Below are positions 1 to 64,000 of a stretch of DNA of 64,000 nt, piece after piece (position 1 is the first letter of the stretch; each line of letters starts with the position of its first letter). The notes beneath the pieces were generated by a model. The model saw only the letters and a program-made list of their open reading frames with translations. It was not told where the DNA came from and made no database searches. This DNA comes from Roseospira marina (GTDB lineage: Bacteria; Pseudomonadota; Alphaproteobacteria; Rhodospirillales; Rhodospirillaceae): assembly GCF_014197855.1 (NCBI RefSeq), contig NZ_JACIGJ010000004.1, positions 1-64,000 on the forward strand. Direction: 5' to 3'. The position numbers and the translations under genes were made by a program.

Positions 1-197
1 CCCGCCCCGGCATCTCCATCCGCCGCAAACGCAAGCGCTGCGGATGGACCAACGAATTCGCCAGAACCATCATCGGCCAAATGCGATAGCCCTGGTGGCG
101 CGGGCCGTCGCGCTTGACGCATCGCGCCGGTGCGGTCTAGGCAGGTGAACGCTTGTGCGTTTTCCTATGTGCGCCCGACCGCTGAAAGATCCGCCCC
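1..197. other. window edge and pheA upstream region
   Basis: No gene can be assigned here. On the plus strand an Arg/Lys-rich frame is open from the window edge to a TAG at 87-89 (28 codons). It could be the tail of a gene that starts outside the window, but the sequence is too short and too basic to identify. The remainder carries a candidate promoter for the downstream dehydratase gene. Confidence 0.3.
114..141 (+). promoter_or_regulatory. candidate sigma70-type promoter for pheA
   Basis: TTGACG at 114-119 is followed after 16 bases by TCTAGG at 136-141. The -35 box is good and the -10 box is weak. The distance to the first pheA start codon (198) is about 50 bases. Judged by eye only. Confidence 0.35.
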
Positions 198-1184
198 ATG
201 GTCGCCGATTCCGTGCCCCGTTCGTCCGCACCCGTCGCGGCCGCGTCTGAGTCCGACAGTGTTCCGAGCTCCGCTCCGGTGTCGGGTGACGTGGCCATGC
301 CCACGCCGCCGAAGCCCGTGATCGCCTTTCAGGGGCTTCCCGGGGCCTACTCGCATGCCTGCTGTCTGTCGGCGTACCCGGACATGGATCCGTTGCCCCG
401 CGCCGCGTTCGAGGATGTGTTCGCCGCCGTCCGTGACGGGTTGGCCCTGTATGCCATGATCCCGATCGACAATTCGGTCGCCGGCCGGGTCGCGGACATT
501 CACCACCTGCTGCCCCGATCGGGCCTGCACATCGTGGCGGAGCATTTCCTGCGGGTGAACCACCACCTTTTGGTCGTTCCCGGCACGACCCTAAGCGACC
601 TGCGTACGGTCGAAAGCCACGTGCATGCGCTGTCGCAGTGCCGCCGCATCATGCGGGAACTGGGCGTGCGGCCGGTCGTGACGGCGGATACCGCCGGCGC
701 GGCGCGCGACGTGGCGGAGCGCGGCGACAAGTCGGCGGCGGCCATCGGCTCTGCCTTGTCCGCCGAGATCTACGGCCTGGACTCCCTGCGCGCCAACATC
801 GAGGACGAGGAGCACAACACCACGCGCTTCGTCGTCATGGCGCGTGAGCCGGTCAGCCCCCGGACGGATGTTGAGGCCGTAACCTCGTTCATCTTCCGGG
901 TGCGGAACGTGCCGGCGGCGCTGTACAAGGCCATGGGCGGCTTCGCGACCAATGGCGTCAACATGACCAAGCTGGAAAGCTATCAGGTCGGCGGCACCTT
1001 CGTCGCCGCGCAGTTCTATGCTGAGGTGGAAGGGCGCCCGGATGACCGCCCGCTTGCCTACGCGCTGGAGGAGCTGCGGTTCTTCTCCCACGAAGTTCGC
1101 ATCCTGGGTGTCTATCCGGCGCATCCGTACCGGTTCGAAGCCCGGCGCCGCGCGCTGGAGGCCGAAACGCGGGTGTTGCCGTAA
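198..1184 (+). CDS. pheA: prephenate dehydratase
   Basis: Converts prephenate to phenylpyruvate in phenylalanine synthesis; cytosolic. The catalytic domain begins around residue 41 with the motif FQGLPGAYSH and contains the conserved NTTRF block, whose Thr is catalytic in this family. A C-terminal ACT regulatory domain starts near residue 228 and includes NMTKLESYQVGG, the allosteric phenylalanine-binding region in its alphaproteobacterial form (LESY in place of ESRP). No chorismate mutase domain is fused, so this is the monofunctional type. The first 33 residues are Ser/Pro/Ala-rich and not family-like. An internal ATG at 297 (MPTPPKP) would give 295 residues, close to the usual length, and may be the true start; neither start has a strong ribosome binding site. 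It converges on the cytochrome c'-like gene. Confidence 0.93.
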   Translation: MVADSVPRSSAPVAAASESDSVPSSAPVSGDVAMPTPPKPVIAFQGLPGAYSHACCLSAYPDMDPLPRAAFEDVFAAVRDGLALYAMIPIDNSVAGRVADIHHLLPRSGLHIVAEHFLRVNHHLLVVPGTTLSDLRTVESHVHALSQCRRIMRELGVRPVVTADTAGAARDVAERGDKSAAAIGSALSAEIYGLDSLRANIEDEEHNTTRFVVMAREPVSPRTDVEAVTSFIFRVRNVPAALYKAMGGFATNGVNMTKLESYQVGGTFVAAQFYAEVEGRPDDRPLAYALEELRFFSHEVRILGVYPAHPYRFEARRRALEAETRVLP

Positions 1185-1205
1185 CGGGTTCGGCCCGCCG
1201 CCTCT

Positions 1206-1829
1206 TCATTCAGGACTGGCGACGATCCGGTAGGTTTCGTGGCAGGCGCGGCAATACCCCGTGACCTCCTGAAGGCGCCCCAAAAGAGACCGCTGGGCGG
1301 CCGCGTCGGGCGCTTCGGTGGCATCGCTCATGGTGCGGGCCGCCACCGCGAACCGCTGACCGGCCTCGTGGAACCCCTGGCCCAGGGCGCGAAACGCCTC
1401 CGGCATGTAGCGGCCGAAGCCCATCCGGCCGCCCATCATGCCGCCCTGCGCCCCGGCGCCCCCGCCCATGGGGCCGCCCGCCGCCTCCATCGCGGCGCGC
1501 ATCTCGGCCTTCCGTTGGGCGATCTCTTCGGTGCTGAGGCCCTGGGTTTCGAAGGCTTCCCACATCCGGTGCCCGAAGTCCCAGTGCACGTCCGCCACGT
1601 TGGCGGCTTCGGCATAGTCGGCGTCGGTCAGGGCGAAGAGCACATCGTCCAGGGATCGCATGTGGCCGCGCATCTCGGCGCGGAAGCGTTCGGCGACACC
1701 GGCGGGCAGAGTGACGACGATGCGGGTGTCGGTGGGTAGGGCGGGCGCCTGGGCCGGGGCGGGACCGGCGGCACTGGAGACGGCCAGCAGCACGAGAGTG
1801 GTCCGTGCGGCGCGAAGACACAGGGTCAT
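1206..1829 (-). CDS. cytochrome c'-like periplasmic protein
   Basis: Predicted exported c-type cytochrome of 207 residues. An N-terminal signal peptide ends near AQA (about residue 27). A single heme site CRACH lies at residues 193-197, about ten residues from the C-terminus, as in the four-helix cytochrome c' family, whose members bind NO or CO or act in electron transfer. Between predicted helices 2 and 3 (about residues 116-143) there is a Gly/Met-rich insertion with runs such as GGMMGGRMGFG, which ordinary cytochromes c' (about 130-150 residues) lack and which explains the extra length. It is the last gene of a minus-strand group after the GFA protein and the GNAT/hydrolase fusion. The precise ligand or partner is unknown. 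Confidence 0.75.
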   Translation of the reverse strand: MTLCLRAARTTLVLLAVSSAAGPAPAQAPALPTDTRIVVTLPAGVAERFRAEMRGHMRSLDDVLFALTDADYAEAANVADVHWDFGHRMWEAFETQGLSTEEIAQRKAEMRAAMEAAGGPMGGGAGAQGGMMGGRMGFGRYMPEAFRALGQGFHEAGQRFAVAARTMSDATEAPDAAAQRSLLGRLQEVTGYCRACHETYRIVASPE

Positions 1830-1951
1830 GGTGGCTCTCCGGGATCAGGACAACAGCGGCGCGCGATCACCCGCGCACCCAGAAGCCTAGCGCGCTCCAC
1901 ACCGTCCGTCGTTGATCGTCGTCAGGGTTCGGGCTGGTCCCCGTTCGCGTA

Positions 1952-2404
1952 TCAGGCGGGATCGGCGTCCTCCGCTCCGGCCCCATACAGCGCGAACACC
2001 TCCGCGCCGGTCATGGTTTCGGTCGGATTGGCGAAGGCGTAGCCCGGCGGTTTCTCGTCGATGAAGATTTGCTTCGCCATCGTGAAGCGGCTTTGGTCGT
2101 CAAACAGGCCGAGCGACAGGATGATCTCGCCGGTTGCCACCAGATGATAGAACAGGCTGCTGCCGCACCGGGCGCAGAAGCACCGCTCCGCCCAGTCCGA
2201 CGAGCGATACCGCGTGATGTGCTCCGTGCCCTCCCAGGAGACCGGGCCGCGACAGTGCACGGCTAGCATGGGGCCGCCGGTCCAACGCCGGCACATGGCG
2301 CAGTGGCAGGCCGAGAACACACGGACGTCCTCGCTCAGCGTGAAGCGGACGGCGCCGCACAGGCATCCGCCCGTCCGGGCGGATGACGGGGGATGCTCGG
2401 CCAT
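1952..2404 (-). CDS. GFA family zinc protein (CENP-V/GFA fold)
   Basis: 150-residue protein of the glutathione-dependent formaldehyde-activating (GFA) family. The zinc motifs are all visible: CLCGAVRF near residue 14, CHCAMCRRWTG near residue 33, and CFCARCGSSLFY near residue 75. The family is named for formaldehyde-glutathione adduct formation, but most members have no proven substrate, so the reaction is not assigned. The start has a good ribosome binding site (AGGGAG eight bases upstream). It begins only 12 bases after the GNAT/carbon-nitrogen hydrolase gene ends, so the two are probably cotranscribed. Confidence 0.85.
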   Translation of the reverse strand: MAEHPPSSARTGGCLCGAVRFTLSEDVRVFSACHCAMCRRWTGGPMLAVHCRGPVSWEGTEHITRYRSSDWAERCFCARCGSSLFYHLVATGEIILSLGLFDDQSRFTMAKQIFIDEKPPGYAFANPTETMTGAEVFALYGAGAEDADPA

Positions 2405-2416
2405 CGCTAACGCTCC

Positions 2417-4054
<1,638 letters not shown>

Positions 4055-4211
4055 GGGGCGGAGTCCTTCCTTGTCGGTCCGGGGCGGTCAACGAGCCGAC
4101 GCCGTCGGCAACGTCACGGTCGGGACCGGTGTGGGGGGCGATCGGCTCTCTCAGGGGTGGGCCTCAGGGGGGCGGTTCCCCGTCGCTTGCGGTCGCGTAC
4201 AGTGGGTCCCG

Positions 4212-4823
4212 TCAGGGCGTGCGGCGGCGGACCACCGTCCAAGCGAGCGGCAGCACGGCGGCCGCCAGCGCGATTTTCAAAAGCCCCCCGAACACAAAGG
4301 GGGCCACGCCCTGCTCGAACGCCGCCGCCGGTCCGATCATGTGCGCCAGATAGGCCCAGCCCAGCCCAAGGATGAGGGCCGTGCCCAGGGTCATGCTCGC
4401 CAGGGTGCCGAGGACGGTGCGATCCCATCCGCGCTCCGCCAGCCCGCCCACCAGAAGGGCGGAGACCAGGAAGCCGGCGAGATAGCCGCCGGAGGGGCCG
4501 GTCATATAGGCCCAGGCCTCACCCGGCGGGGGGACGGAGGCCAGAACGGGCAGGCCCAGGGCACCGGCGATCAGGTACAGCGCCAGCGTCGCGCCGCCCA
4601 ACCGCCAGCCGTACATGGCGCCCACCAGCAGCACGGCGAACGTTTGCATGGTCATGGGGACCGGCCACATAGGGACCTGAATCTGGGCCGACACGGCGAT
4701 CAGCAGGCATCCGCCCAACGCCAGAACCAGGGCGCGCGCGGCCTGTGCTGCGCGCCGGGTCCCGAGGGGGCCGGTGGGCCAGACGGCTTGCGCAAGGGTG
4801 GCGGGCAGGGCGGCGGCGGTCAT
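4212..4823 (-). CDS. bioY: biotin transporter BioY (ECF S component)
   Basis: 203-residue integral membrane protein with about six hydrophobic segments. It matches BioY in the stretch VSAQIQVPMWPVPMTMQTFAV split across the second segment and in the substrate-pocket region TGPSGGYLAGF. BioY binds biotin and works alone or with the EcfAT energising module, which is not in this window. The start ATG at 4823 has AAGGA just upstream; the frame stays open further but the extra part is Arg/Pro-rich and unlike BioY. A birA biotin ligase lies elsewhere in the window, but the two are not linked. No BioR-type operator is obvious in the upstream 290 bases. Confidence 0.92.
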   Translation of the reverse strand: MTAAALPATLAQAVWPTGPLGTRRAAQAARALVLALGGCLLIAVSAQIQVPMWPVPMTMQTFAVLLVGAMYGWRLGGATLALYLIAGALGLPVLASVPPPGEAWAYMTGPSGGYLAGFLVSALLVGGLAERGWDRTVLGTLASMTLGTALILGLGWAYLAHMIGPAAAFEQGVAPFVFGGLLKIALAAAVLPLAWTVVRRRTP

Positions 4824-5011
4824 AGCGGGGTCCTTGTGCGGAGGCGTCGGGCCCGGAAGTACCCGCGTCCGGGGCCGTCGGAGAGCCTCGGGCCAGCAAG
4901 CCTTGGGGGCCGTCCAGGGTCTGGGGCGGAATCGTAGTCGCGTGGTCCCGTCCCGGCAACCCCGGCCCGGTCCGGGCGGCCGCGTTCTTCCGAGGCACAC
5001 CAAAGCCGCCA

Positions 5012-5050
5012 ACGAAAACGCCCGGCCGCAGGAACGCGACCGGGCATTTT
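5012..5050 (-). terminator. bidirectional terminator after atpC
   Basis: GCCCGG (5020-5025) pairs with CCGGGC (5040-5045), and three more pairs follow after one mismatch, around the loop AGGAAC. The stem is followed by ATTTT on the plus strand and by GTTTTC on the minus strand. It lies about 70 bases past the atpC stop and therefore ends the ATP synthase operon. The rest of 4824-5117 shows no gene. Confidence 0.8.
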
Positions 5051-5117
5051 AACGCAACAGGTTCGGGGCGTCGTGGCGGCGCTGCCGTTGGGGGCCGTTG
5101 ATCGGCCTCCCCCGGGC

Positions 5118-5522
5118 TCAGGCGCCGACGGCGGCAACCAGGGCTTCCGCAACGGTCACGGCCTTGGCGGCGCGCGCCTTGGCCCCATCTCCTTCGGCTT
5201 CGGCCAGATCATCCCGCGCCGATTGCAGACGAGCCTGCGCCTGTTCGGCGGTCACGCCGTCCAGCGGAAAGGCTTCCTCGGCCAGCACGGTGCAGCGCTC
5301 GGCGGTCACCTCGGCGAAGCCGCCGGCGACGAACAGCCGGGTTTCGACCTTGCCGCCCTTGTGGATGTCCACCACACCGGGACGCACCGTCGAGAGCATG
5401 GGCGCGTGACGGGGCAGGGCGCCGAAGTCGCCCTCGACGCCGGGGACCACGACCATCTCCACCGGCTCTGACATCACCAGCTTCGCCGGCGAGACCAGTT
5501 CAAATTCGGTCGTCTCGGCCAT
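5118..5522 (-). CDS. atpC: F1 ATP synthase epsilon subunit
   Basis: 134 residues. The N-terminal beta-sandwich is recognisable (FELVSPAKLV, then VVVPGVEGDFGALPRHAPM), followed by a short two-helix C-terminal region rich in Ala/Glu. Epsilon sits on the central stalk with gamma, links F1 to the c-ring and can inhibit ATP hydrolysis. It is the last gene of the minus-strand atpHAGDC operon, 80 bases after atpD, and is followed by a strong terminator. Confidence 0.97.
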   Translation of the reverse strand: MAETTEFELVSPAKLVMSEPVEMVVVPGVEGDFGALPRHAPMLSTVRPGVVDIHKGGKVETRLFVAGGFAEVTAERCTVLAEEAFPLDGVTAEQAQARLQSARDDLAEAEGDGAKARAAKAVTVAEALVAAVGA

Positions 5523-5602
5523 GCCTTCCTCTACTCCTCACACTCATGCCGCACGACGGCCCGCCCCCCGAGGCCGGGGCGTGGGCCGTCGGGATCCAGG
5601 GT

Positions 5603-7054
<1,452 letters not shown>

Positions 7055-7109
7055 TTACCGTGTTCAGGGCCGACGCGGCCGGTCGGTCCGGGCGCCTGGC
7101 AAGGTTGGT

Positions 7110-7131
7110 CGTGTCGTTGGCGGGCGACACG
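7110..7131 (-). other. hairpin in the atpG-atpD spacer
   Basis: CGTGTCG (7110-7116) and CGACACG (7125-7131) form a perfect 7-bp stem with an 8-base loop. On the coding (minus) strand it lies 12 bases after a TTTTTT run (7143-7148), itself preceded by GC-rich inverted sequence. It could be an mRNA processing or stability element, or a partial attenuator, between gamma and beta. No function is proven. Confidence 0.5.
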
Positions 7132-7209
7132 GAAGCCCGTTAAAAAAGCGAGTCACCCCGGTTGCGCGAACGCGGGCACGAGGCCGGGTGTGGTCTGCGG
7201 TCCCCCGGC

Positions 7210-8109
7210 CTACAGCGCCTCGGCGCCGGAAATGATCTCGATCAGCTCCTTGGTAATCATCGCCTGACGCGCCCGATTGTATTCGAGGGTCAGGTCGTCG
7301 ATCATCTCGCCGGCGTTACGCGAGGCGTTGTCCATGGCCGTCATCCGCGCGCCCTGCTCGGAGGCGTAGTTCTCCGTCATCGCCCGGAAGATCTGGGTCT
7401 TGACGTTAAGGGGCAACAACTCGTCGAGGATCCCTTCCTCGGACGGCTCGAACTCGTACACCGCGCCGGGATTGCCGTCCTCAGCCGCGAGTTCGTTCTC
7501 GTTCGCGGTCTTGGGAACCGGGAATGGGATGAGCTGCTGACGGGTCACGATCTGGCTGATCGCGGAGCGGAACCGGTTGTAGACGACGGTGCAGACGTCG
7601 AACTCGCCGGCCTCGAACATGTCGAGAACCTTCTCCGAGACCGCCTCGGCTTCTTCATACGTGACCCCGCGACGCCCAAAGTCCTCAATCGTGTCGAGGA
7701 TCAGCGCGTTGTGGTCGCGCTTGAGCTGGTCGCGGCCCTTGCGTCCGACGCAGAGGACCTTGACCTCCTTGCCATCCTCCTGCAACTCGCGGATCAGCAT
7801 GCGCGTGTTGCGGGCGGTGCTGCTGTTCAAGCCACCGCACAGCCCACGGTTGGAGGTCACGACAACAATCAGGTGCACGCGGTTCTGGCCGGTTCCGGCC
7901 AGCAGGCGTGGGGCGCCGGGCAGGCCGACAACACTGCCCGCCAGCGTGCCCAGCATACGGTTCATGCGCTCGGCAAAGGGACGGCTGGCCTCCGCCGCAT
8001 CCTGCGCGCGGCGCAGGCGGGAGGCGGCCACCATCTTCATGGCCGAGGTGATCTTCTTGGTCGATTTGACCGAGGAGATCCGGTTACGGAGATCCTTCAG
8101 GCTCGGCAT
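7210..8109 (-). CDS. atpG: F1 ATP synthase gamma subunit
   Basis: 299 residues. It opens with the diagnostic [21 protein letters not shown] and ends with the conserved long helix ([25 protein letters not shown], split here as [15 protein letters not shown] then [10 protein letters not shown]). Gamma is the rotating central shaft of F1. Residues about 190-215 carry an acidic insertion ([13 protein letters not shown]) of the kind seen in alphaproteobacterial gamma subunits. It lies 41 bases after atpA and is cotranscribed with it. Confidence 0.98.
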
Positions 8110-8150
8110 GGGACGCGGCGCCTTTCCTCCTGGGGGGAGTGGTCAGTCAC

Positions 8151-9686
8151 TCAGGCGAACGTCTTGGCGAAACCGTCCAGGAACGCCACGAGCTTTTCCT
8201 CGGTCGCCGACGACATGGCCTTTTCGGAGCGGATCGAATCCAGAATCTCCGGGGCCTTGGCCCGCATTTCGCTCAGCATCTCCTGCTCGAACCGGACCAC
8301 ATCGCCCACCTTGATGCCGTCCAGGTAGCCCTTGGTGCCAGCGTAGATGGACACGACCTGCGCTTCCATCGGGAACGGCGAGTACTGGCTCTGCTTCAGC
8401 AGCTCCGTCAGGCGCGCGCCCCGGTTCAGAAGCTTCTGCGTCGCCGGGTCGAGGTCGGAGGCGAACTGCGCGAACGATGCCATCTCGCGGTACTGCGCCA
8501 GTTCCAGCTTGATGGAGCCGGCGACCTTCTTCATCGCCTTCACCTGGGCGGCCGAACCCACGCGAGACACCGACAGGCCGACGTTCACGGCCGGGCGGAT
8601 GCCCTTGAAGAACAGGTCCGTCTCCAGGAAGATCTGGCCGTCGGTGATCGAGATGACGTTGGTCGGGATGTAGGCCGAGACGTCGTTGGCCTGCGTCTCG
8701 ATGACCGGCATCGCGGTGAGAGAGCCCGCACCATGCTCGTCGCTCATCTTCGCCGCGCGCTCCAGCAGGCGCGAGTGCAGATAGAACACGTCGCCCGGGA
8801 ACGCCTCGCGGCCCGGCGGGCGGCGGAGCAGCAGGGACATCTGACGGTAGGCGACGGCCTGCTTCGACAGATCATCATAGAAGATGGCCGCGTGCTTGCC
8901 GTTGTCGCGGAACCATTCGCCCATTGTGCACCCGGCATAGGGGGCCAGGTATTGCAGCGGGGCGGGGTCGGACGCCGTGGCGGCAACCACGATGGTGTAG
9001 TCGAGCGCGCCGCGATCGGCGAGAGTCTTGACCACCTGGGCCACGGTCGAGCGCTTCTGACCGATGGCGACGTAGATGCAGAACAGCTTCTCGCTGTCAT
9101 CCTTCGCCTTGGCGTTCACGTCCTTCTGGTTGAGGATCGTGTCCAGGATGATCGCGGTCTTGCCGGTCTGGCGGTCGCCGATGATCAATTCGCGCTGGCC
9201 GCGACCAATCGGGATCAGGGTATCGATGGCCTTGATGCCCGTCTGCACCGGCTCGTGCACGGACTTGCGCGGAATGATGCCCGGCGCCTTCACGTCGGCG
9301 CGCTTCATCTCCACGTCGGACAGCGGGCCCAGGCCGTCAATCGGGGTGCCAAGCGCATCGACCACGCGGCCCAGCAGGCCGGCGCCGACGGGCACATCCA
9401 CGATTTCCTGGGTGCGCTTGACGGTGTCACCCTCGCCGATGCCGACGTCGCTGCCGAAAATCACGGCGCCGACGTTATCGTCCTCGAGGTTCAGGGCCAT
9501 GCCCTTCACGCCCCCGGGGAACTCCACCATCTCGCCGGCCTGAATGTTGTCGAGGCCATGGATGCGCGCGATCCCATCGCCGACCGACAGCACGGTTCCG
9601 ATTTCGGCCGCATCCGCTTCGGCGCCGAAGCTGGCGATTTGTTGCTTCAGGATCGCGGAGATTTCCGCGGCGCGGATTTCCATCAT
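8151..9686 (-). CDS. atpA: F1 ATP synthase alpha subunit
   Basis: 511 residues. It begins [17 protein letters not shown] and contains the P-loop GDRQTGKTA and the regulatory [21 protein letters not shown] region (seen as [16 protein letters not shown]). Alpha binds nucleotide non-catalytically and alternates with beta in the F1 hexamer. The ATG overlaps the atpH stop in an ATGA junction (9683-9686), which indicates translational coupling. Confidence 0.99.
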
Positions 9687-10243
9687 CCAACCCCTTTCAT
9701 GGAGAGACTCAAGCGTTGCAGTTGGGAGCGCAGCGAGCTGTCAACCATGCGCGATCCCAGACGGACCACCATGCCCCCCAGCAGGGACGGATCTACGCGC
9801 GCGTCCACGGTCACGTCGTTGCCGACGACTTGCTTCAGGCGCGCGGCGAGGGCGGCGGCCTGCGCGTCGCTGAGCGGTCGGGCACTGACCACTTCGGCGG
9901 TCATTTCGCCGCGATGTTTTGCGAGTTGGCGCTGGAACGCCACGATCATGCCGGGCAGCGCGAACAGGCGTCCCTTTTCGGCCACCAAGCCCAAGAAGTT
10001 GCGGGTCACCGCACTCAGGCCGGCCGCTTCCGCCAGCGCCAGCATGCCCTTGCCGTGATCGTCCCGCGAAACCAGGGGACTGGCAATGAACCGGCGCAGG
10101 TCGTCGCTCTCGTCGAGCATCGACTGGAGGGTCGACAAGTCGCCGGCCACGGTGTCGATGTCCCTGGCGTCGTCGGCGAGCTCATAGAGCGCCAATGCGT
10201 AGCGCATGGCGAGCCCGGATACCCGTGTCGAATGCGATGCCAC
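9683..10243 (-). CDS. atpH: F1 ATP synthase delta subunit (OSCP)
   Basis: 186 residues from the GTG at 10243 ([22 protein letters not shown]), the usual length and N-terminus for the family. A second in-frame GTG at 10273 would add ten residues of no recognisable family character. The C-terminus has the typical [21 protein letters not shown] region. Delta joins the F1 crown to the peripheral stalk b subunits. It is the first gene of atpHAGDC; the F0 genes (atpB, E, F) are absent from this window, which is normal for alphaproteobacteria, where F1 and F0 are in separate operons. Confidence 0.95.
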
Positions 10244-10273
10244 GTTCGCTGTTTCCCGATTGTCGCATGCCAC

Positions 10274-10363
10274 TCAACGCCCACACCGCGAGTCAGCAGG
10301 GCATTGAAATCGCATAAGAAAAGTGCAACCCGGAGGGGGTGCCCCCGAAGAACGACGGTTCAT
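10274..10363 (-). CDS. possible leader mini-ORF upstream of atpH
   Basis: A 29-codon frame starts at ATG 10363, seven bases after a near-perfect AAAGGAG site, and its TGA (10274-10276) directly abuts the GTG at 10273 that is in frame with atpH. A second in-frame ATG lies two codons earlier (10369), too close to the same site. The peptide is Pro/Arg/Cys-containing and matches nothing I recognise. The ribosome binding site is the strongest in front of the operon, while atpH itself has a weak one. This suggests coupling of atpH translation to the mini-ORF, but it could be chance. Confidence 0.3.
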   Translation of the reverse strand: MNRRSSGAPPPGCTFLMRFQCPADSRCGR

Positions 10364-10743
10364 TACCATACTCCTTTCGCGGTTTGCAAGTGGCGGCGGC
10401 CCATAGAAACGCTCGGTGTGACAGCGCGGGTTGACGCAGAGGCGGTGGCTGCAGCGCGGGAGTCCACGGGTCATAAACCAGCCACAAAACACCGGTAGGG
10501 TGTCTTTCGTCGACGAGGCGGGAGGGACCGTCACAGCGTGCCACGGGACCGGACCGGCCAGCCTTGAGGGTTGCACCGGGATCCAGTATAACTCCGGGCC
10601 TTCTGAGGTGACCCCTGACCGTCATGGGCGCTGGTCAAGGCGTACACGTTGGGGGACGGCCGGATGCGTGGGGACTGGATGTGACCACCTCCATGGGTCC
10701 GCTGAACGTCAGGTTTCGCGAAGAATCAAGAGGAGAACATTCC
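10364..10743. other. divergent control region between atpH and cytochrome c2
   Basis: About 380 bases with no convincing gene. It holds the cytochrome c2 promoter at 10565-10593 and a weak inverted repeat ACACC/GGTGT at 10489-10503. On the minus strand I could not find a good -35/-10 pair for the ATP synthase operon. Confidence 0.5.
10565..10593 (+). promoter_or_regulatory. sigma70-type promoter for cytochrome c2
   Basis: TTGAGG (10565-10570), an exact 17-base spacer, then TATAAC (10588-10593). This is one of the best matches to consensus in the window. The predicted transcript has a leader of about 145 bases before the start codon at 10744. Confidence 0.65.
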
Positions 10744-11154
10744 ATGCTGAGGACCCTGATCGCGGCCGCCGGTGTCGCGCTGACCTTGGGTGTCACCGCC
10801 AACGCCGCTCTGGCCGAGGGCGATGCCGCCAACGGTGAAAAGTGGGCGAACCGCGTGTGCAAGGCCTGCCACACCTTCGATAAGGGCGGCAAGGACATGG
10901 TCGGCCCGAACCTGTGGGGCGTGATCGGCAGCACGCCGGGCTCCAATGAGAGCTTCGACCGCTACCAGGCCGTTCCGCTGTTCCCCGAAAACGGCATCGA
11001 GACCTGGACCGAAGAGAACGTGGCTGAGTACATCGCCGATCCGGAAGAGTTCCGCCACAAGTACGCCGACAGCCACGAGAGCGCGATGGTCGTCAGCCTG
11101 CCGCCGAAGTTCGCGCCGGACGTCGCCGCCTATCTGGCGACCCTGCACGACTAA
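10744..11154 (+). CDS. cytochrome c2 family protein
   Basis: 136-residue precursor with a clear signal peptide (MLRTLIAAAGVALTLGV, cleavage predicted after ANAALA, residue 24). The mature protein has about 112 residues with heme motif CKACH at 39-43, the GPNLWGVIG segment on the proximal side, and a likely axial Met at 115 (ESAMVV). This matches small class I cytochromes c of the c2 type, which shuttle electrons in the periplasm from the bc1 complex to an oxidase or photosynthetic reaction centre. The start has a strong AGAGGAGA site. It is monocistronic: its own promoter lies 150 bases upstream and a terminator sits 35 bases downstream. Which terminal acceptor it serves cannot be told from this window. 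Confidence 0.9.
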   Translation: MLRTLIAAAGVALTLGVTANAALAEGDAANGEKWANRVCKACHTFDKGGKDMVGPNLWGVIGSTPGSNESFDRYQAVPLFPENGIETWTEENVAEYIADPEEFRHKYADSHESAMVVSLPPKFAPDVAAYLATLHD

Positions 11155-11187
11155 GGCGCGTTTGCGCGTTCGGTTGATGCCTACAAG

Positions 11188-11224
11188 ACCGCCGCCCTGG
11201 ATCCTTGGGGCGGCGGTTTTGTCT
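11188..11224 (+). terminator. intrinsic terminator after cytochrome c2
   Basis: ACCGCCGCCC (11188-11197) pairs with GGGGCGGCGGT, closing a short loop containing GGATCC, and is followed by TTTTGT. A classic rho-independent terminator 34 bases past the stop codon. Confidence 0.88.
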
Positions 11225-11337
11225 TTCGGCCCGGTGAATCGGGCGCGCGGGGCGGCTCTTTGCTTTGAAGGGTTGAGTCGTCTCGCGTAAGGTTGTGCAG
11301 TGGTGCGAAAGACCGGATGCCAAGAAAGGGTGCGGGC

Positions 11338-11829
11338 ATGGTCGCGGTTCTGTTCGTGTGCACGGGCAATATCTGTCGGTCGCCGACCGCGGAAGGCCTG
11401 TTCCGGCATAAGGTGGCGGACGCCGGTCTGGCCTCGGCCGTGACGGTCGACTCCGCTGGCACCGCAGCTTTCCATGTCGGGGAGCCGCCGGACGAGCGCG
11501 CGGCCGAGGCGGCGCGGCGCCGGGGCTATGACCTGGATGGCCAGACAGCGCGCCAGGTAAGTGCGCGGGACTTCCACCGGTTCGATCTGCTGGTGGCGAT
11601 GGACCGGACCCATTTCCAGCGCCTGCGCGCGCTGGCGCCGGATGAGGCGGCGCGCGACCGCGTCGTCATGATGAGCGCCTTTTCCTCGGGCCCCGATGGG
11701 CCGAGCGATGTGCCGGATCCCTATTACGGAGGCGGGGGAGGGTTCGAGCGGGTGCTGGATATGCTTGAGGATGCCACGGATGGCCTGCTTAAGCACCTGC
11801 GCGATCACCATCTTAACGCGATATCTTAA
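11338..11829 (+). CDS. low-molecular-weight protein tyrosine phosphatase
   Basis: 163 residues. The phosphate-binding loop VCTGNICRS (C-X5-R-S) is at the extreme N-terminus and the general-acid Asp is in DPYYGG near residue 125, the two signatures of the LMW-PTP/arsenate reductase fold. Pairing of the active-site loop with DPYY favours tyrosine phosphatase activity over arsenate reduction. The start was placed at the ATG immediately before the loop, although the frame is open 15 codons further up. A kinase-like gene follows 84 bases downstream. Its physiological substrate is unknown. Confidence 0.88.
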   Translation: MVAVLFVCTGNICRSPTAEGLFRHKVADAGLASAVTVDSAGTAAFHVGEPPDERAAEAARRRGYDLDGQTARQVSARDFHRFDLLVAMDRTHFQRLRALAPDEAARDRVVMMSAFSSGPDGPSDVPDPYYGGGGGFERVLDMLEDATDGLLKHLRDHHLNAIS

Positions 11830-11913
11830 CGCGACCGCATGCCCGCCGGGCCGGCTCCGGGCCGTTCGAGGGGGGAGTGCAACGCCGCGTGCGCCAGTCA
11901 GCGAGGTTCCTCG

Positions 11914-12765
11914 ATGCGTGAGTCCGCCCGGAAGCTTGTCGAACAGGCCACGGGGCACCGTGTTACCGCCAGCCGTCCCTTGTCCGGGGGCTGCGTCGGC
12001 GAGGTTTATCATGTCCGGACGGCGGGGGCGCCGGATCTGGTCGCGAAGATCGGTGGCGCGGGCAGCGCCCTGTCGCTTGAGGGGCGGATGCTCCGCTATC
12101 TGCGGGACCATGGGGTCCCGACGCCGGAGGTCCTGCACGCGGACGACCATGTGTTGCTGATGACCTGTTTGGAGGGGGGCGATGCGCTGGGACCGCGCGT
12201 CCAGGAGCACGCGGCCCATGTGATCGCCGCTCTGCACGATCATACCGGGCCTGCGTTTGGGTTCGAGTACGACACCGTGATCGGGGGCTTGCACCAGCCG
12301 AATCCGCAGACTGAGCGGTGGGTGCCGTTCTTCCGCGATCATCGCCTGCTGTTTATGGCGAAGGCGGCGGCCGAGGCCGGGCGTCTGCCGCCGGCGACGC
12401 TGGGGCGGGTAGAGTCCCTGGCCGCACGGCTGGACGACTACCTGGAAGAACCGGAGCAGCCGAGCCTGCTGCATGGCGATCTGTGGACCGGAAACGTGCT
12501 GGCCCACGGCGGCCGGGTCACCGGCCTGATCGACCCGGCCATCTACTGGGGGCATCCGGAGATCGAACTGGCGTTCTCCACCCTGTTCGGCACCTTCAAC
12601 GACGTGTTCTTCAACCGCTACCATGACCTGCGGCCGATTCGGCCGGGCTTTTTCGAGGAGCGGCGCGATCTGTACAATCTGTACCCGCTGCTGGTGCATG
12701 TCCGGCTGTTCGGCGCCGGCTATCTGGGCGGAGTCGACCGCACCCTGCGCCGCATGGGATTCTGA
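11914..12765 (+). CDS. fructosamine kinase family protein
   Basis: 283 residues with a protein-kinase-like fold. The N-lobe contains LSGGCVGEVYHV and an ATP-binding Lys in LVAKIG. The catalytic loop is LLHGDLWTGNVL near residue 186 and the metal-binding Asp is in GLIDPA. These are the hallmarks of fructosamine-3-kinase/ketosamine kinases, which phosphorylate glycated amines so that the sugar is released (protein deglycation). The pairing with a LMW phosphatase upstream recurs in bacteria and may indicate a shared glycation-repair role, but that is inference. The start was chosen at the ATG fitting the family length. Confidence 0.85.
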   Translation: MRESARKLVEQATGHRVTASRPLSGGCVGEVYHVRTAGAPDLVAKIGGAGSALSLEGRMLRYLRDHGVPTPEVLHADDHVLLMTCLEGGDALGPRVQEHAAHVIAALHDHTGPAFGFEYDTVIGGLHQPNPQTERWVPFFRDHRLLFMAKAAAEAGRLPPATLGRVESLAARLDDYLEEPEQPSLLHGDLWTGNVLAHGGRVTGLIDPAIYWGHPEIELAFSTLFGTFNDVFFNRYHDLRPIRPGFFEERRDLYNLYPLLVHVRLFGAGYLGGVDRTLRRMGF

Positions 12766-12772
12766 CCGGGCG

Positions 12773-14908
12773 TTATTGTAGCCAGATGGTGGCGCTGGCG
12801 GCCCGGCCGGTGTCATCCACCACCGTGATCCGCGCCTGCCCCCGTCCGGTCGGCTGCCATTGCGCGCCCCGGTGCCACGGGGCCGTGTCGAGCGGCCGCC
12901 CGTCCACCAGCCACGCATAGGGCCGGCGCCCGCCGGCGGCTTCCAAAACGAGACCCAGCGCGGCCTGCGACCAGTCGAGGGTTGCGCCGTTGGTGGGAAA
13001 GCGCAGGCGCAAGGGCGAGGCGCCCGGCGGCGCCTCCGGGGCGGTCCGTCCGGGACCGTCGGGGCCCTCCAGTCGGCGCAGCGGCGGGGGCAGGTCGGCG
13101 GTTCGGGCAACGACGGGCAGATCCGGTGGGCGGGGACCCGGCACGGGGTGGCGCGGGTTCGGCAGCAGGTTGAACAGCGCGCGCATCAGCGGGGCGGCGG
13201 TGTCCCGCCCGATGTGCCCGGGCACCGGGGTGCCATCCGCCCGGCCCACCCACACGCCGATGACATGGTCGCCGTCCATACCGATGGCCCAGGCATCCCG
13301 GAAGCCGTAGGACGTGCCGGTCTTGAATGCCACCCGCCGCCCGCCGCGCGTGGCGTCGTCGGGGGCGAAGCCGGCCGCCGGCGGGGCCTCGGCCAGGATC
13401 GCGCGCACTTGCCACGCCGCCGCTGCCGAGAGCACGCGGGCCTCGGGGGTGGGCGGGGCCTCCGGTGAGACGTGGACCGCGTGCGCCCGACCATCGGTCG
13501 CCAACGCCGCGTACAGGCCAACGAGTTCCTCCAGCGTCACGCCCAGCCCGCCCAGGGCGAGGGGCAGGCCCGGCCGTCGGAGACCGCCGCGTCGACGCGG
13601 GGTGACACCCGCCGTGGCCAGCCGGCTGGCGAAGCGCAGCGGGCCGACCCGGTCCAGCACCGCCACCGCCGGCACGTTCAGCGACTGGCGCAGCGCATCG
13701 GCCGCCGTCACCCGCCCATAGTGCGCGAACCCGAAGTTCCCCGGCGCGTAGCCGTCGCCGAAGATCGTGGGCCGGTCGTCGATCTCCGTCAGCGGGTGCA
13801 GGCGGCCGTCCTCGAACGCCATGCCGTAGATGAGAGGTTTGAGGGCGGAGCCGGGGGAGCGCACGGCCCGCACCATGTCGATGGCGCCCAGGCGTTCCGT
13901 GTCCAGCAGATCGGGCGAGCCGACCCAGGCGCGGGCGGCGCCGGTCTCGGCTTCCACCACCAGGGCGGCGACGGATAGGCGCGGCCCGAGCCCGGCGGCG
14001 TGCGCGGCGACCAGCCTCTCGACCCGGGCCTGAAGGGCGGCGTCCAGCGTCGTCGGATAGGCCGAGTCCCCCGACATGTCCGCCGCCGTCACCACATGGC
14101 GCGCCAGATGCGGCGCCAGCCGGGGCATGGGCCGGCGCACGTCGGGCAGCGGCTCTTCGCGGGCGTCGCGCGCCTGGGCGGGCGTCAGCACACCGGCCGT
14201 CACCATGCGGGCCAGCACCTTGGCGCGGGCCGCCCGCGCGGCCTCCGGATGGCGGTCCGGGCGCAGGCCGTTCGGGTTCTGGGGCAGGGCGACCAGAAGG
14301 GCGGCTTGACCGGGCGTCAGGCGGGCGGGTTCCTTGCCCCACCATGCCAGGGTGGCGGCGCGTACGCCCTCGATATTGCCGCCGAACGGGGCGAGCGTCA
14401 GATAGGCGTTCAGCACGCCCTCGCGCCCCAGGTGTGCGGTGAGTTGTAGGGCGCGCGCCATCTCGATGAGCTTCGAGGGCAGGGTGCGCGGGCGCGGCTC
14501 CAGGAGGCGGGCGGTCTGCATGGTCAGGGTGGAGGCGCCGGAGACCACCTGCCCGTTCACGACCGCCTGACCGGTGGCGCGCAGCACCGCCAGCGGGTCC
14601 ACGCCGGGATGCCAGGGAAAGCGGGCGTCCTCGAACGCCATTAGCATCCGAATATACAGCGGATCGACGTCGTCCCGCGTCGTGGGCAAGCGCCAGGTTT
14701 CGTCCGGGCTGAGAAAGGCGCGCAGCACCACGCCGGTCCGGTCCGTGACCGTGATCGTGGGCGCCAGCCGCGTCAGATCCGGCGGGGCGGCACGGTCCAA
14801 CGCCAACGCGCCGAGCGCCACTGCGACGCCGACAAGAAGGCCGATCCGTGCCACAGCCCTTGCGCCACGGCGCGCCCGCGCTAAAAGAGGACCACACCCC
14901 GCGATCAC
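12773..14908 (-). CDS. pbpC: penicillin-binding protein 1C (bifunctional)
   Basis: Up to 711 residues. One N-terminal membrane anchor (about residues 20-38), a GT51 glycosyltransferase domain ([13 protein letters not shown] with the catalytic Glu), a transpeptidase domain with active-site SPGSALKP, the second motif QSLNVPA and third motif KTGTS, and a C-terminal BiPBP-type domain ([13 protein letters not shown]). It polymerises and cross-links peptidoglycan in the periplasm. The alpha-2-macroglobulin gene yfhM, its common neighbour in other proteobacteria, is absent. The outermost start is a GTG at 14908, only 12 bases from the divergent leuD ATG; an internal GTG at 14854 with AAGGG upstream is also plausible. 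Confidence 0.95.
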
Positions 14909-14920
14909 GAGAGGACCCCC

Positions 14921-15541
14921 ATGGAGCCGTTCAAGACCCTGACCGGAGTGGCTGCGCCGCTGCCGATCGTCAATGTCGATACCGACATGATCATCCCCAA
15001 GCAGTTCCTGAAGACCATCAAGCGCACCGGATTGGGCAAAAGTCTGTTCTTCGAGATGCGCTACGACGACGACGGCGCCGAGGTGCCCGGGTTCGTGCTG
15101 AACCAGCCGGCCTATCGCAATGCCTCAATCCTGGTGGCCGGCGACAACTTCGGCTGCGGCTCGTCGCGCGAGCATGCGCCCTGGGCGCTGGCGGACTTCG
15201 GCATTCGCTGCGTTATTGCGACCAGTTTCGCCGACATCTTCTACAACAACTGCTTCAAGAACGGCATCCTGCCGATCCGCCTGCCCCAGGAAGACGTCGA
15301 CAAGCTGATGGACGACGCCCAGCGCGGCGCCAACGCCACCGTGACCGTTGACCTGGAAGCGCAAGAGATTCGCGGGCCGGACGGCGGCGTGGTTCGCTTC
15401 GACATCGACCCGTTCCGCAAGCACTGCCTGCTCAACGGGCTCGACGACATCGGCCTGACGCTGGAAAAGCAGGACGCGATCGAGTCGTTCGAGGACCGGC
15501 GCACCCAGGAATTCCCTTGGCTGGTGCCGGCGGCGGGGTAG
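14921..15541 (+). CDS. leuD: 3-isopropylmalate dehydratase small subunit
   Basis: 206 residues, full length. Signatures include [13 protein letters not shown] near the start and the swivelling-domain motif [17 protein letters not shown]. With LeuC it isomerises 2- to 3-isopropylmalate in leucine synthesis. GAGAGGA lies just upstream of the ATG. It stands alone here: the leuC gene at 62868 is about 47 kb away, although these two genes are usually adjacent. Confidence 0.97.
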
Positions 15542-15567
15542 GGGAGAAAGACCCCCGTGGTTGGGTA

Positions 15568-15595
15568 AGGGGGCGGCAACCGGCCGCCTCCCCCT
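15568..15595. terminator. GC-rich hairpin between leuD and the hydroxybutyrate dehydrogenase
   Basis: AGGGGG-C-GGC pairs with GCC-T-CCCCCT around an eight-base loop. It lies between two convergent genes and is probably a bidirectional stop for transcription, although no T-run follows on either strand. Confidence 0.5.
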
Positions 15596-15638
15596 CCACC
15601 GTGTCCTTATGGGCCTCGGCTGAGGCCTCCGCACGGCC

Positions 15639-16421
15639 TCACCAGGTCGTGAACGCGCCGTCCATGGGGAAGGCCGCGCCGGTGGTCGTGTCGGCGGCCT
15701 CGCTGCTCAGGAACACGGCCAGCTCGCCCAGTTGCTCCGGTGTCACGAACCGCTCCGTCGGCTGGCGCTCGCCCAGCAGCGTGCGGGTGGCGTCCTCGAC
15801 CGACAGGCCTTCCGCCTTGGCCCGGTCCTCGATCTGCTTCACCACCAGCGGGGTCTTCACCCAGCCGGGGCAGATGGCGTTGGCCGTGATGTGCGTCTTG
15901 GCGTTTTCCAGCGCCGTGACCTTCGTCAGCCCGACAAGGCCGTGTTTGGCGGCGATGTAGGCGGCCTTGAACGGGCTGCCCACCAGCCCGTGCGCCGAGG
16001 CGATGTTGATGATGCGGCCCCAGTTGCGCGCCTGCATGCCGGGTAGCGCCGCCCGCGTGGTGTGGAAGCAGGCCGACAGATTGATCGCGATGACCGCGTC
16101 CCACTTCTCGGGCGGGAAGTCCTCGATGCGGTCGGTGTGCTGGATGCCGGCGTTATTGACCAGGATATCCACCGGCGCCAGGTCCTTTTCGACCTTGCGG
16201 ATCAGGGTGAACGCCTCGTCCGGATTCGATAGATCGGCGTGGACGAAGACCGCCTTTACGCCGTGATCGGCTTCCAGGCCGGCGCGGATGGCTTCGATCT
16301 CGTCCGGGTCCCCGAACCCGTTCAGGGCGACGTTGGCGCCCTTCGCGGCCATCGCCCGAGCGATGCCCAGACCGATGCCGCTGGTGGAGCCGGTGACCAG
16401 GGCGGTCTTGCCGTTCAACAT
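15639..16421 (-). CDS. 3-hydroxybutyrate dehydrogenase (SDR family)
   Basis: 260 residues. The Rossmann motif TGSTSGIGLGIA is at the N-terminus, NNAGIQH lies at about residue 90, and the catalytic Ser-Tyr-Lys set lies in IASAHGLVGSPFKAAYIAAKHG (Ser in IASAHG, Tyr and Lys in YIAAK). The sequence closely fits D-3-hydroxybutyrate dehydrogenases, including HTDRIEDFP and the C-terminal MDGAFTTW. It oxidises 3-hydroxybutyrate to acetoacetate with NAD, linking polyhydroxybutyrate breakdown to acetyl-CoA. The GGAGGA site lies directly upstream. The acetyl-CoA synthetase gene diverges from it across about 480 bases. Confidence 0.93.
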   Translation of the reverse strand: MLNGKTALVTGSTSGIGLGIARAMAAKGANVALNGFGDPDEIEAIRAGLEADHGVKAVFVHADLSNPDEAFTLIRKVEKDLAPVDILVNNAGIQHTDRIEDFPPEKWDAVIAINLSACFHTTRAALPGMQARNWGRIINIASAHGLVGSPFKAAYIAAKHGLVGLTKVTALENAKTHITANAICPGWVKTPLVVKQIEDRAKAEGLSVEDATRTLLGERQPTERFVTPEQLGELAVFLSSEAADTTTGAAFPMDGAFTTW

Positions 16422-16902
16422 GGGGTGGTTCCTCCGTGTTCGCGTTGCTTTCAGGATGGGGCCGGAGCCGGATGTTGTCGGGCCGGCGAACGGCGCCGGC
16501 CGCCCGAGGCGCGACGTCGGGTCGTTCGCTGGGCGGTATAGACTTGGCGCCAGAGGGGGCGGATCCGCAAGGGGGGTGTGGATGTTCCCGTGCGCGGCGA
16601 GCCGCGGCGGGCCCCGTGAGAGGTCGGTGTTCGCCCCGCCCCTTGCTCCTGCGGATGGCGATCAAGGCCCGCCCACGGTCACGCGGGGGACGATTAATGA
16701 TGGCCGCTGAACCGGTTTGCAGGCGCGAACGTTTGCTCTAGAGTGACGAGCCTTCAGAACTGCCCCGCCGTGGCGGCGCGTTCACGCGCGGGGGCCCGCC
16801 TCGGCACCACGACAGACGAAGCCAAAACCCAATGCGGACACGCAAAAAATGCCGACCCGCAATCCGGGCAACCGACCCGGGGAACACGGAGGAACACATC
16901 CC
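16422..16902. other. intergenic region upstream of acs
   Basis: No supported gene in 480 bases. TTTGCA, 17 bases, TAGAGT near 16717-16745 is a weak promoter candidate for acs. The ribosome binding site GGAGGA of acs is at its right end and that of the hydroxybutyrate dehydrogenase at its left end. Confidence 0.35.
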
Positions 16903-18840
16903 ATGTCCGAAGCACAGGTCTTTCCCGTCCCGCAAGCCACCGCTGCGGGGGCGCATGTCGACTCGGCCAAGTATCACGAAATGTACGAGCGCTCCGTCAA
17001 GGATCCGGAGGGCTTCTGGGGCGAACACGGCAAGCGCGTCGACTGGATCAAGCCCTACAGCCAGGTCAAGGATGTCTCGTTCGACCCGCATGATGTTCAC
17101 ATCCGCTGGTTCCATGACGGCACGCTGAACGTCGCGGCGAACTGCATCGACCGTCACCTGGAGACGCGTGGCGACCAGACCGCCATCATCTGGGAGGGGG
17201 ACGACCCGTCGAAGGACGCCACGATCACGTATCGCGAGCTGTATGAGCGCGTGGGGCGCCTGGGCAACGCGATGCGCGACATGGGCGTCAAGAAGGGCGA
17301 TCGCGTCTGCATCTACATGCCGATGATCCCCGAGGCCGCCGTGGCCATGCTGGCCTGCGCGCGCATCGGCGCCGTGCACTCGGTGGTCTTCGGCGGCTTC
17401 TCTCCGGACAGCTTGGCGAACCGGATTCAGGACTCCGAGTGCGTCATGGTCATCACGTCCGACGAGGGCGTGCGCGGCGGCCGCTCCGTGCCGCTCAAGG
17501 CCAACACCGACAAGGCGTTGGAATCCTGCCCCTCGGTTCAGCATGTGCTGGTCGTGAAGCGCACCGGTGGTGACGTCACCATGAAGGCGGGCCGGGACCA
17601 CTGGTACGACGCCGTGACCAACGACCAGCCGGTGGACTGCCCGGCCGAGGAAATGAACGCGGAGGATCCGCTGTTCATCCTGTACACGTCGGGCTCCACG
17701 GGGAAGCCGAAGGGCGTGTTGCACACCTCGGGTGGCTATCTGGTCTATACGTCGATGACCCATGAACTGGTGTTCGACTACAAGGACGGCGAGATCTACT
17801 GGTGCACGGCGGACGTCGGCTGGGTCACGGGCCACAGCTATATCGTGTACGGACCGCTGGCCAACGGCGCCACCACCCTGATGTTCGAGGGGGTGCCGAA
17901 CTACCCCACGACCTCGCGCTTCTGGGAGGTCGTCGACAAGCACAAGGTCAACATCTTCTACACCGCACCCACGGCCATCCGTGCCCTGATGCGCGACGGC
18001 GAGGCGCCGGTGACGAAGACCAGCCGCGAAAGCCTGCGCGTGCTCGGGTCGGTGGGCGAGCCGATCAATCCGGAAGCCTGGCTCTGGTACTACAATGTGG
18101 TCGGTGAGAAGCGCTGCCCCATCGTCGATACGTGGTGGCAGACCGAGACCGGTGGCATCCTCATCACCCCGCTGCCCGGCGTGACGGACCTCAAGCCGGG
18201 GTCGGCGACCCTGCCGTTCTTCGGCGTCTGCCCGGTCGTGGTGGACAACGAGGGCAAGGAGCTGGAGGGCGCGACCGAGGGCAACTTGTGTATTGCCCAG
18301 AGCTGGCCGGGTCAGATGCGCACGGTCTACGGCGACCATGAGCGCTTCGTGCAGACCTATTTCACGACCTACAAGGGCTACTACTTCAGCGGCGACGGCT
18401 GCCGTCGTGATGAGGACGGGTACTACTGGATCACCGGCCGCGTCGACGACGTCATCAACGTGTCCGGCCACCGCATGGGCACCGCCGAGGTCGAAAGCGC
18501 CCTGGTCGCCCATCCGAAGGTGTCCGAGGCGGCCGTCGTCGGCTTCCCGCACGACATCAAGGGCCAGGGGATCTACGCCTACGTCACCCTGGTGGCGGGC
18601 GAGCAGGAGACCGAGGAGCTGCGCAAGGAGCTGGTGAAGTGGGTCCGTCAGGAGATCGGCCCGATCGCCAGCCCGGACATCATCCAGTGGGCGCCGGGCC
18701 TGCCCAAGACGCGCTCCGGCAAGATCATGCGCCGCATCCTGCGCAAGATTGCTGAGAACGATTTCGGCAGTCTGGGGGATACCTCCACCCTGGCCGATCC
18801 GTCGGTGGTCGATGACCTGATCGAGAACCGGCCGAACTGA
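16903..18840 (+). CDS. acs: acetyl-CoA synthetase
   Basis: 645 residues, standard length. ANL-superfamily core motifs: [14 protein letters not shown] (P-loop) and [10 protein letters not shown], and at the C-terminus [14 protein letters not shown], in which the catalytic Lys is the site of regulatory acetylation in this family. Converts acetate, ATP and CoA to acetyl-CoA via acetyl-AMP in the cytosol. The ATG at 16903 is preferred to an earlier one at 16849 because GGAGGA sits nine bases upstream and the protein then begins like other Acs proteins. Confidence 0.97.
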
Positions 18841-18955
18841 TCCGGATCGCGGGCCGCCACGTCACCGGGATGGGCGGCGCGGCGCGTGTCTCAAGGCGGC
18901 GGGTGCCTCTGGGCATCCGCCGTTCTTGTGTGCGCGGGTCGGGGGACCGGCACCG

Positions 18956-20158
18956 TTACGCCGTGAGGCGGGCCAGAACGCCGTTCAGCCGTGTCCGACC
19001 CTCGGCGGTGGCGCGCAGCCAGGGGCCGTTCCAGCGGACGAAGTCCAGCGCCTCCATCTCCGCCAGCCCGTCGGCGTCGAGGGCGGCCCGCAGCGGCACC
19101 CCGCACAGCCGCTCGAACCGGCCGGCGTGAACCCCCTCGGTCAGGCGCAGACCCATCAGCAACTGTTCGACTGCGCGGTCGGCGGGCGCCAGCGGGTCGC
19201 GGGCCTGCACACCGTGCCCCAGGCGGTCCACCTGCGCCCGCCAGCCGGCGGGGCTGGCGATGCAGCGGGTGGCGGTGCCGGTTACGCGCCCATGGGCGCC
19301 CGGTCCTATGCCCACATAATCGCCGCCGCGCCAGTACACGAGATTGTGCCGGCATTCTGCGCCCGGGCGGGCGTGGTTGGAGATTTCATAGGCCGGCAGG
19401 CCGGCGGCCGCCGTGTGGCTTTGGGTCAGGTCGAACAGGTCGGCGGCCGTGTCCTCGTCCGGCAGCGTGAAGGCGCCGTCCCGATGCGCGGCGAAGAACG
19501 CCGTGCCCTTTTCGATGGTGAGTTGGTACAGGGACAGGTGATCGGGGCCGAACGACAGCGCGCGGTCGAGTTCGGCGGCCCAGGTCTCGGGCGTCTGGCC
19601 GGGCCGGGCGTAGATCAGGTCGTACGACACGCGGGGGAAGGTGGTGCGGGCCAGATCCAGGGCGGCCAGGGCCTCCGTCGCGTCATGCCGCCGGCCGAGA
19701 AAGCGCAGCGCGGCGTCGTCGAGCGCCTGCACCCCCAGCGACAGGCGGTTCACACCGGCGGTTCGCAGGTCGCGGAAGCGGTCGCGGTCTACGGCGCCGG
19801 GGTTGGCCTCGAGTGTGATCTCAACATCCTCGGCCAGCGGCCACAGCCGGGCGGCGGCCGACAGCACGCGCTCGACCGTCACCGGGCTCATCAGCGATGG
19901 CGTGCCGCCGCCGAAAAAGACGCTCGTCAGCGGACGGCGCGGCGCCGTGTCGGCCTGCGTTTCCATCTCGCGCACATAGGCGGCGGCCCAGGCTTCCGGG
20001 TCCGGCGCGTCGATCACATGGCTGTTGAAATCGCAGTAGGGGCACTTCGACAGGCACCACGGCCAGTGCACATACAGACCGAAGCCTTCGTCGTGGGGAT
20101 CCGCGTTGCCACCGGCGCCGACGTGGTCGTCCGGGGTGGCCCGGGGCGCCTGGATCAT
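18956..20158 (-). CDS. hemW: radical SAM heme chaperone HemW
   Basis: About 400 residues. The radical SAM cluster motif CLSKCPYCDF is near residue 36, followed by FFGGGTPSL and the HemW/CPO-type RLSLGVQALDD and GIGPGAHG segments. HemW is related to oxygen-independent coproporphyrinogen oxidase (HemN) but lacks its activity and is thought to deliver heme; the CxxxCxxC-F pattern here fits HemW. Start uncertain: the ATG at 20158 has a weak site, while a TTG at 20194 has AAGGAAAG five bases upstream. It diverges from apt by about 100 bases. Confidence 0.9.
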   Translation of the reverse strand: MIQAPRATPDDHVGAGGNADPHDEGFGLYVHWPWCLSKCPYCDFNSHVIDAPDPEAWAAAYVREMETQADTAPRRPLTSVFFGGGTPSLMSPVTVERVLSAAARLWPLAEDVEITLEANPGAVDRDRFRDLRTAGVNRLSLGVQALDDAALRFLGRRHDATEALAALDLARTTFPRVSYDLIYARPGQTPETWAAELDRALSFGPDHLSLYQLTIEKGTAFFAAHRDGAFTLPDEDTAADLFDLTQSHTAAAGLPAYEISNHARPGAECRHNLVYWRGGDYVGIGPGAHGRVTGTATRCIASPAGWRAQVDRLGHGVQARDPLAPADRAVEQLLMGLRLTEGVHAGRFERLCGVPLRAALDADGLAEMEALDFVRWNGPWLRATAEGRTRLNGVLARLTA

Positions 20159-20257
20159 GCCGGCACCGGAACATGTGGCGGCGCGGCATAGCAACGCTTT
20201 CCTTGCGCGGTCCCTTTGCTTACGATGCGGCCCCGGTTATCCAACGAGGGGCGTTCC

Positions 20258-20773
20258 ATGGATCTCAAGGACCACATTCGCGAAATTCCCGATTTTCCGA
20301 AGCCGGGCATTCTGTTCTACGACATTTCCACGCTGCTGGCTCACGCCGACGCTTGGCAGGTGACCATGGGGCGGATGGCCAAGGCGGCGCGCGTCTACCA
20401 GCCGGACGTGATCGCCGGCGTGGAATCCCGAGGCTTTCTGGTGGCGGCGCCGCTGGCGCTGAAGCTGGGGTGCGGGTTCATCATGGTGCGCAAGCCGGGC
20501 AAGCTGCCGGGCGGAACGGTCACGCACACCTATCAGAACGAATACCGCGAGGATACGGTCGAGATCCAGGACAACGCCGTGGAGCCGGGCCAGCGCGTCA
20601 TCGTGGTCGACGATCTGCTGGCGACGGGGGGTACGATGAGCGCGTCGATCTCGCTGCTGCGCAAGGTGGGCGCCGATGTGTGCGCCGCCGCCTGCATCAT
20701 CGAACTCGGCTTCCTGAAAGGCCGCGATGCCATTGATGTGCCCGTGCACGCCCTGATGACGTACGACAGCTAG
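20258..20773 (+). CDS. apt: adenine phosphoribosyltransferase
   Basis: 171 residues. The PRPP-binding motif [14 protein letters not shown] is near residue 120, and the N-terminal [18 protein letters not shown] is diagnostic of Apt. Salvages adenine to AMP. GAGGGG is placed correctly before the ATG. It stands alone between hemW and the chemoreceptor gene. Confidence 0.96.
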
Positions 20774-20872
20774 GACCCAGGCGGCGAGACACCAGACTTA
20801 TCGTCGCCATCGTTTTGGCCGCCGAAAGGCGTCCGTGTCCCGTCGGCGCCGCGCAAACGGGAGGCGAACCGC

Positions 20873-22927
20873 TCAGGCGGCGCGGATGTCCGCCAGGAAC
20901 CGGTGGACCATCGTCTGCAAGTCTCCGGCCTGCTGACTCAGCGAGGCGGCGGCGTTGAGCACGCTGTCGGCCGCCGAGCGGGCCGCCTGCGCGGTCTGCG
21001 ACACGCTTCCGATGGTCTGCGAGACCTCGCTGGTGCCCCGGCTCGCCTGCTGAATGTTGCGGGCGATCTCCTGTGTGGCGGCGTTCTGCTGCTCGACCGC
21101 CGAGGCGATGCCGCTTGTGGTCTCGTTGATCTGCTGGATGATGTCCGCGATGGCGCCGATGGCCGCGACGGCGGTCTGGGTCTCGCTCTGCACCGTGCCG
21201 ACCTGGCGGCCGATGTCCTCGGTGGCGCGGGCGGTCTGACTGGCAAGGCTCTTCACCTCGTTGGCGACGACGGCGAAGCCCTTGCCGGCGTCTCCGGCGC
21301 GCGCCGCCTCGATGGTCGCGTTCAGGGCGAGTAGGTTGGTCTGATTGGCGATCCCGGTGATGAGTTCGATGACCTCGCCGATCTTGTGCGAGGCGTCGGC
21401 CAGTCCGGCCACGACCTGGGTGGTGCGCTCCGCCTCCGCGGCGGCCTGGTTGGCGATGGCGTTCGACCGCTCCACCTGTCGGCCGATCTCGTGGATCGAG
21501 GACGACAGCTCTTCGGCGGCCGTCGCGACCGTCTGGACGCTGGTCGACGCCAGCTCCGAGGCCGTGGCGACGGTGGACGCCTGGCCGCTGGTGTCCTCGG
21601 CGATCGAGGCCATGTTCCGCGCCGTGTTCTGTAGGGCCTCGGTCGCCGTGCCGAAGACGGTGAGGATGCTGCCGACACCGGCCTCGAAGGTCGCGTTGAG
21701 GGAATCGAGTCGCGCCGCGCGGGCTTCGCGGGCCTGAACGGCCTTGGCCTGTTCCGCCGCCAACGTGGCCGCGCGGTGCATGTGCTCCTTGAACACCTGC
21801 ACGGCCGTGGCCATGTCGCCGATTTCGTCCCGATCCTTGGTGTGCGGCACCGTCACCGACAGGTCGTTTCCGGCAAGGGCGCGCATGGCCTCCGACAGCC
21901 GCGTGGACCGCCCGCTGATGCTGCGTCCCATCCAGAGGGCCAGCCCGATGGCGACGACGAACACCAGGGCGGTCATGGCGATCTGGGACCAGCGCGCCAG
22001 CGTGGCGTCGGTCCGGGCCCCCACCAGTGCGCTCGCGATGTCCTCGCGAATGCGCGCCTCGGCCTGCGAGGCGAGGGATCGGAAGGCGTCGAGGGCGGCT
22101 TGAAACCGCCGCTCCGCCAAGGCGCTGCTCGTGGCGTTGTCGCGCATCGTCTGAACACGTTGTGCCGCCAGGGCACTGAACGTCTCGATATCCGCGGCCA
22201 GCGCCCGAGCCGGGTCGCCCACGGGGGTGTCTGCGAGCGTCAGCAGATCCATCCGCGCGCTGTCGAAGGTGGCCTGGACATCTTCGATGTCTACGGAGTC
22301 GTCGCCGGACAGCAGTTCTTCGAGGAACAGATGGCCGTCCGCCAGCCGGTAGCGGGCGCTCCAGGCAATGACGGCGGCGGCGCGGCCGGCATTGTTCACG
22401 GTGGCCACGCCGGCCGTGGCCAGATCGCCGAGGCCGCTCTGCAGGGTCTCGTACGTCGCGTCGAAGGCCTGATCCGCATCCCCTCCGGCCGAAGCCGACG
22501 ACTGACTGATGGTGTAGAGCTGTTCCATCGCCGCGCGATAGTCCGTGAGCTTGGCCTTGACCTCGGTGACCATCGACCGCACGGCCGGGTCGTCGGTTGG
22601 CAGGAACGTGCCTTCCTCGTTCGTCCCGCCCTGGGCTATGGCGGTCGCGTACCATTCGGCGTCATCGAGGAACGCCCAGACCTCATCCATCGGCGTTTCG
22701 ACGCGGCCATGGGTGATGTCCCGGAACAGCGCCCGCGCTCGCGTGGTCGCCAGCCGGATTTCCAGCACGGCGTCACCGAGCGGCGCGAGCCGGGTACCGA
22801 CCCGCTCCCCATGACCGGCGATAGTGTTCACAAGGAGGACGCCGCCCCACCCCATCAGCAGGGTCAGCCCCGCGAGGGCGAGGAAAGAGCCGAGGAGCTT
22901 GGTCCGAATCCGCAACGCTGTTCCCAT
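20873..22927 (-). CDS. methyl-accepting chemotaxis protein
   Basis: 684 residues. TM1 at about 11-34, a periplasmic helical sensor domain to about 314, TM2 at about 315-334, a HAMP domain ([18 protein letters not shown]), then a long coiled-coil signalling domain with the hairpin-tip region [21 protein letters not shown]. It transmits ligand binding to CheA/CheW. There is no C-terminal NWETF-like pentapeptide for CheR docking. The start has GGAGG nine bases upstream. It diverges from the TRAP transporter genes across 550 bases, so both may respond to the same solute; the ligand is unknown. Confidence 0.93.
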
Positions 22928-23478
22928 GTTAACGCCTCCGCGCTTCCGGCTGTCGCTGGTCCGCTGGGACCTGGGCGTCCGGCATCCTTCTTTGGGTTTC
23001 GTGATCAGGGGGACTCCTGTCGGCATGCGGGCACGACAGCCCTCCGCGCGGTCGGCGTAGGGGGGCGCGGCGGCGATGGAGCGTCCGACCGGGGTCAGGG
23101 AGCGTGGCGGGTTGGCGGACACGCCGTCCTCTGGATTGCGGGCCGGCCGCACGCCGATCGTCTCTCCAGGCATCCAGCATCACAGGGTGTGGTCTCCGAC
23201 CACCCCTCCCTCGGACCGGGGTGGATCGTGCGTCGGGATGTCCGCCCGTCTTTAGGCGTTACAACGAGGCGGCGACTCTTTCAAGTGATCGTGCGCAGCA
23301 CTTGCCTGTATTGGTAGATAGTGTGTTTGGGGAGAGGGGGCTGGGCCGAACGCACCGCGCCCCATGTCGCAAGGCCGGAGGGAGCGGGACACCGGCCCCT
23401 GGTGGCCGCGTTCGGCGATGCTGTAGGATGCGCTGCCGATGCGGACCGGTACCCAACAAAAAACGAGAGGGAGCGCGC
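22928..23478. other. divergent region between chemoreceptor and TRAP genes
   Basis: 550 bases without a credible gene; the plus-strand frame that enters dctP is open here but Arg/Pro-rich and lacks a start with a ribosome binding site. The part at 23270-23335 is relatively AT-rich and is the likeliest place for promoters, but no clear -35/-10 pair was found. Confidence 0.4.
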
Positions 23479-24591
23479 ATGACAATGACCTGGATGACCC
23501 CGATCTGGATGACCCGGATCTGGAAGACCACCTGGGCCGCCTTGGGATTCATGACCGCCAGCGGCTTGCTCGGAGGTGACGGGTCGGCGCGCGCCCAAGA
23601 GGTCACGCTGACGGTGCATCACTTCCTTAGCGCCAAGGCGGTCAATCAAGCCAAGATGATCGAGCCGTGGGCGGAGAGCATCACGGAGGCGTCGGGGGGA
23701 CGCATCGCCTTTGAGATCTTTCCGTCCATGACCATGGGCGGCTCCCCACCGGAGCTGTACCAGCAGGTGCGCGACGGTGTTGCCGATATCGTCTGGACCG
23801 TTCTGGGTTACACGCCGGGTGTGTTCCCGCACGCCGAGGTGTTCAACCTGCCCAGCGTCCACAGTGGCAGCGCCTTGGTGACCAATCTGGCCATTCAGGA
23901 TCTGATGGACGGCCCGCTCGCCGTGGACTTCGAGCAGGTGCACCCGCTTCTGGTCCATGTCCATTCGGGGCAGGCGCTGCACACGGTGGGCACCTCTGTC
24001 CGGTCCATCGAGGACGCACGCGGCCTGAAGCTGCGCGTGCCCTCCCGCTCCGGCACCTGGATGATCGAGGCCATGGGGGCGGAGCCGGTCGGCATGCCGG
24101 TGCCCGACGTGCCGCAGGCCATGTCGCAGGGCGTTCTGGATGGTGCGTTCCTTCCGTTCGAGGTTGCGCTGCCCCTGCGTTTGATCGATATCGCCAAGTA
24201 CCACACGGAACTGGCGGGGGGGCACCGGTTCGGCACCACGACCTTCCTGCTCGCGATGAATCAAGAGCGGTATGAAAGCCTTCCGGACGACCTGCGCGCC
24301 ATCATCGACGACCACTCCGGCGAGGCGCTGGCCCGCATGGCTGGCGAGGCCTGGGATGCCGTCGAGCCGCGCGTGATGGCCCTGGCCGAGGCGCGGGGGA
24401 ACGAGATCATGCACCTTGATGCCGAGCAGTCGGCGCCGTTCCTGGACGCCTTCCGGGTGACGGAGGAGCGCTGGCTGGCCGAGATGGCCGAGAAAGGCAT
24501 CGACGGGGCCGCCCTGCTGGCCGCCGCCAAGGAGGCCGTGGCGCGTCATGCGCCCGAGGCGCCCGGCGGGGTGATCGGAGCGTCGGAGTGA
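23479..24591 (+). CDS. dctP: TRAP transporter substrate-binding protein DctP
   Basis: 370 residues with an export signal (cleavage likely after SARAQ, residue 40). The mature part starts EVTLTVHHFLSAKAVNQ, as expected for TRAP solute-binding proteins, and the conserved Arg that salts-bridges carboxylate ligands is in KLRVPSRSGTW. The N-terminus is unusual: WMTPIWMTRIW is a near-repeat built from duplicated DNA, which puts five Trp in the signal region. GAGAGGGAG precedes the ATG. First gene of dctPQM. The substrate is probably an organic acid but cannot be named from sequence. Confidence 0.92.
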   Translation: MTMTWMTPIWMTRIWKTTWAALGFMTASGLLGGDGSARAQEVTLTVHHFLSAKAVNQAKMIEPWAESITEASGGRIAFEIFPSMTMGGSPPELYQQVRDGVADIVWTVLGYTPGVFPHAEVFNLPSVHSGSALVTNLAIQDLMDGPLAVDFEQVHPLLVHVHSGQALHTVGTSVRSIEDARGLKLRVPSRSGTWMIEAMGAEPVGMPVPDVPQAMSQGVLDGAFLPFEVALPLRLIDIAKYHTELAGGHRFGTTTFLLAMNQERYESLPDDLRAIIDDHSGEALARMAGEAWDAVEPRVMALAEARGNEIMHLDAEQSAPFLDAFRVTEERWLAEMAEKGIDGAALLAAAKEAVARHAPEAPGGVIGASE

Positions 24592-25142
24592 GGGCATCGG
24601 TGGTCCTCCGCGACCGCGTGCTGACGCCGCTGGCGGTCGGGTTCGCGCTGTACGGCGGCGTGGTGCTGTTGGTGATCACCGCCGTGACGATGCTCAACGT
24701 CGCCGGCTTCGCGCTGGATGCGGTGGCGCGGCCGTTCGGTGGCCGGGTGCCGGGCGTGTCGGGCTACGAGGAGGTGGTGGCCCTGCTGGTCGGCGGGGCG
24801 ACGTTGAGCTTCCTGCCGTGGTGCCAACTGCGCTGGGGGCATGTGACCGTGGACCTGTTCACGCGCCGCGCGCCGCGTCGTCTGGTGGCGGCGGTCGATC
24901 GGCTGGCCCTGGTCCTGACGGCTGCGCTGGCGTTCGGGTTGGCGCTGTCCATGGCGGTGGGCATGGCCCAGATGCGAACGGACGGGGTGGTCACGGGGGT
25001 CCGGGCGTGGCCGGAGTGGCCGTTCTGGGGCCCCGGGGTGGCCGGGCTTGCGCTGTGGGGGGCGGTGGCCGCCGTCATGGCGCTGGCGCCGCCCGCGTCC
25101 CCGACCACGGCCGGCGGGGGCGAGGGCCGACCGCATGGATGA
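24588..25142 (+). CDS. dctQ: TRAP transporter small permease DctQ
   Basis: 184 residues with four hydrophobic segments, the standard DctQ layout, including the LPWCQLRWGHVTVDLF region typical of the small subunit. It forms the membrane unit with DctM. The GTG start overlaps the dctP stop (GTGA, 24588-24591), so translation is coupled. Confidence 0.9.
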   Translation: MRASVVLRDRVLTPLAVGFALYGGVVLLVITAVTMLNVAGFALDAVARPFGGRVPGVSGYEEVVALLVGGATLSFLPWCQLRWGHVTVDLFTRRAPRRLVAAVDRLALVLTAALAFGLALSMAVGMAQMRTDGVVTGVRAWPEWPFWGPGVAGLALWGAVAAVMALAPPASPTTAGGGEGRPHG

Positions 25143-26523
25143 ACGCGCGCTGATCGGTGCCCTCGGCCTCGTCGTGCTGTTCGGGCTGATTGCGATCCGT
25201 CTGCCGGTGGCGCTGGCCATGGTTCTGGTGGGCGTGGGCGGGAACTACGCTCTGTCCATCGTGGCGCCCTTCCTGCGCTTCGAGCCCTATTTGGCCCAGT
25301 TCAAGACGCTGACGTGGTCGGTGGTGTCGAATTACGCGCTGTCCGTGGTGCCCCTGTTCATTTTCATGGGGTTCCTGGCGGCGCACGCGAACCTGAGCCG
25401 CGACCTGTTCCAGGGCCTCAACGTGCTCGTTGGGCGCTGGCGCGGCGGGGTCGCGATGGCGGCTGTGCTGGCCTGCGCCGGGTTCGGGGCGGTGTGCGGC
25501 TCGTCGCTGGCCACGGCGAGCACCATGGGCCGGGTTGCGCTGCCGGAGCTGAAGCGTCTGAACTACGCCGACGGGCTGGCGACCGGGGCCCTGGCGGCGG
25601 GGGGCACGCTGGGGATTTTGATTCCGCCGTCGGTGGCTCTGGTGGTCTATGCGATCGTGGTCGAGGCCTCGGTGGTGGCGATGTTCCAGGCCGCCATTCT
25701 GCCTGGGGTGATCGCCGTGGCCCTGTTCGTCGCCGTCATTGCGGTGCGGGTGCGGTTGAATCCCGCGCTGGCGGCGTCGGCGCCTCCGCTGGATGCGTCG
25801 GCGCGGCGCGCGGCGTTGCGGCGCCTGATCCCGGTGGTGACGATCTTCAGCGCCGTGATCGTTGGGCTGGGGTTGGGCCTGTTCACGCCCACACCGGCCG
25901 GCGCCGTGGGCGTGTTCGCCGTTCTGGTCTATGGGGTGATCCTGAAGCGCTGCACCGGCACCGGACTCGGCCTGTCGGAACTGGTCGACGCGGTCCGCGA
26001 CACCGCCGTGACCGCCGGCATGATCGGCTTCATCCTGTTCGGCGCCGAGGTGCTGAAGGGCTTCTTCGCGCGCAGCGGCCTGCCGGCGGTGATGGCCGAC
26101 TGGGCGGCGAGCGGCGCGGTCGAGCCTTGGACCGTTCTGGTTCTGATGCTGCTGGGGCTGATCGTGCTGGGCTGCTTCATGGACTCGCTGTCCATGATCC
26201 TGGTCGTGGTGCCGTTCCTGTTTCCGGTTCTGATGGAGCTGAACGGCGGCGACTGGGCGCTGGCGGCCGACGCGGCCTACGGCATGGGAGCCGAGGACCT
26301 CAAGATCTGGTTCGGGATCCTGGCCCTGGTCGTGGTCGAACTGGGCCTGATCACGCCGCCGGTCGGCCTGAATGTGTTCATCATTCGCGCCGTCAGCCCG
26401 GGCGTGTCGATGGGCACGATCTTCCGCGGTGTGCTGCCGTTTTTCGGGGTGGAACTGGGCCGGGTCGCGCTCATTCTCGCGGTGCCCGGCCTCGCCCTGT
26501 GGCTGCCTCGCCTGCTGCTGTAG
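25135..26523 (+). CDS. dctM: TRAP transporter large permease DctM
   Basis: 462 residues with about 12 membrane segments. Recognisable DctM motifs are FIFMGFLAAHANLSRDLF, GTLGILIPPSVALVVYAI and LGCFMDSLSMILVVVPF. It is the sodium-coupled channel subunit. The ATG at 25135 lies inside the end of dctQ (8-base overlap). A strong hairpin follows the stop. Confidence 0.94.
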   Translation: MDERALIGALGLVVLFGLIAIRLPVALAMVLVGVGGNYALSIVAPFLRFEPYLAQFKTLTWSVVSNYALSVVPLFIFMGFLAAHANLSRDLFQGLNVLVGRWRGGVAMAAVLACAGFGAVCGSSLATASTMGRVALPELKRLNYADGLATGALAAGGTLGILIPPSVALVVYAIVVEASVVAMFQAAILPGVIAVALFVAVIAVRVRLNPALAASAPPLDASARRAALRRLIPVVTIFSAVIVGLGLGLFTPTPAGAVGVFAVLVYGVILKRCTGTGLGLSELVDAVRDTAVTAGMIGFILFGAEVLKGFFARSGLPAVMADWAASGAVEPWTVLVLMLLGLIVLGCFMDSLSMILVVVPFLFPVLMELNGGDWALAADAAYGMGAEDLKIWFGILALVVVELGLITPPVGLNVFIIRAVSPGVSMGTIFRGVLPFFGVELGRVALILAVPGLALWLPRLLL

Positions 26524-26541
26524 GCCCCCCGATAGGCCAAG

Positions 26542-26576
26542 CCGCGCGACGCTGGGCCGGACCCAGGGCCGCGCGG
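26542..26576. terminator. hairpin between dctM and the DUF1150 gene
   Basis: CCGCGCG (26542-26548) pairs with CGCGCGG (26570-26576) and inner CTGGG pairs with CCCAG. It separates two convergent genes and probably serves both, although neither side has a T-run. Confidence 0.6.
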
Positions 26577-26582
26577 AATCGC

Positions 26583-26858
26583 TCAGTGCACGCTCAACGG
26601 TTCCATGTCGTGCTGGCGCGTGGCCGCCAATGCCAGATCGTGCGACGGCGCCAAGCCGATGCGCTGGCCGTTGGCGGCGTGAATGGCCCACCCGGTATCG
26701 TCCTCGTCGTCGCCGTGCACCGCGCGGATGTAGGCGATGTGGTTCAGGCCGAGCTGGGCGAAGTCGCGCGGGCTCATGTCGCCGATGGTGGTGGTGGCCT
26801 GGACGTCGTGATGGGTTTCGTCGTCCGTGGGCGGGGTGGGGATGTCACTCCGAGTCAT
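26583..26858 (-). CDS. DUF1150 family protein
   Basis: 91 residues. The core FAQLGLNHIAYIRAV followed by GWAIHAANGQRIGLAPSHDLALAA fits the alphaproteobacterial DUF1150 family, which is often encoded next to small heat-shock proteins. The function is unknown. It overlaps the end of the hsp20 gene by 14 bases and so is probably part of the same heat-shock transcript. Confidence 0.8.
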   Translation of the reverse strand: MTRSDIPTPPTDDETHHDVQATTTIGDMSPRDFAQLGLNHIAYIRAVHGDDEDDTGWAIHAANGQRIGLAPSHDLALAATRQHDMEPLSVH

Positions 26859-27417
26859 GACCGGTCTCCTTCAACGTCAAACGCGAACGGGAGGGTGCCG
26901 TGGTCCGGCACGCGGGGGAACGAGCGTGTGCGGGCTCGTCCGTCGCATCCTCGGCCACGTCGATGGTGCGCGGCGTGCGTCCGGTCTCTGCCCCGGCTCG
27001 TGCCGACTCGGCCCGGATCGGAACGCGGCGGACCTTGGGTTCCGGCATTGGCCGGTCGAGGTCGACGTGCAGCAGTCCCGTTTCCAGGCTTGCGCCCAAA
27101 ATTTCCATGCCTTCCGCGAGAACGAACGCCCGCTGGAACTGGCGCGCCGCGATCCCCCGATGGAGGAAGGCGCGGGACCCGTCGTCCGTGGCCTGTCTGC
27201 CCCGGATGACAAGCTGGTTGTCCTCAACCGAGACCGCCAGATCGTCCTCGGTAAAGCCGGCCACCGCGAGTGTGATTCTCAGGCGTGTCTCGCCGATCTG
27301 CTCGATGTTGTAGGGCGGGTAGCCTTCGGGCTGGGATTTCTGCACCCGGTCCAGAAGCCGCTCAAAATGATCGAAGCCCACCAACAGGGGGCTGTTGAAC
27401 CCGGTCACGCGGGTCAT
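26845..27417 (-). CDS. Hsp20/alpha-crystallin small heat-shock protein
   Basis: 190 residues. The N-terminus MTRVTGFNSPLLVGFDHFERLLD and YPPYNIEQ are typical of the IbpA type; the alpha-crystallin domain spans about residues 38-125, with the C-terminal V-P-I anchor at RRVPI. A further 55-residue Arg/Thr-rich tail beyond it is longer than usual. ATP-independent holdase that keeps unfolding proteins soluble. GGAGGAGGAG precedes the ATG. The leader and promoter upstream look heat-regulated (see separate entries). Confidence 0.93.
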   Translation of the reverse strand: MTRVTGFNSPLLVGFDHFERLLDRVQKSQPEGYPPYNIEQIGETRLRITLAVAGFTEDDLAVSVEDNQLVIRGRQATDDGSRAFLHRGIAARQFQRAFVLAEGMEILGASLETGLLHVDLDRPMPEPKVRRVPIRAESARAGAETGRTPRTIDVAEDATDEPAHARSPACRTTAPSRSRLTLKETGHDSE

Positions 27418-27535
27418 GGGTGCTCCTCCTCCCCGGATTCGAGCGAGTGGATCGACGGACCCGTCCGGTGGGCGTCCGTCCCGTTCCCGATCCGAGGTCG
27501 CTGGCCCATGGCGGCGCCGGCGCGCGGATCGACCC
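27418..27535 (-). promoter_or_regulatory. candidate ROSE-type RNA thermometer leader of hsp20
   Basis: The predicted leader of about 120 bases contains a hairpin with a 7-bp stem (GACGGAC/GTCCGTC, 27454-27480) and, nearer the start, TCGCT (coding strand, 27442-27446) ten bases before the Shine-Dalgarno AGGAGGAG (27424-27431). UCGCU matches the ROSE consensus UYGCU and can pair with AGGA around a bulged G, which is how ROSE elements hide the ribosome binding site at low temperature. Judged by eye; no folding was computed. Confidence 0.45.
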
Positions 27536-27540
27536 CTATT

Positions 27541-27569
27541 ATCTCGGGTCCGGGGCGGGGCACGTCAAG
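27541..27569 (-). promoter_or_regulatory. candidate RpoH (sigma32) promoter for hsp20
   Basis: On the minus strand CTTGACG (27563-27569) is followed after 14 bases by CCCGAGAT (27541-27548), close to the heat-shock consensus CTTGAAA and CCCCATNT. The position fits the 120-base leader of the small heat-shock gene. Confidence 0.45.
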
Positions 27570-27947
27570 CGTCGACCGCGTCCGTGCGCCGACGGCATGG
27601 TGCACCGCCGTTCGGCAGTCGCCCCGTCGCGTGCGGCGGGGGCGGCCGTCGGCGTTGACGATCCGGGGGGCATGTGGTGTCGTACACTCCACATTAACGG
27701 CGCCGGGCTTTCTTACACAGGTTGTGGACCCGTCGGACTATCCGACGTTCCGGCAGGGTTTCTACCGCGCTTGGTGTGCGGCCGTCCGGTTCGGCGTGAA
27801 CCCGCCTGGGGCCGCCGCTGCCGCAGGAAACCGAGGCCTTGGGTCGCCAAGGTTTGGAGACGACGCGCTGACGGACGATGCGCCATCCGGTTCGGTTGTT
27901 TCTGCCTCGCATCAACCATGCGTTTTACGCATGTCGGGCATGACGGC
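27570..27947. other. intergenic region upstream of nuoA
   Basis: About 380 bases with no supported gene on either strand; open frames here are Arg/Pro-rich artefacts of high GC. An inverted repeat CATGCG-TTTTA-CGCATG (27917-27933) lies directly before the nuo promoter candidate and could be an operator. Confidence 0.4.
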
Positions 27948-27976
27948 TTGACTTGACCGGAGGCGTTGACTACACC
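27948..27976 (+). promoter_or_regulatory. candidate sigma70-type promoter of the nuo operon
   Basis: TTGACT (27948-27953), 17 bases, TACACC (27971-27976). A leader of about 65 bases would precede nuoA. The -10 box is only fair. Confidence 0.45.
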
Positions 27977-28043
27977 ACTGCGGTTTTCCGGGACGGGCAC
28001 CATGGTGTGCCGCCCTCCCTTCGGGTTCGTGGAGCCACGCGGC

Positions 28044-28409
28044 ATGGACGAACTGCTCCGAGACTATCTTCCCATCCTGGTGTTCCTCGGCATCGCCGTG
28101 GTGGTCGCTGTCGGGGCCGTCGCCGGCTCCCTCTTCGTGGCGCCGCAGCGGCCGGACCCGGAAAAGGATTCGGCCTACGAATGTGGGTTCGAGGCGTTCG
28201 ACGACGCCCGGGCGAAGTTCCAGGTGCGGTTCTATCTGGTCGCCATCCTGTTCATCATCTTTGACCTTGAGGTCGCCTTCCTGTTCCCCTGGGCGCTGTC
28301 CCTGGGCACGATCGGGGTGTTCGGGTTCTGGTCCATGATGGTGTTCCTTGCGGTCCTGACCATCGGGTTCGTTTACGAATGGAAGAAAGGGGCTCTGGAA
28401 TGGGAATGA
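28044..28409 (+). CDS. nuoA: NADH-quinone oxidoreductase subunit A
   Basis: 121 residues with three membrane helices. The conserved loop [20 protein letters not shown] and [12 protein letters not shown] identify NuoA. Part of the membrane arm near the quinone site. First gene of the 14-gene complex I run. The ATG at 28044 gives the normal N-terminus [12 protein letters not shown]; an upstream in-frame start would add an unlike stretch. Confidence 0.96.
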
Positions 28410-28972
28410 GCGAAGGCACCTCGCGCGCACCGCTGCCGTCCGCCGGGCAGAGCCAACCGTTGCCTCCTGGGCAGGAGCAGGACGCGCTGCTCAAGGCGCT
28501 CGGTCAGGAGATCGACGACAAGGGCTTCGTCTTGGCCAGCGTCGACAAGCTGGTGAATTGGGCCCGCACCGGCTCGCTGTGGCCGATGACGTTCGGTCTG
28601 GCCTGCTGTGCGCTGGAGATGATCCACGCCTACAACGCGCGCTATGACCTGGACCGCTTCGGCGTGGTGCCGCGCCCGTCGCCGCGCCAGTCCGACCTGA
28701 TGATTGTGGCCGGCACGCTGTGCAACAAGATGGCGCCCGCGTTGCGTAAGGTGTACGACCAGATGGCGGAGCCGCGTTGGGTGATCTCGATGGGGTCCTG
28801 CGCCAACGGGGGCGGTTACTACCACTACTCCTATTCGGTGGTGCGCGGCTGTGACCGGATCATTCCGGTCGACGTCTATGTGCCGGGGTGTCCGCCCACG
28901 GCGGAGGCGCTGCTGTACGGTGTGCTCCAGCTCCAGAAGAAGATCAACCGGACCGGATCGCTGTTGCGGTGA
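28400..28972 (+). CDS. nuoB: NADH-quinone oxidoreductase subunit B
   Basis: 190 residues. It carries the ligands of cluster N2: the Cys pair in GLACCALEM, Cys in [10 protein letters not shown] and Cys in [11 protein letters not shown]2 passes electrons to quinone. Start at 28400 has AAAGGGG seven bases upstream; the ATG at 28406 overlapping the nuoA stop is the alternative. Confidence 0.97.
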
Positions 28973-29098
28973 CGGGGCGGGGGACGGTCGGAGCGGCGTG
29001 ATCGCGGGCCTCCGGCTCGCTCCGCCGGTCGGCTCTGCGAAGACCGCACGGCGGCGACCCCGGGGCTGTACCAGGGGCCGTCGCCGCGTCGAGACGGG

Positions 29099-29755
29099 AT
29101 GACGAGCATGTCTTTTTTGTCCACGGAACAGATCGAGGCGCTGGAAGACCTGGGCCAGCACATCGCGTCGGCCCTGGCCGACGAGGTGCGTGAGACGCGC
29201 GTGGCGTTCGAGGAGTTGATGGTCACGGTCAACCGCCACGACATCGTGCGCGTGCTGACCTTCCTGCGCGACGATCCGAACTGCATGTTCGTGCAGCTCG
29301 TCGATGTCTGCGGCGTGGATTGGCCGGAGCGCGACGACCGCTTCGAGGTCGTCTACAACCTCCTCAGCCTGAAGCACAATCAGCGCGTTCGCGTGAAGCT
29401 GTTCGCCAGCGAGGACACGCCGGTGCCCTCCGTGGTCGAGGTGTTCAAGGCCGCGAACTGGTTCGAGCGCGAGGTCTGGGACATGTACGGGGTGTTCTTT
29501 TCCGGCCATCCCGATCTGCGGCGCATCCTCACCGACTACGGGTTCGAGGGGCATCCGCTGCGCAAGGACTTCCCGCTGACGGGGACGATGGAGCTGCGCT
29601 ACGACGACGCGCAGGCCCGCTGCGTGTACGAGCCGGTGCGGCTGACGCAGGACTTCCGGAACTTCGATTTCATGAGCCCGTGGGAGGGCGCGCTCGACCC
29701 CGGGGTCGCGGCGGCGTCCCAGGCCTTGCCGGGCGACGAGAAGGCAACCGGTTGA
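29099..29755 (+). CDS. nuoC: NADH-quinone oxidoreductase subunit C
   Basis: 218 residues. The 30-kDa signature [42 protein letters not shown] is clear (seen from [10 protein letters not shown] through [10 protein letters not shown]). Peripheral-arm subunit contacting NuoD. It is separate from nuoD, as in other alphaproteobacteria. It starts 126 bases after nuoB, with no strong ribosome binding site. Confidence 0.97.
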
Positions 29756-29830
29756 TGGGCGGTTGACGGGCGGCTGACGGGATATTCGGCGGAACGGCAC
29801 CGCGACGGCATAGGGCAGGCAGGCAGCACG

Positions 29831-31009
29831 ATGGCGCAGACCGAGATCAAGAGCTACAACCTCAATTTCGGACCCCAGCACCCGGCGGCGCATGGCGTTC
29901 TCCGTCTGATTCTGGAGCTGTCCGGCGAGGTGGTGGACCGCGCCGATCCGCATATCGGCCTGCTGCATCGCGGTACCGAAAAGCTGATCGAGTATAAGAC
30001 CTATGTGCAGGCGCTGCCGTACTTCGACCGCCTGGATTACGCCTGCCCGCTGAACATGGAGCACGCCTATGTGCTCGCGGTCGAGAAGCTGCTGGGCATC
30101 GAGGTGCCCCGGCGCGGCAAGTACATCCGCACGCTCTATTCCGAGATCACGCGCATCATCAACCACATCATGAACACGACGTCGTTCGCGCTCGATGTGG
30201 GCGCCATGACGCCGATGCTGTGGGGGTGGGAAGAGCGCGAGCATCTGCTGGAGTTCTGCGAGCGGGTCTCCGGCGCGCGCATGCACATGGCCTACTACCG
30301 GCCGGGCGGCGTGGCCAAGGACATGCCGGTCGGTCTGGCCGAGGACATCTATGCGTGGTGTGACCGGTTCGAAAAGTTCCTGGTCGACATGGAAACCCTG
30401 CTCGACGAGAACCGCATTTTCCGTCAGCGCACCGTCGATATCGGCATCGTCACCCAGGAAGACGCGCTGAACTGGGGCTTCACCGGCCCGGTGCTGCGGG
30501 CCTCCGGCCTGGCGTGGGACCTGCGCAAGAGCCAGCCCTACGATGCGTTCGAGGAGATGGACTTCGACATCCCCATCGGCAAAACCTGCGATGTCTATGC
30601 CCGCTACCTCGTGCGCATGGAGGAGATGCGGCAGTCCATGCGCATCATGCGCCAGTGCATTGAGAAGATGCCGGACGGCCCGGTGAAGGTGGAGGACAAT
30701 AAGGTCGTGCCGCCGTCCCGGCCGGAGATGAAGCGCTCCATGGAGGCGCTGATCCATCACTTCAAGCTCTACACCGAGGGCTTCAAGGTGCCGCCGGGCG
30801 AGACCTACACGGCTGTCGAAGCGGCGACGGGCGAATTCGGCGTGTATCTGGTGTCCGACGGCACCAACCGGCCGTACCGGTGCAAGATCCGCTCGCCCGG
30901 CTTTGCCCATCTGCAGGGCCTGGATCTGCTGTCCAAGGGGCATATGCTCGCCGACATTCCCGCGAATATCGGCTCCATCGATGTTGTTTTTGGTGAGATT
31001 GACCGATGA
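29831..31009 (+). CDS. nuoD: NADH-quinone oxidoreductase subunit D
   Basis: 392 residues. The 49-kDa subunit starts with [17 protein letters not shown], whose His residues line the quinone site, and ends with the hydrogenase-like DVVFGEIDR. The upstream 75 bases contain an 11-base near-repeat (GGGCGGTTGAC/GGGCGGCTGAC). Overlaps nuoE in an ATGA junction. Confidence 0.98.
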
Positions 31010-31677
31010 GCGCCGAGACGACCCCGACCGCGCCCGCCCGCGACGAGACCCCGTTCGCATTCAGTGAGGCTTCGCTTGAGGAGGCGCGCCGCATCCTGGC
31101 GAAGTATCCGGAGGGCCGGGCGCGCAGCGGTATCCTGCCGTTGCTCGATCTGGCGCAGCGCCAGCACGGCTGGGTCTCCCAGAGCGTGGTGGAGGCCGTG
31201 GCCGAGATGACCGGGGCGCCGCCGATCCGCGTGTGGGAGGTCGCGACCTTCTACACGATGTACAACAAGGCGCCGATCGGCCGCGCCCATGTCGAAATCT
31301 GCACCAACCTGCCGTGTTGGCTGCGCGGATCCGACGAGATCATGCGCGCCGCCCGGGATGTGTTCGGCGTCGGCTTCGGCGAGACCAGCGCGGACGGGGC
31401 GGCGACCGTGTCGTCGGCGGAGTGCCTGGGCGCCTGCGTGAACGCGCCGATGGTGCAGATCGGCGATGACTACTACGAGGATCTCGACTACGACAGCGCG
31501 GTCGCGCTGTTCACGGCGATCAAGGAAGGCCGGCCGGTCAAGGCGGGCTCGCAGATCGATCGGCAGTGCTCGGCCCCGCAGGGCACGCCGACCAGTCTGA
31601 CCACGGATCCCACGACGGACGAGGGCGGGCGCTGGATCGCCCCGGAAAGCCCGGCCGCGTCCTCCGGGACGGCCTAG
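31006..31677 (+). CDS. nuoE: NADH-quinone oxidoreductase subunit E
   Basis: 223 residues. Thioredoxin-like domain with the N1a [2Fe-2S] ligands in [12 protein letters not shown] and [13 protein letters not shown]. The last 55 residues are a Ser/Thr/Pro-rich tail beyond the fold, common in alphaproteobacterial NuoE. Forms the NADH dehydrogenase module with NuoF and NuoG. Confidence 0.97.
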
Positions 31678-31690
31678 GAAAGAGCGCGCC

Positions 31691-32977
31691 ATGCTGCTGA
31701 GCGACAAGGACCGCATCTTCACCAACCTGTACGGCCAGCACGACTGGACCCTGAAAGGGGCGCAGGCGCGTGGGGACTGGGATGGGACCAAGGCCATCCT
31801 GGCGCAGGGTCAGGACTGGATCATCGAGCAGGTCAAGGCGTCCGGGCTGCGCGGGCGCGGCGGCGCCGGCTTCCCGACCGGCCTGAAATGGTCGTTCATG
31901 CCCAAGACGGTGGGCGAGCGCCCGCATTACCTCGTCGTCAACGCCGACGAGGGCGAGCCCGGGACCTGCAAGGACCGGGACATGATGCGCAACGATCCGC
32001 ACAAGCTGATCGAGGGCTGCTTGATCGCCGGTTTCGCCATGCGCGCGCATGTGGCCTACATCTACATTCGCGGTGAGTTCTACCGCGAGGCCGAGCGCCT
32101 GGAGGCGGCGATCGCCCAGGCCGAGGAGGCCGGGCTGCTGGGCGACGACGCCTGTGGCTCGGGCTGGCCGTTCCGGGTGTACGTGCACCGGGGCGCCGGG
32201 GCCTACATCTGCGGCGAGGAAACCGCGCTCATCCAGTCGCTGGAGGGCAAGAAGGGCCAGCCGCGCCTGAAGCCGCCGTTCCCGGCCGGCGTTGGCCTGT
32301 ACGGCTGCCCGACCACGGTGAACAACGTGGAGAGCATCGCGGTCGTGCCGACCATCCTGCGGCGCGGCGCCTCCTGGTTCACCGGCATCGGGCGCGAGAA
32401 CAACACCGGCACCAAGGTGTTCTGCATCTCCGGCCACGTGAACACCCCGTGCAACGTGGAAGAGGCCATGAGCATTCCGCTGCGCACGCTGATCGAGAAG
32501 CACGCCGGCGGTGTGCGCGGCGGCTGGGACAATCTGCTCGCGGTCATCCCGGGCGGGGCCTCGGTGCCGTTGCTGCCGAAGGACATTTGCGACGACGTGC
32601 TGATGGACTTCGACAGCCTGAAGGCGGCCAAGTCCGGCCTCGGCACGGCCGCCGTGATGGTCATGGACAAGTCGGCGGATGTCGTGGCGGCCATCGCCCG
32701 CCTGTCGCAGTTCTACAAGCACGAAAGCTGTGGCCAGTGCACGCCGTGCCGCGAGGGCGCGGGCTGGATGTCGCGGGTCATGGACCGTATGGTCGCCGGC
32801 GACGCCAAGCTGGAGGAGATCGACATCCTCGAGCAGGTGACACGACAGGTCGAGGGCCATACGATCTGCGCGCTTGGCGATGCGGCCGCATGGCCGATCC
32901 AGGGGTTGATCCGCCATTTCCGGCCCGAGATGGAGCGCCGCATCACGGCGCGCCGGGGCGCCGTGGCGGCGGAATAG
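31691..32977 (+). CDS. nuoF: NADH-quinone oxidoreductase subunit F
   Basis: 428 residues. NADH/FMN-binding motifs [13 protein letters not shown] and [19 protein letters not shown] are present, and the N3 cluster ligands lie in [12 protein letters not shown] plus the Cys of TICALGD. It oxidises NADH and passes electrons to FMN. Thirteen bases follow nuoE. Confidence 0.98.
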
Positions 32978-33016
32978 CGCGAACCGGCGGGTTGAGAGGA
33001 CAGAAAGGGTGCAAGC

Positions 33017-35110
33017 ATGCCCAAGTTGACCATTGACGGCATCGAGGTCGACGCCGAGCCGGGGATGACCATCCTCCAGGCGGCCGATCTGGTGGGCATC
33101 GAGATTCCCCGCTTCTGTTATCACGAGCGGCTGTCCATCGCGGGCAATTGCCGGATGTGCCTCGTCGAGGTCAAGCCCGGCCCGCCGAAGCCGGCCGCCT
33201 CCTGCGCCATGCCGGTGGCCGAGGGCATGCAGGTCTGGACCCAGTCCGACCTTGCCGTGAAGGCCCGCAAGGGTGTGATGGAATTTCTGCTCATCAACCA
33301 CCCGCTGGACTGCCCGATCTGCGACCAGGGCGGCGAGTGCGACCTTCAGGACCAGGCGATGGCCTTCGGTGGCGACCGCTCGCGCTTCCTGGAGCACAAG
33401 CGGGCGGTGACCGAGAAGTACCTGGGCCCGCTGGTCAAGACCGCGATGACCCGGTGCATCCACTGCACCCGCTGCGTCCGCTTCATCACCGAGATTGCCG
33501 GTATTCCGGAACTCGGCATGGTCGGGCGCGGCGAACACGCGGAGATCACGTCGTACGTCGAGAAGGCGCTGAGCAGTGAGCTGTCCGGCAACATCGTCGA
33601 CCTCTGCCCTGTGGGCGCTTTGACGAGCGCGCCCTACGCCTTCCACGCCCGGCCGTGGGAGCTGCGCAAGGTCGAATCCGTCGATGTGTTCGATGCCGTC
33701 GGCTCCAACATCCGGATCGACGTGCGCGGCAACGCGGTCATGCGTGTGCTGCCGCGCCTGAACGAGGACATCAACGAGGAGTGGCTGGCCGACAAGTCCC
33801 GCCACGCCATCGACGGCCTGCGCTATCAGCGGCTCGACCAGCCCTATGTGCGCGAGGACGGCACGCTGCGCCCGGCCTCGTGGGAGGAGGCGCTGCGCGC
33901 CGTCGCGGGCCGCCTGCTGGCGGCAGACGCGGACAAGGTTGCGGCCCTGGCCGGCGACATGGTCGACGCCGAGGCCATGATGGTTCTGAAGGACCTGATG
34001 GGTGTCATCGGCAGCCCGCACATGGATTGCCGCCAGGACGGGGCGGCGCTCGATCCCGAGGATCGCGGCAGCTATCTGTTCAACCCGACCATCGCCGGAA
34101 TCGAGAGCGCGGACGCGCTGCTGATCGTGGGCTCGGACCCGCGCTGGGAGGCGCCGATCCTGAACGCCCGCATCCGCAAGCGGCACCTGATGGGCGGCTT
34201 CCCCATCGCGGTGATCGGTCCGCGCACCGACCTGACCTATCCGGTCGAGGATCTGGGTAACGATCCCGACGTGCTCGACGACATGGCGCGCGGCCGGCAT
34301 CCGTTCTGGCGCGTGCTGGACGACGCCGAGCGGCCCATGATCCTGGTGGGCATGGGGGCGCTGACCCGTCCGGACGGTGCGAACATCCTGGCCAGCGCCC
34401 GCCATCTGGCGGACCGGGTCGGCGCGTTCAAGGACGATTGGAACGGCCTGGCCATTTTGCACACGGCGGCGGCCCGGGTCGGTGGCCTGGAGCTGGGCTT
34501 CGTGCCCGGTCCGCGCGGGCGCGACACGGCGGAGATCGTGGCGGGCGCCGGGCGCGGCGAGATCGACGTGGTCTACCTGCTGGGCGCGGACGAGATCGAT
34601 ACGGCGGCGCTGGGTGAGGCCTTCGTCATCTATCAGGGTCACCACGGCGACGCCGGCGCCAACCGCGCCGACGCGATCCTGCCGGGGGCGGCCTACACCG
34701 AGAAGAACGCGACCTACGTCAACACCGAGGGCCGGATGCAGCGCACCTGGCTGGCCGTGCATCCCCCGGGCGAGGCGCGCGAGGACTGGAAGATTCTGCG
34801 TGCCCTGTCCTCGGCGATGGGCAAGCCCCTGTCGCTGAACACCCTGGAGGACGTGCGCGCGCGCCTGGCCGAGGTCTCGCCGACGTTCGCGGCTGGGAAT
34901 GAGGGCGGCATCGTGGCAGCCCCGCCGGTGCGCGGCGCCCTGGGCGGCTCCGGCGGCCGGCTGGAGCGCACGCCGTTCACCACGCCGATCGGGAACTACT
35001 ACAGGACCGATCCCATCAGCCGGGCCTCGCGCACCATGGCCGAGTGCACGGACGTCTACATCAACGCCACCGGTGACGGTGACAGCAAGCGGACGGGGAC
35101 CGATGGCTGA
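33017..35110 (+). CDS. nuoG: NADH-quinone oxidoreductase subunit G
   Basis: 697 residues. The N-terminal ferredoxin domain has [15 protein letters not shown], then [19 protein letters not shown] (N4 and N5 ligands) and [10 protein letters not shown]. The rest is a molybdopterin-oxidoreductase-like domain without the cofactor, as usual. It carries the electron chain of the peripheral arm. Confidence 0.98.
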
Positions 35111-36116
35111 GTTCTGGAGCGGCACGCTGTGGCCGCTGATCATCATCGTCGCGCAGATCCTGCTGATCGTGCTGCCCCTTCTGGGCGCCGTGGCCTATCT
35201 GACCTTTGCCGAGCGCAAGGTCATTGGCGCGATCCAGTTGCGCAAGGGGCCGAATGTGGTCGGTCCCTTCGGGCTGCTGCAGCCGATCGCCGACGGGGCC
35301 AAGCTGTTCCTGAAGGAAACCATCATCCCGACCGGCGCCGACCGCGCGGTGTTCGTGCTGGCGCCGATGCTGACGTTCATCCTGGCGCTGATCGGTTGGG
35401 CGGTGATCCCGTTCGACGAGGGCTGGGTGCTGGCGGACATCAACGTCGGTGTGCTGTACCTGCTCGCCATCTCCGGGCTGGGCGTGTACGGCATCATCAT
35501 GGCCGGCTGGGCGTCGAACTCGCGCTACGCGCTGTTGGGCGGGCTGCGCTCGGCGGCACAGATGGTCTCCTACGAGATCAGCATGGGCCTCATCATCATC
35601 TCGGTGCTGGTGACGGCCGGAACGCTGAACCTGTCGGAGATCGTGCAGGCCCAGGGCGAGGGGATGTGGTACTTCATTCCCCACTTCCCGATGTTCGTGA
35701 TCTTCGTGGTGTCGATCCTGGCCGAGACCAACCGCGCGCCGTTCGACCTGCCTGAGGCCGAGGCGGAGCTGGTGTCGGGGTACAACGTCGAGTACTCGGC
35801 GATGACCTTCGCCCTGTTCTTCCTGGGCGAGTACGCGAACATGATCCTGATGTCGGCCATCTGCGTCGTGCTGTTCCTGGGCGGCTGGCTGCCGCCGGTG
35901 GACATAGCGCCCTTCACCTGGGTGCCGGGGATCATCTGGTTCGCGCTGAAGATCTGTCTGATTCTGTTTGTCTTCCTGTGGGCGCGGGCGACTTTCCCGC
36001 GGTATCGCTATGACCAGCTCATGCGCCTGGGGTGGAAGGTGTTCCTGCCGGTATCGCTGGTGTGGGTCGTCGCGACCGCCGGCGTTCTGCTGGCCTTCGA
36101 TGCCCTGCCGGCGTAA
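35103..36116 (+). CDS. nuoH: NADH-quinone oxidoreductase subunit H
   Basis: 337 residues with eight or more membrane helices. [26 protein letters not shown] and [24 protein letters not shown] are diagnostic (shown here as [14 protein letters not shown] and [17 protein letters not shown]). It forms the quinone chamber at the arm junction. The ATG at 35103 overlaps the nuoG end by 8 bases. Confidence 0.98.
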
Positions 36117-36163
36117 GGGGGAGCCCGGGATGCGACCGATGAGTTCGAGACAGGAGCGAGACC

Positions 36164-36652
36164 ATGTCGTTCATTGACCGCACCGCCCGCAGTTTTTTGT
36201 TGGCCGAATTGGTGCAGGGTCTTGTGCTGACCTTGAAGTACATGCTCAAGCCCAAGTACACGATCAACTACCCGTACGAGAAGGGCTATCTCAGTCCGCG
36301 CTTCCGCGGGGAGCACGCGCTGCGCCGCTACCCCAACGGGGAAGAACGCTGCATCGCCTGCAAGCTGTGCGAGGCGATCTGCCCGGCGCAGGCCATCACG
36401 ATCGAGGCCGAGGAGCGCACGGACGGCAGTCGCCGCACCACGCGCTACGACATCGATATGACCAAGTGTATCTACTGCGGCTTCTGCGAGGAGGCCTGTC
36501 CGGTCGATGCCATCGTCGAGGGGCCGAACTATGAGTTCGCGGCCGAGACGCGCGAGGAGCTGCTGTACGATAAGGACAAGCTCTTGGCGAACGGCGACCG
36601 CTGGGAGCCGGAGTTGGGCAAGCGGCTGGAGCTGGATGCGCCGTATCGATGA
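36164..36652 (+). CDS. nuoI: NADH-quinone oxidoreductase subunit I
   Basis: 162 residues. Two [4Fe-4S] motifs, [12 protein letters not shown] and [12 protein letters not shown], hold clusters N6a and N6b between NuoG and NuoB. The TYKY-type N-terminus and length are normal. The gap to nuoJ (240 bases) is the largest inside the operon. Confidence 0.98.
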
Positions 36653-36892
36653 AGGCGGCGCGGTTTGCGCGGGTTCAGTGCTGGACCCGTCGGACGGTAC
36701 GGATTAGACAGGAACGCTCCCCGAAGGGGGCGGAGTTGCGAACCGCCGGGCGCGCCCGGCGCGCGATGCCCGGGATCGGGTGAGGGACGGGGACGGCGGA
36801 ATGACGACGCCACAGGCGAACGCACAATCGGCGAACGCAAGACGGGCGAACGCACACCAGGGCCATGACCGGCCCCAAACCTGGGGGCACGC
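36653..36892 (+). other. nuoI-nuoJ spacer
   Basis: 240 bases without a supported gene. It contains three 15-base repeats (separate entry) and GC-rich potential hairpins. One frame would encode GERTI-GERKT-GERTP, but it lacks a good start and a family match, so it is treated as non-coding. Confidence 0.5.
36815..36859 (+). repeat. 15-bp direct repeats between nuoI and nuoJ
   Basis: GGCGAACGCA starts at 36815, 36830 and 36845, an exact 15-base period with five variable bases between cores. The array ends about 35 bases before the nuoJ start. It could be a tandem-duplication relic, a protein-binding array or an mRNA element. Confidence 0.85.
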
Positions 36893-37504
36893 ATGATCCA
36901 CGCCCTGACGTTCTATCTTTTCGCGGCGATCGCGGTGCTTTCGGCGCTGATGGTCGTCACCAGCCGTAATCCCGTGCACAGCGTGCTGTGGCTGATCCTG
37001 GCCTTCTTCAACGGGGCCGGCCTGTTCGTGCTGATGGGTGCCGAGTTCGTCGCCATGCTGGTCGTGGTGGTCTATGTCGGCGCGGTCGCGGTGCTGTTCC
37101 TGTTCGTCGTCATGATGCTGGACATCAACTTCCTGAGCCTGCGCGAGGGCCTGCTGCGCTATCTGCCGATCGGCGCGGCCATCGCGATCGTGCTGACCGC
37201 CGAGGTGGTGGCGCTGTTCCTGGACTGGAGCATCGCGCCCGACGCCATGACGCTGCGCGCCGCGCCGACGCCGGACATTGCCCAGGTGACCAACACGAAG
37301 GCGTTGGGGGACCTGATCTACACCCATTACGTCTTCCTCTTCCAGGTGGCCGGCCTGATCCTGTTCGTCGCCATGATCGGGGCCATCGTCCTGACCCTGC
37401 GCGTCAATCCGAACGTCCGCCGCCAGACCATCGGCGCCCAGGTGTCCCGCCCGAAGAGCGAGATCCTGGCGGTCGAGAAGGTGCGCAGCCGGGGGGGTAT
37501 CTGA
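36893..37504 (+). CDS. nuoJ: NADH-quinone oxidoreductase subunit J
   Basis: 203 residues with five membrane helices. [26 protein letters not shown] and [21 protein letters not shown] identify NuoJ (seen as [13 protein letters not shown] and [18 protein letters not shown]). Membrane-arm subunit with the pi-bulge helix needed for coupling. Confidence 0.97.
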
Positions 37505-37505
37505 C

Positions 37506-37817
37506 ATGTGGGAGATCGGACTGGCGCATTACCTCACGGTGGCGGCGATCCTGTTCGCCACGGGGGTGTTCGGCATCTTCGCCAACAAGAAGAATGTCGT
37601 CGTCATCATGATGTCGATCGAACTGATGCTGCTCGCGGTGACCATCAACATGGTCGCGTTTTCCACCGCCCTGCAGGACCTCGTCGGGCAGATCTTCACC
37701 CTGTTCATCCTGACCGTCGCCGCCGCCGAGGCCGGCATCGGTCTGGCCATCGTGGTGGTGTTCTTCCGAAATCGCGGCTCGATCGAGGTCGAGGACATCA
37801 ACAGCCTGAAGGGGTAA
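37506..37817 (+). CDS. nuoK: NADH-quinone oxidoreductase subunit K
   Basis: 103 residues with three helices. [17 protein letters not shown] and [23 protein letters not shown] carry the conserved membrane Glu residues used in proton transfer. It starts one base after the nuoJ stop. Confidence 0.98.
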
Positions 37818-37826
37818 GGGCGGACC

Positions 37827-39893
37827 ATGTACGTTGCAGCCATCTTCCTGCCGCTTCTGGCCGCGATTGGCGTCGGCCTGTTCGGACGCCGTCTGGGCGA
37901 CCGCCTGTCGCAGGCGCTGACCTGCCTGGGCATCGGCCTCAGCGCCGTGCTGGCGGTGCCGATCTTCATTGAGGTCGCCCTGAACGGGAACGCCGTGACG
38001 GTGCCGTTGCTCAGCTTCATCGCCTCCGGCGATCTGGTGGTGGACTGGGCGCTGAAGTTCGACACGCTGTCGGCCGTGATGGTGCTGACAGTGTCCTGGG
38101 TGTCGTTTCTGGTGCATGTCTATTCCATCGGGTACATGCACCATGACAGCTCGATCCCGCGCTTCATGGCGTACCTGTCGCTGTTCACCTTCTTCATGTT
38201 CATGCTGGTGACGGCCGACAATCTGGTGCAGATGTTCTTCGGCTGGGAGGGCGTGGGCCTCGCGTCCTACCTCCTGATTGGGTTCTGGTACGACCGGCCG
38301 AGCGCCAGCGCCGCCGCCATCAAGGCCTTCGTGGTTAACCGGGTGGGTGACTTCGGCTTCTCCCTCGGCATCTTCGCCTGCTTCCTGCTGTTCGGCACCA
38401 TCAACCTGGACCAGATCTTCGCGGCCGCCCCGGGCATGGCGGACGCCACGCTGCATCTGTTCGGGGTGGACTGGCACGCGCTGACCATCATCAGCCTGCT
38501 GCTGTTCGTGGGCGCCATGGGCAAGTCGGCGCAGCTTGGCCTGCACACGTGGCTGCCGGACGCCATGGAGGGCCCGACCCCGGTGTCCGCCCTGATCCAC
38601 GCGGCGACCATGGTCACGGCCGGTGTGTTCATGGTGGCGCGCATGTCGCCGGTGTTCGAATACGCGCCGATCGCCCTGGGCGTCGTCGTGGTGATCGGCG
38701 CGTCGACCGCCTTCTTCGCTGCGACCGTGGGCTGCACGCAGACCGATATCAAGCGGGTGATCGCCTATTCGACGTGCTCGCAGCTCGGCTACATGTTCTT
38801 TGCGCTGGGGGTTGGGGCCTATCAGGCGGCCATCTTCCACCTGATGACCCATGCCTTCTTCAAGGCGCTGCTGTTCCTCTCCGCCGGCTCCGTCATCCAC
38901 GCCATGTCCGACGAGCAGGACATGCGCAACATGGGCGGCCTGTGGAAGCACATTCCGTTTACCTACGCGATGATGTGGATCGGCTCGCTGGCCCTGGCCG
39001 GGGTGCCGGTGTTCGCCGGCTACTACTCCAAGGACATGATTCTGGAGTCCGCGTACGCCGCAGGAACCGGGTTGGGCACGTTTGCCTTTGTTCTGGGGAT
39101 CCTGGCCGCCGCGATGACCGCGTTCTACTCCTGGCGTTTGCTATTCCTGACGTTCCATGGTCAGCCGCGCGCCAATGAGACCGTGATGGCGCACGTGCAC
39201 GAAAGCCCGGCGTCAATGACGGTGCCGCTGGCGGCGCTGGCTGTCGGCGCGGTGTTCGCCGGCATGGTGGCCTACAATCACTTCGTGGGCGAGGAGCACC
39301 CGGCGTTCTGGGGTGATTCGATTGCCTACAACGTCCAGGGCTCCGCCGTCGCCGGGGAGGCCCAGGGGGCGGCCGCGCCGGCCGCCGAGCCCGAGCATGC
39401 CGCCCCGGCGGTGGAGCACGAGGCCGAGGCGTCCGATGACGGTCACGGAGCGGCGGCCGAGGGGCATGACGCGGCCGGGCAGGGCGTTCTGGAGCGCGCG
39501 CACCATGTGCCGTTCCTGGTCAAGATTCTGCCACTGCTGGTGACGGCGGGCGGGATCGCGCTGGCCTGGGTGTTCTACATCCGCAGCCCCGCCTATCCGG
39601 TGGCGCTGGCCGAGAAGTATCCGGGCCTGTACCGGTTCGTGCTCAACAAGTGGTACTTCGATGAGCTGTATGACCGTATCTTCGTGCGGCCCATGTTCCG
39701 GGTTGGGCGGGTGCTGTGGCGCGGCGGCGACATGGCCGTGATCGACGGCCTGGGGCCGGACGGCATCGCGGCCGTGGCGCGCGACATCGCGGCGCGGCTG
39801 CGGCGGTTCCAGAGCGGCTATGTCTACCACTACGCCTTCCTGATGATCATCGGGGTGGTGGTGTTCGTGTCCTGGCGGCTGGTGGAAGCCTGA
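37827..39893 (+). CDS. nuoL: NADH-quinone oxidoreductase subunit L
   Basis: 688 residues. Antiporter-like proton channel (DNLVQMFFGWEGVGLASYLLIGFWY region, LPDAMEGPTPVSALIHAATMVTAGV region). Between the core and the last helices, about residues 505-550, lies a hydrophilic Ala/Glu/His-rich insertion (motifs such as PEHAAPAVEHEAEA and GHGAAAEGHDAAG). The lateral helix at the end is present. Distal proton pump of complex I. Confidence 0.97.
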   Translation: MYVAAIFLPLLAAIGVGLFGRRLGDRLSQALTCLGIGLSAVLAVPIFIEVALNGNAVTVPLLSFIASGDLVVDWALKFDTLSAVMVLTVSWVSFLVHVYSIGYMHHDSSIPRFMAYLSLFTFFMFMLVTADNLVQMFFGWEGVGLASYLLIGFWYDRPSASAAAIKAFVVNRVGDFGFSLGIFACFLLFGTINLDQIFAAAPGMADATLHLFGVDWHALTIISLLLFVGAMGKSAQLGLHTWLPDAMEGPTPVSALIHAATMVTAGVFMVARMSPVFEYAPIALGVVVVIGASTAFFAATVGCTQTDIKRVIAYSTCSQLGYMFFALGVGAYQAAIFHLMTHAFFKALLFLSAGSVIHAMSDEQDMRNMGGLWKHIPFTYAMMWIGSLALAGVPVFAGYYSKDMILESAYAAGTGLGTFAFVLGILAAAMTAFYSWRLLFLTFHGQPRANETVMAHVHESPASMTVPLAALAVGAVFAGMVAYNHFVGEEHPAFWGDSIAYNVQGSAVAGEAQGAAAPAAEPEHAAPAVEHEAEASDDGHGAAAEGHDAAGQGVLERAHHVPFLVKILPLLVTAGGIALAWVFYIRSPAYPVALAEKYPGLYRFVLNKWYFDELYDRIFVRPMFRVGRVLWRGGDMAVIDGLGPDGIAAVARDIAARLRRFQSGYVYHYAFLMIIGVVVFVSWRLVEA

Positions 39894-40015
39894 CGCCCCG
39901 GCGTCCCCGGGGTCCGGGCGGCGCTGTTCTGTTGTTCTCCTCCGCGGGGCGGGCCGGCGTTGGCTCCCCCGCCCAGCACAAGGGTCCGGTCGGACCGGGA
40001 AAGGTCTAGGCGGCG

Positions 40016-41536
40016 ATGATCGAAGACATCTCCCTGCTCAGCATCATCACCTTCCTGCCGCTGTTCGGCGCCGGCTGCATCCTGCTGCTGGTGCGTGGAA
40101 CAGAGACGGAGGTGGCCGCCAACAGCCGCTGGGTGGCTCTGTGGACGTCGGGCGTCACGTTCGTGCTGTCCCTGGGCGTCTGGATCGGCTTCGACCCGAC
40201 GCGGGCGGACTTCCAGTTCGTCGAGATGGTGGAGTGGCTGCCGGGCCAGGGCATCGGCTACCACATGGGCGTGGACGGCATTTCGCTGTTCTTCGTCCTG
40301 CTCGCCACCTTCCTGACGCCGCTGTGCGTGCTGGCGAGCTGGGAGTCGATCAAGACCCGCGTGCGCGAGTATATGGTCGCCTTCCTGGTCCTTGAGACCA
40401 TGATGGTCGGTATGTTCTGCGCCCTCGACTACGTGCTGTTCTACGTGTTCTTCGAGGGCGTGCTGATCCCGATGTTCCTGATCATCGGGATCTGGGGCGG
40501 ACCGCGCCGGATCTATGCCGCCTTCAAGTTCTTCCTCTACACTCTGCTCGGGTCCGTGCTGATGCTGGTGGCGCTGCTGGCGATGTACCTGCACGCCGGT
40601 ACCACCGATATCCCGACGCTGATGACCACCCACTTCCCGGCCGCCATGCAGACGTGGCTGTTCCTGGCGCTGCTGGCGAGTTTCGCGGTCAAGGTGCCGA
40701 TGTGGCCGGTGCACACCTGGCTGCCCGACGCGCATGTGGAGGCGCCCACCGCCGGCTCCGTCATTCTGGCCGGCGTGCTGTTGAAGATGGGCGCGTACGG
40801 CTTCCTGCGCTTCTCCGTGCCGATGCTGCCGGAGGCGACGGCGGAGTTCGCCGGGCTGATCTTCGGGCTGTCGATCATCGCGGTGATCTACACGTCGTTG
40901 GTCGCGCTGGCGCAGGAGGACATGAAGAAGCTGATCGCCTACTCTTCGGTCGCGCACATGGGCTTCGTCACCGCCGGCATCTTCGCGATGACCCAGCAGT
41001 CCGTCGAGGGCGCCATTTATCAGATGCTGAGCCACGGCATCGTATCGGGGGCGCTATTCCTCTGCGTCGGCGTGATCTATGACCGCCTGCACACGCGCGA
41101 GATCGCGCGCTACGGCGGGTTGGCCCACAACATGCCGAAGTACGCTCTGGTGTTCATGCTGTTCATGATGGCCTCGGTGGGCCTGCCGGGCACCAGCGGG
41201 TTTGTCGGCGAGTTCCTCGTCATGCTGGGTGTGTTCCAGGTCAGCAGCGTGGTGGCGTTGTTCGTGGCCACGGGCGTGATCCTGGGCGCCGTGTACATGC
41301 TGTATCTGTACCGCCGGGTGGTCTTCGGCAAGCTGGAGAAGGCCGACGTCAAGGCCATGCTGGACCTGAGCCCGCGCGAGATGGCGATTTTCGCCCCGCT
41401 GGTGGTGCTGGTGCTGTGGATGGGCATCTATCCCTCGTCCTTCCTCGGCCCGATGCACGTCAGTGTCGAGAACCTGATTTCGACCTATGAGGCCGCTCTT
41501 CAGGCGGCGGGCGGGGTCTCGGTCGCGGTGCAATGA
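40016..41536 (+). CDS. nuoM: NADH-quinone oxidoreductase subunit M
   Basis: 506 residues. Antiporter-like subunit with [41 protein letters not shown] and [14 protein letters not shown] (the middle one shown as [15 protein letters not shown]). It follows nuoL after a GC-rich gap of 122 bases. Second of the three large proton pumps. Confidence 0.98.
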
Positions 41537-41618
41537 CGCCCGCCTCGACCGAAACCCGACGCCTCCTCACCGAGTGCCCCACACGGCCGGACGACGTTCC
41601 GGCGGGAGACCCGACGCG

Positions 41619-43061
41619 ATGACCGACCTGCCCTCGATGCTGCCGGCCCTGCCGGAAATCGTCCTGGCCCTGGTGGCCATGGGGCTGCTGATGTACGGCG
41701 TGTTCTCCAAGACGGACCGCGCCGACCTGTGCACCCACGGGGCCGTGGCGGCCATGGTTGCCGCCGCCGTGCTGGAGGTGCTGGGGATCGGCACGGCCGC
41801 CGAAGGCTTCTTCGGGCAGTTCGTGGTCAACGACTTCACCCGGTTTGCCAAGCTGCTGATCCTGGTGGCGGCGGCGGTGACGCTGGTGATGGGCCGGCGC
41901 TGGCTGGCGACGGAGGGCGTGCAGCGGTTCGAGTTTCCGGTGCTGATGACCCTGTCCGTCGTCGGCATGATGCTGATGGTGTCCGCCAACGACCTGATCG
42001 GCATGTACCTGGGTCTCGAATTGCAGTCGCTGGCGCTGTACGTGCTGGCGACCATCCAGCGCGACAACGTGCGCGCGACGGAGGCGGGCCTGAAGTATTT
42101 CGTGCTGGGCGCGTTGGCGTCCGGCCTGTTGCTGTACGGCGCGTCGCTGGTGTACGGCTTCGCGGGCACGACCAGCTTTCCCGGCATTCAGGAGGCCATC
42201 GCCTCGGGCAACGCGCATCTCGGCGTTGTGGTCGGACTGGTGTTCGTGATGGCCGGTTTGTCGTTCAAGGTCTCCGCCGCGCCGTTCCACATGTGGACCC
42301 CGGACGTGTACGAGGGCGCGCCGACGCCCGTGACCGCGCTGTTCGCGGTCGCGCCGAAGGTGGCGGCCCTATGCCTGTTCCTGCGCCTGTTGATGGACCC
42401 GTTCGTGGGCCTGGTGGCGGACTGGCAGCAGGTGGTTTCGGTGATCGCGCTGCTGTCGATGATCGTGGGCTCGTTCGGCGCCATCGCACAGGACAATATC
42501 AAGCGCCTGATGGCCTACAGCTCCATCGGCCACATGGGCTTCGCGCTGGTCGGGCTCGCGGCGGGAACCGCCGACGGCGTGCGCGGCGTGCTGGTCTATC
42601 TGGTGATCTACTTGTTCATGAACGTCGGCACCTTCGCCATCATTCTGGCGATGCGCCAGCAAGGCCGCCCGGTCGAGGGCATCAAGGATCTGGCCGGCCT
42701 GGGGCGCACGCGGCCGCTGGTGGCGGTGGCCATGGGGATCTTCATGTTCTCGATGGCCGGCATTCCCCCGCTGGCCGGGTTTTTCGCCAAGTTCTACGTC
42801 TTCATGGCGGCGGTGGAGGTTGGCTTGATCTGGCTGGCCATCCTGGGCGTGCTGGCGAGCGTGGTGTCTGCGTTCTATTACTTGCGCATCGTCAAGGTTA
42901 TGTACTTCGACGAGCCTTTGGAGGGGTTGGATCCGGTGTGCTCACCGGCTCTGCGCATCACCATGGGCGTGGCCGCGGCCGTGGTGTTGTTCTTCTGTGT
43001 GGCGCCCGGTTGGGTGGTCGGTACCGCTGAGACCGCCGCTGCCGCCCTGGTGGCCGGATGA
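41619..43061 (+). CDS. nuoN: NADH-quinone oxidoreductase subunit N
   Basis: 480 residues. Antiporter-like subunit with LGLELQSLALYVLATIQRDN, FHMWTPDVYEGAPTPVTAL and MAYSSIGHMGFALVG. The ATG at 41619 gives the normal start MTDLPSMLPALPEIVLA; the open frame upstream overlaps nuoM and is Arg-rich. Last complex I gene; its stop overlaps the birA start (ATGA). Confidence 0.97.
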   Translation: MTDLPSMLPALPEIVLALVAMGLLMYGVFSKTDRADLCTHGAVAAMVAAAVLEVLGIGTAAEGFFGQFVVNDFTRFAKLLILVAAAVTLVMGRRWLATEGVQRFEFPVLMTLSVVGMMLMVSANDLIGMYLGLELQSLALYVLATIQRDNVRATEAGLKYFVLGALASGLLLYGASLVYGFAGTTSFPGIQEAIASGNAHLGVVVGLVFVMAGLSFKVSAAPFHMWTPDVYEGAPTPVTALFAVAPKVAALCLFLRLLMDPFVGLVADWQQVVSVIALLSMIVGSFGAIAQDNIKRLMAYSSIGHMGFALVGLAAGTADGVRGVLVYLVIYLFMNVGTFAIILAMRQQGRPVEGIKDLAGLGRTRPLVAVAMGIFMFSMAGIPPLAGFFAKFYVFMAAVEVGLIWLAILGVLASVVSAFYYLRIVKVMYFDEPLEGLDPVCSPALRITMGVAAAVVLFFCVAPGWVVGTAETAAAALVAG

Positions 43062-43909
43062 CCGCTGGTCCGGCCCCGGCGACCGTCGCCGCGCCGGCGG
43101 ACACGGTCCCGGAGGGCTGGCGCCGGATCGCCCGGGAGTGGGTCGACAGCACGCAGATCGAGGCCCGGGAAGCCCTGGCGGCACCCGACGGCGGGACCGG
43201 GGTTCCGGTCGCGGATGTGCTGTGGCCGGCCGGGGCGCTGGCCGTGCAGGCGGGCGAACAGACCGGCGGCCGGGGCCGGCATGGCCGGGTCTGGTTGAGC
43301 CCACCCGGCAATCTCTACCTGACCGTTGCGATTCCCTGCCCGGGCGGCCCGCGTCGCGGGGTGGAGATCGGATTCGTCGGGGGTGTGGCGGTGGTCCGGG
43401 CTCTGGCCGATCTGGGCTGCGACCGGGCGCGTCTGAAGTGGCCGAACGACGTGCTGGTCGACGGCGCCAAGATCGCCGGGCTGTTGCCCGAGTCCCATAC
43501 GGACTTCCGTGGCCGGACCTGGATCGTGCTGGGGATGGGGGCCAACGTCGCGCATGCGCCGGACGTCGGCACGACCCTATATCCCACGACTACGCTGAGC
43601 CGCGTGGGCGGCGCGGCCGGTCCCGGCGTGGTGGCGGCGCTGGGGGGGGCCGTGCTGACGTATGTGGCGGCGGGCCTTGTCCGTTGGCGGGCCGAGGGCT
43701 TCGCGCCCGTGCGCGCGGCGTGGCTGCGCGTTGGCCACGGTCTGGGTGAGCCGGTGCGGGTCCGGCTTGGCGACGACACCGTGCGTGGGATCTTTCTCGG
43801 TCTCACGCCGGAGGGGGCGCTGCGCATGCGGGAGGATGGGACCGGACGGGACCGGACCATCCTGGCCGGCGACGTCTTTTTCCCCGCCGGTGGGGAGAGG
43901 GAGGAGTAG
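43058..43909 (+). CDS. birA: biotin-[acetyl-CoA-carboxylase] ligase
   Basis: 283 residues. The biotinyl-AMP loop is GRGRHGR and the catalytic Lys is in LKWPNDVLVDGAKIAGLL. There is no N-terminal helix-turn-helix, so it is a ligase only and cannot repress biotin genes. It attaches biotin to carboxylase carrier proteins. Its placement after nuoN is conserved in alphaproteobacteria and probably reflects cotranscription rather than function. Confidence 0.94.
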   Translation: MTAGPAPATVAAPADTVPEGWRRIAREWVDSTQIEAREALAAPDGGTGVPVADVLWPAGALAVQAGEQTGGRGRHGRVWLSPPGNLYLTVAIPCPGGPRRGVEIGFVGGVAVVRALADLGCDRARLKWPNDVLVDGAKIAGLLPESHTDFRGRTWIVLGMGANVAHAPDVGTTLYPTTTLSRVGGAAGPGVVAALGGAVLTYVAAGLVRWRAEGFAPVRAAWLRVGHGLGEPVRVRLGDDTVRGIFLGLTPEGALRMREDGTGRDRTILAGDVFFPAGGEREE

Positions 43910-43912
43910 GCC

Positions 43913-44698
43913 ATGCTGCTGGCCATTGATTGCGGCAACACCAACACGGTGTTCGCGGTCTACGACGGTGATGACAAGCGCTGTGAATGGCGCGCCGCTA
44001 GCAAGTCCGGGCGCACCGCCGACGAAATGGGTGTGTGGCTGACCCAACTCATGCAGATGAAGGGGTTCGGTCCGGAGGCGATTACCGACGCGATCATCGC
44101 CTCGGTGGTGCCGGCGGCGGTGTTCGAACTGCGCCTGCTCTGCCACCGGTATTTTTCCGCGCCGCCGCTGGTCGTGGGGGAGCCGGACGTCGATCTCGGC
44201 CTGGACGTGCTGATGGATCGGCCCGAGGAGGTCGGCGCGGACCGGCTCGTCAACGCCGTGGCGGCGTATAAGTCGTACGGGGGCCCCCTCATCGTCCTGG
44301 ACTTCGGCACGGCCACGACCTTCGACGTGGTGGACGCGGCCGGAAACTACTGCGGTGGTGTCATCGCCCCCGGCGTGAATCTGTCGTTGGAGGCGCTGCA
44401 CATGGCGGCGGCACAGCTTCCCCGGGTCGCCATCGGGCGGCCCAAGTCGGTGATCGGCAAGGCCACGGTGCCGGCCATGCGCTCGGGCATCTATTTGGGA
44501 TACGTCGCGATGATCGAGGGGTTGAGCGCCCGCATATGCGAAGAGTTCGGGTCCCCTATGACCGTGGTGGCGACCGGCGGGCTTGCATCCCTCTTTACCG
44601 AGGCCACCGATGTCATCCATCATCTGGACAACGATCTGACCCTGAGGGGTCTTCTGGAGATTCATCGCCGCAACGCGGCCGCGCACGCACACACCTGA
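43913..44698 (+). CDS. coaX: type III pantothenate kinase
   Basis: 261 residues. The acetate-kinase-like fold motifs are [15 protein letters not shown] at the start, [12 protein letters not shown] in the middle and [12 protein letters not shown] with [11 protein letters not shown]. First step of CoA synthesis. A strong AGGGAGGAG site lies before the ATG, three bases after birA. Confidence 0.96.
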
Positions 44699-44723
44699 GG
44701 ATCGAAACACGAGAGGAGACAAC

Positions 44724-46400
44724 ATGACACATACGCCCGGCACTGGCGTGCCGGACGGGCTGGTTTTCGTGCCCCTTGGCGGGACCGGAGAAATCGGCAT
44801 GAACCTGAACCTGTACGGGTTTCAGGGCCGATGGCTCATGGTTGATCTGGGGATTACGTTCGGCAACGAGACCACGCCTGGAATTGATGTGATGATGCCG
44901 GATCCGGCGTTCATCGAAGACCGGCTGGACGCTCTGGACGGTATCGTCATCACGCACGCCCACGAGGATCACCTGGGGGCCGTCACGTATCTGTGGCCCT
45001 GGATCCGCAAACCCGTTTACGCCTCGCCGTTCGCGGCCGCGTTCCTGCGCGTGAAGCTGGAAGAGGAAGGGCTCCAAAACGAGGTGCCGCTGCACGAGAT
45101 CCCCTTGGGCTCGCGCTTTTCCGTCGGCCCCTTCGACATCGAGATGATCGGGACCACGCATTCGATCCCTGAGCCGAACGCGCTGGCGATCCGGACCGCG
45201 GCGGGCAATGTCCTGCACACGGCGGACTGGAAGTTCGATCCCGCGCCGCAGATCGGCGCGGCGGCGGATAAGGAGGCGCTGCGCCGTCTGGGTGACGAGG
45301 GCGTGCTGGCCATGGTCGGCGACAGCACGAACATCTTCGCCCAGGAGCATTCCGGGTCGGAGGGGGACGTGCGCGCCGCCTTGATCGAGGTGGTGGGGCG
45401 CAACACGACCGGACAGGTCGCCGTCGCCTGCTTCGCGTCCAACGTCGCACGAATGGAAAGCGTGGCGGTGGCCGCGCGCGAGAACGGCCGGCATGCGGTG
45501 CTGGTCGGGCGCTCGCTGTATCGCATGAACGACACCGCGCGCCGCTGCGGCTATCTGGGCGATCTTCCGGCGTTCCTGTCGGAGGAGGAGGCGGCCGAAC
45601 TGCCCGCCGACAAGGTCCTGTACGTCTGCACCGGCAGCCAGGGTGAGCCGCGCGCCGCTTTGCCGCGCATCGCGGGCGGCAGCCATCGCTCGGTCCGCCT
45701 GGGTGAGGGCGACACCGTGATCTTCTCGTCCCGGATCATACCGGGCAACGAGCGGTCCATCTTCACCATGCAGAACCGCTTGGCGGAGGCCGGAGTCGAG
45801 ATCATCACGGCGCGCGATGCCCCCATCCATGTCTCGGGCCACCCGTCGCGGCCGGAGGTGGAGGAAATGTACCGGCTGGTGCGGCCCCGCGTGGCCGTTC
45901 CGGTCCACGGTGAATCTCTTCATCTGCGCGAGCACGCCCGCGTGGCGCAAGGCTGCGGCGTGGAGCATACGATCCTGATCGGGGATGGCGACGTGCTGCG
46001 CCTGGATGCCGATCCGCCGCGCGTGGTGGATCAGGCCCAGACCGGCCTGCTGGGTCTGGACGGCGAGCGTCTGGTGCCCATGTCGAGTCAGATCCTTCGC
46101 GACCGCCGCCGTATGATGAACAACGGCGCGGCCACGGTGACGCTGGTTCTGAATGGCAAGGGCGGTCTGGTGTCCGAGCCCATCGTGACCGCGCGCGGCC
46201 TGCTGGACCCGGACGAGGACCGCGAGGACCTGGATACGCTCATCCGTCAGATTCGGACGGCGGTGAACCAGTTGGACCGGCGCGCGCTGGACGACGACGA
46301 CACCGTGGTGGACCGCACCCGGCGCGCTGTCGGGCGGTTTTTCCGGGGCAGCCAGAACCGGCGGCCCGTCACCGACATTCATGTGGTGCGCGTCGCGTGA
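44724..46400 (+). CDS. rnj: ribonuclease J
   Basis: 558 residues. Metallo-beta-lactamase motif ITHAHEDHLGA (HAHEDH at 78-83), later metal His in GTTHSIPEPNALAI and Asp in GDSTN, and the beta-CASP domain with SGHPSRPEVEEMYRL. Alphaproteobacterial RNase J has 5'-3' exonuclease activity and matures rRNA. GAGAGGAG precedes the ATG. A perfect 14-bp hairpin follows immediately after the stop codon. Confidence 0.95.
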   Translation: MTHTPGTGVPDGLVFVPLGGTGEIGMNLNLYGFQGRWLMVDLGITFGNETTPGIDVMMPDPAFIEDRLDALDGIVITHAHEDHLGAVTYLWPWIRKPVYASPFAAAFLRVKLEEEGLQNEVPLHEIPLGSRFSVGPFDIEMIGTTHSIPEPNALAIRTAAGNVLHTADWKFDPAPQIGAAADKEALRRLGDEGVLAMVGDSTNIFAQEHSGSEGDVRAALIEVVGRNTTGQVAVACFASNVARMESVAVAARENGRHAVLVGRSLYRMNDTARRCGYLGDLPAFLSEEEAAELPADKVLYVCTGSQGEPRAALPRIAGGSHRSVRLGEGDTVIFSSRIIPGNERSIFTMQNRLAEAGVEIITARDAPIHVSGHPSRPEVEEMYRLVRPRVAVPVHGESLHLREHARVAQGCGVEHTILIGDGDVLRLDADPPRVVDQAQTGLLGLDGERLVPMSSQILRDRRRMMNNGAATVTLVLNGKGGLVSEPIVTARGLLDPDEDREDLDTLIRQIRTAVNQLDRRALDDDDTVVDRTRRAVGRFFRGSQNRRPVTDIHVVRVA

Positions 46401-46408
46401 TGCGCATG

Positions 46409-46442
46409 GCGTCTCACCGGACCTCATCGTCCGGTGAGACGC
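46409..46442 (+). other. 14-bp perfect inverted repeat between rnj and mce
   Basis: GCGTCTCACCGGAC (46409-46422) and GTCCGGTGAGACGC (46429-46442) are exact complements around the six-base loop CTCATC. On the plus strand it is followed by AAAAAGGA, not a U-run, and on the minus strand by no T-run either, so it is not a standard terminator. It begins nine bases after the rnj stop and ends 22 bases before the mce start. Confidence 0.9.
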
Positions 46443-46464
46443 AAAAAGGAAAGGACCAAGGGAC

Positions 46465-46869
46465 ATGATTGGACAGTTGAATCACGTGGCCATCGCCGTT
46501 CCCGACCTGGAGGCCGCCGCCGCGGACTACCGCGAGACGCTCGGGGCCAAGGTGTCCGACCCAGTGCCGCAGCCGGATCACGGGGTGACGGTCGTGTTCG
46601 TCGAACTGCCGAACACCAAGATCGAACTGCTTCACCCGCTGGGGGAAAAGTCGCCGATCCAGGCGTTCCTCGACAAGAACCCGTCCGGCGGCATCCACCA
46701 CGTTTGCTATGAGGTGGAGGATATCCTGAGCGCTCGCGATGTGCTGAAGGGGCAGGGCAAGCGGGTGCTCGGTGACGGCAACCCGAAGATCGGGGCGCAC
46801 GGCAAGCCGGTGCTGTTCCTGCATCCGAAGGACTTTACCGGCACGTTGGTGGAGCTGGAGCAGGCGTAA
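46465..46869 (+). CDS. mce: methylmalonyl-CoA epimerase
   Basis: 134 residues of the glyoxalase/VOC fold. LNHVAIAVPDLEAA at the start supplies the first metal His, HHVCYEVEDI the second, and LVELEQA at the end the Glu. It interconverts (2R)- and (2S)-methylmalonyl-CoA in propionyl-CoA assimilation. It follows rnj in the same direction; this neighbourhood is common in alphaproteobacteria. Confidence 0.94.
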   Translation: MIGQLNHVAIAVPDLEAAAADYRETLGAKVSDPVPQPDHGVTVVFVELPNTKIELLHPLGEKSPIQAFLDKNPSGGIHHVCYEVEDILSARDVLKGQGKRVLGDGNPKIGAHGKPVLFLHPKDFTGTLVELEQA

Positions 46870-46983
46870 GATCGGCGCGGCGCCTCCCCCGCGGTTTCCG
46901 GTCCCCCGCGATGCACGGCGGGGCGCGGTGATCGCGGGGGAGGGCGGCTGCGTGCGGCGTGTATGGACCAGGGAGCCGCGGGG

Positions 46984-47523
46984 ATGAGCTGGTATTGCGA
47001 CGTGGCGCCCGGCCATCCGTTCCATGGACCGTACCACGACACCGAGTATGGCGTGCCGGCGTCGGACGAGACGGTGCTGTTCGAACGCTTGTGTCTGGAG
47101 ATTTTCCAGGCCGGGTTGTCGTGGCTGTTGGTGCTGAAGAAGCGCGAGGCCCTCAACGCGGCGTTCGCCGGGTTCAATGTGGACCGCGTGGCGGCGTTTG
47201 ACGCCGAGGACCGGGCCCGTCTGCTGGCCGACTCGGGAATCATCCGGAATCGCCTAAAGATTGACGCTGTGATCGAGAACGCACGCCGGGTTCAGGCGTT
47301 GCGGGAGTCACACGGGGGCTTCGCGGCCTGGATCGACGCCCACCATCCCCGCGATTTGGATGCCTGGATCAAACTATTCCGGAAGAGTTTTAAATTTACG
47401 GGACCAGAAGTGGTCAACGAGTTCCTGATGAGTTTGGGATACCTGCCGGGCGCTCATCGGGAGGATTGCCCCGCGTATTCCCGCATTCTGGCGATGAATC
47501 CGGCCTGGGCTCGGCGGCTGTAA
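46984..47523 (+). CDS. tag: DNA-3-methyladenine glycosylase I
   Basis: 179 residues. Tag family: the zinc ligands are Cys in MSWYC and a His shortly after (DTEYG follows), plus His and Cys near the end in AHREDCPAY; EIFQAGLSWLLVLKKREAL and SFKFTGPEVVNEFLMSLGY are family blocks. Removes 3-methyladenine from alkylated DNA. The ATG at 46984 has GGGAG eight bases upstream; an ATG seven codons earlier is less likely. Confidence 0.94.
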   Translation: MSWYCDVAPGHPFHGPYHDTEYGVPASDETVLFERLCLEIFQAGLSWLLVLKKREALNAAFAGFNVDRVAAFDAEDRARLLADSGIIRNRLKIDAVIENARRVQALRESHGGFAAWIDAHHPRDLDAWIKLFRKSFKFTGPEVVNEFLMSLGYLPGAHREDCPAYSRILAMNPAWARRL

Positions 47524-47734
47524 TCCAGACCGACGCCGTGAGATATTGCGAAGGTTACGGAAATTAAGGTTCACCCGTTTGCAATCGTGTATTTTATTTA
47601 AGATTGCGGAAATTGCAGCGGGTTCTGGTTTTGCAAGCCGGTCGCATGATATCGTCTGGGCAATGATCACCTGACCGCCCTGCTGGCCCGAAGCATGCCG
47701 CTACGTCGTATCGGGCCGCCTTCGGGACATATCT
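47524..47734. other. AT-rich upstream region of the ODP-GGDEF gene
   Basis: In contrast to the surrounding GC-rich DNA, 47550-47615 is AT-rich (for example GTATTTTATTTAAG). It has an inverted repeat GCAATC/GATTGC (47581-47586 and 47602-47607) and CGGAAATT twice, 49 bases apart (47558 and 47607). Probably the control region of the next gene. Confidence 0.45.
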
Positions 47735-49498
47735 ATGGATACACAGAGGTCCGGCGCGGCCGTTTTGGATCCATCGGAGCCGATCGAGATCGCCGATCGG
47801 GTCTGGTGGGTCGGGCATTATCTGGAGGGGGATCCGTTCCAGTGCCATGTCTACCTGATCGAGCGGGGCGACCAGTCGGTGCTGTTCGATCCGGGCTCGG
47901 TGCTCACGTTTCGGCACACCCTGCGCAAGATCGAGGCCGTCACCCGGTTCTCGAACATCCGGTACTTCGTGTGCCATCACCAGGATCCCGACATCACCGG
48001 GGCCCTGCCGCTGATCGATCAGCTCGTCAGCCGGCCCGATGCCGTGCTGGTCTGTCATTGGCGCGCCCGAACGTTGGTGCGGCACTATGGTCTGACCCTG
48101 CCGTTTTGGCTGATCGAGGACAACGCGTGGCAGCTGGATCTGGGGGGGCGGCTCCTGCGCTTTATTTTTACGCCCTACGCGCACTTCCCCGGGGCATTCG
48201 TCACATTCGACACGCACACGCGGGTGCTGTTTTCCAGTGACCTGTTCGGCGGATTTACCGAGGGCTTCCAGCTCTTCGCCCAGGACCGCGGCTATTTCGA
48301 GAACCTCCGTCCCTTCCACGAGCACTATATCCCCAGCCGGGATGTCCTTCAGTTCGCCCTGAACAACATCGAGGCGGAGCCGATCGGCATGATCGCGCCG
48401 CAGCACGGCTCGATCATTCCAGAGCCGCTGGTTCCGTACATGATCGAGCGGCTGCGGCAGTTGGACTGTGGGCTGTTCCTGCTGTCGAAGGACAACGCCG
48501 ACATAAAGCGTCTGATGACCCTGAATCAGGCGATGAAGAGCATCCGGGAGACGATGATCCTACACCGGGACTTTCAGGACATTGCCCACAATCTGCTGGG
48601 GATCGCTCAAGAGCTGTTGCCCGCGCTCAGTCTGGAGTTCTTCGCGCGGACGGGGGAGGGGGCGATCCTGCACCTGTCGCCGGACAATCGGTTTCGCGGG
48701 CGCCTGATCGAGGACCTGCCGGCACCGCTGGCCCACATCGTGCGTGCGGCGGAACGCGGCGCGGTGTGCACGTACTGTGCGCTGGAGGACCCGCACCGGG
48801 GCCGCCCGGCGATCGCCGTTCCGCTGGTCACGCCGGGGGCTGGCTGCATCGAGGCCGTGGCCGTGATCGATCTGGCGGTTCCGGTGCAGGCGAGCGAGGA
48901 GACGGAAAGCATCATCATGCAGATGGTGCCGCCGCTGCAGGTCGCGGTCGAGCGCGAGACGGTCTACCGCATGCTCGATATGGAACGGCAGCGGTTCTAC
49001 GAAACCTCCATCCGGGATCCCCTGACGAACCTGTTTACGCGATTCTACATGCAGGAGACGGTCACCCGCCTGATGGGCATTCATGACCGCGATGGCCACG
49101 CGGCCATCGCCCTGATGATGATCGACGTCGACCACTTCAAGGACGTCAACGACACCTTTGGTCACAGCCAGGGCGATAGTGTGCTCCAGGCGGTGGCAGA
49201 GTGCCTGCAATACGCGGTGCGGCCGGGCGATCTGCCCGTGCGTCTGGGCGGCGAGGAGTTCGCGGTGTTCCTCGTCGGCGCGACCCTGGAACGGGCTACG
49301 GAAGTCGCGGAGCGGCTGCGCCGGCGTATGGCCGCCATGGTCTTCACGGGGCCCATGGAGGGCCACACCATCACCGCAAGCTTCGGCGTGGCGCTAAGGT
49401 GCCAGGGGGAAACGCTCGATCAGTTCTTGGACCGGTGCGACGCCGCCTTGTACGCCGCGAAGAAGGCGGGACGGGATCGGGTGCGCGTCGCGCCGTGA
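47735..49498 (+). CDS. diguanylate cyclase with N-terminal ODP/metallo-beta-lactamase sensor
   Basis: 587 residues in three parts. Residues about 15-230 are a metallo-beta-lactamase fold of the oxygen-binding di-iron (ODP)/flavodiiron type: HHQDPD at 81-86, His150, Asp169 in SSDLFGG, His224 in PQHGS. HHQDPD replaces the HxHxDH of hydrolases, which points to di-iron rather than di-zinc use. Residues about 270-415 look like a GAF-type linker. Residues about 430-587 are a GGDEF domain with an active LGGEEF (506-510) and a product-inhibition RxxD site (RPGD, 497-500), so it should make cyclic di-GMP. Sensing oxygen or NO is inference. No effector gene is adjacent. Confidence 0.85.
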   Translation: MDTQRSGAAVLDPSEPIEIADRVWWVGHYLEGDPFQCHVYLIERGDQSVLFDPGSVLTFRHTLRKIEAVTRFSNIRYFVCHHQDPDITGALPLIDQLVSRPDAVLVCHWRARTLVRHYGLTLPFWLIEDNAWQLDLGGRLLRFIFTPYAHFPGAFVTFDTHTRVLFSSDLFGGFTEGFQLFAQDRGYFENLRPFHEHYIPSRDVLQFALNNIEAEPIGMIAPQHGSIIPEPLVPYMIERLRQLDCGLFLLSKDNADIKRLMTLNQAMKSIRETMILHRDFQDIAHNLLGIAQELLPALSLEFFARTGEGAILHLSPDNRFRGRLIEDLPAPLAHIVRAAERGAVCTYCALEDPHRGRPAIAVPLVTPGAGCIEAVAVIDLAVPVQASEETESIIMQMVPPLQVAVERETVYRMLDMERQRFYETSIRDPLTNLFTRFYMQETVTRLMGIHDRDGHAAIALMMIDVDHFKDVNDTFGHSQGDSVLQAVAECLQYAVRPGDLPVRLGGEEFAVFLVGATLERATEVAERLRRRMAAMVFTGPMEGHTITASFGVALRCQGETLDQFLDRCDAALYAAKKAGRDRVRVAP

Positions 49499-49538
49499 TT
49501 CGGCGGGCGGCCGCCGCAGGCCGCCTGGCCTCGACCAA

Positions 49539-49566
49539 CAGACGGCGACGATCAGACGGCGACGAT
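49539..49566. repeat. 14-bp tandem duplication at the nucleotidase stop
   Basis: CAGACGGCGACGAT at 49539-49552 is repeated exactly at 49553-49566. The second copy contains the end and stop codon of the minus-strand nucleotidase gene; the first lies just beyond the stop. Confidence 0.9.
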
Positions 49567-50277
49567 ACGGGGTTCGGTGTCCCGCCGGGCCTTGACAAGG
49601 TGTTCCAGCCACGCCGTCAGGTCGTCCGTGATGTGGTGGCAGTGCGAGACGTCGGCGGTGGCGTCGAAGCCCCAATGCGTCGGATCGCGCACGAAAATCG
49701 TGGTCATGCCGAGCGCATGGGCCGGCACGAGGTTCTTCAGGCTGTCCTCGACCATGGCGGCGCCGCGTGGGTCCAGATTGCAGCGCGTCAGCATCGCGTC
49801 GTAGGTCTCGGGGTTCGGCTTGGGCACGAACAGCCCGGCCTCGATATCGAACACCGCCTCGAAATGTCGCGTGATGCCCAGCCGGTCCAGCACCTGCATG
49901 GCATGCGTCAGTGATCCATTGGTGAAGACGATCTTGCGTCCCTCCAGCGCCGAAAGGGCCGCGTCCAGTCGGGGCGCGGGTGGGATGACCGAGTGGTCCA
50001 GGTCATGGACGTAGTCCATGAAGGCATGCGGGTCCATGCCGTGCTCAAGCATCAGGCCCCGCATCGAGGTGCCGTACTTATGGAAGTACTGCTTCTGGAC
50101 CACGAAGGCCTGATCTTCCGGCAGGTCCAGGAAGTCGGCAATGAACCGTTTCATGCGCCGGTCCATCTGGGCAAAGATATCCGTACTGGCCGGGTAGAGG
50201 GTGTTGTCCAGATCAAACACCCAGTGGTCCACATGACGCAGGCCGCAGGTGGGAAGCTGGGTTTCGAGCGGGGTCAT
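49552..50277 (-). CDS. HAD-family pyrimidine 5'-nucleotidase
   Basis: 241 residues. HAD motifs: FDLDNTLYP (nucleophile Asp), VFTNGS, PKPNPETY and VEDSLKNL. The family is related to pyrimidine 5'-nucleotidases (SDT1/PynA type); the substrate in vivo is not certain. The ATG at 50277 was chosen because upstream open frame is Arg/Pro-rich and unlike the family. Confidence 0.85.
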   Translation of the reverse strand: MTPLETQLPTCGLRHVDHWVFDLDNTLYPASTDIFAQMDRRMKRFIADFLDLPEDQAFVVQKQYFHKYGTSMRGLMLEHGMDPHAFMDYVHDLDHSVIPPAPRLDAALSALEGRKIVFTNGSLTHAMQVLDRLGITRHFEAVFDIEAGLFVPKPNPETYDAMLTRCNLDPRGAAMVEDSLKNLVPAHALGMTTIFVRDPTHWGFDATADVSHCHHITDDLTAWLEHLVKARRDTEPRIVAV

Positions 50278-50444
50278 CAGGCGTGGGCTCTCTTGATATC
50301 CGGGCGGGTCCTTGGGGCGGCGGACATGGTAGCACCGTCGGACCCGAACCGGGACCGCCGTGGGTCCTGCCTCGTCATATGGGGGCGGATCGCGCGGCTG
50401 CCATCCGTCGCAGGGGCTTGCCACAGGGAGGGCCGCAACGGAAA

Positions 50445-50475
50445 GGCCCCCCGGCGATGGGCGCGCCGAGGGGCC
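50445..50475 (-). terminator. terminator after the DUF2892 gene
   Basis: GGCCCC-C-CGGCG (50445-50456) pairs with CGCCG-A-GGGGCC (50464-50475). Read on the minus strand it is followed by TTTCC. It lies 45 bases past the DUF2892 stop. Confidence 0.6.
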
Positions 50476-50518
50476 GGACCGTTGCGTCTGAACGTCAATC
50501 AAGAGGACGGGGGGTGGC

Positions 50519-50710
50519 TCAACTCGTCTTGCAGGTCTTGATGCCGAAGGGCAGGTACGCCGGGCACCAGCCGATCAGCGCCGTGGCGATCGGAACGATG
50601 CCGATGAAGCCCCAGGGATTGAGGACATCAGTCAGAAAGGCGCCGGCAATGAGCGCCACGCCCACGATCAGGCGTAAGGCGCGGTCAACGCTCCCCATGT
50701 TCTTGGTCAT
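50519..50710 (-). CDS. DUF2892 family small membrane protein
   Basis: 63 residues: MTKNMGSVDRALRLIVGV, two hydrophobic helices, then WCPAYLPFGIKTC. This is the YgaP-type membrane module (DUF2892) without a rhodanese domain. Function unknown. GGGAG lies nine bases before the ATG. Stand-alone, with its own terminator. Confidence 0.8.
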   Translation of the reverse strand: MTKNMGSVDRALRLIVGVALIAGAFLTDVLNPWGFIGIVPIATALIGWCPAYLPFGIKTCKTS

Positions 50711-50934
50711 GATCCAAATCTCCCGTGTCAAAACAGTCCGTTGTCACGTGGAATCGCGACACCGGTCCCGCTGAAGCGACGGGGCGCCGGACATCCGGCA
50801 CCACCGTTGCCGTCGGGGGTACTCCCAAAACGGGATCGAGATCCGTAACTAAGTCACACTTGGGCGCATTGGATGTGCGGTGCGGGCATTTTATGCCAAA
50901 CAGAGAATGAACGGACGTCAAGCGCCGAGCGGTA

Positions 50935-51609
50935 CTACAGGGCGGGATTGACCAGCGCCTCGGTCGAGGGCGCGCCGTCGCGGATGTGGCAGGCCTCGCC
51001 CGACACCCGGACCCGCTCCTCCGCCATCAGCCGCAGCGCCAGCGGATAGATGCGGTGTTCCTGCGCCAGTACGCGGGCCGCCAGCGACTCCGCGCTGTCG
51101 TCCGGCAGCACGGGCACGGCGGCCTGCACCAAGATGGGGCCCGAGTCCATCTCGGGCCGCACCAGGTGGACGGTGCAGCCGTGCAGTTTCATCCCGGCGT
51201 CCAGCACGCGCTCGTGGGTGTGCAGGCCCTTGAACGCGGGCAGCAGCGACGGGTGGATGTTCAGCAGGCGGTCGGTCCAGCGTTCGACGAAGCCGGCCGT
51301 CAGCAGCCGCATGAACCCGGCCAGACAGATCAGCCGCACCCCGGCGTCGCGCAGGTGGGCGTGTACGGCGTTCTCGAACGCCTCCCGGTCCTCGTAGTCC
51401 CGGTGTGGCACCACGGCGGTGGGCAGGCCCCTCTCGGCGGCCCAGGTGAGGCCGGCGGCGGCGGGGTCGTTGCTGAGCACAAGGGCGATGCGCGCGGGAA
51501 AGGCGGGGTCCGCGCAGGCCTCCGCCAGCGCCATCATATTGCTGCCGCGTCCCGAGATCAGGATTCCGACCGGAACCCGGGTGTCCGGCCGCTCCGGCGT
51601 GACGGTCAT
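50935..51609 (-). CDS. purN: phosphoribosylglycinamide formyltransferase
   Basis: 224 residues. Motifs: ISGRGSNM near the N-terminus, [20 protein letters not shown] with the catalytic His, and Asp in PEMDSGPI. It adds a formyl group from 10-formyl-THF in purine synthesis. The ATG overlaps the purM stop (ATGA, 51606-51609), so the two are coupled. Confidence 0.97.
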
Positions 51610-52748
51610 GCCCAGGCCTCGTCCAGGCCGTCCAGGCGGACCGCCGGCCCGTCCTCGCGCGCGGTGATCGCGCCGATGATCCGGGCGGTCTCCCCGTGGG
51701 TGGCGAGCCGGGCCACCGTTTCGTCGACCCGGTCGGCGGCCACGGCGGCCACCATGCCGGTGCCACAGTTGAAGGTGCGCGCCATTTCCAGCGGCGCGAT
51801 CCCGCCGGCCGTCTGGAGCCAGCGGAACACCGGCGGCAAGGGCAGGGCGGCGGCGTCCAGGCGGGCGGCCAGGCCATCGGGCAGGACGCGCGGAATGTTC
51901 TCGATGAACCCGCCGCCGGTGATGTGCGCCAAGGCGTGCACGGCGCCGGAGCGCACCGCCTCTAGGCACGAGCGGACATAAATGCGCGTCGGCGTCAGCA
52001 GCGCAGCGCCCAGGCTTTGCTCCGGCGCGAACGGGGCCGGGGCATCCCACGCCAGACCCTGGTCGGCCACGACGCGCCGGACGAGCGAGTAGCCGTTGGA
52101 GTGCAGCCCGGTGGAGGCGAGGCCGAGCAGCACGTCGCCCTCGGCCACGGCGCCCCCGGTCAAAAGCTGGTCGCGCTCCACGGCGCCGACCGCGAAGCCG
52201 GCGAGGTCATAGTCGCCGCCGCCGTACAGGCCCGGCATTTCGGCGGTCTCGCCGCCCACAAGGGCGCAGCCGGCCTGCCGGCATCCCTCGGCGATCCCCG
52301 ATACCACGGCGCGCGCGGTCTCGACATCCAACCGCCCCGTGGCGTAGTAATCCAGGAAGAACAAGGGCTCGGCGCCTTGGACGACCAGATCGTTGACGCA
52401 CATGGCGACGAGGTCGATGCCAACGCCATCATGATGCCCGGAGTCGATCGCAATCTTCAGCTTGGTGCCGACCCCATCGGTCGCGGCGACCAGCAGGGGA
52501 TCGCGAAACCCGGCACCGGCCAGATCGAAGATCGCGCCGAAGCCGCCGAGCGCGGCGTCCGCGCCGGGGCGCACGGTGCTGCGGGCCAACGGTTTGATGG
52601 CCTGCACGAGCGCATCGCCGGCCGCGATATCGACGCCGGCGGCCTTATACGTCAGGCCCCCCTCACGGGGGCCGTCGCTGGGGAAGGGAGTGGAAATGGC
52701 GGCCTCGCGAACGCTCAGGGGGTGGCTGGGAAGGCTGCCGGGAACCAT
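51606..52748 (-). CDS. purM: phosphoribosylformylglycinamidine cyclo-ligase
   Basis: The conserved protein starts at [17 protein letters not shown] and runs through [33 protein letters not shown] and [11 protein letters not shown], giving the usual length of about 350 residues. It makes AIR in purine synthesis. No good start codon lies next to the conserved part; the nearest ATG (52748) overlaps the divergent gene at 52696 by 53 bases, so the real start is probably a non-ATG codon between about 52640 and 52700. The coordinate given is the outer limit. Confidence 0.92.
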
Positions 52749-53988
52749 AGCCAAACCGGAGGCCGATGCAACAGCGGCGCCGGGTGTCGTGGGCACCGTT
52801 GTGCGCCTGTGGCTGGCGGTGGCCCTGGTTACGGTGCTTGGTGTGGTGCCGGGTGCGGTCTCGGCTTTGGCGCAATCGGCTGGGGAGGACGGGGCCTACA
52901 CCGCCCGTGATGTTCCGATCGAGGCCACCGCCGGCGATCCGGCGCAGGCCCGTCAGCAGGCGGTGGCCGCTGGTCAGGTGACGGCGTTTCAGGCCATGCT
53001 CCGCCGCATCACCGATCCCGCCGACCAGGGCCGCCTGCCGCAGCCGTCGGCGGATGACGTCCGGCGCATGGTGGAGACCTACAGTCTCGCCGACGAGCGC
53101 ACCACCAACACCAGCTATCGGGCGCGCATCACCGTCCGCTACGACGGCGATGCCGTGCGGGATCTCCTGCAACGGAACGGTATCGGCTATGCCGCCAGCG
53201 CATCCCAGCCGGTGGTGGTCCTGCCCGTGTATCAGGCCGGCCCGGACCGCGCGCCGGTGCTGTGGGAGGACACCAACCCGTGGCTCTCGGCATGGCGGGC
53301 GCGGGACAGCGAAAACGTGCTGATGCCGATCGATGTGCCGACCGGGGACCTGCGCGACGTCACCAGCGTGACCGCCGAGGAGGCGCTGGAGCCGGACAGC
53401 GAGGCGCTGGCCCGCGTTCTGGACCGCTACGGGCGCGCCCAGGCGCTGATCGCGCAGGCGGTGCGGACCGGTCCCGACACGCTGGCGCTGTCGATCAACT
53501 ATGGCTCGCCCCGCGCGATGGCGCGCACGGCCACCACCACGCTCGACCGGGCGGCTGGCGAGTCCGACGCGGCATTCCTGATTCGGGCCGCCGATGCCAT
53601 CGCCAGCCGGATGGAGTCGGACTGGCGCGGCGCCACCATGATTTCGACCGGCACCGCGCGCGAGGTGACCGCGCTGGCGACTCTGGAGGGCTTTGGCGAC
53701 TGGGTGGCGATTCGACAGGCCCTGGAGCGCTCGCCCATGATCCGCGACCATGCGGTGCGGGCAATGACTCGAGATCGGGCGCAGTTGTCCCTGACCGTGC
53801 TGGGCGATGCCGCGCGGGTGAACGCTGCCCTAGAGGCGGAAGGTCTGACGGTGCGGGAGCACGGCGCCTACTGGATCATCAGCCGGATCGGCGGGCCGTC
53901 GGTGCCCGCTGATCCCGCCGCCCAACCGTATCCGTCGTCGGGTCCGGCGCCGTCGGGTGTGTTCGGGGGAGGCCCGGTTTCGCAGTGA
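52696..53988 (+). CDS. DUF2066 domain-containing protein
   Basis: 430 residues with an N-terminal membrane/signal segment ([21 protein letters not shown], residues about 38-58). The rest is a periplasmic DUF2066 domain ([32 protein letters not shown]). Function unknown. In alphaproteobacteria this family lies between purM and hda, as here. GGAAGGGAG precedes the ATG. The stop overlaps the next start (GTGA). Confidence 0.82.
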
Positions 53989-54578
53989 AGCGCGCCTGGA
54001 TTCCGAACCTTTTGACGCTGAGCCGGCTGGTCATGGTGGCGCCGATGCTCTGGTGCGTGGCGCACGGGGTGTACGGGCCGGCCGTGGCGCTGTTCGTCCT
54101 GGCCGGGGTGACCGACGCGCTCGATGGGGCGCTCGCGCGGCGCCTGAACGCGCGCAGTGCTCTGGGGGCCGCCCTGGATCCGGTGGCGGACAAAGCGCTG
54201 GTGTCCGGGGCGTTCATCGTCCTCGGGTCGCAGGCGGTTCTGCCCCTTGCCTTGGCGATTCTGGTGGTGGGCCGCGATCTCGCGATCCTGGCTGGCGCGG
54301 TGATCGTGCGCCTGCGGTGGGGCGCCTTCGCCCCGCGGCCCTCGCGCCTGTCCAAGCTCAACACGGCCGCGCAAATCCTGCTGGTCGCCGTGGCCATGCT
54401 GGAGGCGTGGCGTCTGCCCTGGCTCGGCGATGCCATCACGCCGGCCCTGGCCCTGGTCGTGGCGATCACCACGACGGGATCGGGTCTCGGTTACGCCTGG
54501 ACCGCATGGCATCGGCTGCGGGAGCGTCGGAACCGGCGTCCCGGCGGGGTCGCGCCGCCGGACGGGGGGCGGGCATGA
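53985..54578 (+). CDS. CDP-alcohol phosphatidyltransferase family protein
   Basis: 197 residues with about four to five membrane helices. The complete CDP-alcohol motif is present as DALDGALARRL, then 8 residues, G-X3-D-X3-D (ALDPVADK). Likely a phosphatidylglycerophosphate synthase-like enzyme; the alcohol acceptor is not determined. GTG start overlapping the DUF2066 stop. Confidence 0.88.
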   Translation: MKRAWIPNLLTLSRLVMVAPMLWCVAHGVYGPAVALFVLAGVTDALDGALARRLNARSALGAALDPVADKALVSGAFIVLGSQAVLPLALAILVVGRDLAILAGAVIVRLRWGAFAPRPSRLSKLNTAAQILLVAVAMLEAWRLPWLGDAITPALALVVAITTTGSGLGYAWTAWHRLRERRNRRPGGVAPPDGGRA

Positions 54579-55375
54579 CGGGGGACGACGAGGCGGCGCC
54601 GGTGACCCGCGCCACGCCGGACGGTGAGGGGGCGTGGGATCCCGAGGCTGGGCCGCAAATGGTGTTCGATTTCCCGACCCGGCCGGCGCTCGGGCGGGAG
54701 GACTTCCTGGTGGCGCCTTGCAATGCCGAGGCGGTGGCCTGGATCGACCGTTGGCCCGACTGGTCGGGGCCGGCCCTGGCGCTGGTCGGGCCTGTGGGCG
54801 GGGGCAAGACGCATCTCGCTCATGTCCTGGCGGCGCGTACGGGGGCCTTGATCCTGGAGCCGAGCGCGGTGGAGGCGGTCGACGCCGCCCTGATCGCCGG
54901 TCTGTTCACCGACGAGGGGCAGCGTGTGGCGGTGGTCGAACTTCCGGTCGGTGCCCTGCGGTTCGATCCGGCGTTGGAGAAAGCCCTGTTCCACCTGCTG
55001 AACATGGCGCGGGAGAACGGCGGCCATGTCCTGCTGACGGCCGAGGTGGCGCCGGCCCGCTGGCCCGTGTCGCTGCCCGATCTGCGGTCCCGTCTGGCCG
55101 CGATTCCGGTGGCGCAGATCACGCCGCCCGACCAGACGTTGCTGGAAATGGTGCTCGTGAAGCTGTTCGCGGACCGTCAGGTGGTGGTGGCGCCCGAGGT
55201 GGTGCGCTATCTGGCGCGCCGCATGGAGCGGTCGTTCGCCGCCGCGCGGGCCGTGGTGGCGCGTCTCGACACGCTGGCCTGGACGCGCGGGCGACCGATT
55301 ACCCTGCCGCTGGCACGGGCCATGCTGCAACGGGACTCCACCGTTCTCTCCGGGGGGCGGTCAGGGGACCGGTGA
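54575..55375 (+). CDS. hda: DnaA-related regulator (Hda/RIDA type)
   Basis: 266 residues. AAA+ domain related to DnaA: Walker A GPVGGGKTH at about residue 72, and FARSFAAA-like sensor region near residue 215 (MERSFAAARAVVARLD). It lacks the DnaA DNA-binding domain. Such proteins promote hydrolysis of DnaA-ATP with the sliding clamp after initiation. The start overlaps the previous stop (ATGA). Its end overlaps the convergent histidine kinase gene by 15 bases. Confidence 0.87.
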   Translation: MTGDDEAAPVTRATPDGEGAWDPEAGPQMVFDFPTRPALGREDFLVAPCNAEAVAWIDRWPDWSGPALALVGPVGGGKTHLAHVLAARTGALILEPSAVEAVDAALIAGLFTDEGQRVAVVELPVGALRFDPALEKALFHLLNMARENGGHVLLTAEVAPARWPVSLPDLRSRLAAIPVAQITPPDQTLLEMVLVKLFADRQVVVAPEVVRYLARRMERSFAAARAVVARLDTLAWTRGRPITLPLARAMLQRDSTVLSGGRSGDR

Positions 55376-56896
55376 CGCGGACGGGCCCTGGGGGCCGTCC
55401 GCCGGTTCGGCGACGCCCGCGAGCGAAAAACTGAACACCGACCCCGAACGTCCGTCCGAGCGAAGTGTCACCCGGCTGCCGTGGTTTTCAGCGATCCGTT
55501 TGACCAGCGCGAGCCCGATTCCCGTGCCTTCGAAGGTGTCCGGGCCATGCAGCCTTTGAAACACGCCGAAGACGCGGTCGTGGAATTCCTGCGGGATGCC
55601 GATCCCGTTGTCGGCGACGTCGATCCGCCACCGTGTTCCTTCCGGTACCGCGTTGATGCGGATGTCCGGTGATCGATCGGGATGGTGATACTTGATGGCG
55701 TTGCCGATCAGATTCTGCATCAGAAGGGCAAGCTGGCCCCGGTCGACCAGCACCGTCGGTCCCGGATCCGGAAGCAGGATGTGCGCGCCTGTTTCCTCGA
55801 TCGTCCCGCGTAGATTGGCCATCGCGTCGGCCAGGATGTCGGCCAGGGCCACCGGCCTCTGCGCTTGTCGTTTGGTCGATGTCCGGGAATAATCCAGCAA
55901 GCCGCTGATCTGGCGGCTGAGGCGCTTGGCGCCGTCTTCTGAGTACGCGATGAACTCGTTGGCCTCGGCGTCGAGGCGGTCGCCGTACCGCACCCGCAAG
56001 AGACCGAGGAAGTTGGAGATGGTGCGCAGCGGCGCCTGGAGGTCGTGCGAGGTGGCGTAGGCAAACTGCTCCAGGTCCTCGTTCGACCGTTTGAGCTCGC
56101 TGTTCATCGTTTCCAGCCGTTCCGTCCGCTCGCGCACCGCCTGTTCAAGGCGGGCGTTGCTTTCGTTCAGGATAGCCAGACGCTCGGCATCGGCGCGCTG
56201 TTTCAGGGCCAGGGTCACCACAAAGCCGATCATCAGCGCGGAGATAAGCCCGAGCATGATGAGTTCGCGCTCAAACGTGCGCTCCACGCCGAAGATGCTC
56301 AGTATTTCGTGTTCGGGCGTGGACAGGCCGATGGTCCAGGTATCCGCTCCGACCCGCACAGACGTCCACGCCGTGTATTCACGCCCTTTCTCGGGTAACC
56401 AGATGTACCACGCGGTGCCCGTGGTGGCGTTCTTCACCGCATTCACGATCTCTTCGTAGTGCGAGGCCCCACGTTCCTTTTGCCGCGCGAAGACCTGCTC
56501 CACGGATAGACCGGCGTATTCCGAGGGAAAGTCGGAACTCCCATCGAAGACGACGCTGTCTTGGTTGTAGACCCAGGCGTCGCCCAACTCGCCAAGCCGG
56601 ATGGGCGCAATGAACAGGGCCAGCACCTCCTGTTCCGCCTGCCGAACGCTGACGTCGTCTGTGGTCGTGCGCTCCACAAGCCATTCACGGGCAGCGCGGG
56701 CGGCGTTCTCGACGATTTCCGCCTCCAGGTCCAACCACGACTCCAGGGCGGAGGCCGTTCGCGCCGCATGGCGATCGAACACCTGCCACCAAAGAACGCC
56801 AAGAACACACAGGGCAATCAGGCCGATTGCGACAAAAGGCTTAGAGGACGGCGGCCCTTGACCCCTTGGCGCACCCTGTTCCACGTCGCTGGCCAT
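55361..56896 (-). CDS. Cache-type sensor histidine kinase
   Basis: 511 residues. TM1 at 21-40, a periplasmic Cache-like domain (about 45-205; AWYIWLPEKGREYTAWTSV segment), TM2 at 213-231, a coiled-coil, then HisKA with the phospho-acceptor His284 (ATSHDLQAPLRTI) and HATPase_c (N box NLIGNAIKYHHP, DNGIG at 429-433, GTGIGL at 457). The kinase core resembles the phytochrome-associated class. No response regulator gene lies nearby; the stimulus is unknown. Confidence 0.92.
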   Translation of the reverse strand: MASDVEQGAPRGQGPPSSKPFVAIGLIALCVLGVLWWQVFDRHAARTASALESWLDLEAEIVENAARAAREWLVERTTTDDVSVRQAEQEVLALFIAPIRLGELGDAWVYNQDSVVFDGSSDFPSEYAGLSVEQVFARQKERGASHYEEIVNAVKNATTGTAWYIWLPEKGREYTAWTSVRVGADTWTIGLSTPEHEILSIFGVERTFERELIMLGLISALMIGFVVTLALKQRADAERLAILNESNARLEQAVRERTERLETMNSELKRSNEDLEQFAYATSHDLQAPLRTISNFLGLLRVRYGDRLDAEANEFIAYSEDGAKRLSRQISGLLDYSRTSTKRQAQRPVALADILADAMANLRGTIEETGAHILLPDPGPTVLVDRGQLALLMQNLIGNAIKYHHPDRSPDIRINAVPEGTRWRIDVADNGIGIPQEFHDRVFGVFQRLHGPDTFEGTGIGLALVKRIAENHGSRVTLRSDGRSGSVFSFSLAGVAEPADGPQGPSASPVP

Positions 56897-57159
56897 CGGG
56901 GCCTCTCGGTTTCAACGGGTCGGAACCGACCGGCGCGCGCCCCGGTTCCCAGGTTCGTCCTGCTGTGACGGGTGGAACGGTAAACTATGCTGCCCTCTTC
57001 TTTGGGTTGAGGCAATCCCCTAAAGGTGCGTGGATACGGCATTTGTCCTTTTGCTAGACATGCGGGTACCGAAGGCCTTGGCGCTTGACCCATTGGCCGC
57101 CAACCGAAATGGTACAAAATCCGATGCACCGACCCCGCAATCACAACGAGGAGGGCCCC

Positions 57160-58146
57160 ATGTTCACGGCGATCATCCTGACCCGCGCCGAGGATAAGTC
57201 CACGCAGGCCGCCGTTGCGGAGGCGGACGAGACGGACCTGCCTGAGGGCGACGTGACCGTCGCGGTCAGTCACTCGACCCTGAACTATAAGGATGGCCTG
57301 GCCATCACGGGCAAGGGGCCCGTGGTGCGGTCCTGGCCGATGATCCCCGGCATCGACTTCGCCGGCACGGTGGCCGACAGCAGCCACGCGGCGTTCAAGC
57401 CCGGCGACCGTGTCGTGCTGAACGGCTGGGGCTTGGGCGAAACCCGGTGGGGCGGCCTTGGCGCCAAGGCTCGCGTACCCGGCGACTGGCTAGTGCCGCT
57501 GCCCGATGCGTTCTCACCGGCGCAGGCGATGGCCATCGGCACGGCGGGCTACACGGCGGCGCTGTCCGTGCTGGAGCTGGAGCGCCAGGGCGCGACACCC
57601 GACAAGGGGCCGGTGCTGGTGACGGGCGCCAGCGGCGGCGTCGGCGGCGTGGCCATCGCGCTGCTGGCCAGCAAGGGCTTCGAGGTGGTGGCGCTGACCG
57701 GCCGCACCAGCGAGGAGGCCTATCTCAAGGGCCTGGGGGCGTCGGCGATCATGGACCGGGCCGAATATGCCGGGCCGGCGAAGCCCTTGGGCAAGGAACG
57801 CTGGGCTGCGGCGATCGACACCGTCGGTACCCACACGCTTGCGAATGTGCTGTCCCAGATGAAGATGTACAGCCCGGTCGCGTCCTGCGGTCTGGCGGGC
57901 GGCATGGATTTGCCGTCGTCGGTGGCGCCGTTCATTCTGCGTGGCGTGAAGCTGTGCGGCATCGACAGCGTCTATATGCCGAAGCCGGAGCGCGTGGCGG
58001 CCTATGCTCTGCTGGCGGCGCATCTGGATCCGGCCCGGTTGGAGGCGATGACGGAGACGGTGGGCCTCGCCGACGCGATTCCGGCGGCGGAGCGCCTGAT
58101 GGCCGGGCAGGTGCGCGGGCGCGTCGTCGTCGATGTGACCCGTTAG
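57160..58146 (+). CDS. acuI: acrylyl-CoA reductase (NADPH), AcuI/YhdH type
   Basis: 328 residues of the zinc-free MDR superfamily. LNYKDGLAITGKGPVV, GWGLGETRWGGLGAKARV and VTGASGGVGGVAIALLASKG (NADPH site) fit AcuI/YhdH. In alphaproteobacteria AcuI reduces acryloyl-CoA to propionyl-CoA. The gene could instead serve general quinone or enoyl reduction; confidence in the precise substrate is moderate. GAGGAGGG precedes the ATG. Confidence 0.85.
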   Translation: MFTAIILTRAEDKSTQAAVAEADETDLPEGDVTVAVSHSTLNYKDGLAITGKGPVVRSWPMIPGIDFAGTVADSSHAAFKPGDRVVLNGWGLGETRWGGLGAKARVPGDWLVPLPDAFSPAQAMAIGTAGYTAALSVLELERQGATPDKGPVLVTGASGGVGGVAIALLASKGFEVVALTGRTSEEAYLKGLGASAIMDRAEYAGPAKPLGKERWAAAIDTVGTHTLANVLSQMKMYSPVASCGLAGGMDLPSSVAPFILRGVKLCGIDSVYMPKPERVAAYALLAAHLDPARLEAMTETVGLADAIPAAERLMAGQVRGRVVVDVTR

Positions 58147-58201
58147 CGACCGAATCCCGCACCGCTTAGCGGGCGATCCGGTCCGAAACCACCCGGCGAT
58201 A

Positions 58202-58230
58202 TTGACACACCGGCCCGAGGCGCGTAGACA
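58202..58230 (+). promoter_or_regulatory. sigma70-type promoter of the ffh operon
   Basis: TTGACA (58202-58207), exactly 17 bases, TAGACA (58225-58230). The -35 box is a perfect consensus. A leader of about 175 bases follows, containing a CCCTCG/CGAGGG hairpin, before ffh. Confidence 0.75.
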
Positions 58231-58410
58231 TGCGACCCTTCCCTCGGGCCGGGGTCCTGGCACGAGGGCGTTCACGCACCGCATTCGGTCGCATCTCCAC
58301 CGCCAGGGCGGTCCGTCAGTCCGCGAGGGTTCGCGCACTGGCGCCATACGTGTTTGCGTGGAGATTTGCGTTCGGGGGCACGGTCGCACGAGCAAAAGGT
58401 ACGCTGGCCC

Positions 58411-60084
58411 ATGTTCGAAGGTCTGTCCGGTCGTCTCGGCGATGTCCTGGAAAAGCTGCGCGGTAAGGGCAGCATCACCCAGGACGACGTCAACGCCGCC
58501 ATGCGCGAGGTTCGCATCGCGCTGCTGGAGGCGGACGTGGCCCTGCCGGTGGTCAAAGACTTCGTCAACACGGTGAAGGAACGGGCCGTCGGTCAGGAGG
58601 TCATCAAGTCGGTGACCCCGGGCCAGATGGTCATCAAGATCGTCCACGATGCCCTGGTCGAGATGCTGTCCGGGCGCATCGGGTCCCAGGTGGAGGACGA
58701 GGAGGACGACGCCGAGGCCCGCAAGCGTGACCGGGTGGCGGAGTCCCTGAACCTCAACGCCACGCCGCCGGTGCCGATCCTGATGGTCGGCCTCCAGGGC
58801 TCGGGTAAGACCACGACCTCGGCCAAGATCGGCCTGCGCCTGAAAAGCGCGATGCGCAAGAAGGTGCTGATGGCCTCGCTGGACGTGCAGCGTCCGGCCG
58901 CCCAGCATCAGCTTGCTGTGCTGGGCGAACAGACTGGGGTGGATACCCTGCCCATCATTATGGGGCAGCAGCCGGTCCAGATCGCCCGTCGCGCGCTCGA
59001 CGAGGGCCGCAAGGGTGGCTACGACGTGGTCATTCTGGACACCGCCGGCCGGCTCGCCATCGACGAGGAGTTGATGGAGGAGGTCGCCGAGGTTCGCAAG
59101 GTGACCAACCCGGCCGAAACGCTGCTCGTCACCGACGCCATGATCGGTCAGGACGCGGTGACCGTCGCGACCGAGTTTAACGACAAGGTCGGCATCTCCG
59201 GCATTGTGTTGACGCGCGTGGATGGCGACGCGCGCGGCGGTGCCGCCCTGTCGATGCGCGCCATCACCGGCCGCCCCATCAAGCTGATGGGCGTGGGCGA
59301 GAAGATGGACGCGCTGGAGGAGTTCCAGGCCGACCGCATCGCCGGCCGCATCCTCGGCATGGGCGACGTCGTCAGTCTGGTCGAAAAGGCCGCCCAGTCC
59401 ATCCAGATGGACGAGGCGGAGAAGATTGCCCGCCGCATGGAGAAGGGCAAGTTCGACCTGGAGGACTTGCTCAGCCAGCTCCGGCAGGTGCGCCGGATGG
59501 GCGACATCAAGGGCCTGCTCGGCCTCATGCCGGGCGTCGCCAAGATGAAGAAGCAGATCGACGCCGCGAACATCGACGATTCGATGATCAAGCGTCAGGA
59601 GGCGGTCATCCTGTCGATGACCCTGCGCGAACGGCGTCATCCGGAGATCATCAAGGCCTCCCGCAAGAAGCGTATCGCGGCCGGCGCCGGCACCACGGTG
59701 CCGGAGGTCAACAAGCTGCTGAAACAGCATCAGCAGATGGCCATGATGATGAAAAAGATGAAGAAAATGGGCGGCATGAAGGGCATGGCCGAACGCATGG
59801 GTGGCCTATTCGGCGGCGGGGCCGGCGGCATGGGCGACATGGCCGGGCTCGGTGACATGGACCCCAAGGAACTGGCCGCCATGGCGAAGAAGGGCGAGCT
59901 GCCGCCCGAACTGGCGGAGCAGATCGCCGACGGCAAAATGCCCCCCGGTTTGGGTGGCGACCTGGGCGGCGGTGCGGGCGGCGCCGGTCTGCCGCCGGGC
60001 CTCGGCAGCGCGGCCGGTCTGCCCGGGCGCTCCGGCCTGCCGACAAACCTGCTGACCCAGCGGCCGAAGGGCCGCAAGAGATGA
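58411..60084 (+). CDS. ffh: signal recognition particle protein Ffh
   Basis: 557 residues. N domain, then the GTPase motifs GLQGSGKTTTSAKIG, DTAGR and TRVDGDARGG, and the Met-rich M domain that binds signal peptides and SRP RNA (MMMKKMKKMGGMKGMAERMGG, about residues 448-470). The C-terminal 100 residues are a Gly/Pro/Leu-rich extension. Ends RPKGRKR, which is encoded in the first of three 29-bp repeats. First gene of ffh-rpsP-rimM-trmD-rplS. Confidence 0.98.
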   Translation: MFEGLSGRLGDVLEKLRGKGSITQDDVNAAMREVRIALLEADVALPVVKDFVNTVKERAVGQEVIKSVTPGQMVIKIVHDALVEMLSGRIGSQVEDEEDDAEARKRDRVAESLNLNATPPVPILMVGLQGSGKTTTSAKIGLRLKSAMRKKVLMASLDVQRPAAQHQLAVLGEQTGVDTLPIIMGQQPVQIARRALDEGRKGGYDVVILDTAGRLAIDEELMEEVAEVRKVTNPAETLLVTDAMIGQDAVTVATEFNDKVGISGIVLTRVDGDARGGAALSMRAITGRPIKLMGVGEKMDALEEFQADRIAGRILGMGDVVSLVEKAAQSIQMDEAEKIARRMEKGKFDLEDLLSQLRQVRRMGDIKGLLGLMPGVAKMKKQIDAANIDDSMIKRQEAVILSMTLRERRHPEIIKASRKKRIAAGAGTTVPEVNKLLKQHQQMAMMMKKMKKMGGMKGMAERMGGLFGGGAGGMGDMAGLGDMDPKELAAMAKKGELPPELAEQIADGKMPPGLGGDLGGGAGGAGLPPGLGSAAGLPGRSGLPTNLLTQRPKGRKR

Positions 60085-60113
60085 ATCTGAGGCCGAAGGG
60101 CCGCAAGAGATGA
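60081..60113 (+). CDS. mini-ORF 1 in the ffh repeat
   Basis: ATG at 60081 overlaps the ffh stop (ATGA). It encodes MNLRPKGRKR and stops at 60111-60113. It may be translated by termination-reinitiation after ffh, or be only a by-product of the repeat. No ribosome binding site of its own is needed for coupling. Confidence 0.3.
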   Translation: MNLRPKGRKR

Positions 60114-60142
60114 ATCTGAGGCCGAAGGGCCGCAAGAGATGA
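60110..60142 (+). CDS. mini-ORF 2 in the ffh repeat
   Basis: Identical peptide MNLRPKGRKR; its ATG overlaps the stop of mini-ORF 1 by the same ATGA junction. Confidence 0.3.
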   Translation: MNLRPKGRKR

Positions 60143-60171
60143 ATCTGAGGCCCAAGGGGCGCCCGCGTTGA
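60139..60171 (+). CDS. mini-ORF 3 in the ffh repeat
   Basis: Encodes MNLRPKGRPR, ending in the diverged fourth unit at 60169-60171. It overlaps mini-ORF 2 by ATGA. About 100 bases remain before rpsP. Confidence 0.3.
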   Translation: MNLRPKGRPR

Positions 60172-60273
60172 CCCGCGACCCAGCGGCCTTAAAACGACAC
60201 ACCAGCGGCGTTTGGCCGTTGGCGAGCCCCACAACAGGTTCAAAGACCTAAACCCCAAGGAGTTCCACGTCCC

Positions 60274-60654
60274 ATGTCCCTTAAGATTCGTCTGGCCCGT
60301 GGCGGTGCCAAGAAGCGTCCGTTCTACCGCATCGTGCTGGCCGACTCCCGTGCCCCGCGCGACGGCCGCTTCATCGAGAAGCTGGGCACCTACAACCCGG
60401 TTCTGCCGCGTGAGAACGAGGAGCGCATCCGCCTGAAGGAAGAGCGCATCCGTCACTGGATCGCCAACGGCGCCCAGCCGACCGACCGCGTCGCCAAGTT
60501 CCTGGCGGAGGCCGGCCTGATGGATCCGCGTCCGCGCACGGAGCAGACCAAGAAGAACCAGCCCAAGGCCAAGGCGCAGGAGCGTCTGCGCGAGGCTCGC
60601 GAAAAGGCTGAAGCCGCAGCGGCGGCTGCCGCCGAGGCCGAGGCCGGCGAGTAA
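60274..60654 (+). CDS. rpsP: 30S ribosomal protein bS16
   Basis: 126 residues. [42 protein letters not shown] is classic bS16 (seen as [18 protein letters not shown]). The family usually has about 80-90 residues; the last 40 here are an Ala/Glu/Lys-rich helical extension, frequent in alphaproteobacteria. AAGGAG lies ten bases before the ATG. Confidence 0.98.
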
Positions 60655-60684
60655 GAGCAGGGCGAACGTCACGGGGACACGGGC

Positions 60685-61302
60685 ATGGTCGACCGCGTGT
60701 GCGTGGGAGTGATCGTGGGCGTCCATGGCGTGCGCGGCGCCGTGCGGGTGAAGAGTTTCACCGCCGAGCCCGAGGACGTCGGCGCTTACGGCCCGGTGTC
60801 CACCGAGGATGGCGCGCGGTCGTGGGCCCTGAAGGTCGTCGGTTCGGCCAAGGGCGTTGTCATTGTCCAGTTGGACGGGGTGCGCGACCGCACCACGGCC
60901 GAGGGGTTGAAAGGTGTCCGCCTGTACGTCCCCCGCTCGGCGCTGCCGCCGCCGGAGGACGAGGAGGAGTTCTACCACGCCGACCTCGTCGGGCTGGCGG
61001 TGGAGCACGAGAGCGGGGAGCGCATCGGCACGGTGCGCGCGGTCCATGACTTCGGCGCCGGCGACATGCTGGAAGTGGCCCCGTCCGCCGATCCGGCCGA
61101 TGCCGCCGGTGGGGGCCGAGCGATCATGATTCCCTTCACCCGCTCCGCCGTGCCGGTGGTGGATCTGAAGGGGGCGCGGCTCGTCGTGGCGCCGTTGCCG
61201 GGCCTACTGGATCCGGCACCGGTCGGCGGGGACCCGGACGATTGCGAGGGATCGGACGGTCCTCCGGACAGCCCCTCTGGGGGCGATACGGCCGATGGCT
61301 GA
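60685..61302 (+). CDS. rimM: ribosome maturation factor RimM
   Basis: 205 residues. N-terminal RimM domain ([18 protein letters not shown]) and PRC-barrel domain ([21 protein letters not shown]). Needed for 30S head assembly; binds uS19. The C-terminal 30 residues are Asp/Gly/Pro-rich. Overlaps trmD by 8 bases. Confidence 0.96.
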
Positions 61303-62014
61303 GGACACCCCTCCGTGCTGGACGGCGATGGTCCTGACGTTGTTTCCGGAGATGTTTCCGGGTCCGTTGGGGCTCTCGCTGGCCGGCAAGGCCCTCACGG
61401 ATGGTGTGTGGGCGCTGCGGACGGCGGATATCCGGGACTACGCCCGCGACCGTCACCGCACCGTGGATGACACACCGTTCGGCGGCGGTGCCGGGATGGT
61501 CATGCGGCCCGACGTGGTCAGCGACGCCATCGCGGCCAACCATGACCCGGCGGAGGGCCGCCGTTTGATCTACCTGTCGCCCCGTGGGCGGCGGCTCGAT
61601 CAGCCGCTGGTGCGGGAGTTGGCGGCGGGGCCGGGGGTGACCCTGGTCTGCGGCCGGTACGAGGGTCTGGACCAGCGCGTTCTGGACGCCTGGGCCATGG
61701 ACGAGGTCAGCGTCGGCGATGTCGTCCTCTCCGGGGGCGAGACGGCGGCGCTGGTGCTGCTGGACGCGGTGGCGCGGCTGCTGCCCGGTGTGACCGGCAA
61801 GGTCGAATCGCTGGAAGACGAAAGCTTCGAGCACGGCCTGCTGGAGTACCCGCACTACACCCGACCCCGGGAGTGGAGCGGGCGGTCCGTGCCGGAGGTC
61901 TTGATCTCCGGCCACCACGGGCGCGTCGCCCAGTGGCGGCGGGAGCAGGCCGAGGCGGTCACCCGCGAGCGGCGGCCCGACCTGTGGGCGCGCTATGTCG
62001 CGGGAGAAGAGTAG
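61295..62014 (+). CDS. trmD: tRNA (guanine-N1)-methyltransferase
   Basis: 239 residues. SPOUT fold with the deep knot: [31 protein letters not shown] and [18 protein letters not shown]. It methylates G37 of tRNAs to prevent frameshifting. Start overlaps the rimM end, so it is coupled. Confidence 0.97.
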
Positions 62015-62107
62015 GGCGGAACGGGCCACTGCACCGGAACAAACCGCTTTCCTCCGGGCGGAGGCCAGCGTATGAGAGGGGCCCGCGCGCGGACCCCTCA
62101 ACGAGAC

Positions 62108-62132
62108 GGTCCCGGTGGGACCCAGGCTTTTT
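62108..62132 (+). terminator. terminator-like hairpin in the trmD-rplS leader
   Basis: GGTCCC (62108-62113) and GGGACC (62117-62122) form a 6-bp stem; after CAGGC comes TTTTT (62128-62132). It lies 60 bases before rplS within a 180-base gap. It may attenuate readthrough rather than end transcription. Confidence 0.4.
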
Positions 62133-62193
62133 AGCCCCAAAACCCTGTAGCCAATGAAAACCAACCAAGATTGATGCGAAAGGATCCCGGATC

Positions 62194-62631
62194 ATGAACC
62201 TCATTGAGCAGCTCGAAAAAGAGCAGATGGACAAGGCCCTCGAGGCACGCGGCGTGCCCGAGTTCGCGCCCGGTGACACCGTCAAGGTTCACCTGAAGGT
62301 CGTCGAGGGCACCCGCAGCCGTATTCAGGTCTACGAGGGCGTTGTGATCGCCCGTCGGAATGCGGCCTTCAACAGCACCTTCACGGTGCGCAAGATTTCC
62401 TTCGGCGAGGGCGTGGAGCGCGTGTTCCCGCTGTACGCGCCGACCATCGACCGGATCGAGGTCGTTCGTCGCGGTAAAGTCCGGCGCGCGAAGCTGTACT
62501 ACCTGCGCGGCCGTCGCGGCCGGTCGGCCCGCATCGTCGAGGACGGCACCGCCACGCAGAAGGCGCTGTCGCACGAGCGGCAGGTCAGCAAGGAGCGCAA
62601 GGAAGCCGCCACCGCCGCCAAGGGCGAGTAA
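62194..62631 (+). CDS. rplS: 50S ribosomal protein bL19
   Basis: 145 residues. [33 protein letters not shown] and [34 protein letters not shown] are diagnostic (seen as [14 protein letters not shown] and [10 protein letters not shown]). Located at the subunit interface. Has a Lys/Ala-rich tail. Last gene of the ffh-rplS run before a terminator. Confidence 0.98.
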
Positions 62632-62665
62632 CGCGCGCGCGGCATCCGCGTTTGCGGCTGTGTTC

Positions 62666-62705
62666 GACCCCGCCCGGCGGCGTTCGCCTGGCGGGGTCGT
62701 TTGCG
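62666..62705 (+). terminator. terminator after rplS
   Basis: GACCCCGCC-C-GGCG (62666-62679) pairs with CGCC-T-GGCGGGGTC (62685-62698) around GCGTT, then GTTTG. Strong stem with a short T-run, 35 bases past the rplS stop. Confidence 0.7.
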
Positions 62706-62867
62706 TTCGGGCCCCCATGGTGCGCGCCCGTCGGTTCCCGTCCGTCGGTTCGCAGCCGCCGGGCGGCACCTGCGGGTCCGCCGTGTCTTGCCCGGTGCGC
62801 GGCGTCGTGGCATGACTGCCCCACTTCATAAACACTAGAGACCATTGATCCGAGGAGCCCCCGCGCC

Positions 62868-64000
62868 ATGGCCAGTACGCTGTTCGACAAGATCTGGGCA
62901 AGTCACCTGATCGAGCGTCAGGAGGATGGCACCTGCCTGATCTACATCGACCGTCACATGGTCCATGAGGTGACCAGCCCGCAGGCCTTCGAGGGGCTGC
63001 GTCTGGCCGGTCGCCCCGTGCGGGTGCCGAAGGCGACGCTCGCGGTGGCGGATCACAACGTGCCGACCACCGACCGGAGCAAGGGCATCAGCGACCCCGA
63101 AAGTGCCCTCCAGGTCCAGACGCTGGAGGATAACTGCCGCGACTTCGGCGTCGAATACCTGTCGATGACCGATATCCGTCAGGGCATCGTGCACATCGTC
63201 GGGCCGGAGCAGGGCTTCACGCTGCCGGGGGCCACCATCGTCTGTGGCGACTCCCACACCGCGACCCATGGCGCCTTTGGCGCGCTGGCGTTCGGCATCG
63301 GGACGTCGGAGGTCGAGCACGTCCTGGCCACCCAGACGCTGCGCCAGATGCCGGCCAAGAACATGCGCGTGCGCATCGACGGGCAGGTCGGGCCGGGCGT
63401 GACGGCCAAGGACATCGTGCTCGCCATCATCGGCACCATCGGCACCGCCGGCGGCACCGGCTACGTCATCGAGTACGCGGGCGAGGCCATTCAGGCACTG
63501 TCGATGGAAGGCCGCATGACGGTCTGCAACATGAGCATCGAGGCGGGCGCCCGCGCCGGCCTGATCGCGCCGGACGAGACCACGTTCGCCTATATGCAGG
63601 GCCGTCCGCTGGCGCCGAAGGGCGCCGCCTGGGAGGCGGCCGTCACCTGGTGGAAGACGCTCAAGACCGATCCGGACGCGACCTTCGACAAGGAAGTCGT
63701 GATCGACGCCACCACCATCGTGCCGCAGGTGACCTGGGGCACGAGCCCGGAGAACGTCCTGCCGATCACCGCCACCGTGCCCGATCCGGCCGCGGAGAGC
63801 GATCCGAGCCGGCGCGCGACCATTGAACGGGCGTTGGCCTACATGGGCCTGACCGCCGGCATGAAGCTGACGGACATCGCGGTGGATCGGGTGTTCATCG
63901 GCTCCTGCACCAACGGCCGCATCGAGGACCTGCGCGCGGCCGCCGCCCTGGCCAAGGGCCGTAAGGTGGCCGACAGCGTGAGCGCCATGGTCGTGCCCGG
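62868..64000 (+). CDS. leuC: 3-isopropylmalate dehydratase large subunit (partial, 3' end outside)
   Basis: At least 377 residues, open to the window edge. [22 protein letters not shown]-like [47 protein letters not shown] and the [4Fe-4S] Cys in [14 protein letters not shown] are present (shown split as [13 protein letters not shown] and [12 protein letters not shown]). Partner of LeuD in leucine synthesis. GGAG lies about 12 bases before the ATG. Position after rplS is typical of alphaproteobacteria, but the leuD in this window is at 14921, so the usual leuCD pair may be broken. Confidence 0.97.

Follow-up and report, generated by a model that had tools for sequence, protein, structure and literature searches.

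A 29-bp stop-spanning tandem repeat with ATGA-linked mini-ORFs at the end of ffh, probably a gene-end minisatellite

The end of ffh in Roseospira marina is repeated in tandem. A 29-bp unit that contains the last ffh codons and the stop codon occurs in several copies, and the copies form three mini-ORFs linked by ATGA; the presence of both the array and the linked mini-ORFs was confirmed. With a probability of roughly 0.77, the array is a neutral or nearly neutral, lineage-specific gene-end minisatellite, and its ATGA chain is a by-product. An earlier note on this DNA had offered a neutral minisatellite as the simple alternative to a functional chain. That reading is favored here, since the copy number is one in four of the five congeners read and the duplicated end of the fifth (G003) has no ATG.

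The repeat array at the ffh-rpsP junction

The window is the whole stretch of DNA that was analyzed (64,000 nucleotides), located on contig C4 of a draft genome (G000; 4.6 Mb, 57 contigs). In the window, ffh (58411-60084) is followed by rpsP (60274), rimM, trmD, and rplS, each backed by Pfam. The ffh start at 58411 is our choice of ATG; the listed ORF opens further upstream. The junction contains the following features.

58411-60084, + strand: ffh (SRP54 GTPase), an ORF with Pfam SRP54, SRP54_N, and SRP_SPB; stop codon TGA at 60082-60084
60053-60081, + strand: unit 1, TGACCCAGC + GGCCGAAGGGCCGCAAGAGA, coding within ffh (from the sequence; 58-nt direct repeat family at 29-nt spacing)
60062-60148, + strand: three perfect tandem copies of the 29-bp unit GGCCGAAGGGCCGCAAGAGATGAATCTGA (Tandem Repeats Finder)
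60081-60113, + strand: mini-ORF 1, MNLRPKGRKR, by translation; ATGA overlap with the ffh stop
60110-60142, + strand: mini-ORF 2, MNLRPKGRKR, by translation; ATGA overlap
60139-60171, + strand: mini-ORF 3, MNLRPKGRPR, by translation; ATGA overlap; stop codon TGA at 60169-60171
60140-60168, + strand: unit 4, TGAATCTGA + GGCCCAAGGGGCGCCCGCGT, diverged and probably the oldest unit (from the sequence and the congener alignment)
60257-60262, + strand: AAGGAG, a Shine-Dalgarno-like candidate site of rpsP, 11 nt before its ATG
60274-60654, + strand: rpsP (ribosomal protein S16), an ORF with Pfam Ribosomal_S16

Tandem Repeats Finder reported the array at 60062-60162 with a period of 29, 3.5 copies, 97% match, and a score of 188. 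The perfect unit starts at 60062, 60091, and 60120, and a partial, diverged fourth copy follows from 60149; the perfect repetition of the ffh end described in the earlier note is thus present. When phased on TGA, the array consists of four units starting at 60053, 60082, 60111, and 60140. The TGA of unit 1 is out of frame in ffh (CTG ACC). Units 1 and 4 are identical at 19 of the 29 positions, and units 2 and 3 are identical hybrids whose first 9 nt resemble unit 4 and whose last 20 nt resemble unit 1 (both counted by eye). The divergence of units 1 and 4, together with the identity of the hybrids, points to an older duplication followed by a recent expansion of the hybrid. The three peptides and their ATGA joints translate as the earlier note had given them, and the third derives mostly from the diverged unit. 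Its phrase "recent expansion or selection" is supported in its first half, for the three perfect units, and not in its second.

The stop-spanning self-match of the ffh end scored 67, and no shuffled gene end reached a score of 14 in three rounds of 1,246 ends (codons were shuffled before the stop, and a dinucleotide-preserving shuffle was used after it). A dispersed or mobile repeat was considered and rejected. The 23-mer GGCCGAAGGGCCGCAAGAGATGA, searched with at most 3 mismatches, has three sites in the G000 assembly, all in the ffh array, and a junction 28-mer, also with at most 3 mismatches, was found in 1 of 73 family genomes, G000 itself. The exact 23-mer had no match in a search of genome contigs from which near genomes may be left out.

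Rfam gave no match at the gathering threshold anywhere in the window, and no promoter-like site was found in 58200-62200. Between ffh and rpsP, a terminator-like site was found on the - strand (60211-60199) but none on the + strand. In G000, G003, and G050, the second copy is in the -1 frame of ffh. The idea that ribosomes enter the repeat from ffh by a programmed -1 frameshift was rejected as unsupported, since no slippery heptamer was visible before the G000 stop (by eye).

Copy number in relatives and recurrence at gene ends

A single ffh end was present in G001, G002, G004, and G005. G003 had two ffh ends at a distance of 29 bp, both with TAG as the stop and neither with an ATG, and the ATGA chain was absent from all five congeners. 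The copy number across species is therefore 1 in four congeners, 2 in G003, and 4 units in G000. The earlier note had held that random copy number and frame-breaking changes in close relatives, with no ribosome density past the ffh stop, would speak against its chain; on the comparative half, the relatives carry single copies in four cases of five and a broken chain in G003. Kinship was taken from pairwise nucleotide identity over ffh and rpsP, with no tree built: 0.919 for G003-G002, 0.904 for G005-G001, 0.882 for G000-G004, and 0.874 for G003-G004. Each of the duplicated genomes, G000 and G003, has a single-copy nearest relative, so the copy number differs between nearest relatives. RpsP of G000 is 85-91% identical to that of the congeners and at best 79% identical to that of a named genome; its named relatives are mostly alphaproteobacteria.

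The duplications in G000 and G003 may represent either two events or one event with losses. The single copy of G002 has the GGCCC seen in second copies; a contraction would explain this, though it amounts to a single base. A single ancestral duplication surviving in decayed form in G004 (28-nt offset) was rejected, as its match was equalled by 197 of 2,000 shuffles. The flank after unit 4 (TGACCCGCG, from 60169) resembles the G004 flank after the single ffh end (TAACCCGCG). This likeness suggests that unit 4 is probably the original ffh gene end.

A two-step origin would account for the array. In the first step, an ancestral out-of-frame TGACCC, within CTG ACC CAG, would have preceded by 29 nt a second TGACCC formed by the ffh stop and its flank, and a replication slip between these short repeats would have produced a 29-bp duplication. 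G004 still shows TGACCC (out of frame) and TAACCC at a spacing of 29 nt, which would provide both a plausible short-repeat pair for the slip and a reason for the 3n+2 period. In the second step, which can be read from the units, the two copies appear to have diverged before a hybrid unit expanded to three identical copies. Each copy brings the basic RPKGRKR tail of ffh and a stop codon, so the tail is kept and the repeat has no obvious selective cost. With a unit length of 3n+2 (29) and an A at the end of the codon preceding TGA, every stop is overlapped by an ATG whose frame is closed at the stop of the next copy. This overlap is automatic, and the ATGA chain would thus be a by-product.

The ends of other ffh genes were also surveyed. 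Among the matches listed, the best self-match was a tandem copy across the stop, with a score of at least 15, in 4 of 232 readable ffh ends: G000, G003, and G050 at 29 bp, and G042 at 14 bp. No ffh was obtained at 14 of the 246 loci in this survey, and some genomes occurred twice; each locus was represented by its best self-match alone, and the matches listed are the best 28 of 232. A weaker self-match across the stop in L047 (score 13, offset 32) was left out of the count. G050 (L020), from another family of the order, carries a 29-bp duplication of the ffh end, LPPMR-stop. In G042 (L184), a 14-bp unit with TAAAC occurs three times across the stop. The three longest ffh-end duplications share the period of exactly 29, and two of them may share an ancestor. 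This identity, which includes another family, counts against a plain minisatellite; it is striking, and was taken as chance given at most three independent events. We rejected ffh as a hotspot, as 4 of 232 ffh ends is no clear excess over 13 per 1,247 G000 genes, a comparison in which the thresholds differ between scans and the gene caller is crude. Three distinct arrays were found in 745 other gene ends, two of them at ffh (the G003 ffh end was scanned twice).

Gene-end stutter is a recurring accident in G000. In 1.64 of its 4.6 Mb (1,247 genes, called by a crude GC3-based caller), 13 stop-spanning arrays with a score of at least 14 were found, and the ffh array had the top score (67; next 22.5). 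As a control, the same 1.64 Mb contained 36 noncoding arrays, 2 mixed arrays, and 73 coding arrays, of which 66 keep the frame. These counts indicate that slippage is general where the frame is free. Five tandem copies of the last codons and stop were also found at ctaG/cox11 (L317, contig C3, gene 45609-46220 and about 115 bp after it). Their CTTCGACGCCACCTGAGGCGCCCG-like unit has spacings of 25, 24, 24, and 24, with the stop near 46220, and lacks ATG; TGATG appears only in the final, altered copy. This array (score 72) was filed as noncoding in the array scan. ctaG was found in three of the six genus genomes, including G000, and has a single end in G003 and G004.

Other arrays were observed in the same genome. 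A near-perfect 50-bp noncoding tandem repeat at C2:423486-423632 (score 84.5) is the strongest with a period that is not a multiple of three. Two CRISPR-like arrays, with periods of about 74 and 66 bp (by eye), are located at C4:387641-388417 and C2:401727-402160.

RNA folding, ribosome relay, and the 3n+2 period

A role in RNA structure is possible and is the strongest rival, although we regard it as improbable. In this proposal, the palindromic unit GCGGCC-GAAG-GGCCGC would form hairpins around the ffh stop, shielding rpsP from ribosomes that read on or protecting the mRNA; the palindrome copies would be kept for that purpose, and the peptides would be irrelevant. The predicted fold of the junction is indeed more stable than shuffles (z -3.15 against 200 shuffles), and this z of about -3, which could mean selection on RNA, counts against the minisatellite. 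From -30 to +45 around the stop, z was -2.7 in G000, -3.5 in G004, -5.6 in G003, and -4.4 in G002, but no such fold was predicted in G001 and G005 (0.7 and 0.1). From +3 to +48 after the stop, the values were -1.2 in G000, -3.5 in G004, -4.2 in G003, -1.2 in G002, -0.5 in G005, and 1.0 in G001. In G003 and G004 (L003 and L004), the ffh tail is predicted to pair with downstream sequence, placing the stop in a hairpin loop. Structures after stops are described as widespread, and as insulating where reinitiation is harmful, in the part of the source drawn on here (PMC7518266). However, the palindrome also encodes the RPKGR tail and so exists without selection on RNA, and with the array left out the fold of the window is unremarkable (z -0.62).

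A second proposal, that of the earlier note, is that ribosomes leaving ffh reinitiate at each ATGA and make three short basic peptides, with the copy number tuning rpsP. We judge this quite unlikely as a whole. The array does have three perfect ATGA overlaps, as in a termination-reinitiation pair, and an overlap of -4 is given as the commonest spacing of same-strand prokaryotic gene pairs in the portions of two papers used here (PMC10666635, PMC12548453). AAGG stands about 10 nt before every mini-ATG, and the predicted openness of the mini-ORF starts (mean unpaired 0.31-0.49) is like that of the rpsP start (0.40). Low-level reinitiation on the putative mini-ORFs is therefore possible. Delivery of ribosomes to rpsP is another matter. 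The last mini-ORF stop lies 102 nt before the rpsP start, and rpsP has its own AAGGAG. The measurements excerpted from PMC10666635 have coupling mostly lost by an intergenic distance of 20-38 nt; at a gap of 38 nt, reinitiation fell by 80-90% in two E. coli pairs and was abolished in a third. Given this range, the 102-nt gap, and the separate AAGGAG, the chain is unlikely to deliver ribosomes to rpsP. Some reinitiation on the mini-ORFs may occur and should not feed rpsP. The absence of the chain from all five congeners also stands against the relay. Control of rpsP by a ribosome relay is thus unlikely, and the same holds for the suggestion that the chain tunes rpsP expression.

A second array in G000 speaks for a relay elsewhere. 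At C4:81898-81950 (L148:17898-17950) on the minus strand, a 14-bp array encodes three 5-codon ORFs, VSPAP, MSPVP, and MKPAP, and its GTGA/ATGA links lead directly from one glycosyltransferase gene to the start of another, which belongs to glycosyltransferase family 9. As judged from its layout, it is a better relay case than ffh, because the next gene starts at its last ATGA. In the congeners G001 and G005, the two glycosyltransferase genes overlap by ATGACTGA, and no chain was found at this junction in the five congeners (G002, G003, and G004 by eye). Repeated ATGA was also seen outside called genes, in an 11-bp CCATGACCGTT-like array at C4:378015-378053.

It could further be proposed that gene-end arrays with a 3n+2 period are kept because NTGA reinitiation is preserved, so that G000 carries a family of self-made, MIRU-like mini-ORF relays (ffh-rpsP, 29 bp; the glycosyltransferase pair, 14 bp). 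We hold this to be very unlikely. Among 1,246 G000 gene ends, 725 end in TGA, and 351 of these can start an overlapping ORF (133 ATGA, 141 GTGA, and 77 TTGA). When the downstream sequence was shuffled, one-link NTGA chains numbered 81.8 against 72 observed, and two-link chains 6.0 against 6. Three-link chains occurred at 2 of 1,245 ends against 0.4 expected, namely the ffh and glycosyltransferase arrays; this excess over shuffles counts against the minisatellite. Enrichment of NTGA chains in G000 was accordingly rejected for one and two links, and three links are too few to judge. Five of 29 low-threshold arrays in G000 form an NTGA mini-ORF link.

The period bias itself also counts against the minisatellite, for a plain neutral process would give one third. 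At a low threshold, 25 of 41 stop-spanning arrays in 1,978 gene ends of G000 and its relatives had a 3n+2 period (loci below 58% GC were dropped; shuffles give about one per class). In a stricter set, the proportion was 9 of 13 (probability 0.009 under one third). The periods were often 11, 14, or 17 bp, and the copied stop was often put in the -1 frame. Part of this bias may be general, given that 15 of 36 noncoding arrays also have a 3n+2 period. Captured hidden stops can also explain part of it: near gene ends, the +1 frame has 2.65% off-frame stops per codon, twice the 1.31% of the -1 frame. However, a stop triplet lies one period upstream in only 5 of the 25 arrays, so most of the bias is unexplained by such capture. 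Against the minisatellite, too, the older copy differs from the ffh tail mostly at synonymous positions in the -1 frame (by eye; very small counts), as if it had once been read in that frame.

That the exact number of perfect copies is wrong, the repeat having been collapsed or expanded in a draft of 57 contigs, is extremely improbable: the sequence is a draft assembly of one strain, but the diverged unit and G003 point to real duplication, and the array of about 100 bp fits within one short read, a length that the usual short read spans.

Comparison with known systems

No paper joining ffh, rpsP, and a tandem repeat was found in the literature search. No stop-spanning tandem duplication was described in the titles and abstract beginnings of broader searches with partial listings, a scope that does not imply absence from print.

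The ffh junction resembles ribosome termination structures: in four of the six genus genomes, a stable fold is predicted around the stop of ffh. It differs in that the fold is missing in G001 and G005 and overlaps the ffh coding sequence. With termination-reinitiation ATGA pairs, the array shares an ATGA overlap at each junction, but no gene starts within about 20-40 nt of its last stop (rpsP is 102 nt away), and its 10-codon ORFs are copies of the ffh tail.

MIRUs are dispersed at many genome loci, whereas the ffh unit is 29 bp, visibly derived from ffh, and found at a single locus. The last ffh mini-ORF also stops short of the next gene, and overlap is confined to the ffh side. The likeness lies in units that are short and contain an ORF which a -4 overlap couples to a gene, as described for MIRUs in the part of PMC12548453 cited here. 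Identical units stand in a row between two genes in both cases: ffh and rpsP here, and senX3 and regX3 in strain H37Rv, for which an excerpt of PMC4213456 gives three identical 77-bp MIRUs. MIRUs appear mobile and insert at start codons, at least according to the portions of PMC12548453 and PMC4213456 used. If the relay proposal were true, it would show that the tail of a gene can itself give rise to new reinitiation cassettes, much as MIRUs supply them by insertion.

Minisatellites, or VNTRs, are tandem arrays of near-identical units longer than those of microsatellites. The ffh array fits a bacterial minisatellite. It has head-to-tail perfect units (29 bp, three perfect and one diverged in G000), a period not divisible by 3, placed at a gene end with no frame to keep, and a copy number that differs between related species (at the species level, with one genome per species). 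It differs in that its unit holds a stop codon and the last ffh codons. Why stop-spanning repeats prefer a 3n+2 period (25 of 41) is a small question that is testable in any large set of GC-rich genomes. The array itself is an ordinary but tidy case: a gene end stutters without harm to the protein, each copy with its own stop, and a designed-looking ATGA chain can come from one slip of 3n+2 length.
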